A stretch of DNA of 64,000 nucleotides from Candidatus Poribacteria bacterium (lineage in GTDB: Bacteria > Poribacteria > WGA-4E > WGA-3G). Made by a program: the position numbers and the translations under genes. The DNA is taken from assembly GCA_012270795.1 (NCBI GenBank), contig JAAXHO010000067.1, forward strand, positions 1 through 64,000, written 5' to 3'. Each line of letters begins with the position of its first letter. Position 1 is the stretch's first letter. Shown in pieces: positions 1 to 64,000 of the stretch. Under the pieces are notes generated by a model. It saw only the letters and a list, made by a program, of their open reading frames with translations. It had not been told where the DNA came from and did no database searches.

Positions 1-7
1 GAAACCC

Positions 8-24
8 GACAATTGAATGCCTCT
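8..24. repeat. Terminal repeat of a dispersed element
   Basis: GACAATTGAATGCCTCT, the same 17-bp sequence that closes elements near 25468, 35641 and 45253 and opens (reverse complement) those at 13031 and 17030. Here it is probably the right end of an element that lies mostly outside the window. Confidence 0.55.
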
Positions 25-32
25 GTCTGATT

Positions 33-280
33 GGGAGCGAATAAAGTTTTACTTATGTCTGAGCAAGGATTTTCAGGATTATCAGATTACCAAATCAAGA
101 AATCAACGGTATGAATGCCTTTTGGCATTCCCCGGGATTACCTCATCAATAGTTTTTTGATACAGATTTGTGTTAACTTATGAATGGGTGTGTAATACCT
201 CAAACTCATAATCCTGAAAATCTGGAAATCCTGAAAATCCTGGTTCAGACAAGTGAAAACAACTTTACTCACAATTCATG
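33..280. repeat. Long imperfect inverted repeat
   Basis: The arm near 36-82 (AATAAAGTTTT, then GTCTGAGCAAGGATTTTCAG) is complementary, with a few mismatches, to the arm near 215-278 (CTGAAAATCCTGGTTCAGAC, then ACTTTACTCAC). The outer motif resembles the GTGTGTAAAGTTTTTGTCAC ends of the elements at 17245-17280 and 35651-35917, so this is probably a member of the same family. No coding sequence is visible between 1 and 411. Confidence 0.5.
100..136 (+). repeat. Small hairpin repeat, copy 1
   Basis: AAATCAACGGTAT is followed by the hairpin GAATGCC-TTTT-GGCATTC (113-130) and CCCG. A second copy lies at 36104-36140 with stem GAATGCT/AGCATTC. The closing pair changes from C-G to T-A, a compensatory difference. 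Confidence 0.5.
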
Positions 281-314
281 CCAAAAACTTTACACACAAA
301 CATTTAAAATATTT

Positions 315-1935
<1,621 letters not shown>

Positions 1936-2001
1936 ACTGTCTTATAATGTATCTTACAAACTAAGGAATATGTCAAAGTTTCAAAAGAAAGGAAAGCGTA
2001 C

Positions 2002-2550
2002 ATGAAAGTTAACGAAGAGATGTCATTTTGGGATAGACTCTATATTCCAGCGTTGATTAAAGGGATGTTCACAACGTTAAAACATATCCCAAAAAAGAAA
2101 CTCACAGTTCAGTACCCCGAAGACCCGCGAAGCGTCAATGAACGCAATGATAGATATCGTGGTATTCACAAACTCACCAGGACTGATCAAGATGAAATCA
2201 AATGTGTTGCATGTTTCTTATGTGCAACAGCGTGTCCGGCTGACTGCATAACAATTCAGGCAGCCCCTGCACCTGAAGGATGGACAACAAAAGAAGGTTA
2301 TCAACGAGAAAAATATCCAGATGTATTTGAAATTAATATGCTGCGCTGCATTTTCTGCGGATATTGTGTTGAAGCATGCCCTGAAGACGCTATTCGTATG
2401 ACAGGATTGACATTACCACAATACTTCCGTGAACGTCAAGAAGAAGGTGAAAACCTTGGAAGTTCACGGAGTGATTTCATCTTTGACCGGGATATGCTGG
2501 TCGCAAACAACGACATCGCTCAGGAAGGACTAAGCGTTGAGGCACAATAA
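2002..2550 (+). CDS. nuoI: NADH-quinone oxidoreductase subunit I
   Basis: Peripheral-arm subunit of respiratory complex I that carries the two [4Fe-4S] clusters (N6a/N6b) passing electrons toward the quinone site. Two ferredoxin motifs are visible: C68-x2-C71-x2-C74-x3-C78 and C116-x2-C119-x2-C122-x3-C126, each followed by P. The N-terminus (FWDRLYIPALIKGMFTTLKH) is the amphipathic membrane-facing helix usual in NuoI. The length of 182 residues fits the family. A good ribosome binding site (AAAGGAAAG) precedes the ATG. It stands alone: no other nuo genes are nearby, so the complex I operon must be split or elsewhere in the genome. Confidence 0.93.
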   Translation: MKVNEEMSFWDRLYIPALIKGMFTTLKHIPKKKLTVQYPEDPRSVNERNDRYRGIHKLTRTDQDEIKCVACFLCATACPADCITIQAAPAPEGWTTKEGYQREKYPDVFEINMLRCIFCGYCVEACPEDAIRMTGLTLPQYFRERQEEGENLGSSRSDFIFDRDMLVANNDIAQEGLSVEAQ

Positions 2551-2648
2551 CAAAATACATGGACCCGGTTTTCTCATGCTATTCAAGTGTTTCACGATAC
2601 AGTCAGCTACACTGCCCGAATGACGAAAGGTGTTGTCTGTAAACGACT

Positions 2649-3227
2649 ATGATATCACACCCCCCATTTCCAAAGAAAAAATATCAAATACTCTACGCTG
2701 ATCCACCTTGGGATTATAAAGGGCAATTGCAGCACACAGGTACTGGCGGCAAAGATAGCGGTGGAGCAATACGACATTATCCGACCATATCTGTAACAGA
2801 AATGGCGAATTGGAATATTGCATCCATTACGACAGATAATAGTCTTTTATTCATGTGGAGTACATCCCCTCACCTTGACCAAGCTATCATATTAGGAAAA
2901 GCCTGGGGATTTCGCTGGGCGACTGTTGCCTTTGTTTGGGACAAGTGTCGCGTCAATCCTGGATTCTATACGATGAGTCAATGTGAATTATGCCTTGTTT
3001 TTAAACGTGGGAGTATTCCACAACCGAGAGGTATGCGAAATATACGACAACTTGTTCAGTCAAAAAGGACGCGGCATTCTGAAAAACCAGATGAAGTCCG
3101 AAAACGCATAAATGAGATGTTCCCAGACCAAAGCAAACTTGAACTTTTTGCCAGAAAGAAAGTTGAAGGATGGGACGTTTGGGGTCTTGAGATAAAACAG
3201 GAACCTAACTTAGAAAATGTCCTGTAA
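2649..3227 (+). CDS. MT-A70 family adenine methyltransferase
   Basis: Predicted S-adenosylmethionine-dependent N6-adenine methyltransferase of the MT-A70 family, acting on DNA or RNA. The catalytic DPPW tetrad is at residues 18-21 in the context YADPPWDYKG, and the C-terminal half keeps the family pattern (MWSTSPHL, RHSEKPDEV, LELFARK, GWDVWG). At 192 residues it is a compact stand-alone enzyme like those of phages and other mobile elements; no restriction gene adjoins it. No strong ribosome binding site precedes the ATG. The gene is followed after 162 bp by a large protein of unknown function. Target and substrate cannot be told from sequence. Confidence 0.85.
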   Translation: MISHPPFPKKKYQILYADPPWDYKGQLQHTGTGGKDSGGAIRHYPTISVTEMANWNIASITTDNSLLFMWSTSPHLDQAIILGKAWGFRWATVAFVWDKCRVNPGFYTMSQCELCLVFKRGSIPQPRGMRNIRQLVQSKRTRHSEKPDEVRKRINEMFPDQSKLELFARKKVEGWDVWGLEIKQEPNLENVL

Positions 3228-3389
3228 AGTACGCTTATATTGAAGATTGGATACTTTTTATAGTAAAATCTAAAAATATGCGCACCTACCGCAATATAAT
3301 AGTAATTTAGATTTCACTATATAACTGAAGGCACAAACATAATTCGTTGGATAAATTACTAATTGGGAGGATAGGATATAACTGACGCA

Positions 3390-6149
3390 ATGCAAGATAT
3401 TTCACTCAATTTTCACGCAGAATCACTATTTACATTAACGGATAAAATCAAAGCAAGTGTTGAGGGACGGATAAGTTGGGGAGACACCTTTGGGATAACA
3501 CTAGGTAATGGTAACACGAAACATCTTATCGTATGGACACCAAAAGAGTCTTCTGAGAGTCAAGTCCTTCCCGGTTTTGACTCCAAAGATGGGAAACTGA
3601 CACTAAAAATGAAACATCGTCCAGGTGCATGGGTATCTTGGATCGACGAATCTATTGTTCGAGCCGCAGCAATTGACGATTATGACCGCGTACAGAAAAG
3701 TGTGCAGGAGTTAGAACGCAACATCCGACATATCACGGATTTTGCTGATGGTATTATTGCAAATATCACTGTTCAACATTTAGGTAAATCCCTTACACTT
3801 ACCCAACTCACTGAAGAAGTATTACAATCCCGCCTGACGGTACCAAACAGTATCAAAACAGGAGGATTTATACTTGCTGATACAACGAAGAGTTCACAAC
3901 AAGATGCAAAAGTTATCATTCCAGAGCAGACGCATATCAATCGCGTAAACCTCAATGAAGATACCGTGTTGACTGAAATTAGCAAAAATGAAAACAAGAC
4001 TGTTTTTGTATTCATTCGTACACATATAAAGAACTTTCCAGATTTAACTGACTTAGAATACAGTTTAGCATTACAGAATCGCATTTTGGAACAAAAAAAT
4101 TCTAATGCATTACAATCAGTGCGTATTTTACCTACTGCAGCAGTTTATAACCCACTTGAATCAGAAAATATTAAACTTGCCCCTATTGAAATCACTGGGG
4201 AAACTAAGGATATTGAAAAAGCGATTAGTGAATGCTCCAATAAAATTAGCAAATATAGAAAAAAGGTAAATCAACATGCGTATCAGTTAATGACTCAATT
4301 CCAACAAGGTGTAGATAGTCGACTAAAGGCACTCATGTTAAACCGTGGGCAACGAATTCATCAGAAAGTGTGGGATGATCTCATCGTACGTGAACTACGA
4401 AATACTAATTTGGCATTTTGTGATTATTTCAATACGTTCATCAGTGAACATTTTGATGCGGAAAGAGCAGAGAAAGCAACGAACCTACTAAAAGAAAAAA
4501 TTGACTCCATAATTGAGTTGTGGCAATTGCAAGAGAACCAACAGTTTACCTTCAGCAACATGATTCAATCAAGTTATATATTAACGAACAAAGTAATGGA
4601 TCAGGCTACCGCTCTTTTTTATGACCTTGTTTTTGATGTAGATTTCATTGAAACGGGACTTGTTAAAAAGGTTCAACTACAAATCACGAAAAATGGTGTT
4701 CTCTTTGATAAAATTCTTCTACCAGAATGGACATCTGGTACTGTGCAGGAAAAAATCACTCGTATAGGACTTCGCTCTACATTACACCCCATGCAGATCG
4801 ATAGAATGCGAAATGTCTGGTTGGCTTGCCTTGAAATCGCTAACTATGCAAGTCAGCACAATCAAATATTTGAAAAGGTGATACACCCACTGGAGACCGT
4901 CCTCTTAGCTCCAAAGTCTACGGCATCACAAAGGAACAACAATGCTAAAAGACATGCTACATCCAAATTCAGTGGTTTTGAGATTGTGGAAAGTGAATTT
5001 GTGGATATACTGAAACGTGTAGAAAATCATCTTCCAATCATAAAGTCTTGGATTGAGCACGCACCGAAAGAAACTGACAAATCCCAACAGTATTACACAA
5101 CATTATGGACATTAGTGCTGAATGGTAAAATGCGGGAAAGGCTTCTCAACGACTTTCAACCTACTTGCGATATCAACATCAGTGTACCTGACCAAACAAA
5201 GCGTCTTATGAATCTGACATTGGAAAGTCAACTCGTCGTAGAAGATGAAAGGGACAGGAAAACACTGGAACGGAATCTCAATAAGGCACTTGTGACAAAA
5301 ACAGGACATAACTTAAGAGATATTACTACAGCAGAAAAACTCGCTATTCATGGAGATGTAACGCTATCATTGCTACGCGAAGAATTAGAACGATATGATG
5401 TAACGTTAACAAAACGTGCAAACCGTTTGACAAACCCATCGCGCAAAGAAAAAAAACGCAGCTCTAACAATCTTAAAGACAACGGTAATCTAAATCCTGA
5501 TTCTATCCAAGCAGTACAAACAAAAGTTAGTGATATGATCGCTTTCTTGAAACCTTATGATGAAACTGAAGCCATTCGTACACTTGCAAATGCAGGTCTA
5601 AAGAAGAACGGTGCTACAATTGAAGAAATACGTAAGCAACAGGTACTAAGTTTTGACCTAAATGAACTTCCTACCATAGGGGATACTTGGTTAAACGATA
5701 TAAAAACTGTGAACGACTATCCAAATCTGCGAGTATTTCTACTGCAAAACAAGCTACCTATTTCAACGACAGGTCGTATCCTAATGGAATTACGGAGCAT
5801 ATTATCTGACTCTCTTTTCAATCAAGTTTTAGGACTAATACAAGAGGTAAAAGAACTTCAAAACAGCAATTATCAAGGCAATGCATTAGACCAGTTTGTG
5901 GATTACATCTCAGAAAAAGTATGGCGATGGGAACTAACACAGATAACACCTGATGAACTTCCCGTTGTTGTAAAAGAAAAGGTTTTAACCTCAACCGTTT
6001 GTTATGAAAAGGAGGTAGAAGCCTTAATGGAATATGCTGAACGTTACGACGAATTGCTTGAAACAAAACTAAAACCCAGTTCGGATATGTGCAAACAACG
6101 TGAAAACCTTGAATCTCGTTTTCAAGAAATTGTTGATACGCTACTATAG
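3390..6149 (+). CDS. Large protein of unknown function (919 aa)
   Basis: Not recognised. The protein is soluble in appearance, with no signal peptide or membrane segment. The first 90 residues look beta-rich and contain WGDTFGITLGNG and a tryptophan-rich patch (WVSWIDE). The bulk is charged and helical, with likely coiled-coil segments near residues 95-115, 280-310 and 340-370. A basic, polar linker (RKEKKRSSNN) near residues 685-700 separates a C-terminal helical region. No Walker, nuclease or methyltransferase motif was found. It follows the MT-A70 gene in the same direction, so the two may form one unit. A start with a convincing ribosome binding site is not obvious; GGGAGG lies about 20 nt upstream. 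Confidence 0.75.
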   Translation: MQDISLNFHAESLFTLTDKIKASVEGRISWGDTFGITLGNGNTKHLIVWTPKESSESQVLPGFDSKDGKLTLKMKHRPGAWVSWIDESIVRAAAIDDYDRVQKSVQELERNIRHITDFADGIIANITVQHLGKSLTLTQLTEEVLQSRLTVPNSIKTGGFILADTTKSSQQDAKVIIPEQTHINRVNLNEDTVLTEISKNENKTVFVFIRTHIKNFPDLTDLEYSLALQNRILEQKNSNALQSVRILPTAAVYNPLESENIKLAPIEITGETKDIEKAISECSNKISKYRKKVNQHAYQLMTQFQQGVDSRLKALMLNRGQRIHQKVWDDLIVRELRNTNLAFCDYFNTFISEHFDAERAEKATNLLKEKIDSIIELWQLQENQQFTFSNMIQSSYILTNKVMDQATALFYDLVFDVDFIETGLVKKVQLQITKNGVLFDKILLPEWTSGTVQEKITRIGLRSTLHPMQIDRMRNVWLACLEIANYASQHNQIFEKVIHPLETVLLAPKSTASQRNNNAKRHATSKFSGFEIVESEFVDILKRVENHLPIIKSWIEHAPKETDKSQQYYTTLWTLVLNGKMRERLLNDFQPTCDINISVPDQTKRLMNLTLESQLVVEDERDRKTLERNLNKALVTKTGHNLRDITTAEKLAIHGDVTLSLLREELERYDVTLTKRANRLTNPSRKEKKRSSNNLKDNGNLNPDSIQAVQTKVSDMIAFLKPYDETEAIRTLANAGLKKNGATIEEIRKQQVLSFDLNELPTIGDTWLNDIKTVNDYPNLRVFLLQNKLPISTTGRILMELRSILSDSLFNQVLGLIQEVKELQNSNYQGNALDQFVDYISEKVWRWELTQITPDELPVVVKEKVLTSTVCYEKEVEALMEYAERYDELLETKLKPSSDMCKQRENLESRFQEIVDTLL

Positions 6150-6159
6150 GAACATAGAC

Positions 6160-7083
6160 ATGAAAATAACAATCATAGGTGCAAGTCAGATAGCATTTTC
6201 AACTGCATGGGGTATTTGTCATTCGGAGTTAGCACAGCAAATCAACTTTTACAATGACACACAATCGGTCATCAAACGGGGGAATCGCACTGCAAATCTC
6301 CAAAATACGCTCAGCAATAGCATAGAAGATATGACTCTGGCAACTGCTATATGTGCAAGTGACACCCAGATTTCGTTGACAAACAAAAGTGAGGAGTTAT
6401 CTGATTCAGACGTGGTAATCTTCCTTCCCACATCATTGCCTTACGGTTTTCATTCATCACAAGCATTGAAAACGACAAATCTCTCAGTCACTCGACAGAT
6501 TGTCCCTAAGATTCAAGAACATATCCAGAATGCAATCATCCTAATCGCCATACCTTATGCAAATTACATCGCAGCATGGATACATCAGAAGCATGGTTTG
6601 ATCAACATCATTGGTATTGCTAACGGCGTATCCACTGCCCACCTAAAATCTGAAATTGCTAATCGGTTGGGGATTTCTGTGAAGGATGTTTCCGCACTTG
6701 CAATCGGAAATGACGAAGTAACGCACCCACTAACCCAGTATTGCCGAGTCAATGGTATCCCTCTATCACAATTGATGCATGAATCCGATATACAAAGTCT
6801 ATCTGAAACCGTCGCTGAACGTTGTCCCTATACCTCCGCAAGCGATTTTACATTAGCGAGTCATATTCTACAAGTCGTTTCATCCATCAGTCTTGATAAA
6901 AAACGTGTGATGAGTGTTGGCACACGGATTTCAACTGACACAACTTCTGTTTTCCTGAATGTCCCCTCAAAAATAGGCAGTAACGGCATTGAGAACATTA
7001 TTCCGCTGGAACTAACTGACACACAGACTGAACAATTTAAAGAACTTGTAGCACAAAGTGCAGCATCCCAAAACTATAGTTGA
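6160..7083 (+). CDS. Malate/lactate dehydrogenase-like protein, probably inactive
   Basis: The 307-residue protein has the layout of the NAD-dependent LDH/MDH superfamily: an N-terminal Rossmann strand and loop (ITIIGASQIAFSTAW, in place of GxGxxG), a strand ending in SDVVIFL where the family has aDvVvit, and the diagnostic C-terminus VPSKIGSNGIENIIPLELT. Two catalytic landmarks differ: the DxxR segment reads NGVSTAHLKSEIA, and the active-site histidine motif (GxHGD) reads GNDEVT. I infer loss of dehydrogenase activity or a new substrate. Start 6160 is preferred over 6100 because the longer form overlaps the upstream gene by 50 bp and AGGAAC precedes 6160. It sits 10 bp after the 919-aa gene and may be co-transcribed with it. 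Confidence 0.7.
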   Translation: MKITIIGASQIAFSTAWGICHSELAQQINFYNDTQSVIKRGNRTANLQNTLSNSIEDMTLATAICASDTQISLTNKSEELSDSDVVIFLPTSLPYGFHSSQALKTTNLSVTRQIVPKIQEHIQNAIILIAIPYANYIAAWIHQKHGLINIIGIANGVSTAHLKSEIANRLGISVKDVSALAIGNDEVTHPLTQYCRVNGIPLSQLMHESDIQSLSETVAERCPYTSASDFTLASHILQVVSSISLDKKRVMSVGTRISTDTTSVFLNVPSKIGSNGIENIIPLELTDTQTEQFKELVAQSAASQNYS

Positions 7084-7184
7084 AAGTTTAAAGGAAACAA
7101 ACTCTTTAAATGATGTTTATGGTTAAAGCACATACAATACAACTCAGTGAATTTATAACATCAATAATAAAATACCGATAACAA

Positions 7185-8306
7185 ATGAGAGAAATCTATC
7201 AAAAAATCCCAGAATTAATTGAATCGGACCAAGTAGGGGCATACTGTACTGTGGTTGAGACCAAAGGGTCAACACCACAGAAACCTGGTGCGAAACTGCT
7301 GATTCTACCAGACCTACGGAATATCGGCACACTCGGTGGTGGTTGTGTGGAAGCAGAAGCACGCCGACAGGCAATCGGACTCATGCAAGACGGTCATCCT
7401 CGCTTGCTTGAGTTTCAATTGGATAGCGACTACGGTTGGGATGATGGACTCATCTGTGGCGGCAATATGAAAATCTTCATAGATTTACCCAGAACCCGCG
7501 CCGAAGCAGATATGTTCACACGCATGCAGGAACTCAATGCAAAGAAAATACCCCTAATATGTGCGACAGTTGTAAAAAATGATGAGCACAACACTAATGT
7601 TGGCAAGAAGATGGTTTTTGCTACTAACGGAGATAAGATTGGCACTTTAGGAAATTCGGATTTGGAAACAGAAGTTGAAACTCAAATGTCCGACATCCTT
7701 CAAAAAAATCGCGCAGGTGTATTCCAGCAAAACGATACAACTGCCATTTTTCTTGAACCCCTACAACCCAGACCGACTTTACTTATTGCAGGAGCGGGAC
7801 ATGTTGGGCAAGCACTTTGCCATCTGGGAAGTTGGTTAGATTTTGACATAGTAATCGTTGATGACCGCGCAGACTTTGCTTCTGCTGTAAGACTTCCTGA
7901 AGCAGATGAAATTATCATCGGAGATATTGCAGAGGAACTCCGAAAATATCCAATCAATCATCTCACCTATGTCGTTATTGTAACACGTGGACATCAGCAC
8001 GACGAATCCGCACTGCATAGCGTCGTTGAATCAAACGCACGATATATTGGACTGATTGGAAGCCGCAGGAAGATAAAACTAATCTTTGACGATCTGTTAG
8101 AAGTCGGTGTCCCGATTGAAAAACTGAAGCGAGTCTACGCACCAATCGGATTGGACATAAACTCAAAAACTGTACCTGAGATTGCTGTAAGTATCGCTTC
8201 ACAATTAATTCAGGTTCGCAACGGAGTAGATGTAGAAGACACGTTGGATGCACAACCTTCCAAAATGCCTACCATAAAACTCAGTGAAATGGGAGATAAT
8301 TCGTGA
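7185..8306 (+). CDS. xdhC: XdhC/CoxI family protein
   Basis: XdhC-type proteins bind molybdenum cofactor and insert or sulfurate it for xanthine dehydrogenase-like enzymes. The N-terminal XdhC/CoxI domain is clear (GSTPQKPGAKLLI, GTLGGGCVEAEA, CGGNMKIFID). The C-terminal half is the XdhC Rossmann domain (LLIAGAGHVGQAL, then VIVDDRADFA, GLIGSRRK and PIGLDINSKTVPEIAVSI). The length of 373 residues is usual. No molybdo-hydroxylase genes are in the window, although mobA (26.1 kb) and the molybdoenzyme msrP (36.2 kb) are. The stop codon overlaps the GTG of the next gene by 4 nt, indicating translational coupling with a PhyH dioxygenase. Confidence 0.92.
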   Translation: MREIYQKIPELIESDQVGAYCTVVETKGSTPQKPGAKLLILPDLRNIGTLGGGCVEAEARRQAIGLMQDGHPRLLEFQLDSDYGWDDGLICGGNMKIFIDLPRTRAEADMFTRMQELNAKKIPLICATVVKNDEHNTNVGKKMVFATNGDKIGTLGNSDLETEVETQMSDILQKNRAGVFQQNDTTAIFLEPLQPRPTLLIAGAGHVGQALCHLGSWLDFDIVIVDDRADFASAVRLPEADEIIIGDIAEELRKYPINHLTYVVIVTRGHQHDESALHSVVESNARYIGLIGSRRKIKLIFDDLLEVGVPIEKLKRVYAPIGLDINSKTVPEIAVSIASQLIQVRNGVDVEDTLDAQPSKMPTIKLSEMGDNS

Positions 8307-9199
8307 ATCAAGATCAAAACGTATTGATTAAGGAAATTGAAATATCGGTTGATAATTTAGACCTACAACAAGCAGCAGATATATTTGAAGATCATGGATG
8401 CCTTGTCGTGCGTGGGTTGATGAAACCTTATATCAAGGCAATTCAGCATGACATTGAAGCTGCTGCTGCGGAATCTTTGTCACTTCTTGACAAGGCACAG
8501 CAGATTGTTGAAGGTTGGCGTACTCCTAATGGGACACTATTCATTCCTGCACCGCAAGGCTATGACAGAGATAAGCAGATCATGGTGTTAGCAGTGAACT
8601 ATCAAACAAGTGCAGCGTTCTTTCATTCCGCCTTTGACGAAAATGCTGTGAGTATCGTTGAAGCGATATTAGGACCGAATGTTGAGATTTTTGGAAATGG
8701 ACAGTGTTTATATAAGGAACCTGTCGGCGGGCATCCAAAGCACCTCCACCAAGACTCGGCATATTTTGAACATCGCTATCAGGGACCTGTCGGTATATTG
8801 AACTATGTTGTAGACACTGACCTTGTGAACGGTGCTTTACACGTTGTTCCAGGCTCACATAAGCTTGGACAACTCAAGCATATTGACACGTTCTCACATC
8901 TCGGTTTGGAAGAGGATGAGTGGCCGTGGGAAAGCGCGCTTCCTGTAATTGGTGATGCTGGTGATTCAATCTTTTTTAATGTCAAAACGGTGCACGGTTC
9001 TAAACAAAACATGTCGGACAAACCACGTCCGGTCTTTATCAACCGTTATCGTCGGACAGATGACTTTGTGATTATTGGCGGCACAACGGCTGCAAATCGA
9101 GCAGAAGCGGAAAAACGTGCTGCGGCAGCAGAGGAAGCGAAAAAATCCAACAACGATCGCGGTTTGATGGTGCGAGGATTCCGTCCTTTTGCTGGTTAA
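8303..9199 (+). CDS. Phytanoyl-CoA dioxygenase (PhyH) family protein
   Basis: Predicted Fe(II)/2-oxoglutarate-dependent oxygenase. The metal-binding facial triad is visible as H149-x-D151 (in HLHQDSAY) and H231 (in TVHGSKQN), followed by the RPVFINRYR segment expected to bind 2-oxoglutarate. Its 298 residues fit the family. The substrate is unknown; such enzymes are expanded in Poribacteria-like genomes. It starts with GTG overlapping the xdhC stop (GTGA). The last 40 residues are an alanine/glutamate-rich helix (AEAEKRAAAAEEAKK) that probably is not part of the catalytic fold. The next gene is convergent, 40 bp away. Confidence 0.9.
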   Translation: MNQDQNVLIKEIEISVDNLDLQQAADIFEDHGCLVVRGLMKPYIKAIQHDIEAAAAESLSLLDKAQQIVEGWRTPNGTLFIPAPQGYDRDKQIMVLAVNYQTSAAFFHSAFDENAVSIVEAILGPNVEIFGNGQCLYKEPVGGHPKHLHQDSAYFEHRYQGPVGILNYVVDTDLVNGALHVVPGSHKLGQLKHIDTFSHLGLEEDEWPWESALPVIGDAGDSIFFNVKTVHGSKQNMSDKPRPVFINRYRRTDDFVIIGGTTAANRAEAEKRAAAAEEAKKSNNDRGLMVRGFRPFAG

Positions 9200-9239
9200 T
9201 AGAAAATACTTGTCACACATTGTATTTTTTACTATACGG

Positions 9240-9656
9240 TTATCCCATCTGATATAGCATCAGGTAAATAAGTACGCCTGTCACAGATACATATAACCAG
9301 ATTGGAAAGGTTATCTTTGCGATGCGGCGGTGTTTGTCAAACTTTTCACGCCATGCTAAATAGAGTGTCCGTAACGCCAAGGGGACGATTGTGAATGCTA
9401 AAATAATATGCGAAACCAGAATCGTAAAGTAGATAGGTCGTATCCATCCTTGTCGTGTAAATGACTTTGACCCTACATTTGCATGATATATACAATAACT
9501 TATCAGAAAAAGGACAGATACACCAAATGCAGCAAGCATACATTTCTTATGCGTGTCAATTTTCCGTTGGCGAATTTGCACATAACCTATTACTAACAGG
9601 ATCGCACTAATTGTATTTAATGTTGCATTGATTGTCGGTAAGTCTGAGATTTTCAT
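9240..9656 (-). CDS. DUF420 family membrane protein (CtaM/YozB-like)
   Basis: Small integral membrane protein of 138 residues with four predicted transmembrane helices and the histidine-containing pattern of DUF420: PTINATLN near the start, HKKCMLAAF, YCIYHAN, SHIILAF and HRRIAKITFPIWLYVSVTGV. In Bacillus the DUF420 protein YozB (CtaM) is needed for assembly of a haem-copper oxidase; the same role is inferred here, but no oxidase genes are nearby. The start at 9656 is preferred: a longer in-frame version to 9776 would overlap the helicase gene and add a non-membrane tail. It lies 25 bp downstream of the helicase gene and is probably co-transcribed with it. Confidence 0.8.
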   Translation of the reverse strand: MKISDLPTINATLNTISAILLVIGYVQIRQRKIDTHKKCMLAAFGVSVLFLISYCIYHANVGSKSFTRQGWIRPIYFTILVSHIILAFTIVPLALRTLYLAWREKFDKHRRIAKITFPIWLYVSVTGVLIYLMLYQMG

Positions 9657-9681
9657 CAATTTTTTTGCCTTTAAGATAGTA

Positions 9682-12600
9682 TTACCTATGATTATTACTG
9701 CGTGGACTCCATTTACGAACATATTCAGATGGCATTTCGCGCACAAACATAGACGATGCAAGTTCTCGGTCACCATAACGATAGATAGTTGAAGAAAGAT
9801 AGAGTTGATCCTGTGCGCGTGTCATACCAACATAAAACAGGCGGCGTTCCTCTTCTATTTCTTCTGGGGTCATGCCCTGTTTCCACATTGGGAAACTCCC
9901 TTCCTCCATACCGATGATAATTACTACTGGAAATTCTGTTCCCTTCGCAGCATGTAACGTCATGAGTGTAACCTGTTCTGTGTTATCATCAAGTTCATCA
10001 AAATTGGTTAGGAGTTTCTGGTAATCTAAAAAATCAGTGAGGTTATTACCCGTTCCGGTCTTTTTAAATTTCAGGACGAGATTTCGGAACTTCGCTCTTG
10101 CTTCTAACCATTCTGTATCTTCCCGTAGAATCGGCACATCGGATTGATTTAGCAGATCCATGAATTCTGTTGTCTGTTCCATTTCTTTGGGTTCAAGCGG
10201 TAGTTCATCAAACAAGTTGGAATGGTATGCTTTTACATATCGCTTTGCAGCACTTAGGAAGGCACTAATTTCAGTGTTGGTGATGCGTTCGTCAGGAACA
10301 GCTGCTTTTGAATGGATTGCTACACCAACAAGTGGAAGAAATTCAGTGAGAGACTTGACTTCGCGCTTCTGCAAATCGGTTTTTATCAATTGCTTAAAAA
10401 TTTGTCTGTTCGTCTCAACATCTTCCATAGCTCTATGCAACTTGCCATGTGGAATACTAAATTTCTCAGCAAGTGCTTCTATATTACGGCGTTGTCGCGG
10501 AAAGAGTTTACGCGCTGTAATTAAGGTGTCGTAATGCGGGTTTGTTAGATTTCTCTTGAGATATGTTTGCAGGTCACGTTCAAGGATTGGGTTGTCATAC
10601 CGTGCAACGTTATGTCCTATTAGAATACGGTCTTGAATGAAACTACAAAATTCTGGGAGTACTATCTCTATACTCGGTGCATCCTTGACATCTTCAGTAC
10701 TAATTCCGTGAACACGGGTAACTGCTTGTGGAATGTAACCACCGGGTGGTTTTACTAAACGCTCATACCTTTCAATTTCATTACCAATTACGTTGAGACG
10801 TTTCGCTGCAATCTCAACAATGTTTGCACTTTTCGGATTGACTCCAGTCGTTTCCAAGTCATAGATAACCATGTCAGACATGTTTGGAGCTTCAAAGCGA
10901 CTCAATAACCGCTGACACAATTTGAGTGCAGCGATGCTTCGGACTCCTTCGGATTGTAGTTGAATCGCGCCTAATTCCTCAGATTGGGTTGTGCCGATAA
11001 GTATTGTTCTTACTTCCTGCCTGACCTCTCCAATATCACCGAAATCACCAATAAGCAGATTGACTGCATTGCGGTTGAGAATAGAACTTCTTCCGTTGTT
11101 ACCTGTTATCACATCGTTGTTTTCTTGGTTATTAGGGATAAACGCTTTTGGTAAGTATTGGATATGAACATTCAGGTTCAGATAGGTCTTGAGGGTATCA
11201 CCAAAAATGAGAGCTGCACAATATTCGTCAATTCCATAGCTTGCTGTGACCTGTATCGCATCACCACGATCAAGTGCGCTATATAATACATCCTGTGCTA
11301 ACCCCAAATTCGTTAACTCCGGTTGGTTTTCAATAATTGACAATTCTTTAGCTCGGTAGGGTGAGCGAAAAAGTTCTAATCTTGAGGTTAACATTTGTTC
11401 AACTGATTCAATATTATCATCCTCAATTTCATCTGTTAGAGCGTCAAGTTTTTGCCAGAATTGATGTATATTTCTACGTGTCAAAGGCCCGACATCTTCT
11501 TTATATGAGTCTATATCTGTCAAGAGTTCAACTATAGTCAACTCTTTGCGTTGTGCTAACCACTTTAGGCGTACCCAAGTCAGGTCGTCAATACGTTTTT
11601 CAGGAAAATTGATTGCATATTCCAAATCACGTGGAAGCTGCCATTGCACAAAACATAGATAGGAAAGGAGTCCTCTTAGGTGTGCATCGTCAAAGGTGTT
11701 GGTTGACCTGATTCGCTGAAATCTGATACCGGATCGGAATAGCTGTTCCTCTAAGACATCTGCGAGTTTATGCGTGCGATAGAAAACCGCAATATCCCGG
11801 TACGAGACCTTGCGTTGCTTTACTAAGTTTCGGACGATCTTTATTATTGAGCGTGCTTCTTCTGTTGGCGTTGTGAATGTGTAATGATATATTGTTCGCC
11901 CTTCGTCTTTGTGGGGTTTAAGCACATGTTGCTGCTGCCGTAGTGGGTTTTTGGCGATGACTTCTTGTGCGGCATGTAAGATTGTTTCACTGCACCGGTA
12001 ATGGTCATCCAATGTTACAATGTGCGGTGTAAAATCTGTCTTGAAATCCTCAATATACTGCGGATTGGATCCACGCCAACTATAGATGGATTGGTCTTCG
12101 TCTGCAACCACCATCAGGTTTTTTGCTGATGGATTACAGAGCAGCTGCAAGAGACGGTATTGCACTCTGTTCACATCATGATATTCATCAACAAGGATAT
12201 ACGAGATTGATTCGTGGTATTCTTGTTGTACCTCTGGTGTTTGATCTAAAAGTGTAACTGTTTTTATGAGCAGATCGTCAAAATCAAGTGCATTGTATTC
12301 GTCAAGTTTTTCTTGATAAGCTCTCAAGATTATTTTAATGTTTGATTCTGCATCTGGATCATTTATTTCTGCGAATGTGTCTGCATCAATCCACATGTCG
12401 TCTGATGAGTTGTGATGATTACACTTTGTTTCACTTAGGACTTTCCGCAGTAACCATGTTGGGTAGTCATTCGGATTGAGGTTTAGTTCTCGGACTACTT
12501 CTGCCATGAGTTCGTCTTGAGTTTCCTGGTCGAAAATAGCAAAGTTCTCACTCATACCAATTTGTTGAGCGTTTTCTCGTAGTGTTTTCACACAAAAAGC

Positions 12601-12867
12601 GTGGAAGGTGCTGACCTTAATGTTAGCACCGTGTGGTTCGCCGATTTCCTTATTCACCCGATCCCGCATCTCTTCTGCAGCTTTATTCGTGAATGTAATC
12701 GCAAGGATGCTTTCCGGTTTAACAGCGTGTTGTCGTATTAGGTAAGCGATGCGATGCGTGATCACTTTGGTCTTGCCAGTACCTGGTCCTGCAATCACAA
12801 GCAGTGGTCCATTCATGTGAATTACTGCTTCCACCTGTTTTTCGTTCAAATCATGCAGAATGTTCAT
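9682..12867 (-). CDS. UvrD/PcrA-like helicase with internal DEDDh exonuclease domain
   Basis: Superfamily 1 helicase of 1061 residues. The N-terminal motor has Walker A GPGTGKT (K32), AITFTNKAAEEM, DEYHDVN (motif II), ADEDQSIYSWRG and DDHYRCS. The C-terminal motor motifs appear only near residues 970-1015 (TLHAAKGTEFP, EEERRLFYVGMTRA). Between them, at about residues 660-830, is a complete DnaQ-like exonuclease: YDLETTG (D670, E672), GHNVARYD, and H811-x4-D816. Residues about 530-655 form a further insertion of unclear fold. Start 12867 follows AAAGGCG by about 10 nt, and a TATAAT-like -10 lies on this strand at 12898-12903. Helicase and exonuclease in one chain suggest DNA repair or end processing. 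Confidence 0.88.
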   Translation of the reverse strand: MNILHDLNEKQVEAVIHMNGPLLVIAGPGTGKTKVITHRIAYLIRQHAVKPESILAITFTNKAAEEMRDRVNKEIGEPHGANIKVSTFHAFCVKTLRENAQQIGMSENFAIFDQETQDELMAEVVRELNLNPNDYPTWLLRKVLSETKCNHHNSSDDMWIDADTFAEINDPDAESNIKIILRAYQEKLDEYNALDFDDLLIKTVTLLDQTPEVQQEYHESISYILVDEYHDVNRVQYRLLQLLCNPSAKNLMVVADEDQSIYSWRGSNPQYIEDFKTDFTPHIVTLDDHYRCSETILHAAQEVIAKNPLRQQQHVLKPHKDEGRTIYHYTFTTPTEEARSIIKIVRNLVKQRKVSYRDIAVFYRTHKLADVLEEQLFRSGIRFQRIRSTNTFDDAHLRGLLSYLCFVQWQLPRDLEYAINFPEKRIDDLTWVRLKWLAQRKELTIVELLTDIDSYKEDVGPLTRRNIHQFWQKLDALTDEIEDDNIESVEQMLTSRLELFRSPYRAKELSIIENQPELTNLGLAQDVLYSALDRGDAIQVTASYGIDEYCAALIFGDTLKTYLNLNVHIQYLPKAFIPNNQENNDVITGNNGRSSILNRNAVNLLIGDFGDIGEVRQEVRTILIGTTQSEELGAIQLQSEGVRSIAALKLCQRLLSRFEAPNMSDMVIYDLETTGVNPKSANIVEIAAKRLNVIGNEIERYERLVKPPGGYIPQAVTRVHGISTEDVKDAPSIEIVLPEFCSFIQDRILIGHNVARYDNPILERDLQTYLKRNLTNPHYDTLITARKLFPRQRRNIEALAEKFSIPHGKLHRAMEDVETNRQIFKQLIKTDLQKREVKSLTEFLPLVGVAIHSKAAVPDERITNTEISAFLSAAKRYVKAYHSNLFDELPLEPKEMEQTTEFMDLLNQSDVPILREDTEWLEARAKFRNLVLKFKKTGTGNNLTDFLDYQKLLTNFDELDDNTEQVTLMTLHAAKGTEFPVVIIIGMEEGSFPMWKQGMTPEEIEEERRLFYVGMTRAQDQLYLSSTIYRYGDRELASSMFVREMPSEYVRKWSPRSNNHR

Positions 12868-13030
12868 CTTTAACGCCTTTGTGTTTGCAGACAGAATATT
12901 ATACACATAACTTATCGGAGATAATGAGTGGTTAAATTACACAATGTTTTGGTAGGATTGAAATGATCTATACCGATGTTTAGTATATCCTAATTTTAGC
13001 AAAATTACAAGGACCAATGAATTTGGGGTA

Positions 13031-13180
13031 GAGGCATTCAATTGTCGATTAAGCACACATTCTAACTTATGTTTCCTAAGGTAGGAGCGACCTCTCGGTC
13101 GCGACCGGGAGGTCGCTCCTACAGAAGATGGGGAAAATCGGGGTTAGAAACTCCTCCAACGATTTATGAGATAGGTTGTA
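13031..13180. repeat. Composite palindromic element
   Basis: Opens with AGAGGCATTCAATTGTCG, holds the 42-bp palindromic core at 13081-13122 (GTAGGAGCGACC arms), then a GGGGTTAGAAACTCC half hairpin near 13140, and closes with ATTTATGAGATAGGTTGTA. The left two thirds align with the element at 45099-45248. The right end instead matches the terminal repeat of the element at 23335-23436, so this copy looks like a hybrid of two families. It fills most of the gap between the helicase and MFS genes. Confidence 0.6.
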
Positions 13181-13206
13181 TTTATTGCGTTTAAAATGTA
13201 TCAGCA

Positions 13207-14532
13207 TCAGATATTACTTACATTATAAGCAAGTTTTTCTGCTTTTGCTTTTTCCTCATTTACAAATGCAAGTAATACCAGTCCGCCAATAAAGAACACC
13301 ATTATTGAAATGATCGCCAACCGCGAAGTTCCTGTAATCTGTCTAATAAATCCGAATATAAAAGGTCCCCAGATAGCAGAAAATTTACTGAAAACAGAAA
13401 AAAATCCGTAAAACTCAGCACTTGCTTGTTCTGGGATCATTGCACCATAGAAAGAACGGCTCAGTGCTTGTGTCCCCCCGAGCACTAACCCTACCACCAT
13501 ACCTAATATAAAGAATTCGGTTGCTGAGTGGATAAGATATCCATAAATCACAACGCCGCTCCAAAGCACTAAAGAGACCATGACCGCTTGTTTTGCCCCG
13601 ATGTGATTTGCCAGTTTACCAAAAATTAACGCCCCTCCGATAGCGACAACTTGAACAAGTAGCAGTGTAATCATGAGTTGAGTCGGTTCAAGTCCTAATT
13701 CATCTTCACCATAGATTGCCGCCATGCTTGTAACTGTGTGTGCGCCATCATTGTATACCATATAAGCGATAACAAATAGGGATAGATGCTTGAAATGACC
13801 AACCTTTTTTGCGGTTGTGATTGTTCGGTTAATACCGAGAGAGAGATATGCTAAAGGTTTCGGTTGATTGCGGTATATTTCAGGGAGAGGTTGTTTCGTT
13901 CTATCTTCTCTTAATAGTATGAGAGGAATAATTGTCCATCCTGCCCACCAAATTCCAGTCATTGCCATGCTGATACGCACTGCCATCGGTTGGCTAATTC
14001 CAAACGTATCATGCATAGCAACGATCATTAGGGAGATGCCGAATTGCAACGAACCCCCAACATAGCCAAATGCATACCCTCTTGCAGAAATAGAATCCAG
14101 TTTATCCTCAGAAGCAAGATGTGGTAGGAATGCGTCATAAAAGACATTGCCGCCTACAAAACAGACTTGTGAACTGACATAAAGCGTAACTGCTAACCAC
14201 ACATCCCCAGGCTTGCATAAAAACAGCAAGGTAGCAAAAAAGCTTCCAAAATATGCGAAACCGATGAGAAACCTCTTTTTAGCAGATGAGAAATCAGCAA
14301 CCGCACCCAGCACAGGTGCAAAGAGAAAGACAATTAACGCTGCACCTCCCACCATAAATCCCCATAATGCAGTTGCACTAAATGTTAGTCCAAATAGATC
14401 AACACCTTTTTCACCAACAATACCATCTTTAAAATAGATAGGCAGCAATGCTGCATGGACTGTCGTAATATAGGCAGAATTTGCCCAGTCGTACATGCAC
14501 CAACCGAAAATAGATTTCTTGTCGTTTTTCAT
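13207..14532 (-). CDS. UMF1/Atg22-like MFS transporter
   Basis: Inner-membrane transporter of 441 residues with about twelve hydrophobic segments. The N-terminus (FGWCMYDWANSAYITTV) is the signature of the UMF1 (Atg22-like) subfamily of the major facilitator superfamily, and GGTQALSRSFYGAMIPE near residues 350-370 is the equivalent conserved loop. Eukaryotic members export amino acids from vacuoles; the substrate of bacterial members is unknown. Start 14532 follows GGAG (on the minus strand) by about 6 nt. It is downstream of katG but a hairpin at 14609-14637 separates them, so it probably has its own transcript. Confidence 0.88.
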   Translation of the reverse strand: MKNDKKSIFGWCMYDWANSAYITTVHAALLPIYFKDGIVGEKGVDLFGLTFSATALWGFMVGGAALIVFLFAPVLGAVADFSSAKKRFLIGFAYFGSFFATLLFLCKPGDVWLAVTLYVSSQVCFVGGNVFYDAFLPHLASEDKLDSISARGYAFGYVGGSLQFGISLMIVAMHDTFGISQPMAVRISMAMTGIWWAGWTIIPLILLREDRTKQPLPEIYRNQPKPLAYLSLGINRTITTAKKVGHFKHLSLFVIAYMVYNDGAHTVTSMAAIYGEDELGLEPTQLMITLLLVQVVAIGGALIFGKLANHIGAKQAVMVSLVLWSGVVIYGYLIHSATEFFILGMVVGLVLGGTQALSRSFYGAMIPEQASAEFYGFFSVFSKFSAIWGPFIFGFIRQITGTSRLAIISIMVFFIGGLVLLAFVNEEKAKAEKLAYNVSNI

Positions 14533-14608
14533 TGATCTCCAAATGAAAGGATTGGGTGGGTATGGTTTATTTAATGTCCGAAATTGTTAGGTAGATCGAA
14601 GTGGTGCG

Positions 14609-14637
14609 GTAGGAGCGTGAGGAATCCACACTCCTAC
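14609..14637. terminator. Hairpin between katG and the MFS gene
   Basis: GTAGGAG-C-GTG and CAC-A-CTCCTAC form a 10-bp stem with a central mismatch and a 7-nt loop. It sits just beyond the katG stop on the minus strand. The arm sequence GTAGGAGCG also begins the dispersed palindromic core, so it could be a short relic of that repeat serving as terminator. No clear U-run follows. Confidence 0.4.
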
Positions 14638-14658
14638 TGTGATCTATTATTGTTAAGA

Positions 14659-16875
<2,217 letters not shown>

Positions 16876-17029
16876 TCAAATTGTTTTTTGACCTATTTCC
16901 CAAATACATTTGTCTAATCATAATGGCTATTTGAACTTTGTTGTTCTACAGGTAAACATGAAAAAATTGTTTTCTTCTTTCCATTTTAGCAAAAGTTTTT
17001 GATTTCTGCAAGTTAAAAGGGAATACGGG

Positions 17030-17280
17030 CAGAGGCATTCAATTGTCGGTTTTTGCGGATTTGGTTTCGGAATCACGGAATTCGCGGATTACACGGAACG
17101 CGCGGAGAAGATACCTGCATGAGGGTATATAGCATAGTAACTGTATCATCTCAGCGATAAGATTTGTTGCAGCAGTCTTTTTCGCGTCTTCCGCGTAATC
17201 CGAGAATTCTGCGATTCTGTCTGAACAAGGATTTTCAAATCCTTGTTCAGACAAGTGACAAAAACTTTACACACCCTTTA
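17030..17280. repeat. Composite inverted-repeat element
   Basis: Begins with AGAGGCATTCAATTGTCGG and ends with GTGACAAAAACTTTACACAC. Internally, GAATCACGGAATTCGCGGAT near 17080 pairs with its imperfect complement near 17195-17215, and a perfect 16-bp hairpin (GTCTGAACAAGGATTT, 17219-17234, with 17237-17252) sits next to the right end. A 71-codon open frame across it (17039-17254, minus) is a by-product of the repeat. It resembles the elements at 33-280 and 35651-35917. Confidence 0.55.
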
Positions 17281-17464
17281 ATAAAAGAACACTTGGAAAA
17301 TCAAGATGATTAATGTATAATTTTAATACTATGGATAGTCCTGTACTACAATTTTATTGATGTAAACTACTTCTGTCTTGTAAAAAATGCTTGCTATTGA
17401 ACTGGTAAAAGGTTTGAAAATACATACTATTATAACCTAAGTTGCCACCTACTTCAAAACCCTC

Positions 17465-17537
17465 TTGTTGGAGGGGTTTCTAACCCCGATAGCAGAGTGG
17501 AACGGCATAAAATCGGGGTTAGAAAACCCTCCAACAA
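17465..17537. repeat. Inverted repeat with TTGGAGGGGTTTC arms
   Basis: Left arm TTGTTGGAGGGGTTTCTAAC (17465-17484) continuing to CCCCGAT, and right arm ATCGGGGTTAGAAAACCCTC continuing to CCAACAA, separated by about 19 nt. The same arms occur at 25370-25442 and 35541-35612. It sits 38 bp before the ABC exporter start. The rest of the 16849-17575 gap is A+T-rich and I see no gene. Confidence 0.7.
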
Positions 17538-17575
17538 ATAACGAGTAGCTATTATACTTGAAACTAAAGGGAAAC

Positions 17576-19918
17576 ATGTCAACCGCAGACACACAAACGG
17601 GTACGTTGGATACGCTACCCAAGTCTATTGAAGAAACATTAAAAACGCTGGAAATCCAATTTGAAGAGATACGGTTTGCAGTCCGTAGCGATGTCAGTTC
17701 ATCAGGGAAGTATGGTGAAGAATGGTTTGTGCTAACAGATGTAGCGATATTTACCGTAACAGGGACTGGTGATGTCTTGCACTATTTTCCATACGAGAGT
17801 GTGTTAGGCATTCGAGCAGAAATTGTGGTTGATGCTGGTATACTTGTGTTAGAGACACAAGAAGGCACAGTGGATTTAATCCGTTATTCCAACAGTTGTG
17901 CCGCAAAATTTGGGTTTGTCGCGAAATTCATAGGGGACGAAATAGAATACCGAAATGGCAAACGTGATGAAGCACCGATTTGGGACTACAAGATAGAGGA
18001 TCATTCGTGTAATACATGCGGATTATCATTAGCAGATGAGTTTTCTCCATGCCCTGCATGCACAAAAAAGCATAGGATCATGTTGCGTATCTTGTCGTAT
18101 ATGCGCCCCTATCGTGGCAAGGCACTCCTCTTTGTTCTACTGGTTATCGTTGGTACACTGATTTCTCTTGTTCCGCCCTATTTTTCTCGTATCCTGATTG
18201 ACGATATCTTGTTGCTTAACGATGCTGCAGCACCAACACCCGATGGACAGACAACATGGTTGGGGGACATATTTAGAACGATTCAACCTGCTGCAATGGC
18301 TTTGTCCATAGCAATTGGTGCACTATTAGCAACTTATCTCATCCGAGAAATCTTTACGATCCTACAATCACGGTTAAGTGCGTGGTTGACACTTCGCATC
18401 GCAGCAAATATCCGCGCGCACGTTTACAAACATCTGCATAATCTCTCTATCCGATTTTTTGACAAGCGGACAACCGGAACCGTCATTTCACACATTACTG
18501 AGGATAGTGAACGACTGCAAGATTTTATGTTAGAAGGGTTGTCCTTCCTTGGCACGGAGTTGTTCCTGCTCTTTGGGATTGGTGGCATGTTGTTCTGGAT
18601 GAATTGGCAATTGGCATGTTTTATCCTGATTCCAATTCCGATAATAATTGTCGGAGGTGGTTGGTTTTGGCGCAAGGTACGAAGCATGTGGCACCGGGCA
18701 TGGCGGCGTAGGTCAAAGCTCTTTGATGTCGTTAATGATTCAGTGTCCGGTATCAGGGTTGTTCGCGCTTTTGGTCAACAGAGGAGTGAGGTAAGTCGGT
18801 TTGGTGATGCAAACATAGATACGCGAGATCATGAAACTCGGGCTGAGATGATTTGGGCAACCTATTATCCCCCATTGATGTTTGCTGTCCAAATGGGTTC
18901 TCTCATTGTCTGGTATGTCGGTGGTCTTGATGTGATCGGCGGTGGAATGACACTTGGTACTTTGATTACTTTCAACGCATATCTCACAATGTTCTACGGA
19001 CCGTTACGTTACATTAGTCCACTTATTAATTGGGCTTCTCGTTCCATGACTGCAGCAGAACGACTTTTTGAGGTGATTGACTCACAGCCAGAGCAAGTTG
19101 ACGATGGAAACTTAAAGGCGATGCCGAATATACTCGGAGAAGTCAAATTCCGCAACATGACATTTGGCTATGATTCACACAAGCCGGTGCTTCGTGATAT
19201 AAACCTTCATGTAAAACCCGGTGAGATGATTGGCCTCGTCGGACATTCTGGTGCAGGGAAGTCTACCCTTATCAAAGGGAAGTCTACCCTTATCAATCTG
19301 ATCTGTCGGTTTTATACGCCAGATTCTGGAAAATTGGAGATTGACGGTGAAGACATCAGACAGATTAACCTCAAGGATTTACGTAGACAGATTGGGGTGG
19401 TATTGCAGGAACCGTATCTGTTCAGCGGCACTATTGCTGAGAACATCTCCTATGCACATCCTGATGCGACAATGGAGGAAATCATTACAGCCGCAAAAGC
19501 AGCTAATGCACACGAGTTTATCATCAAATTCCCTGATGGGTATGATACCGAAGTCGGAGAACGCGGGGGAAGTTTGTCCGGTGGTGAAAGACAACGTATA
19601 TCAATCGCTCGTGCAATTTTACATAACCCGCGTATCCTTATTCTTGATGAAGCGACCTCCTCTGTAGATGTGGAAACAGAGAAGAAAATACAGCAAGCGA
19701 TTGACAGATTAGTGCAAAACAGAACAACATTTGCAATTGCACACCGACTTTCAACGCTCCGAAATGCTGATAGACTTTTTGTCATAGAAAAAGGCAAGGG
19801 TGTTGAATGCGGTTCTCACGAGGAACTCATGAAGAAAAAGGGTATTTACTACAAACTCGTTGAGACGCAGCGCGAAGCTGCAAATGTTCGCGCAGAAGCA
19901 CAAATTGTGGAGAGATAG
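17576..19918 (+). CDS. ABC exporter (fused TMD-NBD) with N-terminal extension
   Basis: Half-transporter of 780 residues. Residues 1-130 form a beta-rich domain that looks PH-like, followed by a four-cysteine zinc ribbon (C145, C148, C159, C162). The membrane domain with six helices spans about residues 180-470, and the ATPase domain about 530-770. The ATPase shows Walker A at about 557, LSGGERQR at about 666, ILILDEATSS and the H-loop IAHRLST. Odd point: Walker A reads GHSGAGKSTLI followed by KGKSTLI, an exact 21-bp tandem duplication (19255-19296). Start 17576 follows AAAGGG; a TTG start at 17558 would add six residues. The next two genes follow within a few bases. ABC genes of this architecture next to DUF1854 are known; the substrate is not evident. 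Confidence 0.9.
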   Translation: MSTADTQTGTLDTLPKSIEETLKTLEIQFEEIRFAVRSDVSSSGKYGEEWFVLTDVAIFTVTGTGDVLHYFPYESVLGIRAEIVVDAGILVLETQEGTVDLIRYSNSCAAKFGFVAKFIGDEIEYRNGKRDEAPIWDYKIEDHSCNTCGLSLADEFSPCPACTKKHRIMLRILSYMRPYRGKALLFVLLVIVGTLISLVPPYFSRILIDDILLLNDAAAPTPDGQTTWLGDIFRTIQPAAMALSIAIGALLATYLIREIFTILQSRLSAWLTLRIAANIRAHVYKHLHNLSIRFFDKRTTGTVISHITEDSERLQDFMLEGLSFLGTELFLLFGIGGMLFWMNWQLACFILIPIPIIIVGGGWFWRKVRSMWHRAWRRRSKLFDVVNDSVSGIRVVRAFGQQRSEVSRFGDANIDTRDHETRAEMIWATYYPPLMFAVQMGSLIVWYVGGLDVIGGGMTLGTLITFNAYLTMFYGPLRYISPLINWASRSMTAAERLFEVIDSQPEQVDDGNLKAMPNILGEVKFRNMTFGYDSHKPVLRDINLHVKPGEMIGLVGHSGAGKSTLIKGKSTLINLICRFYTPDSGKLEIDGEDIRQINLKDLRRQIGVVLQEPYLFSGTIAENISYAHPDATMEEIITAAKAANAHEFIIKFPDGYDTEVGERGGSLSGGERQRISIARAILHNPRILILDEATSSVDVETEKKIQQAIDRLVQNRTTFAIAHRLSTLRNADRLFVIEKGKGVECGSHEELMKKKGIYYKLVETQREAANVRAEAQIVER
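19255..19296 (+). repeat. 21-bp perfect tandem duplication in Walker A
   Basis: AGGGAAGTCTACCCTTATCA plus A occupies 19255-19275 and is repeated without change at 19276-19296. It keeps the reading frame and inserts seven residues (KGKSTLI) directly after the first Walker A lysine and serine. Confidence 0.9.
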
Positions 19919-19919
19919 C

Positions 19920-20495
19920 ATGCAGAGCAAAAATACAGAAAAGCAGGACAAGTTTTCGCAGAACGAAGCCGATAGGAGTGAGACTGAAGAACAGAACGGA
20001 TTTACGCATCGGTATCTAGAGGCATCTACACTTACTTTCACACGTTCACAAGTAGGGACTGCACGGCTTGAAATATGTAATGAAGTTTGCCATCTTCGCG
20101 TAGTTGTCCGCAGACTTATGCCGCTGAGTCATCCTGAAAAATACATCTCAATTGCTGCGGATGAGGAAACCGAAATCGGTATCCTTGTGAATCCATCGGA
20201 ACTCAAACCTGAAAGTCTTATCATACTCAATGAGGAATTGGATAAGAGATATTTCACGCCAAGAATTCAGAAGATTTATCGTGTGAAAGAACAGTTCGGT
20301 GTGCATGAATGGGAAGTTGAAACCGAGCGCGGACGCGCGACTTTCTTAGTACGTGGATTGAATCAGAATATTAAACAGACTCCTCCTGCCCGTCTTTTTA
20401 TTACAGATGTGCGGGGAAATCGTTATGACATTCCAGACTATCGGGAGTTGGATGCACAGAGTTTTCATCAAATTCAGCGTCAGCGGCATCTATAA
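19920..20495 (+). CDS. DUF1854 domain protein
   Basis: Cytosolic protein of 191 residues matching DUF1854 in its order of motifs: PLSHPEKYISIA, EIGILVNPSEL, LNEELDKRYFTPRIQKI, WEVETERGRATFLVRG and LFITDVRGNRYDIPD. Such proteins are encoded beside ABC exporters of the type found here, in some proteobacteria near cyanophycin genes; their role is not established. The ATG begins one base after the ABC stop codon, with GGAGAG as ribosome binding site, so the two are co-translated. A longer in-frame start at 19860 inside the ABC gene is less likely. I infer a partner or regulator of the exporter. Confidence 0.82.
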   Translation: MQSKNTEKQDKFSQNEADRSETEEQNGFTHRYLEASTLTFTRSQVGTARLEICNEVCHLRVVVRRLMPLSHPEKYISIAADEETEIGILVNPSELKPESLIILNEELDKRYFTPRIQKIYRVKEQFGVHEWEVETERGRATFLVRGLNQNIKQTPPARLFITDVRGNRYDIPDYRELDAQSFHQIQRQRHL

Positions 20496-20502
20496 ATAGC
20501 AA

Positions 20503-21834
20503 ATGAAAAAGAAACGTATACACGCGGTCATTGCTTCAGTGTTAATCCATCTCATCTTGGTAGCAATTGTTGGGTTGTTTTTTACAGAGCAATATTGGCA
20601 ATTTACGGACGATTCTATTGATGTAGAGATTACTAAATATCGACCGAAGATTTATACCCCACAACGCACAAATGAAATAGTTTTACGCGACATAACCCAA
20701 CCTCAAGTAAACCTGTTACAAACTCCGATGCCTTCAATGTTTCAAGCACCAATAAACGCCACTTCAATTCCGCATGCAATTCCTACATACAACACAGATG
20801 TGCTAAATCCTGATGCTGTCTCTGCTCCAAATCTCCAATTAGAATCCACAGAACGTTCTATAGGCACTGTGCAGCGGTCTGGTGTAGTTGTACCGACTGT
20901 GCCATCAACACCAGATAAAATAAAATCTCGATCTCCTATTGTTGTGAGTCCTAAGCTAAATACTTATGGCACAGAAGGATTTAATGAGTTTCTTGACACG
21001 ACTTTACCTGATAACAACTTGAAAGATAATGTTACTACTGATTTGCGAAATCCTATTATGTTACCACCAAGACAATTGGGGGCAATTCTGAAAGGCACGG
21101 GTAAGAACGTCCGCGGTCATATCCGAATCATCAGACTAAAACATTCGCTCTCTGATTGGTGGCAAGACCCTACGGCACTGCCTGCACTCATGAAATGGAT
21201 GGACAGACACACACAAATACGTTCTGATATGAACTTTGCTGGCGGCGCGCTGACTTTGACAGACCCAAAGATTTTGGATGCACCCCTCATAGTGATGACA
21301 GGACACGATACTGATATTACTGCCGGACGTGGACTTGCAAGAGATGGTCCTTTGCAGAAAGGGTTCACTCAAGCAGAACGCGCTGCACTTCGGAAATATA
21401 TCGTTGATGAAGGGGGAATGTTGTTTTTTGATGACTGTGGTTTTCACGGACTTTTCGCAAATATCGTTGCCGATGAATTACAACAGATTTTTCCCGACTA
21501 TCCACTTGATATTCTACCGCATGAGCACGAACTTTACACTATCCATTACAACTTACCAAAGCCGCCACAGGGTGGTGATGTGTTCTGGGGAAATGAAAAT
21601 AATGCACAACCCGCCCAATTTCGATATCAAAAAGGGATTATCATTGATGGTCGGTTAGCCGTTGTTTACAACCGCAAAGACTATATGTGCGCGATGGAGA
21701 CGACAGAAATTGAGAGCCGCACCATGTTACGTCTCAGAAGGTCACCAGATGTCTATCGGTTTATGACGAACTTGTTGGTTTATGCCATGAAATACGGTGG
21801 GAATACGGATAGGTCGGAATATAAGGAGAAATGA
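20503..21834 (+). CDS. DUF4159 domain protein with N-terminal membrane anchor
   Basis: 443 residues. A single transmembrane helix (about residues 8-27) is followed by a proline- and threonine-rich periplasmic stretch to about 190, reminiscent of TonB-type anchors, and then a DUF4159 domain (DWWQDPTALPALMKWMDRHT, APLIVMTGHD, LRKYIVDEGGMLFFDDCG, then the C-terminal RFMTNLLVYAMKYGG). DUF4159 has a glutamine-amidotransferase-like fold and often occurs with MoxR/VWA gene sets; no catalytic activity is known. It is third in line after the ABC and DUF1854 genes, with only 7 bp between it and DUF1854, so an envelope-linked function of the trio is plausible. Confidence 0.82.
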   Translation: MKKKRIHAVIASVLIHLILVAIVGLFFTEQYWQFTDDSIDVEITKYRPKIYTPQRTNEIVLRDITQPQVNLLQTPMPSMFQAPINATSIPHAIPTYNTDVLNPDAVSAPNLQLESTERSIGTVQRSGVVVPTVPSTPDKIKSRSPIVVSPKLNTYGTEGFNEFLDTTLPDNNLKDNVTTDLRNPIMLPPRQLGAILKGTGKNVRGHIRIIRLKHSLSDWWQDPTALPALMKWMDRHTQIRSDMNFAGGALTLTDPKILDAPLIVMTGHDTDITAGRGLARDGPLQKGFTQAERAALRKYIVDEGGMLFFDDCGFHGLFANIVADELQQIFPDYPLDILPHEHELYTIHYNLPKPPQGGDVFWGNENNAQPAQFRYQKGIIIDGRLAVVYNRKDYMCAMETTEIESRTMLRLRRSPDVYRFMTNLLVYAMKYGGNTDRSEYKEK

Positions 21835-21863
21835 AAATAGGGGGATCACTATAATAGATGTTA

Positions 21864-22337
21864 TCAAGCAAATAGATATCCAAATATAAAAATCACAGGT
21901 AGGAATAGGATAAACATAATCTCAATACTGTAGAAAATAAATAGGGTAACAGAAAAGATTGCCGAAACCCAACTGCTAATTGGTCTATGGTTATATTGAC
22001 TAATATCCATATTGAAATCGGTATCCTCTTGTTTTCTTATCGCATCATATAGGTGCCGAAATAGACGTTCCTGATGAAGAAAGAACCCATCCAGAATCCA
22101 AAATCCTATTATGAGAAAAAGAGCCATACCCGCAGCCATCAAAAAGACGATAAATGCTCCTTCAGGTACAAGATTGTCTCTTTGAAAAGCTGAGAGAAAT
22201 AGTGATACAATTAAAACTTGCGATGTAATGACAAATACGACACTCACGCCTTTTAGGATAAAACTGTTAATTGCCATACGCTTAATTACCGCTTGGATCA
22301 TTTCTAAATGCTTTATGACTTTTTCAGTATCATTCAT
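21864..22337 (-). CDS. Small membrane protein, RipA-like pattern
   Basis: 157 residues with three hydrophobic segments (about 20-45, 55-80 and 125-155). The stretch FWILDGFFLHQERLFRHLYD after the second segment recalls the W-x-LDAYYLRxERxFRxLYD pattern of RipA-type octameric membrane proteins; I rate that assignment as tentative. AAGGAAG precedes the ATG. It is convergent with the DUF4159 gene (29 bp apart) and stands alone. The 193 bp to the next promoter hold nothing else I can identify. Confidence 0.65.
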   Translation of the reverse strand: MNDTEKVIKHLEMIQAVIKRMAINSFILKGVSVVFVITSQVLIVSLFLSAFQRDNLVPEGAFIVFLMAAGMALFLIIGFWILDGFFLHQERLFRHLYDAIRKQEDTDFNMDISQYNHRPISSWVSAIFSVTLFIFYSIEIMFILFLPVIFIFGYLFA

Positions 22338-22510
22338 GTGTTGTCTTCCTTTATTATGGTTACAATCCTATTTTATTTGTTGTACTATACAAGTTATAGG
22401 GGAATCTGTCAATATCATAATTGGAATAAGCGAGGAATATTAATTACGAATTCACCATAAGTAATCTTGTCTGTTGTCTGGCTGCTAATATTTAAAATAT
22501 GAAATTCAAT

Positions 22511-22540
22511 TTGAAAAATGACAACTGAATATGTTACAAT
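22511..22540 (+). promoter_or_regulatory. Promoter of the isomerase gene
   Basis: TTGAAA at 22511-22516 and TACAAT at 22535-22540, 18 bp apart, with TG one base before the -10 (TGTTACAAT). It overlaps the alternative upstream ATG at 22531, which supports the start at 22564. Confidence 0.6.
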
Positions 22541-22563
22541 TCAAAATCAACAGGAGGAAAAAT

Positions 22564-23328
22564 ATGAAAGTAGGTATTAGAGACGGGATGCTGCGTGTCC
22601 CGTTTGAAGAATCGTTTAAGAAGGCAAAAGAGATCGGTTTTGACGGTATAGAACTCTGTATGGGTGCTAATTATCGGCAGCATACACTTTGGCAAGAGGG
22701 TGGTATTGATAAGGTCAATAGTCTTGCAGAAGAAGCTGATATAGAAGTCTCATCGCTCTCCCCAGGCGGTTTTACAGCATATTCATTTATGCATCCAACG
22801 GATAGTGTTCGGTCTGAAGGTATTGCGAAGTTACAGTATCTCGCGGAAACATGCCCCAAATTAAGCACAAATGTTATCCTTGTCCCGTTTTTTGGTGGCG
22901 GAAAAATTGAAGATGAGCATATCACTTCACCTCGCTTCCTTGACGGTGTGAAGGCTGCCGCAGAAACTGCTGTGAAACACAACGTTTATCTTGCTATTGA
23001 ATCCACATTAAGTGCGGATCAACACCAACAAATTATTGACAATGTCGGCTCGAAACATGTTGGTGTGTATTATGATATGGGGAATGCAACGGGGCTCGGT
23101 TTCGACTCTCCATCAGAGATACGCAGTTTAGGCAGTGCCATCGTGCAAATGCACATCAAAGACACTGGTGGCAACCATGCAGGTGAAGGTGATGTTGACT
23201 TTCCTGCTGTTTTTGAGGCTGCCCGTGCAATCGGTTATGATAGTTGGTTTGTGTTGGAAACCCCCGCAAAAGACGACCCAATTGCGTCAGCCGCCAAAAA
23301 CATGAACTTTGTCAGGAACAATTTCTGA
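22564..23328 (+). CDS. Sugar phosphate isomerase/epimerase family TIM barrel
   Basis: 254-residue protein of the xylose isomerase-like TIM-barrel superfamily, with members that isomerise or epimerise sugars and polyols using a divalent metal. Visible landmarks are KAKEIGFDGIELCM near the N-terminus, the metal-ligand strand YLAIESTL, GVYYDMGNA, the strand VQMHIKDTGG, and the final glutamate strand WFVLETP. AGGAGG at 22552-22557 lies 6 nt before ATG 22564; the longer frame from 22531 starts inside the promoter. The gene stands alone. A 102-bp inverted-repeat element begins 6 bp after its stop. Confidence 0.85.
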   Translation: MKVGIRDGMLRVPFEESFKKAKEIGFDGIELCMGANYRQHTLWQEGGIDKVNSLAEEADIEVSSLSPGGFTAYSFMHPTDSVRSEGIAKLQYLAETCPKLSTNVILVPFFGGGKIEDEHITSPRFLDGVKAAAETAVKHNVYLAIESTLSADQHQQIIDNVGSKHVGVYYDMGNATGLGFDSPSEIRSLGSAIVQMHIKDTGGNHAGEGDVDFPAVFEAARAIGYDSWFVLETPAKDDPIASAAKNMNFVRNNF

Positions 23329-23334
23329 ACTTGA

Positions 23335-23436
23335 TACAACGTATCTCATAAATGTACTTTTGTCCAAATTCACTGGATTGTGTGTCTGGTAAATCGGGGT
23401 TAGAAACCCCTCCTACCATTTATGAGATACGTTGTA
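23335..23436. mobile_element. 102-bp element with perfect 20-bp terminal inverted repeats
   Basis: TACAACGTATCTCATAAATG at 23335-23354 and its exact reverse complement at 23417-23436 bound the element. Inside is the GGGGTTAGAAACCCC hairpin (near 23396-23410) shared with other dispersed repeats. It could also terminate the isomerase transcript. A related right end is at 13162-13180. I see nothing else in the gap to 23557. Confidence 0.65.
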
Positions 23437-23557
23437 GACTGTTGCTGTAGGGTGGTATTATCAACCTACAGCAAACCGAACTACCCAAAAACACAAAAAT
23501 ATATAGTCATTTTTCAATAAAACGCGACACCTCGCATTGCCCACCTGGAGGGTTGGA

Positions 23558-24361
23558 ATGAGCAGCCGAAAATTGGTTGTCCCACAAGCAGAAGCCAAGA
23601 AACTATTGTCGTTACCCACACGTGAAGCTGAACAACTTTTCCAAAGTTACGAAAAAGAACAACAACTTGAGATAATCAGTGCTACACGCAACCCAAAATT
23701 ACGTGAAGAATTGTACTATCTTGTTCCGGATTGTACGGAACTAATTCAGGAAAGTCCTACCGAAGATGTGCTACAGGTTTTAGATACGCTTCTTGGAACC
23801 GGTCTTGCCTGTGGATTACTGCCGTGTTTGTCCAATGAACAATTTGAGGAGATTATTGACATTGCCCTCTGGAACGATGGCAAATTAGATGAAAAATCTG
23901 TGAGTCTGTGGTTGTTTGAGCTGTCTGAATGTGACAGAGATGATCTCAGCCGTTTACTCGGACAGATGGATATGCGTATTTTTGCTGGGCTCCTCAAGAA
24001 TCGTGTAAAGTTGAAAGGGGCACTCAGTGCATTGCTCATTGATGAAGGTATCATTGATCCAAATTCCGCATCAATTGAATGCAAGGATGAACAAGCAAAA
24101 GCAGTGCTCAATGCAATTTGGGAAGCAGATGCGGATCTATTTAACCAACTACTTCGTGAAATGTTTGCTATTGACAAAGAAGCGGATGCCGAAACGGAAT
24201 TAGCGTCTGCGTTAGAAAAGGTGAAAGCTGAGAGAGATGAACGAGTCAAAGCACGTGACAAAAAAGCAGGTATCAAGATAACTGAATCTGAACTGAAAAG
24301 ACATGTTGATTTAGATGCACTTGAACTTGATGAGGACGAAGAGGAAAATGGCAACAAATAA
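23558..24361 (+). CDS. Helical protein of unknown function, possibly DUF6178-like
   Basis: 267-residue, leucine- and glutamate-rich, all-helical protein without signal peptide or membrane segment. The pattern of short helical repeats (CLSNEQFEEIIDIALWNDGK, then LDEKSVSLWLFEL) recalls DUF6178 proteins, which are usually longer; together with the next gene the pair would have that length. The C-terminus is strongly acidic (ALELDEDEEENG). Start 23558 is preceded by TGGAGGG; the frame extends to a TTG at 23537. It overlaps the next gene by 14 bp, so the two are co-translated. Confidence 0.65.
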   Translation: MSSRKLVVPQAEAKKLLSLPTREAEQLFQSYEKEQQLEIISATRNPKLREELYYLVPDCTELIQESPTEDVLQVLDTLLGTGLACGLLPCLSNEQFEEIIDIALWNDGKLDEKSVSLWLFELSECDRDDLSRLLGQMDMRIFAGLLKNRVKLKGALSALLIDEGIIDPNSASIECKDEQAKAVLNAIWEADADLFNQLLREMFAIDKEADAETELASALEKVKAERDERVKARDKKAGIKITESELKRHVDLDALELDEDEEENGNK

Positions 24362-25298
24362 GTTTTCCCTCGTTGCTGATGCAGCACTTGATGGAAGGTC
24401 TTACTTAGCGCAAACCTTAATACATGGCGATGCCCTTGGTAAAATTGATGCCGATAAATCGGCAACACTCTCCGAGGACATCGCTGCATTAGCACATAAA
24501 CTCATTACGATGAAGGTATCCGACCTTTCCGATCAAGCAGAACTTCGCACCCAAATTCAAACTTCCTTTGCTTTAACAAGTCTCGGTTTAGAGTATGGAA
24601 GCAAAGGAAATTTGGACAAAGCGGTGCGTCTGCTCGTTGCGAACCCAATCCTCAAGTTTTTCCAAATCGGCAATACGCTTACAGATCAATTGCTGAAAAA
24701 AGCCGATTACCTCCTTGAGCATGCTTATATTCAACCCCCAGAATCTATCAGTCATCTTGATATTGACAGCATCCGTATTTATAACCATGCGGAAGCAGAA
24801 TTTTTAGATGCTTTGTCTACATATAAGACAACTGTCCGCTCAGCGCAAGTAATTATTAAGAACAAACATCAACCCCAAAACTTCACTAATCTCTCTGATA
24901 TGGAGATTGTCCGACAACAATTGGCTTATATTGAGACGCGTTGGGAATATGTTCAAGCATTACCACTGGATGATGTTTTTTCGGTTGACCCACCACTTAG
25001 CATCGCGGTGGATCCAATCCAGTTGCTTACCCTCAGTATAATGGCGAATTTGACGTTATATTTTCAACCCGAACTGCAGTTAGAAGTTGGCACATTGAGC
25101 GATTTTCGAGGTATTGTCTATGATGAAGATGTTGGTGAGATACGTGCTGCACCTCGCCAACGCCTATTAGACTGGATTGAAAATTACCTTGAACAAGATA
25201 ATCGGTCTGACGGGTTAATACAATATAGTGTGGCATATTGGGATACCTGCCTACAAGAAATGGTAAATCCTCATCCCGATTTAGAGGTGTTTATGTAA
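24348..25298 (+). CDS. Protein of unknown function, partner of the preceding gene
   Basis: 316-residue soluble protein, mainly helical, not recognised. It begins MATNKFSLVADAAL with GAGG just upstream, inside the end of the preceding gene in another frame. The first half (LSEDIAALAHKLITMKV, TSFALTSLGLEYGSKGN, LLVANPILKFFQIG) may continue the fold of the upstream protein. The 14-bp overlap suggests either two subunits of one complex or one ancestral gene split by a frame change. The 296 bp after it hold an inverted-repeat element and the leader of msrA. Confidence 0.65.
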   Translation: MATNKFSLVADAALDGRSYLAQTLIHGDALGKIDADKSATLSEDIAALAHKLITMKVSDLSDQAELRTQIQTSFALTSLGLEYGSKGNLDKAVRLLVANPILKFFQIGNTLTDQLLKKADYLLEHAYIQPPESISHLDIDSIRIYNHAEAEFLDALSTYKTTVRSAQVIIKNKHQPQNFTNLSDMEIVRQQLAYIETRWEYVQALPLDDVFSVDPPLSIAVDPIQLLTLSIMANLTLYFQPELQLEVGTLSDFRGIVYDEDVGEIRAAPRQRLLDWIENYLEQDNRSDGLIQYSVAYWDTCLQEMVNPHPDLEVFM

Positions 25299-25339
25299 GG
25301 AGAATTTTGGGGGTTATCTGAATACTGGAGGAATATACC

Positions 25340-25468
25340 AGAGGTATTAAATTTTCACAAAACATCATTGTTGGAGGGGTTTCTAACCCCGATTTCTGCT
25401 GCTGTATATCTCAAATCGGGGTTAGAAACCCCTCCAACAACAACGAAACCTGATAATTGAATGCCTCT
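25340..25468. repeat. Dispersed inverted-repeat element
   Basis: Degenerate left end AGAGGTATTAAATTTTC and right end GATAATTGAATGCCTCT match the shared terminal repeat. The interior has TTGTTGGAGGGGTTTCTAAC (25370-25389) and the complementary right arm ending near 25442. Length 129 bp, with a general plan like the elements at 35535-35641 and 45099-45248. Confidence 0.65.
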
Positions 25469-25594
25469 CAGGAATATATTGTTAAGTTGAACTACTAAGA
25501 TATTTGTGTTATTATTCTTTTACAAATCATATAATTTTGCAAATCGTTAGGAGTGTTGTGGTTTTACCAGTTGGTGTAGACCGCGAATAGAAAA

Positions 25595-26134
25595 ATGGAA
25601 TTAGAAACAGCAACTTTCGGTGCAGGTTGTTTTTGGTGTGTTGAAGCAGTCTTTCAGCAGTTAGAAGGAGTGCATAAGGTTGTATCAGGATACACAGGCG
25701 GGAACACTGTCAATCCCAATTATCGTGAAGTATGTACGGGAACGACAGGACACGCTGAGGTAGCACAAATTGGGTTCGATCCCAATGTTATCTCTTTTGA
25801 AGAATTACTGGAAGTTTTTTGGCAGACACATGATCCGACCACGTTAAACCGCCAAGGAAATGATGTAGGCACTCAGTATCGATCTGCAATCTATTATCAT
25901 TCTGACACTCAACGTAGTATCGCCGAAGAATCTAAAGCAGAGATGGATAAATCTGGGATATGGGATAACCCAATTGTGACTGAGATCACTGCTATGGATG
26001 TTTTCTATCCTGCTGAAGACTATCACCAAAATTATTTTCAATTGAATCCAACGCAACCATACTGCCAATTCGTGATTCATCCTAAGGTGAAAAAGTTTAC
26101 AAAAGATTTCAAAGATAAACTAAAAACCGAATAG
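25595..26134 (+). CDS. msrA: Peptide methionine (S)-S-oxide reductase
   Basis: Reduces methionine-S-sulfoxide in proteins and as free amino acid, a cytosolic repair of oxidative damage. The catalytic motif GCFWC is at residues 11-15, with C12 the nucleophile, and the family segments GYTGGNTVNPNYREVCTGTTGH, shown here in parts as GYTGG and REVCTGTTGHAE, FWQTHDPTTLNRQGNDVGTQYRS (start FWQTHDPT) and AEDYHQNYF follow. The length of 179 residues is typical. No MsrB domain is attached. Its last 15 bp overlap the end of mobA on the other strand, an unusual tail-to-tail overlap. Confidence 0.96.
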   Translation: MELETATFGAGCFWCVEAVFQQLEGVHKVVSGYTGGNTVNPNYREVCTGTTGHAEVAQIGFDPNVISFEELLEVFWQTHDPTTLNRQGNDVGTQYRSAIYYHSDTQRSIAEESKAEMDKSGIWDNPIVTEITAMDVFYPAEDYHQNYFQLNPTQPYCQFVIHPKVKKFTKDFKDKLKTE

Positions 26135-26800
26135 GGTTTTCTGCTGAAAATCGGTGATTGTTTGATGTAGGGTTTTGTAAATTTCCTTTGCTTTTTCAAA
26201 GTCTTCGGGAGAATTGATGTTAAAAAATGACAAACCTTCCGCATCATAAGTTTGCCAAATATCAGGGGCAATTGTCAGGACATTCGCGCGTTCCGCAAGT
26301 GCATGCACCCGAAAATCAGATTTGTTAAACATCCCTTCAATTGCTGCTAAGCAATTTTTGGAATAAGTAGCACAGAGTGTTTGGTGTATCCTTTGTCGTT
26401 GTTCTTTCTGATTTACCCCCAAATACTCGTTAGGATTTCTGCAGGTGTACGGCATCACAGCATCATATTCACCTAATGCTGAAACAAGATAGGAAAGCAA
26501 GTTAGTAACTATAAATGGACTGTCGCAGCTGACACATAGGACGGTATCATGCGAAGCATGTGTCAATCCAGTGTGAATTCCCCCTAACGCACCCGCATTC
26601 TGAATAATATCACCGTGCATTCTAATTCCCAGATGTGTATATTCATCAGATGAATTTGTGATTAAAAGAAGTTCATTGGTGATAGGGCGAACACGTTGTA
26701 TAACATGTCCGATGAGCGTATCGTTACCAAGACGCATCAACGCCTTATTTTCGCCCATCCGTCTGCTTTTTCCACCTGCTAAGATAATTCCTGTTACCAT
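26120..26800 (-). CDS. mobA: Molybdenum cofactor guanylyltransferase-like protein
   Basis: MobA transfers GMP from GTP to molybdopterin cofactor. The 226-residue protein has the nucleotidyltransferase signature LAGGKSRRMGENKAL at residues 7-21, the strand and loop CVSCDSPFIVTNL, and the C-terminal FFNINSPEDFEKA that closes MobA and related enzymes. MocA-type cytidylyltransferases look similar, so the exact nucleotide is not certain. It lies 39 bp downstream of the sulfatase gene on the same strand and overlaps the end of msrA. With xdhC and msrP it shows that the organism makes molybdoenzymes; MsrP itself does not need the guanylyl form. Confidence 0.86.
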   Translation of the reverse strand: MVTGIILAGGKSRRMGENKALMRLGNDTLIGHVIQRVRPITNELLLITNSSDEYTHLGIRMHGDIIQNAGALGGIHTGLTHASHDTVLCVSCDSPFIVTNLLSYLVSALGEYDAVMPYTCRNPNEYLGVNQKEQRQRIHQTLCATYSKNCLAAIEGMFNKSDFRVHALAERANVLTIAPDIWQTYDAEGLSFFNINSPEDFEKAKEIYKTLHQTITDFQQKTLFGF

Positions 26801-26839
26801 CGGTTTTGTTAGGAAGCGTTACAATTCACATCAACATGT

Positions 26840-28216
26840 TTACACAAGTGATGGCCCGTACCGACTTTCCATCAGCGAACGCAATTCTTTCACGAGTGTT
26901 TGCTCTTTGTCGGCAATATTGTTCAATTCATTTGGATCATCTTCAAGGTTATACAATTCCACAAAACCATCTCTGCTCTCAATGAGTTTATGCGTTTGCG
27001 TGCGAATACAAGTAAAGCTCTGCAGACGACTGACCGTCTCATTGCGATGTGTTTGCGTTTCATCACGGAGCACAGGAACAATAGACTGTCCATCAATATT
27101 TTCCAACACAGGTACATCAACTAAGTTGCAAATAGTTGGGTTTATGTCAATCAATTCCACTAATTCGTTGGAATTTCGGTTGGGTTCTATACCAGGTCCG
27201 GTCACGATAAGCGGCACGCGAAGTGATGCTTCGTAAGCCAGACTCTTTGTATAAAGTCCGTGATCCCCAAGCATTTCCCCATGGTCACTTGAGTAGATGA
27301 TATAGGTATTCTCAAGCATACCCCGTGTTTCAAGGGCATACAACATATTCCCAATCTGGTAATCAATTAATTCAGTTGCAGCACAATATTGCCTACGGGT
27401 GATTGCAATTTCTTCAGGGGTCAGATTTACGGTGCGTTTTTTCACCCAGTCTGGTTTGCCTTCCATGTCGTCTACGATAGCTTGTGGCATAGATGATTGT
27501 CTATATTTATCTCCGTATTCTGTCGGTGGATCGAACGGATCGTGCGGTCCAACAAAACTTACAAAAAGGTGCCATGGAAAGTCATCTGGTATATTCTCAA
27601 TAAATTCTGTTGCACGTCTACCGATATATGAGTCTTCGAAGTCTTCGGTTGGGAGAACGGAATCATAAGATCCATTTTTTATCCAACCTCCAGAAGAACT
27701 ACGGTTCCTATAGTCTTGATGGAATTTTTGCAGTAATCCTTTTTCTTCAAGATAGTGTGTGTAAGGTCCAATAGGAGTTGCCGATCTGCCAGCGTGCATT
27801 TTCCCTTCACATTCTTCTGGGTGCGTGAATCCCCAGTTGTATGAGCGGGGGCGGTCACCGTAGCGGCCGTTATACCCATCTGGTTTGGCGAGGTCAAGTT
27901 TCCCTACACATCCGACACGGTATCCATGATCTCGTAGTTGTTGATAGTATGTTGGAATAGCTGTTGGATAAAAACTTCCATTTCCCAAGGAACCCAGACG
28001 CGATGGTTGAATACCAGATGCTAAACCTATTCGTGAAGGTGCACATACAGGTGCGTTCACCGTGCAGTGTGTGAAATTCATACCCGTTTCAGCTAATCGG
28101 CGTAGATTTGGGGTCTTAAGAGCATCAGGGGCATCCGCTGCGGGTTCCATATAATCGTATCTATGTTGATCCGACATAATAAAAAGGACATTCGGTCTAT
28201 CTGTTTTTCTATTCAT
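26840..28216 (-). CDS. Formylglycine-dependent sulfatase
   Basis: Alkaline phosphatase-fold sulfatase of 458 residues that hydrolyses sulfate esters. The N-terminal metal site is RPNVLFIMSDQHRYD. The sulfatase signature C58-A-P-S-R62 is present, the cysteine being converted to formylglycine by a separate maturase. Further ligands are in SFVGPHDPFDPP and the distal YSSDHGEMLGDHG. The C-terminus (YNLEDDPNELNNIAD) is typical of group S1 sulfatases. No signal peptide is visible. The substrate is unknown; sulfated polysaccharides are the usual targets. GGAG precedes the start, and mobA follows on the same strand. Confidence 0.95.
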   Translation of the reverse strand: MNRKTDRPNVLFIMSDQHRYDYMEPAADAPDALKTPNLRRLAETGMNFTHCTVNAPVCAPSRIGLASGIQPSRLGSLGNGSFYPTAIPTYYQQLRDHGYRVGCVGKLDLAKPDGYNGRYGDRPRSYNWGFTHPEECEGKMHAGRSATPIGPYTHYLEEKGLLQKFHQDYRNRSSSGGWIKNGSYDSVLPTEDFEDSYIGRRATEFIENIPDDFPWHLFVSFVGPHDPFDPPTEYGDKYRQSSMPQAIVDDMEGKPDWVKKRTVNLTPEEIAITRRQYCAATELIDYQIGNMLYALETRGMLENTYIIYSSDHGEMLGDHGLYTKSLAYEASLRVPLIVTGPGIEPNRNSNELVELIDINPTICNLVDVPVLENIDGQSIVPVLRDETQTHRNETVSRLQSFTCIRTQTHKLIESRDGFVELYNLEDDPNELNNIADKEQTLVKELRSLMESRYGPSLV

Positions 28217-28354
28217 GCTTTCATTGCTCCTACCGGAAATTATATGATGGGTTTGTCTTGCAAAGGAATGAAGTGATACTCAATAACTACGCACATTATA
28301 CACAACACGCATAATGACATCAATAGAAAAAAGTTGATAGACGCTAATGATCTT

Positions 28355-28511
28355 ATACCAATTCAAATTAATATTGTCCCATTAAGGAATTCCACTTTTA
28401 TTGCTGGTTAGGGTACCTCTCTTCGGTAGGAGCGACCTCCCGGTCGCGACCGGGAGGTCGCTCCTACCAGAACATTTTGACAAATGGCATCTTATTTTTT
28501 AGAAATAGTAT
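28355..28511. mobile_element. 157-bp miniature inverted-repeat element, copy 1
   Basis: Ends ATACCAATTCAAATT (28355) and TTTTAGAAATAGTAT (to 28511) are imperfect terminal inverted repeats. TA at both edges would fit a TA target site. The centre is a perfect 44-bp palindrome at 28425-28468 (arms start GGTAGGAGCGACCTCCCGG, no loop). Two close copies are at 29449-29604 and 31681-31837. No transposase is encoded, so it would depend on one elsewhere. Confidence 0.75.
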
Positions 28512-28650
28512 TATATTTATGTTTTAGTTCTATGCTGTTTATCGTAGTAAATCAACCTTGATATACACGCTGAATTCTGATAAAATTTTAGAATACTGAT
28601 GGTAGGAAGTGGAGAATGAGATATTTTGAAACTATGAACGTCTGTATGAT

Positions 28651-28746
28651 ATGATCCGTAGTCAAATTGAAAATGTTTTTAAGCAACGTGAAGAGAGGGT
28701 TTCTGAAGAATTAACCCCGATTATTGAAGAATACACAATTCACTGA
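28651..28746 (+). other. Short open frame, possible gene remnant
   Basis: A 31-codon frame (MIRSQIENVFKQREERV...) reads without an obvious ribosome binding site. Upstream the same frame stays open only to a TGA at 28627. The amino acid composition is protein-like (charged, helical). I read it as the tail of a lost gene rather than a working one. The rest of 28512-28848 shows nothing. Confidence 0.25.
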
Positions 28747-28848
28747 TTCTTATTCAATGTTGTCATTTATAATCTTGCTGTACTGCACAGAAATGTTGAC
28801 ATACAACCTAATTTTAGTTAGAGTGTTACAAAAAATGTGGAGAGAGAA

Positions 28849-29382
28849 ATGAGATCAATTTTAATATTCTGCCTCGCAGCATTGTTCATCGGCTGCGGTA
28901 TAAAAGGCATTCCCTACTCAAAAGATACAGACGCAACAGAACTGAATGACGTAGCAATATCTCACTACAAATGGGGTTTAGCTTATGCAAAACAAGGTGA
29001 ACTTGCGCGCGCTGCCACTGAGTTCAAATTGGCAATCCAACATGAACCGGGTTGGGCAATCCCCTATTTCAATCTCGGTGCTGTTTATGGGAATATGGGG
29101 GCACTTGATGAGGCAATCTTAGCATGGGAACGGGCAGTACAACTGGATGTAGACTTTGGTAAAGCACATTATAACCTTGCAGTCGCGTATTCACATAGAG
29201 TTGCCGATCCAGTAGAGGGAATCTCAAGAGTTGCTGATATTGAGAAAGCAATTAGATCACTACAAGAAGCAATTCGGATAGACGACACAGTGCGTTCCAC
29301 TGCAGAAGCCGAACATGCCTTTGACATCATACGTGATCTGCCTGATTTTCAAGCGTTATTTCAATCCACTGAACCGAAGTAA
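28849..29382 (+). CDS. TPR-repeat lipoprotein
   Basis: 177-residue predicted lipoprotein. The signal peptide ends in the lipobox FIGC with C16 as lipidation site. Three tetratricopeptide repeats follow (YKWGLAYAKQGELARAATEF; PYFNLGAVYGNMGALDEAI; AHYNLAVAYSHR...) and a fourth, degenerate one. TPR lipoproteins act as protein-binding scaffolds in the envelope; the partner is unknown. Start 28849 follows TGGAGAG; a GTG at 28837 is in frame but overlaps that site. The gene is isolated between two copies of the same miniature element. Confidence 0.82.
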   Translation: MRSILIFCLAALFIGCGIKGIPYSKDTDATELNDVAISHYKWGLAYAKQGELARAATEFKLAIQHEPGWAIPYFNLGAVYGNMGALDEAILAWERAVQLDVDFGKAHYNLAVAYSHRVADPVEGISRVADIEKAIRSLQEAIRIDDTVRSTAEAEHAFDIIRDLPDFQALFQSTEPK

Positions 29383-29448
29383 AAGCACTTCACGTTACAT
29401 TAGAAGCGAACTTACACGATTTGCAAATCACTAATTTATATTGTTGTT

Positions 29449-29604
29449 ATACCAATTCAAATTAATATTGTCCCATTAAGGAATTCCACTTTTATTGCTG
29501 GTTAGGGTACCTCTCTTCGGTAGGAGCGACCTCCCGGTCGCGACCTGGAGGTCGCTCCTACCAGAACATTTTGACAAATGGCATCTTATTTTTAGAAATG
29601 GTAT
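29449..29604. mobile_element. 156-bp miniature inverted-repeat element, copy 2
   Basis: Nearly identical to the copy at 28355-28511 over its whole length, with terminal ATACCAATTC and GAAATGGTAT. The central palindrome at 29519-29562 has one arm mismatch (CCTGG for CCGGG). It lies 25 bp before the DNA methyltransferase start. Confidence 0.75.
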
Positions 29605-29629
29605 TAGCCTTAGTTGAAGGAGTACGTGA

Positions 29630-30694
29630 ATGTCCTATACTGATGATAATTTACCAATTGACCAAATATTGTGTGGGGATAATCTGGAACTTATCCAGCA
29701 ATTACCTGATAGTAGTATTCAATTAGTAATTACGTCACCTCCCTATTTTCAGCAGCGTGATTATGGAGATGGGATGGGCAATGAAACAAATGTTAATGAG
29801 TACATTGATAAGTTAATTTGCCTTTTTCGCGAATGTGTACGTGTGGTGAGAGATGATGGTAATATAGTTTTCAATATAGGTGACAAGTACCAGGAAAGTA
29901 ATTTACTTCTCGTTCCATATCGTTTCGCTCTTGCAGCAACAGAAACAGGATTAGTTAAACTTGTAAATGAAATTACGTGGGTTAAAAAGAATCCGACACC
30001 ACGTCAGTTTAGTCGACGTCTTGTTAGCAGTACTGAGCCATTCTTTCATTTTGTAAAAACAGATAAATACTTTTACAACCCAAAAGCATTCTTAGCAAAA
30101 TCCAACTCGCCGATCCCACCTAAGAAAAAAAATGGTACTAATATTGGGAAACGGTATTATGAACTTATTGATGAATCAGACCTAACTGAAGAAGAGAAAT
30201 TAGTAGCCAGATTAGAACTATCAGATGTAATTCAAGAAGTAAAAAGTGGAAAAATACAGAGTTTTCGGATGAAAATTCGAGGTATCCATGCTGCCCCATT
30301 CGGTGGGCAGGAAGGAGGTCGTACATCACAACTAAAAAATAAAGGGTTTACAATCATTCGGATACATGGAAATAAACTAAAAAGAGACGTAATTAAGATG
30401 GATGATTTAATTGAAACACATGATGTGATTGAGACACCTGTTGCTACACTTAAAGGGAATAAACACCCAGCAATCTATCCAGTAGAAGTCGTGGAGGAAT
30501 TTTTGCATCTATTGACACCTTCGGGGGCATTGGTTCTTGATCCGTTCATGGGTTCTGGATCGACCGCTGTTGCATGTAAAAACCTTGGTAGACATTACAT
30601 CGGATATGATATCAATGCTAAATACTGTGAATATGCGCGGCAGCGTGTTAATGATACCCCAATCATACCAAAGCTTTTGTTTGAAAACATATAA
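29630..30694 (+). CDS. Orphan DNA methyltransferase (beta-type, TSPPY)
   Basis: S-adenosylmethionine-dependent DNA methyltransferase of 354 residues in which the catalytic motif IV (ITSPPYFQQRDYG, about residue 34-46) precedes the cofactor motif I (LDPFMGSGSTAVA, near residue 303-315), the beta-class order. SPPY favours N4-cytosine methylation, though some N6-adenine enzymes share it. The central region (WVKKNPTPRQFSRR, HPAIYPVEV) is typical. Recognition sequence unknown. No restriction endonuclease is adjacent, so it is an orphan. It is bracketed by two copies of a miniature element. The stop codon TAATG overlaps the start of the next gene. Confidence 0.9.
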   Translation: MSYTDDNLPIDQILCGDNLELIQQLPDSSIQLVITSPPYFQQRDYGDGMGNETNVNEYIDKLICLFRECVRVVRDDGNIVFNIGDKYQESNLLLVPYRFALAATETGLVKLVNEITWVKKNPTPRQFSRRLVSSTEPFFHFVKTDKYFYNPKAFLAKSNSPIPPKKKNGTNIGKRYYELIDESDLTEEEKLVARLELSDVIQEVKSGKIQSFRMKIRGIHAAPFGGQEGGRTSQLKNKGFTIIRIHGNKLKRDVIKMDDLIETHDVIETPVATLKGNKHPAIYPVEVVEEFLHLLTPSGALVLDPFMGSGSTAVACKNLGRHYIGYDINAKYCEYARQRVNDTPIIPKLLFENI

Positions 30695-31644
30695 TGGTAG
30701 TACTATACATATTACACCACATGGCACAATACACAACCCCATCTACTGAAGAACTTTCGGATATAGTATCATATTATACAATCGGGACTCCGCTCACGTG
30801 TGAGCCACTATCGGGTGGGTTTGGAAACAGTAATTTTAAATTGACAACGACAGATGGCACATATCTTTTAAAAATATGCGATGAGAAAAGTTTTGAAGAA
30901 CTTCAGATACAAGATACGCTCTTGGAACATCTGCGTGAGCATGCCTATCCCACAGTGTATCCAACTATCAAGAAGAATGGTGATGTACTACATATAACAT
31001 CAAAATACTACGTCATGATTTTTCCGTTTTTAGCTGGCAGTCCACCGGAACCATCACCACAAGTCTTATCACAAATTGGTGAAGCGTTAGCAAAGTTGCA
31101 TCGTATTTCTCCACTTGATGTACTCCCAAGTTTCCCGATGGGAATGGCACAAATAAAACCTTTTCTGGATGATGTCCATACTACAGAATTTGCTGCCCAT
31201 CCGTTTGTTATATGGTTACAGTCGGAGCTTGAGTGGATTGTATCTGAATTAGACAAACCACTTCCAACAGGGTTGCTGCACGGAGATTTGTTCTTAGATA
31301 ATACCCTTTTTGACAGGGACCAAATGGTAGCCATACTTGACTTTGAGGAGGGATGTCATGATACATTTCTAATTGATGTTGGCATGACAATTATCGGGTG
31401 TTGTTATTCTGAAGAACATCAGTTGAAGTTAGAATCTCTACACAGTTTTTTAGATGCCTATAACATGTTGCGCCCCTTGACAGATATTGAATGGGACAGT
31501 TTAGATTGCTACGTTTACTATGCAGCAATTGCTATTGCATTCTGGCGGTTTAGACAGTTCAATATACGGTATCCACATACGAATAGAGGCGAATCGTATC
31601 AAGAGATGATGGTCCGCGCTACAAATTGGCAATCTATAAACTAA
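30694..31644 (+). CDS. Homoserine kinase type II-like / APH-fold phosphotransferase
   Basis: 316-residue kinase with the aminoglycoside-phosphotransferase fold. The glycine-rich loop region GGFGNSNFKL, the ATP-lysine strand YLLKI, the catalytic loop LLHGDLFLDNTLF and the metal-binding ILDFEEGCHDTFLIDVG are visible. The overall pattern fits the COG2334 group, which contains ThrB2 homoserine kinase; related enzymes phosphorylate other small molecules, so the substrate is inferred only. The start overlaps the methyltransferase stop by one base, with an alternative ATG at 30721; neither has a clear ribosome binding site. Pairing with a DNA methyltransferase is functionally unexplained. Confidence 0.8.
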   Translation: MVVLYILHHMAQYTTPSTEELSDIVSYYTIGTPLTCEPLSGGFGNSNFKLTTTDGTYLLKICDEKSFEELQIQDTLLEHLREHAYPTVYPTIKKNGDVLHITSKYYVMIFPFLAGSPPEPSPQVLSQIGEALAKLHRISPLDVLPSFPMGMAQIKPFLDDVHTTEFAAHPFVIWLQSELEWIVSELDKPLPTGLLHGDLFLDNTLFDRDQMVAILDFEEGCHDTFLIDVGMTIIGCCYSEEHQLKLESLHSFLDAYNMLRPLTDIEWDSLDCYVYYAAIAIAFWRFRQFNIRYPHTNRGESYQEMMVRATNWQSIN

Positions 31645-31680
31645 TAGTACACAAACCTTGCATCTTTTGAAGGAATAGTA

Positions 31681-31837
31681 ATACCAATTCTAAGAAATAT
31701 TGTCTCATTAAGGAATTCTACTGTTATTGCTGGTTGGGGTACATATCTTCGGTAGGAGCGACCGCCCGGTCGCGACCGGGAGGTCGCTCCTACCAGATTT
31801 CCGCAGCTAATGAGAAATTATATTTTAGAAATGGTAT
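31681..31837. mobile_element. 157-bp miniature inverted-repeat element, copy 3
   Basis: More diverged copy, but with the best terminal repeats: ATACCAATTCTAAGA on the left, TTTTAGAAATGGTAT on the right. The 44-bp core at 31751-31794 has one mismatch between arms (CGCCC against GGGAGG). It fills most of the space between the kinase gene and the ABC-F gene. Confidence 0.75.
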
Positions 31838-31840
31838 AAT
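31832..31840 (+). promoter_or_regulatory. Extended -10 promoter at the edge of the miniature element
   Basis: TGGTATAAT spans the right terminal repeat of the element and the first flanking bases. Transcription would start near 31847, only about 12 nt before the ABC-F ATG, which has no visible ribosome binding site. No -35 match is seen. The element may have supplied this promoter. Confidence 0.4.
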
Positions 31841-31858
31841 TTTTACCCTACAAACAAA

Positions 31859-33595
31859 ATGTCTATAATAACTTTAAGTAACATTACAAAACGTTATGAT
31901 CCGGATATGATTCTGGATGATATTTCAATTGCAATTGCTCCAGGGGACCGTATAGGTTTAATTGGTCGTAACGGATGTGGTAAAACAACCTTACTCAAAA
32001 TAATGTGTGGCATTCTCACCGATTTTAAAGGGGATGTCGTTTTAGCAAAGGGAAGACGAATTGGTTACCTGAGCCAAGAACCTGAGTTAGCGCGCGATTG
32101 TACGCTGCGCCAGGAAATGCTCAAGGTTTTTGAGAAACAACTGGCACTTGAGGATAAAATGCTGATGTTGGTTGAGGAGATGGATACCAAGGATAACCCC
32201 CAACTCATGCAGGAATATGCTTGTATTCAAGAAATGCATGAGCGGCTTGGTGGTTACGATTATGAACATCGGATAAATCGTGTGCTTGGTGGATTAGGTT
32301 TTAGTGAACAGGACTTCAATTTGTCAGTCCGTGTCCTGAGTGGTGGTCAAAAGAGTAGGGCAACATTAGCAAAACTTCTGCTTGAAGAACCAGATTTATT
32401 ACTCTTTGACGAACCAACAAATCACCTTGACATAAACGGAATAGAATGGTTGGAAAACTATCTGAACACCGAATATAAAGGAGCAGTTCTTGTTGTTTCT
32501 CACGATAGGTATTTTTTAGATAAGGTTGTTCGTAAGGTATGGGAACTCGCTGCAAACAAAATACGCATTTATCGTGGTAACTATTCTAAATATTTGGAAG
32601 TCAAGAACATTGAGAAAGTCGTTGATAGTCGCGCATATAAGATGCAACAAGCATTCCTTGCACAAGAGAAAGAGTTTATTGATCGTAATATTGCAGGACA
32701 ACGAACTCGTGAAGCACAAGGAAGACGAAAGAGATTGGAACGTGTGGAGTTAGTTGATAGCCCTCAACCGGACGCACCAACAGTGAAACTTGATTTCACG
32801 CAGGAAACACGTGGTGGAGACGACATTTTACGGTGCCAAAATGTCAGCAAACAGTTCGGTGATAAGGTGTTATTCACGGACTTAAGTTTTGAAGTTAGTC
32901 GTGGGGATGTTGTCGGAATTATCGGACCGAACGGAACAGGAAAAACGACACTCTTCAGAATGATTTTAGGACAGGAAACACCGACTCAGGGTGAGTTGTG
33001 GGTAGGTCCTACCCTTAAGTTCGGATACTATAATCAAGAGTTGGAAGGTCTTAATCCTGAAAACGATGTGCTTGATGAAGTATGGGAACTATGTCCAGAT
33101 TATACACAATTTGAAATACGAAGTTATTTGGCGAAGTTTCTCTTTTCAGGAGATGATGTATTCAGACAGGTTGGAAACTTGAGTGGTGGCGAACAGAGTC
33201 GTATTCAACTGGCAAAATTGCTGTTGCAAAAAGCAAATGTTTTTCTGCTTGATGAGCCAACAAACCACTTGGACATTCCGGCACGAGAAGCACTCGAAAA
33301 CGCACTTGCTGATTATCCAGCAACACTATTTATTATCTCTCATGACCGTTTCCTTTTGAATCGGCTGGCAACGAAACTGCTAATTTTTGATATGACCAGA
33401 CAGGGAACAACCACAAAATTTTTTGAAGGCACTTATGCCGAATATGTAGCAGAACAGCAAAGGAAGGTTCTTGCTGAAAAAGAAATTTCACAGCAACAGG
33501 AAAACTCCCAGAAAGTTACAACAGCAAAACAGGATAAACCTAAATCCAAACGTAGACGTAAAATGAAAGCACAACGTTTGATCGGAAGTAATTAA
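31859..33595 (+). CDS. ABC-F family ATPase
   Basis: Soluble protein of 578 residues with two ABC ATPase domains and no membrane segment, as in EttA/Uup proteins that bind ribosomes and modulate translation or confer antibiotic protection. Domain 1 has GRNGCGKTTLLK, VLSGGQKSR and LLFDEPTNHLD; domain 2 has GPNGTGKTTLF, NLSGGEQSR and FLLDEPTNHLD. The linker between them (about 240-300) is helical and charged, the P-site tRNA interaction motif of the family. The C-terminus is a lysine/arginine-rich tail (KPKSKRRRKMK) suited to RNA binding. The subfamily cannot be fixed by eye. It stands alone downstream of a miniature element. Confidence 0.94.
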   Translation: MSIITLSNITKRYDPDMILDDISIAIAPGDRIGLIGRNGCGKTTLLKIMCGILTDFKGDVVLAKGRRIGYLSQEPELARDCTLRQEMLKVFEKQLALEDKMLMLVEEMDTKDNPQLMQEYACIQEMHERLGGYDYEHRINRVLGGLGFSEQDFNLSVRVLSGGQKSRATLAKLLLEEPDLLLFDEPTNHLDINGIEWLENYLNTEYKGAVLVVSHDRYFLDKVVRKVWELAANKIRIYRGNYSKYLEVKNIEKVVDSRAYKMQQAFLAQEKEFIDRNIAGQRTREAQGRRKRLERVELVDSPQPDAPTVKLDFTQETRGGDDILRCQNVSKQFGDKVLFTDLSFEVSRGDVVGIIGPNGTGKTTLFRMILGQETPTQGELWVGPTLKFGYYNQELEGLNPENDVLDEVWELCPDYTQFEIRSYLAKFLFSGDDVFRQVGNLSGGEQSRIQLAKLLLQKANVFLLDEPTNHLDIPAREALENALADYPATLFIISHDRFLLNRLATKLLIFDMTRQGTTTKFFEGTYAEYVAEQQRKVLAEKEISQQQENSQKVTTAKQDKPKSKRRRKMKAQRLIGSN

Positions 33596-33638
33596 TTACG
33601 TTTTTTGCCAGAAAACAATACGAATTTTACATTTTAAT

Positions 33639-33667
33639 TTGACAACCACCGAGATTAAATATATAAT
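33639..33667 (+). promoter_or_regulatory. Consensus promoter of the MarR-like gene
   Basis: TTGACA at 33639-33644 and TATAAT at 33662-33667 with exactly 17 bp between them. Transcription should start around 33674, inside the palindrome that follows. Confidence 0.8.
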
Positions 33668-33670
33668 TTA

Positions 33671-33684
33671 TGTCGTATACGACA
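33671..33684. promoter_or_regulatory. Palindromic operator TGTCGTATACGACA
   Basis: Perfect 14-bp palindrome placed over the predicted transcription start, 33 bp before the MarR-like ATG. The position fits autorepression by the MarR protein. I saw no second copy in the window. Confidence 0.65.
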
Positions 33685-33717
33685 GAATTTACTTCATATA
33701 TAGGACGTAATTAGAAG

Positions 33718-34596
33718 ATGTCTGATAACCGGGAGTTCAATAAAGAAATTGATGTTGTCATGCGCGTGATGCGTCATGCGCAGGCATCTGTCAAATCAAG
33801 GTTTATACAGGAAGTCGTCCCCAATCGTCTGACAATTGTCCAGTTTAATGCTTTACAACATCTTCATTGGTATGGTCGTGAAAACGGAATGTACGTCAGT
33901 GAGTTAGGTGAGCATTTAGGTCTTGCACACAATACAGTTTCTGGTTTAGTTAGTAGACTTGAACGTCATGGTTGGGTTATTCGTCGTAAATGTGAAGAAG
34001 ATCGTAGGCGTGCTCGTATTCAACTTACTCCGCAATCTGAACAACTTTTCCATGAACAAGTACAACATGCAGCAGAATTTTGGGAGCATACATTTGGTCA
34101 AATGTCTCCCGAAGAACGAAATAACCTGATTGAAAGTCTAACAAGACTGAAACAGGTAATGGCGAAACCGGTGTGGCCGAGTTATGCACAATTGCATCCG
34201 CGTGATGCTGACCGTCTCCGTGAGAAGTTTGAGACAGACATAGATGAACTTGCGCAAGCAAAACTAAAACTCATCGGAATTCGGTTGATACTTGCACGAA
34301 TTGCGGAAAAACGCAATGAACACGAACTTGCGGCTTACCTTAACCAAGCCGCCTCCGAAGAGATCCGCCACACAAATCAGCTGTTTTCTCTACTTGGTCA
34401 TGGAGAACATTTTGACAAACTTCTATCATCGCTTGTTGATGAAGACAAGATAGTATATGAGGAGTTGTTGGCATTGCTTGATGATGCCCCTTGTTCTGAA
34501 GAAGACGAAGAATTAGTTATCCTTCAACAAATGCTAAAAGATAGTCATAGATATAAAAAATGGTTTCACAGAGTTCACAAACAGAAGAATCAGTGA
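33718..34596 (+). CDS. MarR family regulator fused to a rubrerythrin-like domain
   Basis: 292 residues in two parts. Residues about 15-150 form a MarR winged helix: helix-turn-helix LGEHLGLAHNTVSGLVSRLE, then the wing RRKCEEDRRRARIQLT. Residues about 170-290 look like a ferritin/rubrerythrin four-helix bundle: ARIAEKRNEHELAAYLNQAA runs into E214-E215-I-R-H218, the ExxH of helix B, and continues NQLFSLLG as in rubrerythrins. The helix A glutamate expected in a diiron site is not evident, and the last helix reads KDSHRYKKWF, so metal binding may be partial or lost. A consensus promoter and palindromic operator lie just upstream, suggesting autoregulation. I infer a metal, oxidant or redox sensor. 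The next gene is an ECF sigma factor 61 bp away. Confidence 0.8.
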   Translation: MSDNREFNKEIDVVMRVMRHAQASVKSRFIQEVVPNRLTIVQFNALQHLHWYGRENGMYVSELGEHLGLAHNTVSGLVSRLERHGWVIRRKCEEDRRRARIQLTPQSEQLFHEQVQHAAEFWEHTFGQMSPEERNNLIESLTRLKQVMAKPVWPSYAQLHPRDADRLREKFETDIDELAQAKLKLIGIRLILARIAEKRNEHELAAYLNQAASEEIRHTNQLFSLLGHGEHFDKLLSSLVDEDKIVYEELLALLDDAPCSEEDEELVILQQMLKDSHRYKKWFHRVHKQKNQ

Positions 34597-34657
34597 CTTC
34601 AATTTTATCAATGCAAAGCTGAGAAACATTTTCAACCAATAATAAAAAGAGGAGAAC

Positions 34658-35275
34658 ATGCAGTCCCAAAGTCCAGATAGTATTCCACTAACCAGTCATA
34701 AAGATGATGCCCAGTTGATTGAACAATTTCAACAAGGTGATAAGACTGTGTTTGATACACTATTTAACCGTTACCAGAAACGCACTTTTAGATTAGTGCA
34801 GCGTTTCGTTTCGAACCATGAAGATGCTCGTGATATTACGCAAGATGCTTTTATCCGTGCATATCAAGGGCTTGCAGATTTCAAAAGTCAGTGCCAGTTC
34901 TATAGTTGGCTTTACAGAATTACGGTCAATCTTTGTATAGATTTCTTAAGAAAAAAATCACGTTCGGAAGTAATGGTTTACGAAACAGGTGAATCTGATG
35001 AATTGCCGATGGCGAATTTTCCAGATTTGCGTTCAGATTCCCCAGCAAAAGCAGCCGAGAATAAAGAACTTAGAGGACAAATTCGGAAGGCTATCCGCCA
35101 GTTACCTCCGAAACAACGCCAAATTTTCATCCTACGCCACTGGGATGGGTTGTCCCTCAAGGATATAGCAGCTATAGTTGGTAGGTCTGATGGAACAGTC
35201 AAAGCACATCTTTTCCATGCACACCGTAATCTTAGGAAACATCTACTGCCGTACCTCAAAGATGCAGAGGTATAA
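34658..35275 (+). CDS. ECF-type RNA polymerase sigma factor
   Basis: 205-residue extracytoplasmic-function sigma-70 factor. Region 2 spans about residues 25-95 (FNRYQKRTFRLVQRFV, DARDITQDAFIRAYQGL, FYSWLYRITVNLCIDFLRKK). Region 4 spans about 140-195 (LPPKQRQIFILRHWDGLSLK followed by DIAAIVGRSDGTVKAHLFHA). There is no region 3. The sequence is closest to RpoE-like ECF groups. No anti-sigma gene is adjacent; the downstream 950 bp carry no gene. AGAGGAG precedes the ATG. Its position after the MarR-like gene may mean a shared transcript. Confidence 0.94.
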   Translation: MQSQSPDSIPLTSHKDDAQLIEQFQQGDKTVFDTLFNRYQKRTFRLVQRFVSNHEDARDITQDAFIRAYQGLADFKSQCQFYSWLYRITVNLCIDFLRKKSRSEVMVYETGESDELPMANFPDLRSDSPAKAAENKELRGQIRKAIRQLPPKQRQIFILRHWDGLSLKDIAAIVGRSDGTVKAHLFHAHRNLRKHLLPYLKDAEV

Positions 35276-35358
35276 TTATTTTAGTTAGAGTGGGGGTATT
35301 TTCCTCCACTCATGCAAACTTTCTAATGATATGTCTTCGAGTCACTAAAAACATTTAG

Positions 35359-35500
35359 CCCGTTAGTGATGGGGCACCCGCCCCGCATTTTTGGCCGGCA
35401 CTTGAAGTGTCGGTGGATGCAATAGCATCCGTCTCCTACGCTGGATTGATAACCCAGCAAACGAAAGGCCGGATTAGTCACCCGGTCTTTCACTTTGTTC
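35359..35500 (+). ncRNA. Candidate structured region of five consecutive hairpins
   Basis: Five stems in about 120 nt: GGGGC-ACCC-GCCCC (35371-35384); CCGGCACT-TGA-AGTGTCGG (35395-35413); GGATGC-AATA-GCATCC (35415-35430); CTGG/CCAG (35441-35457); and AAAGGCCGG/CCGGTCTTT with a 9-nt loop (35464-35490). The density of stems is far above that of the flanking A+T-rich DNA. The plus-strand frame starting after the TAG at 35356-35358 stays open through all the hairpins but has no convincing start. It could be a small RNA, a terminator array after the sigma gene, or part of a dispersed repeat. Confidence 0.4.
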
Positions 35501-35534
35501 ATTATTACTACTATACTAACCCGAGTTGCTACCT

Positions 35535-35641
35535 ATTATTTGTTGGAGGGGTTTCTAACCCCGATTTCAGATACACAACGTGACAAATCGGGGTTAGAAA
35601 CCCCTCCAACAATAATGCTGGGTGACAATTGAATGCCTCTA
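35535..35641. repeat. Dispersed inverted repeat with TTGGAGGGGTTTC arms
   Basis: Left arm ATTATTTGTTGGAGGGGTTT and onward (35535-35567) pairs with the right arm at 35585-35616, with a short spacer. It is closed by GACAATTGAATGCCTCT at 35625-35641. The preceding AGTTGCTACCTA (from 35523) is also found before the copy at 17465, so these two share a left flank. Confidence 0.65.
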
Positions 35642-35650
35642 ACGAGTGGG

Positions 35651-35917
35651 GGTGTGTAAAGTTTTGTCACTCTTTTTGTCAGAATCACGGATTTCGCGGG
35701 GGCGCGGCGTGCGTTCAGAATCGCGGAATGCGCGGAGAAGATGCCAGCGATTAAACGTTTTGCTTAGGTGCTGGTAATCTTATGCAATAAATGCTAATGC
35801 GGATGGCTTTTCAGTGTCTTCGGCGTACTCCGCTCCCTCCGTGATTCCGCAAACACGCCGCGCCATCCCAAAAATCCGTGATTCTGACAAAGAAAGTGGC
35901 AAAAACTTTACACATCC
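35651..35917. mobile_element. 267-bp element with about 45-bp terminal inverted repeats
   Basis: The left end GGTGTGTAAAGTTTTGTCAC, continuing to TGTCAGAATCACGGAT (35651-35691), is repeated in reverse at 35873-35917 with only a few mismatches. Inner parts contain further short GCGGAAT/CGCGG repeats. No transposase is present. The right end matches that of the unit ending at 17280. Open frames across it appear to be repeat artefacts. Confidence 0.6.
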
Positions 35918-36103
35918 GAACCGTACAAAAAAGGTTGCGTATTTCGTTGAAAGTCTGTATAATTTGAGATACGCAACATAAACAACTCCATTTAATAATA
36001 TACACTGTAAACTGATTGCATATTTCAGAGTTATATATCCTAACAGATAATATAGCATAACGTGAGTTTGATAAATCAAATTTTTGGACTCGACAGAATA
36101 CGC

Positions 36104-36177
36104 CAAATCAACGGTATGAATGCTATAGAGCATTCCCCGTGTGGTATTCCGCATTGGTTAGGAAACCGCACCTAACC
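36104..36177 (+). repeat. Small hairpin repeat, copy 2, plus a second hairpin
   Basis: AAATCAACGGTAT followed by GAATGCT-ATAG-AGCATTC (36118-36135), matching the copy at 100-136. A second stem, GGTTAGG/CCTAACC with an 8-nt loop (36156-36177), follows. Together they end about 30 bp before the msrP -10 element. Confidence 0.45.
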
Positions 36178-36203
36178 GTCGGGAAAAATAAATTCCGTTA
36201 ATT

Positions 36204-36212
36204 TGGTATAAT
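36204..36212 (+). promoter_or_regulatory. Extended -10 of msrP
   Basis: TGGTATAAT at 36204-36212. No -35 match is seen at the right distance. A start near 36219 leaves a leader of about 12 nt that includes AGAGAG. Confidence 0.4.
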
Positions 36213-36230
36213 ATATAAAGAGAGAATCCG

Positions 36231-37193
36231 ATGACGTATATAAAAATTCCGAAGGGATGGGAAATCCCAGAAAATCGTGTAACTCCTGAATCAGTATACA
36301 TTAACCGCAGAAAGTTTATCAAAGATCTCGGTATAGTGGGTGCGGGGGCAATATCTTTGTTCAGTTCAACTGCTTGCGCACAAGACAGCAGGCTATTGAA
36401 ACAGCTTAAACCGTTTCAGGAAAAGACACTTGATGCAGATAAAAACGAAGATTTCACTGTAACCCGACCACTAACTGATGAGATTGACGCAGCGACTTTT
36501 AATAATTTCTATGAATTCACAAGTTCAAAAAGTACTGTCTGGAGAAGGGTAGAAAAGTTTAAAACGCGTCCTTGGGAGATTGAAATATCGGGACTTGTTG
36601 ATAAACCGATGACCATAGATATTGACGATCTCATTAAACAGATGCCACTTGAAGAACGTATCTACCGTTTCCGTTGTGTTGAAACATGGGCGATGGTAGT
36701 GCCTTGGATTGGGTTTCCGATGAAAGCACTGCTTGAGAAAGTTCAACCGAAAACTGAGGCGAAGTATGTGCGAATGGTCACCTTCTTGGATCGAAAGGTG
36801 GCATCTCAACAAAACAATACACGGTTGCCGTGGCCTTATGTTGAAGGACTAACATTAGCAGAAGCCATGAATGACTTGACATTACTGGTTGTCGGTATCT
36901 ATGGACACATCTTACCACCACAACACGGGGCACCTATCAGATTGATTGTCCCGTGGAAATACGGGTTTAAGAGCATCAAATCCATAGTCAGTATTGAATT
37001 GACCGATAAGAAGCCTCGGACTTTTTGGAACGTTCTGATACCACGAGAATACGGTTTTGAAGCAAACGTCAATCCAAACGTTCCACATCCACGTTGGTCA
37101 CAAGCAAGAGAGTGGTTGTTACCTTCACGTGATCGGATGTACCCAACTCAAATTTACAACGGTTACGGTGAATATGTTGCGCATCTTTACTAA
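36231..37193 (+). CDS. msrP: Protein-methionine-sulfoxide reductase catalytic subunit
   Basis: Periplasmic molybdopterin enzyme (formerly YedY) that reduces methionine sulfoxide in envelope proteins. A twin-arginine signal (NRRKFIKDLGIVGAGA, about residues 26-41) is followed by SSTACAQ. The sulfite-oxidase-fold core includes WEIEISGLVDKPM and the molybdenum-ligating C149 in RFRCVETWAMVVPW; GAPIRLIVPWKYGFKSIKS closes the cofactor pocket. The 320-residue length matches the family. The usual membrane haem partner MsrQ is not next to it; a lipoprotein serpin follows after 45 bp. Together with msrA and katG this is a third oxidant-defence gene in the window. Confidence 0.94.
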   Translation: MTYIKIPKGWEIPENRVTPESVYINRRKFIKDLGIVGAGAISLFSSTACAQDSRLLKQLKPFQEKTLDADKNEDFTVTRPLTDEIDAATFNNFYEFTSSKSTVWRRVEKFKTRPWEIEISGLVDKPMTIDIDDLIKQMPLEERIYRFRCVETWAMVVPWIGFPMKALLEKVQPKTEAKYVRMVTFLDRKVASQQNNTRLPWPYVEGLTLAEAMNDLTLLVVGIYGHILPPQHGAPIRLIVPWKYGFKSIKSIVSIELTDKKPRTFWNVLIPREYGFEANVNPNVPHPRWSQAREWLLPSRDRMYPTQIYNGYGEYVAHLY

Positions 37194-37238
37194 ATAATCA
37201 ATCGCAAGTTACCAACAAATACTTAAAAGGTAAAACTC

Positions 37239-38525
37239 ATGAATAGTAAACAGGAATTAGCAAGAACAGTACTAAGTTTAATGTGCATATCTTTGTTTTT
37301 ATGCTTCGGATGTTCAAACATTGACTCTGTAGTTAAGGACGACGGACAGATCAAGGACGATACACAAATTGACCCTGAAGATGATACACCTATCGTTGTT
37401 GATGCAGACCTTGTGCTTGGAAACACGGAATTTGGTATTAACCTCTTCAAAGAAATATATAAGACAGATAATGACATGAATATCTTTATCTCCCCTTATA
37501 GTGTTTCGGTTGCATTGGCAATGACTCTAAACGGGGCAGCCGGCGATACCGAACAAGCAATGACTGATTCCCTTCAACTGCAAGGTTTATCCTCCGAAAC
37601 GATAAATGCGGCTTTTTTACAAATGCAGGAAGCACTTCAGACATCAGACCCAAAAGTAACACTTTCAATTGCGAACTCATTATGGGGAAATGATGGTATC
37701 ACATTTGAATCAGATTTTCTACAACGGAACGAAAAATTTTTCAATGCTGAAGTCTCAATTCTTGATTTTTTAGACCCGAGCACATTAATAACAATTAATC
37801 AGTGGGTAAATGATAATACGAACAGTAAAATTCCGACAATTCTTGACAGTATAGAAAGAAATGCAGTGTTATACCTGATAAATGCAATCTACTTCAAGGG
37901 TACGTGGCAGACAGAATTTAAACCAGAAAACACACGCGATGGGACATTCAATCTTGCAGACGGTAGCCAAAAACAGGTGCCGATGATGTTTAGGTCAGGA
38001 GGCAAGTACTCTCATTACCACAGCGATACTGTTCAAGCCATTAGTCTTCCTTATGGTGAAGGTCAGTTCAGTATGTATATTTTCGTTCCTACAAACCAGT
38101 CTGACCTGGATGCTTTTTTAGCTACTTTGACACCCGAGAACTGGGAAAACTGGATGACAGAATTTAATGAACGGCAAATGGATCTCAGAATGCCAAAGTT
38201 TAAGGTGAAGTATGGCGCAAAAGAACTAAAGGATGTGCTGATAACTCTCGGTATGGGTGTAGCCTTTGATGCTGGTCGTGCAGATTTCAGTCGTATGGCA
38301 GATTTAGAGGATTTGGGAAGTAATCTGTATATTGACACAGTTTTGCATAAAACTTTCGTTGAGGTAAATGAGGAAGGTACGGAAGCTGCTGCTGCCACTG
38401 TTGTTGGAATCGTAAAGACGAGTGCTCCACCTCAATTCAATGTTGATCGTCCCTTTTTCTATGCCATTCGTGACAATGAAACAGGAACGGTGCTGTTTAT
38501 GGGAACAGTCATAGATCCGTCATAA
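37239..38525 (+). CDS. Serpin-family lipoprotein protease inhibitor
   Basis: 428-residue serpin with a lipoprotein signal peptide (lipobox CFGC, C25) and an acidic linker rich in Asp to about residue 55. The serpin core runs from FGINLFKEI to the C-terminus, with NIFISPYSVSVALAMTLNGA, NAIYFKGTWQ and PFFYAIRDNETGTVLFMG. The reactive-loop hinge E-E-G-T-E-A-A-A-A-T fits an inhibitory serpin. Counting 17 residues from E378 places P1 at T394 and P1' at S395 (VKTSAPP). Bacterial serpins are uncommon and usually thought to protect against host or neighbour proteases. A VWA lipoprotein follows 41 bp later. Confidence 0.93.
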   Translation: MNSKQELARTVLSLMCISLFLCFGCSNIDSVVKDDGQIKDDTQIDPEDDTPIVVDADLVLGNTEFGINLFKEIYKTDNDMNIFISPYSVSVALAMTLNGAAGDTEQAMTDSLQLQGLSSETINAAFLQMQEALQTSDPKVTLSIANSLWGNDGITFESDFLQRNEKFFNAEVSILDFLDPSTLITINQWVNDNTNSKIPTILDSIERNAVLYLINAIYFKGTWQTEFKPENTRDGTFNLADGSQKQVPMMFRSGGKYSHYHSDTVQAISLPYGEGQFSMYIFVPTNQSDLDAFLATLTPENWENWMTEFNERQMDLRMPKFKVKYGAKELKDVLITLGMGVAFDAGRADFSRMADLEDLGSNLYIDTVLHKTFVEVNEEGTEAAAATVVGIVKTSAPPQFNVDRPFFYAIRDNETGTVLFMGTVIDPS

Positions 38526-38566
38526 ACTCTTACTATCATACAACCAAATATAGGAGAATAAATCTA

Positions 38567-40115
38567 ATGCGGACTAAAATTAGCAATTACATTTTTGTGT
38601 TTTTACCCGTTATATGCTTTCTAACACTTTCTTTCTATATCGGATGCGGTTCTGATAATAGCAAGGAATATTTACAGTCTTCGACTGTTACACTTGAGGA
38701 TTCTGCCTATACAGGATTAAACCCTCCGAACAATGCTGCTTATGACGATGTCTTTTTTCAGGAATACGGAACAAATCCTTTCATAGATACTGAAGATGAT
38801 CACCTTTCCACCTTCGGCATGGATGTTGACACCGCATCCTATTCTATTACACGTCGTTACCTAAATGATGGTAATTTACCGCCGCGGGATGCAGTCCGAG
38901 TAGAAGAGTTTGTCAATACCTTTGATTACAATTATAAACCACCTTCTGATGGGGCATTTGCTGTATATATTGAAGGTTCACCTTCTCGATTTGGCGATGG
39001 TAAGCGACTCCAATTAATGCGAATTGGCATTCAAGGTCGCGTGATAGCTGACGAAAATCGGAAAAACGCGATATTGACCTTTGTTATTGATGTATCGGGT
39101 TCAATGGCACTTGAGAACCGGGTTAGGTCTGGTAAAACGGTCATTGACACTATTAGTTGATCAACTACGTCCAGGTGACAAAGTTGGCATTGTTGTCTAT
39201 GGCACTGAGGCACGGACGATCCTACCACTCACTGGGATTGAAGCACGCGGCGAAATATTGCATGCAATTAACGCACTTGAACCAGAAGGTGCAACGAATG
39301 CTGAGGCAGGACTAAGACTCGGGTACACCCTTGCACTGCGAAGTGCAAAGTTTGGAAGTATCAATCGCGTGATACTTTGTTCTGATGGTGTCGCAAACGT
39401 AGGTGAGACCGGTTCTGATGCTATCCTCAAAAAGATTCGCGCACACGTTGAAGAAGGGATTACATTAACAACAATCGGATTCGGCATGGGGAACTACAAC
39501 GATATTCTCATGGAAAGGTTGGCTAATGATGGCAACGGAAGTTATGCTTATGTGGATAACCTGAATGAAGCAAGGCGTATTTTCGTTGAGAACCTGACCG
39601 GAACCCTACAAATCATCGCAAAAGATGCAAAAGTTCAGGTTGATTTCAACCCACAGACAGTCAGTCGTTTCCGGTTGATCGGCTATGAAAACCGGCGACT
39701 TGATCATGAAGATTTTCGAGATGATGATGTAGATGCAGGAGAAATTGGTTCAGGACACAGTGTCACTGCGCTTTACGAGATTAAACTTCATGAGGGGGCA
39801 GATGGAAAACTTGCAACAGTTTTCTTGCGACATCAAAACCCCGACACTTCTCGTGTCACCGAAATTAACAAAGATTTTTTCACATCAGATCTGAAGAGTA
39901 CATTTGAAGCAGCATCTGCTGAGTTTCAGTTTGTCGCAGCAATTGCAGAATTCGCTGAAATACTTCGTGGGAGTTATTGGGCACAAGAGGGCAATTTAGA
40001 AGATGTACAGCAGACTATTGCAGAAATCCAACCTCATATTAATAATAAGCAGATAGACGAACTCACAATGTTGGTGAATAGAGCAATGGACCTGAAAACA
40101 TATCAAGTTCAATAA
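38567..40115 (+). pseudogene. VWA/DUF3520 lipoprotein interrupted by a frameshift
   Basis: The reading frame from 38567 encodes a lipoprotein signal (YIGC, C27), the N-terminal VWA-associated domain (FGMDVDTASYSITRRYLNDG) and the start of a VWA domain with MIDAS motif DVSGSM. It then runs into a stop at 39158-39160. The continuation (LGLVKRSLTLLVDQLRPGDK, then the rest of VWA and a DUF3520 C-terminus) is in another frame to 40115. Removing one G from GGG at 39120-39122 joins them into about 516 residues, like YfbK-type proteins. It may be a real mutation, an assembly error or, less likely, slippage. It heads a run of closely spaced envelope genes. Confidence 0.85.
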
Positions 40116-40136
40116 CTGCCATTGTATGGGCAAGTT

Positions 40137-41045
40137 ATGAAAAGTCTTATTTACATTTTTTTGTTCCTACAAGTATATCCGGTTTTTGCGACTTGGGAGT
40201 CATCAGAGAGTACACATTTTCGTGTCTACTATAAAGAAAATACGGTGGATCCTGAGTCAATCCTCCGAATTGCAGAGGAGTTTTATGAGGAGTTCCCGAG
40301 AATAACAGATAACATCCCAACAGAGACGATAAAAATTTGGGTGTGTGATACACAAGAAGCGTTCCAGACTTATGTGCATGCACCGATTCAGGATTGGGCA
40401 GTTGGATGTGCGTTTCCGTTGAGTCGGCGTATCATTATCCAAAATCCGTCACAGATCGCAACTGCAAAACTCCAATTAGCACAAGTACTTCGCCACGAGA
40501 TCGCACACGTTCTGTTTGGACAATATACACGCAAAGCTGTCAAAGGTATTCCGTTATGGTTTGTGGAGGGAATCGCTATTCACTTTTCAAAGGAATGGGT
40601 GCCAGGTCGCCACAAAACTTTGTTGAAAAATGTTTTTACAAAATCTATTTATCCATTATACAAACTATCAGACAAATTCCCTGTTCCACAGTTAGGTGCT
40701 GATTTAGCGTATGCACAAAGTCAAGACGCACTCCGTTGGTTCGTGGAAGTCAACGGGGACGAAGCTTTATGGGCAATCATAGACCGACTTCATACAGGTG
40801 CGAATCTAAACACCGCATTTGAAGCAGTCCTCGGCTACGATCTTACGATATTTGACAGGCTTTGGCAGGAATCTCTACCAGAACGGTATCATTGGGCGAC
40901 TTTCTTGTCCAATTCTTATGTTTTTTGGGGCAGTATCAGCGGTTTATTATTACTGTGTTATATCATAACTCGCAGTCGTAGAAGAAGGCATCTCAATAGA
41001 CTTAGACAACAGGAAGAAGTTGTGGATGCATTCTTCAGAGAATAA
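40137..41045 (+). CDS. Peptidase MA-like gluzincin, membrane-anchored
   Basis: 302-residue predicted zinc metallopeptidase. An N-terminal signal peptide (about 1-20) leads into a region similar to MA-family domains (STHFRVYYKEN, ETIKIWVCDT). The zinc site is H120-E-I-A-H124 followed by E144 in WFVEGIA, the gluzincin spacing. A C-terminal transmembrane helix (about 260-280) precedes an arginine-rich cytoplasmic tail. The catalytic part would be periplasmic. Start 40137 is chosen to open directly with the signal peptide; the frame extends five codons upstream. It lies 21 bp after the VWA gene and 6 bp before the next, so co-transcription is likely. Confidence 0.8.
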   Translation: MKSLIYIFLFLQVYPVFATWESSESTHFRVYYKENTVDPESILRIAEEFYEEFPRITDNIPTETIKIWVCDTQEAFQTYVHAPIQDWAVGCAFPLSRRIIIQNPSQIATAKLQLAQVLRHEIAHVLFGQYTRKAVKGIPLWFVEGIAIHFSKEWVPGRHKTLLKNVFTKSIYPLYKLSDKFPVPQLGADLAYAQSQDALRWFVEVNGDEALWAIIDRLHTGANLNTAFEAVLGYDLTIFDRLWQESLPERYHWATFLSNSYVFWGSISGLLLLCYIITRSRRRRHLNRLRQQEEVVDAFFRE

Positions 41046-41051
41046 CAAGAA

Positions 41052-42035
41052 ATGAATACATATCTTTTTCACATCATAGTTTTTCTTGTCTGTTTCACGC
41101 TAAGTGCAACAGCACAGACCAAACACCTATCGCAGTATCCTAACGAATATACGCGTGATGGACATGTCATCGTCCTACCCGACCACGGAACCGTCTACAT
41201 TGTTGCGGACCTGCATGCACACTGGGAAGATTTTAATCAGTGGTTAGAACAGACCCAGCTTGTTCAGAAGATTGAAGCGGGTGAGGATGTATACGGCATT
41301 ATGCTTGGTGATGCCATTGACTATAAACCTGATGAGCGTCCAAAACCACCTTTTGGTGATGTCCAAATTGTCAATCGCGTGATTGAGATACAACGGCAGC
41401 TCGGTGATGAAGGTAAAAGACTCATCTATATCAGAGGTAATCATGAATATGCTGCAGCAGATACGTTCGCGATGATGAAAACTCACGGATTGACAGATCA
41501 AAATCGTCCAGCTTTAATACGGAAACTTTACACCAGTATAAACGGGAGTTACTATAGACAGTTCAACTTCATTGAACGCATGACCGATGAACATTTTGAG
41601 TTTCTTACCAATTTGCCAACTGTCGTTATCGGTAAGAAAGGTTTTGTCGCTGTTCATGCGGGGCCCTCTCGTGCCATTCGAAGTTTAGCAGACCTGATTA
41701 AACCGAGTCCTAAAATATTTGACGAAATATTGTGGGACAGACCTGAGAGCGTGTTTACTGGCGGATATACACTGAAACACACCGAAAACTTTCTCAATAA
41801 AATTCAAGCGAATTTCCTTGTCGTCGGACATACCCCTATTAGTTATTTTCCGAATAAATATATCAGAGACGGTGTCGCAAGACTCGGCGGAAAACAGCTC
41901 ATCTTCTCTACAGGTTACGGCGGAATTGAAGGCGGACAGACCTATCTTGAAATAGATTTATCAAAAACATATACGTCTGTTGATGAGCTGAAATATGGTG
42001 TCAACATTCATCTCCTATATCCAGACAAAGAATAA
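41052..42035 (+). CDS. Secreted metallophosphoesterase
   Basis: 327-residue calcineurin-like phosphoesterase with a signal peptide (about 1-22, ending SATAQT). The five metal and catalytic blocks are present in order: IVADLHAHW, MLGDAIDY, IRGNHEY, AVHAGPS and VVGHTPISYF. The pattern is nearest to PPP-type serine/threonine phosphatases, in a periplasmic version. The substrate is unknown. It is packed between a gluzincin-like peptidase and a TPR protein with gaps of 6 and 12 bp. Confidence 0.88.
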   Translation: MNTYLFHIIVFLVCFTLSATAQTKHLSQYPNEYTRDGHVIVLPDHGTVYIVADLHAHWEDFNQWLEQTQLVQKIEAGEDVYGIMLGDAIDYKPDERPKPPFGDVQIVNRVIEIQRQLGDEGKRLIYIRGNHEYAAADTFAMMKTHGLTDQNRPALIRKLYTSINGSYYRQFNFIERMTDEHFEFLTNLPTVVIGKKGFVAVHAGPSRAIRSLADLIKPSPKIFDEILWDRPESVFTGGYTLKHTENFLNKIQANFLVVGHTPISYFPNKYIRDGVARLGGKQLIFSTGYGGIEGGQTYLEIDLSKTYTSVDELKYGVNIHLLYPDKE

Positions 42036-42047
42036 GAGTATTGTTTT

Positions 42048-42950
42048 ATGCGTGCGTTGATTTTCATTATGACCCCTATTCTTATTCTCACATTTATTCT
42101 AGCTTCGCGCTTCGTTAGCTGGGAAAAACTAAAAGGGGTTGACAAAAACGCACATAAACATCTATCTGCAGGCACAAAACTGCTCCGAGAAGGAAAAAAC
42201 TACAAAGCAATTACCGCTTTTACACAAGCAATTGAAATTGAACCGAAATATGCTGAGGCATACATCAAACGCGGAATAGCATACTACTATTTAGCACATT
42301 ACAAAGAGGCAATTGATGACTATACCCACACCCTGTCACTCAAGCAATATATTGCCGATGCTTATGTACGTCGTGCAGATGCCTACCGTGCCTTAAACGA
42401 TTTCTCCAATGCAATCAATGATTACACTGCATCCCTAAATCAGAGAAAGAATGCCTTCGTTATGTCAAAACGCGCTGAAGTCTATCTTGAAACAGGTAAA
42501 ATCAACAAAGCACTTGAAGATTATGACTATATCGTTAAGCACCGCCCAAGTGCAATCGCTTACTATGACCGAGGCAGCGCATACTACGAAAAATATCTGT
42601 TATCAAAGGAAAATGATGCGGACTTGAAACTCGCTTTAGCAGATTTCAACAAATCAATTGAACGACAACCGTTGTTTGCTATTGCATTTATTCGTCGCGG
42701 GAATGTTCACGCGTATATGGACCAACCAAAACCAAAAGAATCCGATTACGCACAAGCTATAGACATTCTCACTGATGCCATCAATAATTGGAAAGATAAC
42801 AAACACCAACTGATAACATTTTTTCTTTGGCGTGCAACCGCTTATGCAAAAAATAACAACACTGATAAGGCAAAAGAGGATATAGAAAAAACTTATGGAC
42901 TCATCGGGGAAATCATATTGAATAAAATCAATTTTTCCGCTATACTATAG
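42048..42950 (+). CDS. TPR-repeat protein
   Basis: 300-residue protein with an N-terminal hydrophobic segment (about 1-20, signal anchor) and about six tetratricopeptide repeats from residue 40 to 285, such as AITAFTQAIEIEPKYAEAYI, KEAIDDYTHTLSLKQYIADA and ALADFNKSIERQPLFAIAFI. It probably presents a periplasmic protein-binding scaffold. No enzymatic motif. It ends 34 bp before the microcompartment shell gene and could be in the same transcript. Confidence 0.82.
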   Translation: MRALIFIMTPILILTFILASRFVSWEKLKGVDKNAHKHLSAGTKLLREGKNYKAITAFTQAIEIEPKYAEAYIKRGIAYYYLAHYKEAIDDYTHTLSLKQYIADAYVRRADAYRALNDFSNAINDYTASLNQRKNAFVMSKRAEVYLETGKINKALEDYDYIVKHRPSAIAYYDRGSAYYEKYLLSKENDADLKLALADFNKSIERQPLFAIAFIRRGNVHAYMDQPKPKESDYAQAIDILTDAINNWKDNKHQLITFFLWRATAYAKNNNTDKAKEDIEKTYGLIGEIILNKINFSAIL

Positions 42951-42984
42951 ATAGATTTACAAAAATAGGAGACATGAAAACAAT

Positions 42985-43260
42985 ATGACTGGAGAAGCAT
43001 TAGGTTTAGTTGAAACAAGAGGATTAGTTGGTAGTATAGAGGCAGCAGATGCTATGGTAAAGGCTGCAAATGTCCGCCTTATCGGATACCAACAGATTGG
43101 TGCAGGTTACGTCACTGTGATGGTACGTGGAGATGTCGGTGCTGTGAAAGCCGCAACGGATGTCGGGGCAGAAGCTGCTGCACGCGTTGGAGAAGTTGTT
43201 TCAGTACACGTAATCCCAAGACCCCACGCTGAAGTGGAGTCTATCCTACCAAGTGGATAA
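42985..43260 (+). CDS. Bacterial microcompartment hexameric shell protein (BMC-H)
   Basis: 91-residue shell protein with a single BMC domain, as in PduA, EutM and CcmK. The family opening ([20 protein letters not shown]), the pore loop QQIGAGYVT and [14 protein letters not shown] are intact, and the C-terminus ends shortly after [11 protein letters not shown]. Such proteins form hexamers that tile the facets of protein organelles. AGGAGAC precedes the ATG. It is followed by pduL. No pentameric vertex protein or second shell gene is in the window, so a closed shell would need parts encoded elsewhere. Confidence 0.96.
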
Positions 43261-43314
43261 TTATACAAAAAACCTTCTGGTAAAATTTGAATACAAATAG
43301 AAAAATTACCCAAT

Positions 43315-44028
43315 ATGCATGACCAAGATTTAGTTCAACTTATTACCCGTCGTGTTGTAAGTCGGTTGTCCAATGATCAATCTTGCAGCGGCTGCGCATT
43401 ACGCACTTGTGAGGCAGGCAACCGCGCATGTGACGCGGCTTTAGCACAGCAAAAAATACCGGTTGGCGTTTCAGCTCGACATGCACACGTAACGCAAGAA
43501 GACCTTGAAATCCTTTATGGACCTGGGCATCAACTCACCGTCCACGCACCACTATATCAGCCAGGTGCGTTTGCTGCGAATGAAACAGTAACGGTAGTTG
43601 GGAAGCGGATGCGTGCAATCGAACACGTGCGAATTCTCGGTCCCGTCAGGGACTATTCACAAGTTGAGGTCGCACAGACAGAAGCAATAAGACTCGGCTT
43701 AAATCCACCCATACGGGATTCAGGTGACCTTGCCGGTGCTGAACCGATTACGCTTGTCGGTCCCGTCGGCAGTGTCTACTTAGAAGAGGGTGCTATCTGT
43801 GCAACCCGACACATACACATGACACCTGAGCAAGCTGATGCTTTCGGTGTCAATGAAGCAGACCGACTAAAAATCCGTTTTCCAGGTGAACGTGCCTTAA
43901 CTTTAGAAAACATTCGTCCGAAGATTCATGAATCTTATGTACTTCAGATGCACCTGGATACCGATGATTCCAACGCCGCTGGTTTGAAAGGTGGCGAAGC
44001 GGTTGAACTGCTTCGCGACGAAATATGA
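43315..44028 (+). CDS. pduL: PduL-type phosphate acyltransferase
   Basis: 237-residue phosphotransacylase that converts acyl-CoA and phosphate to acyl phosphate inside a microcompartment. The two PTAC repeats are marked by zinc-binding HAH/HIH motifs (VSARHAHVT near residue 60 and CATRHIHMT near 165). The N-terminal helix (DLVQLITRRVVSRL) looks like an encapsulation peptide. Between it and the core is a cysteine cluster C24-x2-C27-x4-C32-x6-C39, which could bind a metal or Fe-S cluster. The stop overlaps the next gene (ATGA), so translation is coupled. Homologues are in aldehyde-metabolising microcompartments for propanediol, fucose or rhamnose. Confidence 0.93.
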   Translation: MHDQDLVQLITRRVVSRLSNDQSCSGCALRTCEAGNRACDAALAQQKIPVGVSARHAHVTQEDLEILYGPGHQLTVHAPLYQPGAFAANETVTVVGKRMRAIEHVRILGPVRDYSQVEVAQTEAIRLGLNPPIRDSGDLAGAEPITLVGPVGSVYLEEGAICATRHIHMTPEQADAFGVNEADRLKIRFPGERALTLENIRPKIHESYVLQMHLDTDDSNAAGLKGGEAVELLRDEI

Positions 44029-44762
44029 CACCAGAACAGATCGCTCAAATAGAAAAAATCGTTGAGAGAGTACTACAGGAACATGCCAGTAGTCCACAAC
44101 AAACAGAAAAGCAGCTGCTTGCGGTTTTGGGGGCAACGCAACTTCCATTAGACCCTATATTGCAACAATTTCAAATATGTATGCAGGAAGGATGGAATTT
44201 TCGAATTATTCTGTCTGAACTCGCAACTAAAGTCTTAAATCTCGATCCGATTTATTCAACGTTTAGTGAAGATAATATCCTACTGGAAAATAGTATAACC
44301 GATATACCAGTTATAGTTGAAAACTATTCACAAATTGTATTGCCCGCGCTTTCATATCCAATGGCAGGGAAACTTGCGATGAAGTTAGTTGATACGCCTT
44401 GTACCTATCTAGTTTACCATGCACTCTGTTGTGGAAAACGGGTTTTAGCAGCAGCGGATGTTTCAACCAAAAGGAAGAACGAAGATAAAACAATACTCTC
44501 TCTTGACAGAATTGAACCTGATCATGTAAACGCGTTGTCCGAATTTGGCGTTAAATGGATTACAGTTGATCAGATTGCGGAATCTATTCGTGAAGGTGAT
44601 TCACTAACGCATGTAAACGTAGATGTCCCGATTATTAGTGCGACTGTGATCGAAAATCTGGCAGATAATGTCCAAGAGTTAGTTTATTCCAAACCTGCTA
44701 TTATAACCCCTCTCGCGCGAGATCATGCACAAAAACGGGGTATCAGGTTGACACCGAAATAA
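44025..44762 (+). CDS. Flavoprotein-like microcompartment-associated protein
   Basis: 245-residue protein. Its N-terminus (TPEQIAQIEKIVERVLQEH) is an amphipathic helix typical of cargo-targeting peptides, followed by a Gln/Ser linker. Residues about 90-160 resemble the flavoprotein (PF02441-type) fold: IPVIVENY, SQIVLPALSYPMAGKLAMKL, then TPCTYLVYHALCCGKRVLAA, matching the expected D-x-x-xxAPxSxNTxAK...AL pattern. Planctomycete-type microcompartment loci encode a comparable flavoprotein. The ATGA overlap with pduL shows it belongs to this operon. The role in the organelle is unknown. Confidence 0.75.
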   Translation: MTPEQIAQIEKIVERVLQEHASSPQQTEKQLLAVLGATQLPLDPILQQFQICMQEGWNFRIILSELATKVLNLDPIYSTFSEDNILLENSITDIPVIVENYSQIVLPALSYPMAGKLAMKLVDTPCTYLVYHALCCGKRVLAAADVSTKRKNEDKTILSLDRIEPDHVNALSEFGVKWITVDQIAESIREGDSLTHVNVDVPIISATVIENLADNVQELVYSKPAIITPLARDHAQKRGIRLTPK

Positions 44763-44853
44763 CGACAAAAAAGCCATTTAGTTGTTTTTTTCAAAATTTC
44801 GCAAATTCAAAAAACCTTCATAAACCTATACCAAGACACGATCGAGGAGGTTT

Positions 44854-45000
44854 GTGAAAAAATTGAAAAAACAACTAAAAAAACAACTAAAAAATTCCAC
44901 GATTGGGACAGGGTTCATAATTTTAGGCATTCCCATCCGACAGAAGAATGGAAAATCAAGGTTGAAAACACCTACTAAAAGAGTACATTTCAACAATTAA
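44854..45000 (+). CDS. Possible small basic protein (48 aa)
   Basis: A GTG-started frame of 48 codons lies 3 nt after AGGAGG (44845-44850). The product begins MKKLKKQLKKQLKNSTIGTG and is lysine-rich throughout, with a short hydrophobic centre (GTGFIILGIPI). The spacing of ribosome site to start is short, and the repeated AAAAACAACTA bases could generate such a frame by chance. It is the only gene candidate between 44763 and 45481. Confidence 0.25.
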   Translation: MKKLKKQLKKQLKNSTIGTGFIILGIPIRQKNGKSRLKTPTKRVHFNN

Positions 45001-45098
45001 ATTCCTCTGGGTTTCCTGTTTTTTATTACTTGACATTTATGGCAAAATTATGATAAAATATCTTTAATTGTCAAGGATTTATATGTAATCAACAGAAT

Positions 45099-45248
45099 CA
45101 TTCAATTGTCAATATAGCGTATAATCTAACATAGGTTTCTTAAGGTAGGAGCGACCTCTGGTCGCGACCAAAGGTCGCTCCTACAGAAGATAAGGAAAAT
45201 TCGGGGTCGAAAACCCCTCCTACAAGAGCGAAATTCGACAATTGAATG
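45099..45248. mobile_element. 150-bp element with CATTCAATTGTC terminal repeats
   Basis: CATTCAATTGTC at 45099-45110 and GACAATTGAATG at 45237-45248 are exact inverted ends, and weaker complementarity (AGAAT against GCCTCT) may extend outward. The 40-bp palindromic core is at 45145-45184 (GTAGGAGCGACCTCTGGTCG and its near complement). A CGGGGTCGAAAACCCC hairpin follows. Colinear with 13031-13165. Confidence 0.7.
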
Positions 45249-45481
45249 CCTCTGATGTAATCAATACAAATAAGTACAAAAACTGTAAGTTTCACCAACA
45301 TCTTGATTTAAATCAATCATAATATTTATTGTTGTGCGGAAACAAAAACTACCTAATTCAGAGGATTTGATTTAACAGGATTAATTAAGATACCGAAGAA
45401 AAGAGAAAATTATTAGATATTACCTAAATCTTACCAACGGTTATTTCTGCTGGTTTAAGATCGCTATTTAGGAGGATACTC

Positions 45482-47092
45482 ATGAGAAATCGGATTTTTA
45501 CTATGACAATTGCAGGGCTCCTCAGCTGCTTGCTCATCGGAACGATTGCAGCAGTGAGTCATGCCGATTACGGATATTACGCGGACCGACTAAGCCGTGA
45601 GCATCGGGTCGCGAGTGATGTTGATGAATGGATTGAACGCGGCAACGCGACGATCACCGCAAGTCCTATCTTTGATGAAGGCATGCGGTTGACCGCCTGG
45701 GCAACTGCCAGACAAGATGTTGACAACTATGAATTTGCAATCGCCAGCGGTGTATACCTCTTTGAAATTCCACGTAGTGCAAAGTCTATAGAGATTCTTG
45801 TTCGCTATAAGGGTGAACCGAATGAATTTGAGATAAACGACAACTATGAACCGATTGCAGGACGCGTTTGGATTCGCAACATCAGACGAGAAGCAACAAG
45901 ACGCGGCTACAATGACCAAAACGCATCTGAAACACGATATGGTGACACCTTTGTACTGCGTGCAAAAAATCGTTCTGAAACGATCAAAATTCCAGCTATC
46001 GGGCACGTTGACAACGGATGGATGGAACTTCATGTCGTTGCTGAAGGTGGTGAACAACTTGATGTAGAATACATTGAGGTTACCACTTACCGCAGAGCAC
46101 CTAACGTGCGTGTCGTTCAACACTATACGCCTTCTTATCGTTGGCGGCACTGGAACCGATACACCTATCTCTACTTTTACGATGGTCCGATATTTTACTC
46201 CTCAGGCTACGACTCATACCTGTGTTGGAGTTATCCGGTCTACGATCATCGTTATCTCTCAATACGGACATACTATGGAGGTTACTTAGGTCGTTACCGC
46301 ACCTATCACCCAACCCGGTATTCGTATTACCACACACCTTACTATGGTGTTTACAGTAGAGGTACACCCGTATACCGTAAACGTACGCAGCTAAATCGGT
46401 GGAGTGCACAACACGATACAATCCGAAAACAGTATTCTCGGAGCCGGTTAGCAGTTCCTACTCGGACAGCAGAACGGACGCAAGTCCAAAATAATGTCCG
46501 TGTCATAATTGAAAACCACCGTGCCCAAGCACCACCACCAACGGAACGTGTAACGCGTTCAGATATAATTACGCAGAAACAACGAACTGCTATTGCAAGA
46601 ACAACCACGCGACAGAACGAAGCACAGCGGACATATAGTAGTCGTTCACGATTCTCAACCAGATCTTCTGATAGCCAACGGCGACCGCTCTTAAATTCAC
46701 GGGCAAATGTGAATACAGATAGAAGGAGTCCAACTTCGGTAACGGGAAGAAGTTCTCAGATATATAGACGATCAGTTTCTTCCTATTCAAATCGGTCAGG
46801 TTCTTCTTCCAGTTCACGTTATAGCAGTAGAAGCAGCTCAAATTCTACTTTACGCAGTAGTAGTACTGTTCGAACACAACCGCGAAGTTCGTCCGTTTCA
46901 TCATCAAGATCCACATCAACGCGAGCTAAAACACAAAGTGTGAGTCGTTCTTCGTCAAGTAGTTCACGGACTCGTCCAACGACTACATCACGAACATCAA
47001 CCAGATCGAGTTCTAGCAGCAGTGATGACGACGATGATGATAAAAACGACAATCGTAGTCGGACAACACAACGGATCAAGAGTAGAAGATAG
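45482..47092 (+). CDS. Secreted protein with Tyr-rich and Ser/Arg-rich C-terminal regions
   Basis: 536 residues. A signal peptide (about 1-29, ending VSHA) leads into a beta-rich domain to about residue 205. Residues about 205-300 are extremely rich in Tyr, Arg and His (HWNRYTYLYFYDG, YYGVYSRGTPVYRKR). From about 390 the protein is low-complexity Ser, Arg and Thr, ending in a run of seven or so Asp residues and a basic tail (RIKSRR). The composition suggests a secreted, disordered, possibly surface or DNA/polyanion-binding protein. AGGAGG lies 6 nt before the ATG. No family recognised. Confidence 0.75.
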   Translation: MRNRIFTMTIAGLLSCLLIGTIAAVSHADYGYYADRLSREHRVASDVDEWIERGNATITASPIFDEGMRLTAWATARQDVDNYEFAIASGVYLFEIPRSAKSIEILVRYKGEPNEFEINDNYEPIAGRVWIRNIRREATRRGYNDQNASETRYGDTFVLRAKNRSETIKIPAIGHVDNGWMELHVVAEGGEQLDVEYIEVTTYRRAPNVRVVQHYTPSYRWRHWNRYTYLYFYDGPIFYSSGYDSYLCWSYPVYDHRYLSIRTYYGGYLGRYRTYHPTRYSYYHTPYYGVYSRGTPVYRKRTQLNRWSAQHDTIRKQYSRSRLAVPTRTAERTQVQNNVRVIIENHRAQAPPPTERVTRSDIITQKQRTAIARTTTRQNEAQRTYSSRSRFSTRSSDSQRRPLLNSRANVNTDRRSPTSVTGRSSQIYRRSVSSYSNRSGSSSSSRYSSRSSSNSTLRSSSTVRTQPRSSSVSSSRSTSTRAKTQSVSRSSSSSSRTRPTTTSRTSTRSSSSSSDDDDDDKNDNRSRTTQRIKSRR

Positions 47093-47123
47093 AACTTTCG
47101 CATCGTTGGGTAAGCCAAAATAT

Positions 47124-47187
47124 ACAATGCCTTGTGCAATGTTGCGTGAGGCATTGTCAACAATAGCAAAGATGTTCTTATCTTTGC
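47124..47187 (+). terminator. Two consecutive hairpins after the Ser/Arg-rich gene
   Basis: ACAATGCCT/AGGCATTGT (47124-47132 with 47149-47157) and GCAAAGAT-GTTCTT-ATCTTTGC (47166-47187). They lie 32 bp past the stop. Neither has a strong T-run, so partial termination or RNA processing is as likely. Confidence 0.4.
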
Positions 47188-47209
47188 ATAGAATTAGAAA
47201 TTATAATTA

Positions 47210-47761
47210 ATGCGTATCTTATTGACTCTATTGATTTTATTTGCAAGTCTACAATTCTGTTATGCCGAAACGGTAGAAAACAGTAACGCTCCAATAGCAC
47301 AAGAAAAGCCGATAAGGTTAATTTCACCTGTTGGAAATATGGTGCGAGCCACTGTTTTTCCCGGTTGGGGTCAATTCCATAGCCGTAATTACTTCCGTGG
47401 CAGCTTGATATTACTCGGTATTGGTGGGTCGGCAGTTGGAGCATTTCTGGCACATCAATCCTTTGTACCGGCGTATGAAAACTACGAATCCCTTGCTTTT
47501 TATGAACCAGATGATACTAATGCAGTATTAGCAAGTTACGACAAGGCAAATCAGAAATATAAACTAAAAATGTTCTTTATTTACACTGGAATAGGACTTT
47601 GGGCATACAGTATTATCGATTCTTATGTGAGTGCAAACTTATATAATGCAAACTCACAAATTCGTTCAATTCAAGAGGATGCAGAACAGATAGAAAAATT
47701 GGGACTCCAAGTTGGAATCACCCCATCACGCCTCTATTTAGGAGTCGTTAAAACATTTTAA
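47210..47761 (+). CDS. Small membrane protein, DUF5683-like
   Basis: 183 residues with a signal peptide (about 1-19, ending CYA) and two further hydrophobic segments (LILLGIGGSAVGAFLA and FFIYTGIGLWAYSIIDSYV). The motif VFPGWGQFHSRNYFRGS is the proline-glycine-GQ signature of DUF5683-type proteins of the bacterial envelope. Function unknown. It is 17 bp upstream of a lipoprotein gene, so they probably form one unit. Confidence 0.7.
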   Translation: MRILLTLLILFASLQFCYAETVENSNAPIAQEKPIRLISPVGNMVRATVFPGWGQFHSRNYFRGSLILLGIGGSAVGAFLAHQSFVPAYENYESLAFYEPDDTNAVLASYDKANQKYKLKMFFIYTGIGLWAYSIIDSYVSANLYNANSQIRSIQEDAEQIEKLGLQVGITPSRLYLGVVKTF

Positions 47762-47778
47762 TTTGGAGATGAAAAATT

Positions 47779-48342
47779 ATGTTAAGTTATATAGCAAAAA
47801 TTATATGTGTGCTTATCCTAATAGCAAGTTTGATTGGGTGCGGCGATGTAGATAAGTTAAATCAAATTCCACCCGAGGATCGATTGGCAATTAACAGCGT
47901 ATTGAAACGATGGAGAGAAGGATATGAAACTGAAGACGTGGAAACTTATATGAGTGCTTATTGGACTGAAGGTTTCCGCTACGTTTCGGACATGGGAACG
48001 GATGGGGATACGACAGATGACCTGGAGTTCGACGATATTCGAGATGAACGGGATGCAGCAATACGCGTTTTTACTCGTTTTCAGGATATAGAGATAGAAC
48101 TTTCTGTCCCACCCGAGATTGAAATTTATGAAGATGGCATAAAAGCTGAAGTGCGAAATCACTACCGAATTCAAGGCTTCGTCGCAGACGGTGAGTCACT
48201 TGAAGGTGGATTTACCGGTTGGTTCGCAGAAGGTGACAACCTGTTTATCTTCGAAAAAAGGGAAGATGAATGGCGTATCACCGAATGGCATGATGAAGCT
48301 TTCAACGATGAAGAAATTCGCCTTGCTAACAATCTGAACTAA
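47779..48342 (+). CDS. NTF2/SnoaL-like lipoprotein
   Basis: 187-residue predicted lipoprotein with lipobox LIGC (C21). The mature part begins with a helix (DRLAINSVLKRWREGYETED) and continues with strands ending FIFEKREDEWRITEWHDEAF, the layout of NTF2-like (SnoaL, DUF4440-type) domains. An acidic insertion (DGDTTDDLEFDD) near residues 75-85 is notable. No catalytic role can be assigned. GGAG precedes the ATG. Confidence 0.72.
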   Translation: MLSYIAKIICVLILIASLIGCGDVDKLNQIPPEDRLAINSVLKRWREGYETEDVETYMSAYWTEGFRYVSDMGTDGDTTDDLEFDDIRDERDAAIRVFTRFQDIEIELSVPPEIEIYEDGIKAEVRNHYRIQGFVADGESLEGGFTGWFAEGDNLFIFEKREDEWRITEWHDEAFNDEEIRLANNLN

Positions 48343-48403
48343 TGTAAAGAATAATTGAAAGGAGAACAATTTTCACTCGATTCTTCAATGAAAATTGATA
48401 TGC

Positions 48404-49810
48404 ATGCTTCAAAAAGAGGAACCGTTACGAGACTATATTCAGTTTATACGGAAGTACGCTTTTGTTATCTGCTTATGCACATTCTTGGTTTTAGGAACTG
48501 CTCTTGTAATATCACTACGTATTCCTAAAACCTATTCTGCATCAACGCTGTTGCGCCTCATTCAATCCAATACAACCTCCCCTATCTCCTCCACGAATAT
48601 CTTCCAGACAGTCCTATCCGGTGGTGTCGACCGTAGGGAAATGTCAACAATCAGCAAAAGGTTTACTACAGAGTCTATGCTCAACGCAGCAGTCCAAAAC
48701 CTTGAAGATAAAGAATACAGTGGGATACAGCATCTTCCAAGTGTAGGACAGCTCAAACAGAAACTAAAGGCACAAATAGATCCAGAGGCAGACTACATTG
48801 AAGTGTCAATTGAATTGTCCGAGGCAGAAGGGGGAGAACGAAATGCAGCACTTTTGGTTAACCAACTCGCACGAGACATGCAAACGTTACGAAGCGAGAA
48901 TGAAAAAACCAGAGTAGCAAAACATCAAAAGTTTCTACAACAGAAACGTGTAGAAGTCGATCAAGAAATACAAGAACTCACGGACGAAATCCTAACCTTC
49001 GTTAAAGAAAACGAAAGTCCAGAGACTTGGTACCCAAGATTAGCAAGTTTACTCGAACAACACCGAAATCTGCAAGAACGACTCGGTTTAGCTGAACAAA
49101 CTCTTGATACTGCAAAACGTAGACTGACACATCTAAATTCCTATCAAAAAACACTACCGAAACAGACACAAATCTCTGAAACACAAAGCCATAACCCACA
49201 ATGGTTAAGCCAACGTGAAAAACTACTTGAACTGGAAACCCAACGTATCGGGGATGAGAAAAAGGCAGGTAAAAGTTCACATGAAATTAGTGGACTCAAC
49301 GCACAAATTGAGTTTATTCAACGAGAAACTAAAAAAACACCGCAGCTGACTTCTGTTGCAACTTACGGCACTTCTGCACACTATACATACATACAGAATC
49401 AATTAATTGAGTTACCGCCAACCATTGAGAGTTCTGAAAATGAAACAAAACGACTGAACGAAGAACTGCAAAAAACTAGAAACCAACTGGATACATTGCT
49501 TAATCAAATTCCAGGAAATCAACATACATTCACGCAGCTGCGCGCTAAAATTGAACTCGCGGGGAGCATCAAAGAAGAAATTGAAAAAAGGTATCTTGAG
49601 TCTGAAATTCTCAGCGCAGACTCCAACATGCTCCCAACACAAAAAGGTGGAATAGAAATCGTTGATACTGCAGTTCCAAGAAAGATCCCAACTAGTCCCC
49701 AATTTAGACTGATCGTTATGCTGTCAGGAATTATTGGATTATGTTTTGGCGTTACCCTTGCATTACTCATAGAGTTTGTTAACCATTCTCGCAACAACCC
49801 ATCCCGTTGA
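48404..49810 (+). CDS. Wzz/GumC-like polysaccharide co-polymerase
   Basis: 468-residue inner-membrane protein with helices near the N-terminus (about 18-40) and C-terminus (about 435-458) enclosing a long periplasmic coiled coil, the plan of Wzz and GumC proteins that set chain length or export of surface polysaccharides. The N-terminal segment LRIPKTYSASTLLRL and the C-terminal VDTAVPRKIPTSPQFRLIVML with its Pro-rich motif before the last helix are diagnostic. There is no cytoplasmic tyrosine-kinase domain. No glycosyltransferases adjoin. The start is chosen at ATG 48404; the frame extends three codons to a TTG. Confidence 0.85.
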   Translation: MLQKEEPLRDYIQFIRKYAFVICLCTFLVLGTALVISLRIPKTYSASTLLRLIQSNTTSPISSTNIFQTVLSGGVDRREMSTISKRFTTESMLNAAVQNLEDKEYSGIQHLPSVGQLKQKLKAQIDPEADYIEVSIELSEAEGGERNAALLVNQLARDMQTLRSENEKTRVAKHQKFLQQKRVEVDQEIQELTDEILTFVKENESPETWYPRLASLLEQHRNLQERLGLAEQTLDTAKRRLTHLNSYQKTLPKQTQISETQSHNPQWLSQREKLLELETQRIGDEKKAGKSSHEISGLNAQIEFIQRETKKTPQLTSVATYGTSAHYTYIQNQLIELPPTIESSENETKRLNEELQKTRNQLDTLLNQIPGNQHTFTQLRAKIELAGSIKEEIEKRYLESEILSADSNMLPTQKGGIEIVDTAVPRKIPTSPQFRLIVMLSGIIGLCFGVTLALLIEFVNHSRNNPSR

Positions 49811-49971
49811 ATTCTATCTGCACATCTTACACCTACCTGAGCCAATCTTATGTCAAACCATATTCTTTAAAAACGGTTGTCAAATAATCGTTGAAAAAAA
49901 ATGGTATTTATTATATGATTTGTTCTAAGGTATTATAAAATAAGATCTTTTTTCATTTTTTGGTCAAATAG

Positions 49972-50000
49972 TTGACAAAAAATGAAATATTTGTTATGAT
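49972..50000 (+). promoter_or_regulatory. Promoter of the large beta-barrel lipoprotein gene
   Basis: TTGACA (49972-49977), 17 bp, TATGAT (49995-50000), with TG one base ahead of the -10 (TGTTATGAT). The predicted transcript has an unusually long leader of roughly 315 nt before the ATG at 50322. Confidence 0.7.
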
Positions 50001-50013
50001 AAGCAGTTAACAA

Positions 50014-50042
50014 GTGTATTGTGTAATACTATCACAATACAC
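50014..50042 (+). promoter_or_regulatory. Leader hairpin near the transcription start
   Basis: GTGTATTGTG (50014-50023) and CACAATACAC (50033-50042) form a perfect 10-bp stem with a 9-nt loop. It begins about 7 nt after the predicted start of transcription and could protect the 5' end or be an operator. The rest of the leader (50043-50321) shows no known riboswitch pattern. Confidence 0.55.
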
Positions 50043-50321
50043 CTCTTAATTATGAAATGAAACCCCCCACAAATTCACATACTTAATAATAGGTGGAAAG
50101 CGGTGAGCACAGATATAAAAAACTTTTTACAATCTAACCTAATCTGATTCATCGTTAGATCAAAACGGATATATTTCTTGTTTGTTTATATATCTCAAGA
50201 ATTTCAATTCATATTAAGTTTTTCGGATCCGTGACATTCAATACTTAGTAGCAAACTCTATTCACTAAGGTGAGTGTCTGATATCCGAAACAATTATTTC
50301 CTAAGGAGGAATACTAAAATA

Positions 50322-53300
50322 ATGAACAAGTTAAAACGAGTAACTAATGTTTTGCTTGTAGCGTCTTGCTTCCTATGTGGGATTGTGCTATACGGATGTG
50401 GTGCACAAAGTTTAGGACCGCAAGAACCACTCTTGCCTACAATTGATGGAGACTCAAAATTCTCTGATCGATTCCAATTAGAAGAGGAACCACAGTTCTT
50501 CTACGACCTTTTTGGTAAAGAACTTCTGGAAGGTAGTGAGGTCTACAATTACCGTGAACGAAAAGCATTCAATCAGAACGGTGAACTGGTTGTCGGTTGG
50601 ACAGGACAACTTGACAGTGAAAGATTCTCAGCACAGTTAGACCGTACTATCTTGACTGAAGATTCCTTTCGAGGTAGATATAATGAGTTTGCCATCGGTG
50701 ACCATATGCGTCTAAAACCATCAACATTATTTCCAAATAGATATATAATTTACAAAACAGAATTTGATGGTTTTCGCTGGGATGTTTCCTTTGCACAAGA
50801 ACGACACCTATTTACACTCATCAACTCACGTATTTCTAACCCTGTTCAACTTACAGAAGGTGCTGCGAACCTCGCTCCAACCCTTGGACGTCGAAATGGG
50901 TTCAATGAAGATGCAAATGTCAGACATATTGAAAACGCGCGCCTGATCGGGTTTAGAGGACAAGGACTTTTAGGGGATATTTTCCGTGTTGGATTCACTT
51001 ATGTGAATTTGCATAAAGAACACCCCGAACGTGTTGAAAACCCACTGATGGGAACCGTGGCGAATACTCCGCCAGAGATGATTACAGCTGTATTCCGAGA
51101 CGACTCACCTGAAGATAATCACTATTACGTGTCCAACAACCCTAACGATACATCGTTCATCAACAGCAGAGATTTAGGACAAATTGACGGTGGTAGGGTT
51201 AACGAGTTATTCGTAAGTAATTTTAAAGGTGGTGTTGGTGCAGCTGTCAATAAAATGGATATTACCATCGTCACACAATCACTTGAACCTGTTCCTGAAG
51301 GTTTGTCTGAGGAAGAATCAGAAGCGTTTGAACCGGGACTCCTTGCTGAACAAACACATACCATTACAGTTTTAGCCACTGACGTATATCCCAGTGGGCA
51401 CCCCAATAGTGGTGAACCCAAAATTGCACCTGTTTCTGATACGGATGTTGTTCGCACACCCGAAGACATCGTCAGACCAGTTATAGGCGAATGGAAAATC
51501 GTTGAAGGGTTTAACAAGATGAAGTATGACCTTGTAATTACTCAACTTCACAACGAATTTCCTAACATCTTCGTTGAGCCAGTCGATCCACGTACCGTGA
51601 AATCAGTTGTCTTCAAAATGACTGTTGCCGGTGATTACAATATCGCTTTTATCGGATTTAGTGAGGCGAACGCCGCAGCATCAGATGCCGACATCCAAGA
51701 ATGGATAAAGACTGAAGACGGCCACATCCGAATGCCATTTCGCGACATCATTGAAGCACCAGGTAACTACGGGCAGTCACCAGACTATGTCAGCAATAGG
51801 GAAACTCTTGCCGATGACCCAGGTTCATGGGAAGATGAAGGAAGACCTCGTAAAGTTACATACAGATACGGGGCAGCACGGGCAGCCGTTCTATACGGAC
51901 TCGATCTTGAAGGAACCGTCGGTAATGTCTTTATAAGAGCACATTACTCTATCAACGGAAAATACAAACAGTATCCTACTATTCCAAGAGATAAAGTGGG
52001 ATTTAGCCGAATCACACCCGAAATTGTAACTGAAGAGGGGACAGAGACAACTGGTATACAAATTGATCCTGATACCAATTTACCTGTTGATGGAAACGGT
52101 ATCCCTACATACTCCGAAACTGAAGGGGAACGTTTTGAAGCAATGCTTGGTGGGGATGGGACTGATACAGATGGAGATGGCGAACTTGGAAGAGAAACCG
52201 CATGGTTCCTCAATCTAAAATCGCGATTTGGAAAACTATACCTTGAAGGCGCGTTTTATCATATAGATCCAGGGTATACGACAACCTATTTAGACTTCGG
52301 TTCTAATAGCGACCGTGACCAACCTTACAACCTTCCAAGAACACAAATATCAATAGCCGAACGCTCTCCATGGGATGTAGAGAATTATGCTCTCATTGAA
52401 GATGATGATGATGATGATGATTGGCCTGATGATGATGACTTTGATGGGGTCCTGCCCCGCGCCGACGACAGAGATCAAAACGGTATATTAGACTACCAAG
52501 AAGATTTTTTGATCTTTGAAGCAGATCCACCGATTTTTACTGACCTCATCGATCTGAATAACAACGGCACAATCGATTCGCTCGAAGATGATTTTGAACC
52601 ACAATACGAATACGGAATTGACCGTGAAGGATATCATCTCACAGCAGAATATGACCTACTTGATAACTTGTCGCTTCAAGCGGGATGGTTAAACGAAAGC
52701 GAAATCTCAAGTCGCCGCAAGAATGATTCCAAATACATGCATATCACTTACCAACGTGATATTCCTGATTTTGGAACGGTCTTATTCCAAAACCGACTTG
52801 TACGGGTTATGGATGATATTCCAGATTATACCATCACATTACGTGTCGGTGAATTGGAAGAGGTCCAAATTACTGACGAACTTGATTACAACAACGCACT
52901 TGTCAATACAGCAACGCTGCAATTTCTCTATACCGCAGTACCAAACTTGACACTGGAAACGAAAATCCTACTCGTTAATCAAAGACAGTATCAACCAGAT
53001 GAAGACAGTGCAGTGTTTTTAGACATTCCGATTGAAGAAGGCAACCCTGATGATCTCAATGATGATCTGTTTACAACAGACGATCGCGTTGATTTCTTAG
53101 TACCTGACCGACAGGTACGTACAAGTGGACAAAGAAGGGAATATCCTTTCTATCCTGATCACGGTATTAATGCACTTGACGATACGGATGTAGGGCTAAT
53201 CTATGACGTTGATAACTGGATAGCACGTCGTTATCCAGATCGCAACATACGGAGCCAACAGGTCATCTTCAAAGCAAGATATGAAATCCCGCTTGGAGAT

Positions 53301-53861
53301 TTGCCATTCATGAATTTGATTGGTGAAGATTTTACGTTGACACCTATGGTTAAGTATATCTGGGATCGTGGTCTGGATGGAAGGGAAAGAGGAACAGCAC
53401 TACAAGTTCCCCGTGTTGCTACCGATGGTGACATAGATTTGGGTGAACCCGAGTTGTGGGCTCCACCTGAAGGAATTAACCCCCGTTTCTCCGCACCATT
53501 AAGCAATGAAGCAATTGAATATCTAAGGTTTAATCGTAGTAGTCGGGAAGACATCTTCGGTGTACGCCTTGATTATCAATTTACCCAACGTATGAACATT
53601 CTCGGTGGTTTCCAATATAGGAAGTTTTCTAACCGAGATAATGATTACAAAAATTATCTAAGGTTTTTCCCAGCTGATGAACGAGTACCAATCTTATTCC
53701 GACCAGACTTGCGGACTCGTATTTTTGAAATTCAAGCTATTAACAGAGGTGAATGGCTCGGGTTCAATATCGTCATCCTTGCAGGATATCGTAGGACTAC
53801 AATATTGCTGCAAAACACAACGAGTAATACAACGTTCGTCAGAGCGATGATGGGTTTCTAA
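50322..53861 (+). CDS. Large predicted outer-membrane beta-barrel lipoprotein
   Basis: 1179 residues from ATG 50322, with a lipoprotein signal (LYGC, C26). Most of the protein alternates polar and hydrophobic residues as in beta-barrels (FRWDVSFAQERHLFTLIN, FRVGFTYVNLHKE, LYLEGAFYHIDPGYTTTYLD), and it ends in a terminal phenylalanine (RAMMGF), the usual outer-membrane insertion signal. Two aspartate-rich insertions, near residues 610-620 (GTDTDGDGELG) and 693-725 (a run of Asp, then DRDQNGILDYQEDF and DLNNNGTIDSLEDDF), look like calcium-binding dockerin or EF-hand loops. No TonB box or plug is evident. AAGGAGG lies 12 nt upstream of the ATG. It is followed by a strong terminator. Function unknown. 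Confidence 0.8.
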   Translation: MNKLKRVTNVLLVASCFLCGIVLYGCGAQSLGPQEPLLPTIDGDSKFSDRFQLEEEPQFFYDLFGKELLEGSEVYNYRERKAFNQNGELVVGWTGQLDSERFSAQLDRTILTEDSFRGRYNEFAIGDHMRLKPSTLFPNRYIIYKTEFDGFRWDVSFAQERHLFTLINSRISNPVQLTEGAANLAPTLGRRNGFNEDANVRHIENARLIGFRGQGLLGDIFRVGFTYVNLHKEHPERVENPLMGTVANTPPEMITAVFRDDSPEDNHYYVSNNPNDTSFINSRDLGQIDGGRVNELFVSNFKGGVGAAVNKMDITIVTQSLEPVPEGLSEEESEAFEPGLLAEQTHTITVLATDVYPSGHPNSGEPKIAPVSDTDVVRTPEDIVRPVIGEWKIVEGFNKMKYDLVITQLHNEFPNIFVEPVDPRTVKSVVFKMTVAGDYNIAFIGFSEANAAASDADIQEWIKTEDGHIRMPFRDIIEAPGNYGQSPDYVSNRETLADDPGSWEDEGRPRKVTYRYGAARAAVLYGLDLEGTVGNVFIRAHYSINGKYKQYPTIPRDKVGFSRITPEIVTEEGTETTGIQIDPDTNLPVDGNGIPTYSETEGERFEAMLGGDGTDTDGDGELGRETAWFLNLKSRFGKLYLEGAFYHIDPGYTTTYLDFGSNSDRDQPYNLPRTQISIAERSPWDVENYALIEDDDDDDDWPDDDDFDGVLPRADDRDQNGILDYQEDFLIFEADPPIFTDLIDLNNNGTIDSLEDDFEPQYEYGIDREGYHLTAEYDLLDNLSLQAGWLNESEISSRRKNDSKYMHITYQRDIPDFGTVLFQNRLVRVMDDIPDYTITLRVGELEEVQITDELDYNNALVNTATLQFLYTAVPNLTLETKILLVNQRQYQPDEDSAVFLDIPIEEGNPDDLNDDLFTTDDRVDFLVPDRQVRTSGQRREYPFYPDHGINALDDTDVGLIYDVDNWIARRYPDRNIRSQQVIFKARYEIPLGDLPFMNLIGEDFTLTPMVKYIWDRGLDGRERGTALQVPRVATDGDIDLGEPELWAPPEGINPRFSAPLSNEAIEYLRFNRSSREDIFGVRLDYQFTQRMNILGGFQYRKFSNRDNDYKNYLRFFPADERVPILFRPDLRTRIFEIQAINRGEWLGFNIVILAGYRRTTILLQNTTSNTTFVRAMMGF

Positions 53862-53870
53862 ATACATTTT

Positions 53871-53932
53871 GTGAGTTTGCTGGACATTCACTTGAGCTCC
53901 AGCAAACTCACATAGAGTTTTTGAGTTTTTGC
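53871..53932 (+). terminator. Rho-independent terminator
   Basis: GTGAGTTTGCTGGA (53871-53884) and TCCAGCAAACTCAC (53898-53911) make a perfect 14-bp stem with a 13-nt loop, 9 bp after the stop codon. T-rich tracts (GAGTTTTTGAGTTTTT) follow. Confidence 0.8.
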
Positions 53933-54135
53933 AGACTTGTCTTTTTATGTTTCATGCTTATGAAAACGTAACTTTGTATTCATTGAGGTGTTTAATTAAG
54001 AAGAACTGACTTCATAGGTTCAGTAGACCACCGACTTGAATGTGGAAACTCTGTGTGATAAGGTCTTAGTTCTACAAATAAAAAAAAGAAATTTATTGCC
54101 GAATTGGCAAATTACCTAAAGGAGAATTAGTACGA

Positions 54136-55203
54136 ATGAATCGTTTAAGTTCGATTTTTATGTTAGTTGCTTGCCTGTTTATGTCTGTTGGCATTGTTGC
54201 GGCACAAGAAGAAGCATCAGAAGAACCAGAAGTTATTGAACCGGGTGTTGGTGCGGAGGATGCATCCGATACCGACACCCTTGGTGATAGAGCAACTATT
54301 AAAGGTGAAGTTGTTGATACTTCCACCGATCTGAACCCTATTGAGGGTGTAACGGTTACAATTGTGCGTGGTATTGACGAGCAAGAATTTACGACGACAA
54401 CTGATAAAGACGGTGCCTATTCAATGACGGATCTGGACCCCGGACGTTACACCATTAGTTATACTAAAGAAGGTTATGGAAAACGAGTCGGAAAATCTAA
54501 GGTTCTCGCCCCAGGTGGTGAAATATTTGACCGAACCAAAATGAGAAAAAAAGATAATATCATCTCATTTTTCCAGAAATTCGGTTTTGTATTCTATCCA
54601 TTAGCTATCTGTTCTGTTGTCGCATTAACCTTCATTATTGAAAGACTTTTCACGTTTGTTAGAAGCCGTTCACGAATTGGGACTGAACAGTTCATCGCAA
54701 GCATCGCAGACTCATTGCGAAAAGAAAACATTATGGAAGCTGTCTCAACTTGTGAAGAAGCAGGCGGACCACTTGCCAATGTCCTAAAAGCTGGACTACT
54801 GAGATACAGTCAAGCACAGATTGAGGAACGCGATATTACGAAAGAAGAAATTCAAGAAGCTATTGAAGAAGCAAGTCTCCTTGAAATTCCTGAATTAGAA
54901 CGAAATCTACCCGTCCTCGGAACAGTTGCTGTGGTTTCACCACTATTTGGACTATTGGGAACTGTTACTGGTATGATTACTGCCTTTACAACTATCGCCC
55001 TTGAAGGGACTGGTGATCCACAACAACTTGCCGAAGGTATTTCACAAGCACTCCTAACAACTGCTGGCGGTTTAACAATTGCTATCCCTTGTTTGATTTT
55101 CTTCCAACTCTTTGATAGTTGGGTCAACCGACACATGGTTGAAATCTCACAGGTCTCAACTGAAATCGTAAACCAGTTGATTGTAGGTGATGCAAACGCT
55201 TAA
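54136..55203 (+). CDS. ExbB/TolQ-type proton channel with N-terminal regulatory-like domain
   Basis: 355 residues. A signal peptide (about 1-23, ending VAAQ) and an acidic linker are followed by a carboxypeptidase regulatory-like beta-sandwich (about residues 54-128: IKGEVVDTSTDLNPIEGV, DKDGAYSMTDLDPGRYTISY). The MotA/TolQ/ExbB domain then runs to the end, with the first helix about 145-170 and the conserved channel region LPVLGTVAVVSPLFGLLGTV with GMITAFTTIA, then ISQALLTTAGGLTIAIP. ExbB uses proton motive force with ExbD to energise envelope processes. The added extracytoplasmic domain is unusual. AAAGGAG precedes the ATG; two exbD genes follow. Confidence 0.9.
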   Translation: MNRLSSIFMLVACLFMSVGIVAAQEEASEEPEVIEPGVGAEDASDTDTLGDRATIKGEVVDTSTDLNPIEGVTVTIVRGIDEQEFTTTTDKDGAYSMTDLDPGRYTISYTKEGYGKRVGKSKVLAPGGEIFDRTKMRKKDNIISFFQKFGFVFYPLAICSVVALTFIIERLFTFVRSRSRIGTEQFIASIADSLRKENIMEAVSTCEEAGGPLANVLKAGLLRYSQAQIEERDITKEEIQEAIEEASLLEIPELERNLPVLGTVAVVSPLFGLLGTVTGMITAFTTIALEGTGDPQQLAEGISQALLTTAGGLTIAIPCLIFFQLFDSWVNRHMVEISQVSTEIVNQLIVGDANA

Positions 55204-55259
55204 TCACACGTTGGGCGAGATTTGTAACTCGCCCTTTTCTACAAAAATGGAGATATGAA

Positions 55260-55709
55260 ATGCAACAACTTGGTGAAGCCAAATTGAGCCTAATGGCAAC
55301 GCGAATAAGGGAACGCAAACCGCCAACTCTTAGTATGGCACCGATGATTGACTGTGTGTTCCTGCTTCTGATCTTCTTCATGGTGTCAACAACTTTTACA
55401 CCAATGCCAGGGATACGAGTACAATTACCACCTCCCGGCACACCTTCTGAAGAGAAACCTAAAGGACTTGTCGTCAAAATTGATGATCCGGCTCCAGGCG
55501 AGAAAAACGGCACCATGCTCTTGAATGGAGAAGTTGTCCTGTTGTCTGATATGTTTGAAATACTACTCAATGCCGACCCAGATCAGAAAAATATGCTGAT
55601 TATCCAATCTCAAAGACAAGTTCTACATGAACAAATTGTGCAAGTAATGGATACAGCGAAGAACGCAGGTATTGATAAGATTGGATTTGCAATCGCTGCA
55701 CGTGAATGA
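55260..55709 (+). CDS. ExbD/TolR family protein 1
   Basis: 149-residue biopolymer transport protein. The single N-terminal helix carries the conserved acidic residue in MAPMIDCVFLLLIFFMVSTT, where the aspartate takes part in proton translocation with ExbB. The rest (LVVKIDDPAPG through VMDTAKNAGIDKIGFAI) is the periplasmic ExbD domain. GGAG precedes the start. It lies 56 bp after the exbB-like gene. Confidence 0.92.
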   Translation: MQQLGEAKLSLMATRIRERKPPTLSMAPMIDCVFLLLIFFMVSTTFTPMPGIRVQLPPPGTPSEEKPKGLVVKIDDPAPGEKNGTMLLNGEVVLLSDMFEILLNADPDQKNMLIIQSQRQVLHEQIVQVMDTAKNAGIDKIGFAIAARE

Positions 55710-55747
55710 TGCACCTAACTTTATAACTTAATGAAAGGAGAATACAC

Positions 55748-56176
55748 ATGGCACTCCAAATGAGCCGTAGAAGAAATACATCAAGCGACGATGATATCCC
55801 GATGGCACCCATGATAGATTGTGTATTTCTGTTACTCATCTTTTTCATGGTTTCTGCTATCATGCGTGTTCCACCACCTTTTAGTGTGACGTTACCAGAT
55901 TCCTCAACCGAAAACGAATTTCCGAGGAAAAAATATAACTTGTTTATCAGCAGCGATGGAAGGATTGCTATTGATGACCTTGAGATGCAAACTCTTGAAG
56001 ATGTTGGGTTGTTTATAGCTGCAAATGAACACAAAATTAGCACATTGATTATTAAAGCTGATAAACGCGCAAAACACGGACGCGTTATTGATGTTGTGGA
56101 ACGAGCAAAAAACCGATCAAATAAAATTGAAGGACTTGAAGTTGCTTTCGCCGTTGCTGAAGACGAGGGTAGATGA
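55748..56176 (+). CDS. ExbD/TolR family protein 2
   Basis: 142-residue ExbD paralogue with the same helix (MAPMIDCVFLLLIFFMVSA) including the proton-carrying aspartate, and a diverged periplasmic part (FSVTLPDSSTENEFPRKKYN, RVIDVVERAKNRSNKIEGLE). The start AAAGGAGAATACAC-ATG is good. Two ExbDs with one ExbB suggest a heteromeric channel. A perfect 22-bp stem follows as terminator. Confidence 0.92.
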   Translation: MALQMSRRRNTSSDDDIPMAPMIDCVFLLLIFFMVSAIMRVPPPFSVTLPDSSTENEFPRKKYNLFISSDGRIAIDDLEMQTLEDVGLFIAANEHKISTLIIKADKRAKHGRVIDVVERAKNRSNKIEGLEVAFAVAEDEGR

Positions 56177-56246
56177 ATGTGCAAGGTAGGTCAAGTCAAC
56201 GGGGCATGCTTGGTATAACCAAGATTACTTGAAATGTTTGAATAAG

Positions 56247-56298
56247 CAACAGATAAACGCCTCTAATTATAATATCAATTAGAGGCGTTTATCTGTTG
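56247..56298. terminator. Bidirectional terminator overlapping the end of gltB
   Basis: Perfect 22-bp stem (56247-56268 and 56277-56298, arms start CAACAGATAAACGCCTCTAA) with an 8-nt loop. It lies between two convergent genes. The right arm contains the last codons and the stop of gltB, so coding and termination signals are superimposed. Confidence 0.75.
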
Positions 56299-59200
56299 AA
56301 AAAGAAGACTTATTTTTTCTTGGAGGCCGCTTGCGTGTACGACGGTTTAATGCAGGCGGAGGCGGGGGTGGAGGTGTAACTATTTTCCAGAAGAGTGGTA
56401 AAAACGCACTCCAATTATTAAGAATCTGTTCTGCATGAGGACTGCCAGTTAATTCAAGATGCTTTTGTATCAAACCGATCAGTATGTCTTCATCCGCTTT
56501 ATCTGTAATATGTCTTAACTTAATAAGTTGCGAGTTAATTTTCTTCTCGAACTCTCGGTTTTCGTCAAGGACGTAACCAGTGCCACCTGTCATACCTGCG
56601 CCAAAGTTTCGTCCTGTTTCACCCAGAATGACAACAGTGCCACCTGTCATATATTCACAACCGTGGTCACCAACCCCTTCTACAACAGCCGTTGCTCCGC
56701 TATTCCGTACACAGAAACGTTCCCCTGCACTACCAGCGGCGTACAAAGCCCCATCTGTAGCACCATACAACACAGTGTTTCCGATGATAGTATTTTCGTG
56801 TGTCTTGAAACGCGCATCAGGTGAGGGTTTGATGACTATTTCGCCGCCAGCCATACCTTTACCGACATAATCATTCGCTTCGCCAGTTAGAACAAGTTGG
56901 ATACCGGTGCTACAGAAAGCACCAAAACTCTGTCCTGCACTACCTGTAAAATAGCATCGGATGGTCTCTTTTGGTAGCAACTCGTCACCGTATTGATATG
57001 CAATTTCGCCAGATAACTTTGCCCCCACTGTTCTGTGCGTATTGAGGATCGGATATGATAGTTGAATTGGTTCTTTCTTCTCAATTGCCGTTGCAGCATC
57101 AATTAGAATTTGATCATCTAAGGGAGTGTCAACACGATCGTTGCGTTCATGTAGATGATAGCGCGGCACTTCACCGGTCGGATCAGCAGGTGACAGTATT
57201 TCTGTTAAGTCAAGAGTTGCTGCTTTCGGATATTCAACCAATTTAGCAGTTTCTAACAGTTCTGGTCGTCCAATGATATCATTTAGGCTCGTATGTCCAA
57301 GATTTGCAAGAATGGTGCGAACTTCGTTGGCAACGCCGAGCATAAAATTCACAACCATTTCAGGTGTTCCGGGATACTTAGCACGGAGTGCTGGGTCTTG
57401 TGTAGCGACACCAACAGGACAAGTATTTAGATGGCATTGACGTGCCATAATACAACCCGTCGCAACCATAGCGGCTGTGCCGAAACCGTATTCTTCTGCT
57501 CCGAGCATTGCTGCGATGACGATATCCCGCCCTGAACGCATTCCACCATCAACTCTGAGGACAACGCGGTCGCGTAGATCATTTGCCACAAGGCTCTGTT
57601 GAGTTTCAGCGAGACCGAGTTCCCATGGAGTCCCAGCGTTTTTTATGGAACTCAGGGGTGAAGCACCTGTACCGCCTTCATGCCCACTGACTTGAATTAC
57701 GTCTGCGTAGCCTTTCGCTACGCCAGCAGCGATAGTTCCGATAAGAAACTCTGATACGAGTTTTACAGCGACTTTTGCTCGAGGATTAACCTGTTTTAGG
57801 TCATATATCAGCTGCGCAAGGTCCTCAATTGAATAAATATCGTGATGTGGTGGTGGCGAAATTAGGGGAACGCCTGGAATTGAGTGACGAATCTTTGCGA
57901 TTTCCAAAGTTACTTTATGACCGGGAATCTGTCCACCTTCTCCAGGTTTGGAGCCTTGTGCCATTTTGATCTCTAATTCCCGTGCGGAAGCGAGGTACTG
58001 AGGTGTTACACCAAAACGTCCGGATGCGACCTGTTTGATAGCACTTGAGGCAAGGTCTCCATTCGGTTGTCTTTCAAACCGTCCGCTATCTTCTCCGCCT
58101 TCTCCGCTTCCTGACTTGGCACCGAGTCGGTTCATAGCGATCGCTAAAGTCTCATGTGTTTCTCGACTTAATGCGCCAAACGACATACTTCCTGTAGTAA
58201 ATCTGCGTACGATATCTTCAGCAGGTTCAACTTCTTCAATGGGAATGGGAGTGCTGGGTTTGAAAGCGAGTAGCTCTCGTAAACTTGATGGTTCACCTGT
58301 CTCAACGGCATCAGCATATTCAACATAGTCTTCAGGTTCACCGCTTTTTACAAACTTGTGCATTGCTTTGAATACTGTCGGGTTAAATGCGTGAAATTCG
58401 CCATGTCTTCGGAAACGGAAATAACCTGCTTCTTGTAGAGTTTTTCTTTCATCAGTTGCACCAAATGCTTTTGTATGAAAATGGAGCGTTTCTGCGGCGA
58501 TGTGTTCAAAACCAATCCCACCCAACCTTGATGGAGTGCCAGCAAAACACCGATCTATCACGTCTGAATTGATACCGATTGCTTCAAAGATCTGTGCACC
58601 TCGATAACTTGACACTGTAGATATCCCCATCTTTGCCATTATCTTTAGAATGCCTTTCTCAACTGCTTCCTTATAGTTCAAAATTGCTTGTTCTGTTGTG
58701 AGTTCTTCAAATTCATCGTCTTGGGAGAGTTGAACGATCGTAGAAAAAGCAAGGTACGGGTTGATAGCATCAGCACCGTATCCCAGCAGTACTGCATAGT
58801 GATGTTCTTCCCGTGGATCCCCCGCTTCAACAATCAGACTGACCTGCATGCGTTTGCCTTTGCGGATGAGATGGTGATGTACTGCCCCGACAGCAAGTAA
58901 CATCGGAATAGGCGCATTATCCGAATTGACATCTCTATCGCTCAAAATCAGAAGCGTATTTCCCGCAGTCACTGCATCTATAACTCTTTCACACAATTTG
59001 TCTAATGCTGTTTCCAATCCATGTGTACCAGAAGCAACAGGAAAAAGGACTGGAATTGTAGTGTGCTTGAATTCAACATTATCTTGTTGTTTCAATGCTT
59101 CCAGTTCTTCATTTGTCAGTATTGGTGAATTCAATCGGATTAGATGAGCATGTTTTTCAGTCTCTGTAAGGATGCTACGTCGTCTTCCCAGACGTGTCGT

Positions 59201-60790
59201 TAAAGACATCACCAAACGTTCTCGGAGTGAATCAATTGCAGGATTAGTAACTTGTGCGAATAGTTGTTTAAAATAGTGGTAAAGCAAACGCGGATGTCGA
59301 GAAATGACAGCAGGGGGACTATCATCACCCATAGACCCGATCGCTTCCTTTGCCTGCAGAACCATGGGTTTGATGAACTTTTCCACATCTTCAGTCATAT
59401 AACCAAATGCTTTTTGGTTCTGATTTAGGTCATCAGGTACTGGTGTAATTGATCCTAAAGGATTGGGTTTTAAGTCATCTAAGTTTATGGTCTGTTTGAC
59501 CCAATTGGCATAAGGTTTTTGGTGTGCAACTTTGTTCTTTATGTCTGAATCAGTGAGTAATCGCCCGTTGTTAGTATCAACGGCGATCATCTGCCCTGGA
59601 CCTAAACGTCCCTTTCTGACCACACGACTATCGTCCAACTCAATGATTCCGACTTCCGACCCCATGACAATAAGTCCATCATCTGTCACCTTATATCGTG
59701 CGGGTCTTAGTCCGTTTCTGTCTAAACTTGCGCCGACTATGTTTCCATCTGTGAAGGCAACAGCGGCGGGACCGTCCCACGGTTCACTCACACAAGAAAT
59801 GTATTCGTAACAGTCCTTCAATGTGGGAGGCATATCGGGTATTTGTTCATAAGCCTCAGGAATTAAACGCATCATTGAATGGAGGATGCTGTGGTCGGAA
59901 TGGGTTAGCAGCTCTAAGACGTTATCAAGGCTCATTGAATCACTGCCAAGGGGGTTGATAATGGGGGCGAGTTTCTTGATATCCTCATTCCAGATGGGTG
60001 AATTTAGTTCTGCCTCTCTTGCGCGCATCCAGTTTCTGTTTCCCATCAATGTGTTTATTTCACCATTATGTGCAAGCATTCTAAAAGGCTGTGCAAGTGA
60101 CCAAGTTGGTGAAGTGTTTGTACTATATCGTTGATGGAAGACAGCCAAAGCTGCCTCAAAGTCAGGGTTTTGTAAATCAGGATAAAACTTTGCAAGTTGT
60201 GGGGCTACTAGCAGCCCTTTATAAACGATAGTTTGGTGTGAGAAAGAGGCAATGTGAAACCCATCAAGTTGTTCTTCAGTAATACGATGTTCTAATTCTT
60301 TACAGATAAGATAAAGATGTCTTTCGAACTTATCAGTGGAGATACGTGGGGGTCTTCCAATAAGTACCTGTTGTATCAAAGGTAAAGTGGCTAATGCCTT
60401 TTCTCCGAGAGCAGAAACGTCAATAGGAACTGAACGCCACCCCAAGAGCGGACATCCATATTGCTGTAAAATGTGAGTGGCGATCTCTCGCCCCCGGTTT
60501 TGCACGACAATGTTATTTTCCGGTAGGAAAATCATACCGACTGCCAGGTCATCAATTGAATCTATATGTGCTTCAAACTTATCAACTTCTTTTCTAAATA
60601 ACTTCTCCGGAATTTGCGTTAATATACCTGCACCGTCACCAGTTTTTGCATCAGCTGCAACCGCACCACGATGTGTCAAATTCGTAACTGCTTGTATTGC
60701 CATTTTCAAGATTGCATGACTACGACTCCCTGAAATGTTTGCTATAAAACCGACTCCACAGGCATCTTTCTCATATAAATATTGGTCCAT
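56279..60790 (-). CDS. gltB: Glutamate synthase large subunit
   Basis: 1503-residue enzyme that makes two glutamates from glutamine and 2-oxoglutarate. C11 (KDACGVGF) becomes the N-terminal nucleophile of the class II amidotransferase domain after removal of a ten-residue propeptide. The central and FMN-binding domains follow, with GGEDSGRF, SGHEGGTGASPLSSIK and the 3Fe-4S ligands C1113, C1119 and C1124 (CIMARQCHLNTCPVG). The C-terminal GXGXG beta-helix domain ends the conserved part. The tail has a run of seven or more prolines and a basic stretch (RRTRKRPPRKNK), not part of the usual enzyme. No gltD is adjacent, so the electron donor (NADPH via GltD, or ferredoxin) is undetermined. The 3' end lies in a hairpin. 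Confidence 0.96.
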   Translation of the reverse strand: MDQYLYEKDACGVGFIANISGSRSHAILKMAIQAVTNLTHRGAVAADAKTGDGAGILTQIPEKLFRKEVDKFEAHIDSIDDLAVGMIFLPENNIVVQNRGREIATHILQQYGCPLLGWRSVPIDVSALGEKALATLPLIQQVLIGRPPRISTDKFERHLYLICKELEHRITEEQLDGFHIASFSHQTIVYKGLLVAPQLAKFYPDLQNPDFEAALAVFHQRYSTNTSPTWSLAQPFRMLAHNGEINTLMGNRNWMRAREAELNSPIWNEDIKKLAPIINPLGSDSMSLDNVLELLTHSDHSILHSMMRLIPEAYEQIPDMPPTLKDCYEYISCVSEPWDGPAAVAFTDGNIVGASLDRNGLRPARYKVTDDGLIVMGSEVGIIELDDSRVVRKGRLGPGQMIAVDTNNGRLLTDSDIKNKVAHQKPYANWVKQTINLDDLKPNPLGSITPVPDDLNQNQKAFGYMTEDVEKFIKPMVLQAKEAIGSMGDDSPPAVISRHPRLLYHYFKQLFAQVTNPAIDSLRERLVMSLTTRLGRRRSILTETEKHAHLIRLNSPILTNEELEALKQQDNVEFKHTTIPVLFPVASGTHGLETALDKLCERVIDAVTAGNTLLILSDRDVNSDNAPIPMLLAVGAVHHHLIRKGKRMQVSLIVEAGDPREEHHYAVLLGYGADAINPYLAFSTIVQLSQDDEFEELTTEQAILNYKEAVEKGILKIMAKMGISTVSSYRGAQIFEAIGINSDVIDRCFAGTPSRLGGIGFEHIAAETLHFHTKAFGATDERKTLQEAGYFRFRRHGEFHAFNPTVFKAMHKFVKSGEPEDYVEYADAVETGEPSSLRELLAFKPSTPIPIEEVEPAEDIVRRFTTGSMSFGALSRETHETLAIAMNRLGAKSGSGEGGEDSGRFERQPNGDLASSAIKQVASGRFGVTPQYLASARELEIKMAQGSKPGEGGQIPGHKVTLEIAKIRHSIPGVPLISPPPHHDIYSIEDLAQLIYDLKQVNPRAKVAVKLVSEFLIGTIAAGVAKGYADVIQVSGHEGGTGASPLSSIKNAGTPWELGLAETQQSLVANDLRDRVVLRVDGGMRSGRDIVIAAMLGAEEYGFGTAAMVATGCIMARQCHLNTCPVGVATQDPALRAKYPGTPEMVVNFMLGVANEVRTILANLGHTSLNDIIGRPELLETAKLVEYPKAATLDLTEILSPADPTGEVPRYHLHERNDRVDTPLDDQILIDAATAIEKKEPIQLSYPILNTHRTVGAKLSGEIAYQYGDELLPKETIRCYFTGSAGQSFGAFCSTGIQLVLTGEANDYVGKGMAGGEIVIKPSPDARFKTHENTIIGNTVLYGATDGALYAAGSAGERFCVRNSGATAVVEGVGDHGCEYMTGGTVVILGETGRNFGAGMTGGTGYVLDENREFEKKINSQLIKLRHITDKADEDILIGLIQKHLELTGSPHAEQILNNWSAFLPLFWKIVTPPPPPPPALNRRTRKRPPRKNKSSFSTDKRL

Positions 60791-61001
60791 TTGTCAGATC
60801 ATACTCCAAGTAATCTATGTATTCAGCATCCGTTAAATATATGTATCAATATTAAAGCATTATAAGGCCACGGATACTGCGTCTAATATAGACGTATAAG
60901 CGTTTTCACTCCTAAATTCTGATTTTTGTAATTTTTCTACACTTAATAGTATACCTTAAATTGTGATGATTCGTCAACAATATTTTGTGGTAATGCTTAT
61001 C

Positions 61002-61030
61002 TTGACAACCCGAACCCGTTGTGATAGAAT
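61002..61030 (+). promoter_or_regulatory. Promoter of the dihydrolipoyl dehydrogenase gene
   Basis: TTGACA at 61002-61007 and TAGAAT at 61025-61030 with 17 bp between and an extended TG (TGATAGAAT). The in-frame GTG at 61021 lies within it and is therefore not the start. Confidence 0.7.
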
Positions 61031-61059
61031 TATACCCATCTCAATCAACAGGAGTTGTT

Positions 61060-62436
61060 ATGACAATGTATGATGTTGGAATTATCGGTGGAGGACCGGG
61101 TGGTTATGTTGCTGCAATCAGAGCGTCACAACTTGGTGGCTCTGTATGTCTCATAGAGAAAGGTGAATGGGGAGGGACGTGTCTAAATAGAGGTTGTATT
61201 CCAACGAAGACCCTTTTTTCTATTGCACATTTGGCGGAACAGGTTCAAAACACACCTGCACTAAATATACAAAATACGACTGTTGACTACTCACAAACAT
61301 TAGAACACAAGACGGAAGTTATCCAAAAACTAAAAGGCGGGATAAGTAAACTACTCAAAGCCAACAAAATTCATACTGTCAACGGAAATGCGTCACTTAT
61401 CAACAAGAATACAATTGTTGTTAGTAAATTTGATGGTACATCTGAACAGATAAATGTGAAAAATGTCATTATTGCGACTGGTTCTGAACCTGCTGAACCA
61501 CCTGTTTTTGAGATTGATGAAACCGATGTGTTGACAACGACAGGTATTCTCAACCTTACAAAAATCCCCGAAAGTCTAATTATTGTCGGTGGTGGCGTAT
61601 CGGGATGTGAATTTGCGTCTATATTCAATGCTCTCGGTTGTAAGGTTACTGTGTTGGAATTACTACCTACTATTTTAGCGACTGAAGATGTACAGGTTGT
61701 TCGCCATATCCAATTATTTATGAAACGAAAGGGCATCACTATCCAGACAGGAGCGAACATCACCAGTGTCAAGAAATCGGAGGAAGGTGTTACTGCAGTC
61801 CTTGAATCCGGTGAAAGTGTATCTGCCCAAAAAATGCTTGTATCAATCGGTAGACAATACAATTCGAAAGGGATTGGATTAGAAAAGGTTGGTGTTCAAA
61901 CAGAAAAGGGCAAAATTGTTGTGAATGAACAGATGCAGACAAACATCACTAGTGTCTATGCTGTTGGCGATGTTGCAAGTCGGTATCTGTTAGCGCATGC
62001 GGCTTCTGCTGAAGGGAAGATTGCCGCACAAAATTGCCTCGGAGAAACAACTGAAATGGATTATCAAGTGGTTCCATGGTGTGTCTTCACACTTCCTGAA
62101 ATAGGGCATGTGGGTATGACTGAAAAAGAGGCTGCTGATGAGGGGTATGATGTCAAGGTAGGTAGGTTTCCTTATGGGGCAAGTGGCATGGCGTTAGGGA
62201 TGAAGGAAGCAGATGGTTTCGTAAAGACTGTTACAGATTCGGATAGTGGTGATATTTTAGGTGTTCATATTGTGGGTACACAGGCATCAACGTTAATTCA
62301 TGAGGCTGCTGTTGCAATTCGTTTAGGTGCGTCTGCTATGGATATTGCACATTGTGTTCATGCACATCCGACACTTTCGGAGATGGTGATGGAGTCTGCT
62401 GAGGCAGCGTATGGTCGTGCAGTGCATGTGTTTTAG
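61060..62436 (+). CDS. lpd: Dihydrolipoyl dehydrogenase
   Basis: FAD-dependent E3 component that reoxidises dihydrolipoamide in 2-oxoacid dehydrogenase complexes or the glycine cleavage system. The 458-residue protein has the FAD loop GIIGGGPGGYVAA, the redox disulfide C41-L-N-R-G-C46, the NAD loop IVGGGVSGCEFASIF, the second FAD site TSVYAVGDVA and the active-site HAHPTLSEM at the C-terminus. AGGAG at 61050-61054 lies 5 nt before ATG 61060, and a promoter covers the alternative upstream start. No other genes of a lipoyl complex are present nearby. Confidence 0.94.
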   Translation: MTMYDVGIIGGGPGGYVAAIRASQLGGSVCLIEKGEWGGTCLNRGCIPTKTLFSIAHLAEQVQNTPALNIQNTTVDYSQTLEHKTEVIQKLKGGISKLLKANKIHTVNGNASLINKNTIVVSKFDGTSEQINVKNVIIATGSEPAEPPVFEIDETDVLTTTGILNLTKIPESLIIVGGGVSGCEFASIFNALGCKVTVLELLPTILATEDVQVVRHIQLFMKRKGITIQTGANITSVKKSEEGVTAVLESGESVSAQKMLVSIGRQYNSKGIGLEKVGVQTEKGKIVVNEQMQTNITSVYAVGDVASRYLLAHAASAEGKIAAQNCLGETTEMDYQVVPWCVFTLPEIGHVGMTEKEAADEGYDVKVGRFPYGASGMALGMKEADGFVKTVTDSDSGDILGVHIVGTQASTLIHEAAVAIRLGASAMDIAHCVHAHPTLSEMVMESAEAAYGRAVHVF

Positions 62437-62512
62437 GTTATGTTATACATCATAATTGTGTTAAAATTTTAATGAAATTTATTATATTTTCATTTTACGA
62501 GGGGTTTAAATA

Positions 62513-63604
62513 ATGACTGCTTACGCATTTTGGAACAACAAAGGAGGTGTCGGGAAGAGTTTCTTAAGTTTTGTTGCAGCAACTGAATATGCACGTACTT
62601 ACTCTAATACTGATGTTTATGTAATAGATTTATGTCCACAAGCAAATATTTCAGAGATGTTAATATTGAATTCCGAGATATTAATTAATACTACAGATCA
62701 AGAATCTTTATTTAGTTACGATGTGATCCGTGAGAATTTTGATGTGATGCATAAATTCTTTAATAAAACACCTCGAGCTACAGTTGCGGGTTATATTGAA
62801 GCACGACTTAATTCTCCTTTTCGTCCCCTTAATGATGTATCCCCTTATGTCTGCCGCCCGCGTGACTACAATGGTAAACTTCCTTCAAATTTACATTTAA
62901 TATGCGGAGATTATTTGTTAGAAATTCTTTCAGAAGCGATTCGTCAGACTTCACAACTTGCTATTCCAGTGGATGCTTGGAAACAAGTACTTAGTTGGAT
63001 TAAGGATTTGACAGTTGCATTGGGAAAACGGAGTGGGGATAGAGATACCCTTTTTATAATTGATTGTAATCCAAGTTTCGCTATCTATACCCAATTGGCA
63101 CTTGTAGCAGCCAATAACCTTGTTGTACCCCTTACGCCTGATGATAGTTCACGCAGGGCGGTAGAAAACGTAGTAGCATTACTTTACGGACAGGGTGGAG
63201 ACCCAAAGATAGAGGCGTATGCAAAAATCAACTTTGCCAAAAGAGCAAAGGAGATTGGTTTAAATATACCGAGACTGCATACCTTTATAAGTAATCGCGT
63301 GACCATTTATGAAGGGAAAGCAAGTAAAGCATTTGAAGCCGTGAATGAATCCATTAAGGAAACTTTAAATGGACTACATCAAAAGTATAGGCAGATATAT
63401 GCGATCCCAAAAGAATTGCCAAGTGATAGGTTCATTGAAATACCAGACTATCACAGTGCATGTGTCGTTATGGCAGTTAAAGGTATACCTTTAGATAGTC
63501 TTCAACCCGGTCCGAACATGGTTCATGGCAAACGGGTTCAACTTAACCCTAAACCGTTAGAACGATATCAACAAGCACTCACTGAATTTGTAAGTTATCT
63601 ATAA
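62513..63604 (+). CDS. ParA/MinD-like P-loop ATPase
   Basis: 363 residues with the deviant Walker A of ParA proteins, NKGGVGKSF (residues 9-17), an aspartate strand VYVIDLCPQANIS (Walker A' region) and LFIIDCNPSFAIYTQLAL (Walker B). Large parts beyond the core, such as the insertion around 60-120 and the C-terminal 80 residues, are not typical of chromosome-partition ParA. No ParB or parS-like repeat is seen nearby. GAGGGG precedes the ATG. A second gene follows 9 bp later, whose start suggests a HEPN-like protein, so the pair may be a stand-alone module rather than a segregation locus. Confidence 0.85.
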   Translation: MTAYAFWNNKGGVGKSFLSFVAATEYARTYSNTDVYVIDLCPQANISEMLILNSEILINTTDQESLFSYDVIRENFDVMHKFFNKTPRATVAGYIEARLNSPFRPLNDVSPYVCRPRDYNGKLPSNLHLICGDYLLEILSEAIRQTSQLAIPVDAWKQVLSWIKDLTVALGKRSGDRDTLFIIDCNPSFAIYTQLALVAANNLVVPLTPDDSSRRAVENVVALLYGQGGDPKIEAYAKINFAKRAKEIGLNIPRLHTFISNRVTIYEGKASKAFEAVNESIKETLNGLHQKYRQIYAIPKELPSDRFIEIPDYHSACVVMAVKGIPLDSLQPGPNMVHGKRVQLNPKPLERYQQALTEFVSYL

Positions 63605-63613
63605 AGGTTACTT

Positions 63614-64000
63614 GTGTCACCACCAGCGGCTTTGAAGTACATAAACTCAACAAGTCATATACAAACACTTCGCAAGACTGCCACAGATAAGCACTTGCGC
63701 CCTATATCACGCAAAGAAATCCAGATATATTATCATGCAGCTCTCACGGGAAACGTCGCTGCATGGAATGCTTATATAAGCAATTTGGTGCACGATTTCT
63801 ATAGTTTAATATCTGAACCATCAAACCAGATTTTTGATGCAGTATATACAATTGCACAACAAGCAGCAGATAATGCATTGTTAAGGTTTAATACACCAAA
63901 CTGGGAGAATACACGCGCCATTTTTGTTCAATATACTGGATACGATCCAATCGGTGATTGGGGTGGTTCGCAAACAAATATGAATCTGGAACAAGTTAAA
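63614..64000 (+). CDS. Partial gene, possibly RiboL-PSP-HEPN-like
   Basis: A GTG start 6 nt after AAAGG opens a frame of 129 codons that runs off the window without a stop. The segment YYHAALTGNVAAWNAYISNL followed by a long helix, then NWENTRAIFVQYTGYDPIGDW, resembles the N-terminal part of RiboL-PSP-HEPN proteins (an all-helical fold including putative RNases; the catalytic RxxxxH would lie further on). The match is by pattern only. It is 9 bp after the ParA-like gene and clearly in one operon with it. Confidence 0.6.
   Translation, partial: MSPPAALKYINSTSHIQTLRKTATDKHLRPISRKEIQIYYHAALTGNVAAWNAYISNLVHDFYSLISEPSNQIFDAVYTIAQQAADNALLRFNTPNWENTRAIFVQYTGYDPIGDWGGSQTNMNLEQVK

Follow-up and report, generated by a model that had tools for sequence, protein, structure and literature searches.

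The window, by which we mean the whole analysed stretch of 64,000 nt, comes from a MAG of Candidatus Poribacteria, which are sponge-associated bacteria, and encodes a 292-residue protein in which a MarR winged helix is fused to a ferritin-like four-helix bundle with several diiron ligand positions replaced. Its gene stands between a promoter with two inverted-repeat boxes and the gene of an ECF sigma factor. We consider it fairly probable that the fusion is an autorepressor gating this sigma factor, with the bundle serving as a pseudo-diiron sensor or as a dimerisation element. Our homologue set comprised 44 sequences, namely 41 from families f1 and f4 (the window's lineage), one from f7 and two from f6 (L048 and L049). 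The features discussed below are, in window coordinates:

33639 to 33667, forward strand: sigma-70 promoter TTGACA-17-TATAAT, 12/12 matches to the consensus, with −35 and −10 conserved across f1
33669 to 33686, no strand assigned: candidate operator box 1 over the expected transcription start, with a conserved core and the core palindrome TGTCGTATACGACA at 33671-33684 (centre 33677.5)
33691 to 33708, no strand assigned: candidate operator box 2, inverted repeat ACTTCATATATAGGACGT (centre 33699.5), 22 bp from box 1
33718 to 34596, forward strand: MarR-ferritin-like fusion regulator, 292 aa, ATG start
33745 to 34164, forward strand: MarR dimerisation and winged-helix DNA-binding part, residues 10-149, recognised by Pfam, by PDB MarR structures and by helices and wing in the AF2 model
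34168 to 34203, forward strand: conserved linker PVWPSYAQLHPR, residues 151-162
34207 to 34593, forward strand: ferritin/rubrerythrin-like four-helix bundle, residues 164-292
34261 to 34263, forward strand: K182, where helix A of both f6 sequences has its glutamate ligand (E); the other 42 of the 44 sequences have K
34357 to 34371, forward strand: EEIRH, residues 214-218, the helix B ExxH (E215, H218), with H218 in 43 of 44 sequences
34540 to 34554, forward strand: D275-S276-H277-R278-Y279, a degenerate helix D ExxH
34658 to 35275, forward strand: ECF sigma factor, 205 aa, second gene of the predicted operon

An earlier, sequence-only reading had placed a MarR winged helix and an EEIRH motif in one 292-residue chain, and both are indeed present. 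The N-terminal half scored above the Pfam cut-offs of MarR (PF01047, 4.4e-11) and MarR_2 (PF12802, 2.2e-10), and MarR structures came out on top of both the PDB sequence comparison and the Foldseek search, with 2rdp and 2a61 as the nearest solved structures by sequence. Since all matches to the NCBIfam MarR equivalog models lay far below their cut-offs, no characterised MarR subfamily fits. The fusion has the N-terminal dimerisation helices and winged helix of MarR one-component regulators such as 2rdp and 2a61, as well as a predicted palindromic operator over its own promoter, but adds a ferritin-like C-terminal extension of 140 residues. The AF2 model of the full chain was of moderate quality (pLDDT 74, pTM 0.40). 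Between the two halves, linker residues P151, W153, P154, H160 and P161 are invariant in 44/44 sequences, so that the fusion probably arose in a single event.

A phylum-wide search, the one that we carried out in depth, detected the full-length fusion in 62 of 85 Poribacteria genomes, in addition to two partial matches spanning positions 108-289 and 3-146 of the profile. The gene is single-copy in its carriers; the remaining matches were plain MarR proteins. One scan of genome contigs returned close relatives only, the named ones being Candidatus Poribacteria MAGs, and among plasmids no match covered 80% of the query, all being plain MarR or plain rubrerythrin proteins. In the literature searched, from which subscription papers were absent, we found no paper on a fusion between a MarR regulator and a ferritin-like domain, and no MarR-ferritin-like partner of an ECF sigma factor.

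The nature of the C-terminal domain, guessed from a single motif in the earlier reading to be rubrerythrin-like, was borne out through the homologues. The window protein itself matched no Pfam ferritin model. When the 44 homologues were scanned with E-values up to 5, Rubrerythrin was found in 11 and Ferritin in 10 of them; L048 and L049 exceeded the curated cut-offs of both Rubrerythrin (PF02915; 5e-9) and Ferritin (PF00210), and L041, from f4, exceeded that of Ferritin. Similarly, comparing a profile of the domain with the PDB led to designed diiron proteins, symerythrin, bacterioferritins and ferritins, with modest E-values. Structure prediction of the C-terminus, which the earlier reading had proposed as a check, yielded four helices for the isolated domain (AF2 pLDDT 87), and a Foldseek search with this model was led by ferritins and rubrerythrins, reaching a TM-score of 0.68 to diMn-sulerythrin at E-values that were not significant (best E 0.34). 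Four-helix bundles match one another easily. It is thus the sequence profiles that argue for ferritin-like homology, and the fold comparison is consistent with it. No rubredoxin domain was found by Pfam in the fusion chain. As a separate observation, no rubrerythrin (PF02915) was detected in the whole assembly of the window genome, whereas 9 of 14 control genomes have one.

The f6 sequences reveal what the bundle may have been. Aligning the L049 domain to sulerythrin (1j30) placed E215/H218 on E53/H56, and the helix A glutamate of L049 on the helix C glutamate of the second half-repeat. In window numbering, both f6 proteins carry E182, E215xxH218, E243 and E276xxH279, by sequence a complete ligand set with diiron ligands on all four helices, although this intact state is represented by two sequences of one family. 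Because of this set the ancestor of the bundle was probably a metal binder. By contrast, K182, E215, D243 and Y279 are common to all 41 f1 and f4 sequences, which have serine or asparagine at 276; 40 of the 41 also have H218. The one f7 sequence shows a mixture (K182, L215, H218, R243, V276, H279), and D275 is invariant in 44/44. A tree built without an outgroup separated f6 from f7, f4 and f1 with full support; being unrooted, it cannot root this series, and we take its polarity from the homology of the bundle to ferritins. The window bundle has the four helices and helix B ExxH alignment of rubrerythrin, sulerythrin and bacterioferritin, whose full ligand set recurs in f6, but differs from them in being fused to a DNA-binding domain, in lacking rubredoxin and in its replaced helix A and helix D ligands.

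The loss of the helix A ligand, noticed in the sequence-only reading, is real (E to K182), but the damage extends further. As helix D has lost its ExxH too (S276, Y279), a canonical diiron centre cannot form in the window's lineage, judging from the alignment, and the proposal of the same reading that the protein senses iron, oxygen or peroxide is unsupported in that form. One could still imagine a diiron centre with unusual ligands that senses one of these signals in the window protein, given its ferritin-like ancestry, the retained helix B ExxH and the f6 homologues with all ligands; we regard this as very improbable, since helix A Glu is replaced by Lys, helix D Glu by Ser or Asn and His by Tyr in 41/41 f1 and f4 sequences. 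Diiron-based oxygen or peroxide sensing is accordingly unlikely in the window's lineage, while these sequence data make it plausible in f6.

Of the ligand set, the window protein retains E215, H218 and D243, beside the invariant D275, and this remnant could hold one metal. The bundle is also no decaying relic, since its dN/dS within f1 equals that of the MarR half (0.070 versus 0.068, with dS near 1). A mononuclear sensor, with a single Fe, Mn or Zn bound by E215, H218, D243 and perhaps D275 and with DNA released when this metal is loaded or oxidised, would account for this strong purifying selection, and for the near-invariance of the four residues in the 41 f1 and f4 sequences despite the loss of the other ligands. 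Nevertheless, K182, at the position of the helix A glutamate of f6, would bring a positive charge close to the site; D275 is more likely a second-shell residue, since f6 keeps it just as strictly although E276 should be the ligand there; and f7 has neither E215 nor D243. We therefore give this alternative roughly one chance in a handful.

In the reading we prefer, the metal cluster of the window's lineage would have given way to a fixed core of K182, E215, H218, D243, S276 and Y279, in which lysine and carboxylates probably form a network as in ferritin L chains. The bundle would then serve for sensing or dimerisation without metal, or with one metal at most, and not as an oxygen-reactive diiron centre. 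The ferritin L chain belongs to an iron-storage cage and has its lysine on helix B, whereas the window protein is a regulator with the lysine on helix A; a salt bridge in its bundle is suggested by this analogy. In the mammalian L chain, the ferroxidase centre has been lost and a Lys salt bridge, K58-E103, is found instead (PMC2603009). More tentatively, and with somewhat less than even chances, the fusions might form one MarR and ferritin-like sensor family, with a true diiron sensor in f6 and a metal-independent pseudo-diiron sensor gating an ECF sigma factor in another lineage.

Upstream of the gene, the consensus promoter described in the earlier reading was confirmed, with −35 TTGACA at 33639-33644, a 17-nt spacer and −10 TATAAT at 33662-33667; other promoter-like matches in the region score 9. 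Directly behind it lies the perfect palindrome TGTCGTATACGACA, as that reading had also stated, and nowhere else in the 5.18-Mb assembly does it recur exactly. Allowing two mismatches at most gave no excess of sites in the assembly (13 forward, compared to 26 for a reversed control pattern), and within the window matches with up to three mismatches occurred at chance level, so the case for an operator rests on conservation. A search upstream of homologues, likewise proposed earlier, provided this: the core TCGTATACGA precedes the fusion with at most one mismatch in 38 of the 42 ECF-linked loci and with at most two in the other four. Neither result that the earlier reading had named as refuting it, another C-terminal fold or an unconserved palindrome, was obtained. 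By family, it has at most one mismatch in all f1 loci but one and at most two in f4, and is perfect in f7, upstream of L047, whose protein is 37% identical to that of the window. It is even kept in the f1 genus g2, despite a leader that is longer by some 80-100 nt. No such site was found at either f6 locus. The half-site TCGTA may resemble PecS-type operators, a likeness that plays no part in our reading.

We claim no wider regulon of this operator, as nearly all further near-perfect copies in the window's genome and its relatives fall within coding sequence, where they often represent Ile-Val-Tyr-Asp codons. Conservation upstream of the fusion, combined with this near-confinement to coding sequence elsewhere, points to autoregulation. 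One near-perfect copy, TGTCGTATACGATA in genome G008 (L107:3120-3133), is intergenic, about 60 bp before a 350-aa ORF, and was not observed in relatives.

The earlier reading knew one operator; box 1 stood, and a second box 22 bp away had been missed. As a palindromic centre, position +22 ranks first or second in each of the two f1 subsets, and in f4 it comes second among matches to the box 1 matrix; in the window itself, box 2 is only partly symmetric. Two boxes 22 bp apart, on the same face of the helix, would also suit a bundle that merely dimerises or tetramerises and so locks dimers onto both boxes, the effector binding in the usual interdomain MarR pocket. The complete MarR domain and the lost ligand residues are in line with such a scaffold, which would have no obvious need to keep the polar core E215/H218/D243/D275 and sits poorly with the probable metal-binding ancestor indicated by f6. 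We would put this possibility at about one in four.

The gene directly behind the fusion was overlooked in the sequence-only reading, whose regulator and promoter-operator were otherwise supported. It encodes a sigma factor with regions 2 and 4 only (Sigma70_r2, PF04542, 3.6e-18; Sigma70_r4_2, PF08281, 9.4e-18; TIGR02937 above its cut-off), as expected for the ECF class, and is preceded by a strong Shine-Dalgarno sequence, AGGAG, at 34650-34654. In 42/42 f1, f4 and f7 loci checked, an ECF gene is the next gene on the same strand; in f7, the fusion stop and the ECF start overlap (ATGA). The gene upstream of the fusion varies: most f1 loci have an ABC-F ATPase gene there, and several f4 loci a divergent lactate racemase-like one. 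The ECF orthologue also tracks the fusion, both being present together and absent together: in the f1 genomes G010, G022 and G026, which have no fusion, the best ECF matches are paralogues. Some of these absences could be due to gaps in the assemblies. The ECF gene is the most likely target of the regulator.

As a side observation, the gap between the two genes (34597-34657), and likewise that of L007-L037, often contains an inverted repeat that immediately precedes the Shine-Dalgarno sequence, for example GCTGAAAATCATTTCAGC in L007 and GGCCGC...GCGGCC in L011, possibly an intercistronic mRNA hairpin.

No anti-sigma gene was recognised among the genes neighbouring the ECF gene. Together with the linked regulator gene, this matches the arrangement of transcriptionally regulated ECF sigma factors, a known mode of control without an anti-sigma factor (e.g. 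HrpL, or ECF203 and ECF265 with TetR and PadR neighbours, respectively; PMC8999054), although the partner here is a MarR-ferritin-like fusion. Alternatively, the fusion might double as a cytoplasmic anti-sigma factor, binding the ECF protein directly and so controlling both sigma synthesis and activity. The strict gene pairing, the joint absence and the missing anti-sigma gene would agree with this, but no anti-sigma domain was detected in the fusion, the conserved operator already suffices for transcriptional control, and the f6 fusion adjoins an exporter gene and not a sigma gene; the chances of such a dual role appear slim. In f6, the fusion is followed by the gene of an MsbA-like ABC exporter and that of a DUF1854 protein (L048:3393-6162; L049:2485-5285). 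The L048 pair resembles one associated with cyanophycin metabolism, with scores below the NCBIfam cut-offs.

It is very likely that the fusion represses its own gene and the sigma-factor gene that follows. As a one-component repressor, a MarR dimer bearing a C-terminal ferritin-like bundle would bind the two inverted-repeat boxes, about two helical turns apart over the transcription start, and bound dimers would block RNA polymerase there, shutting off a two-gene operon in which the regulator would be co-transcribed with an ECF sigma factor that has no adjacent anti-sigma gene. A signal received at the bundle or in the MarR pocket would abolish DNA binding, allowing the sigma factor to accumulate and switch on its regulon. 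If true, this would be a new route coupling a ferritin-type bundle straight to transcription, and the series from full to degenerate ligand sets would offer a natural test of a metal sensor turning into a metal-free one. With the sigma factor as its likely output, the system could also serve as an entry point to stress control in uncultured sponge symbionts.

Two further loci of the window deserve mention. A YfbK-like von Willebrand protein at 38567-40115 is split over two overlapping frames (vWF_A at 38567-39160; VWA and YfbK_C at 39081-40115), due to either a frameshift or an assembly error. At 37239-38525, this sponge-associated bacterium encodes a serpin (PF00079, E 3.6e-121) whose N-terminus is lipoprotein-like.
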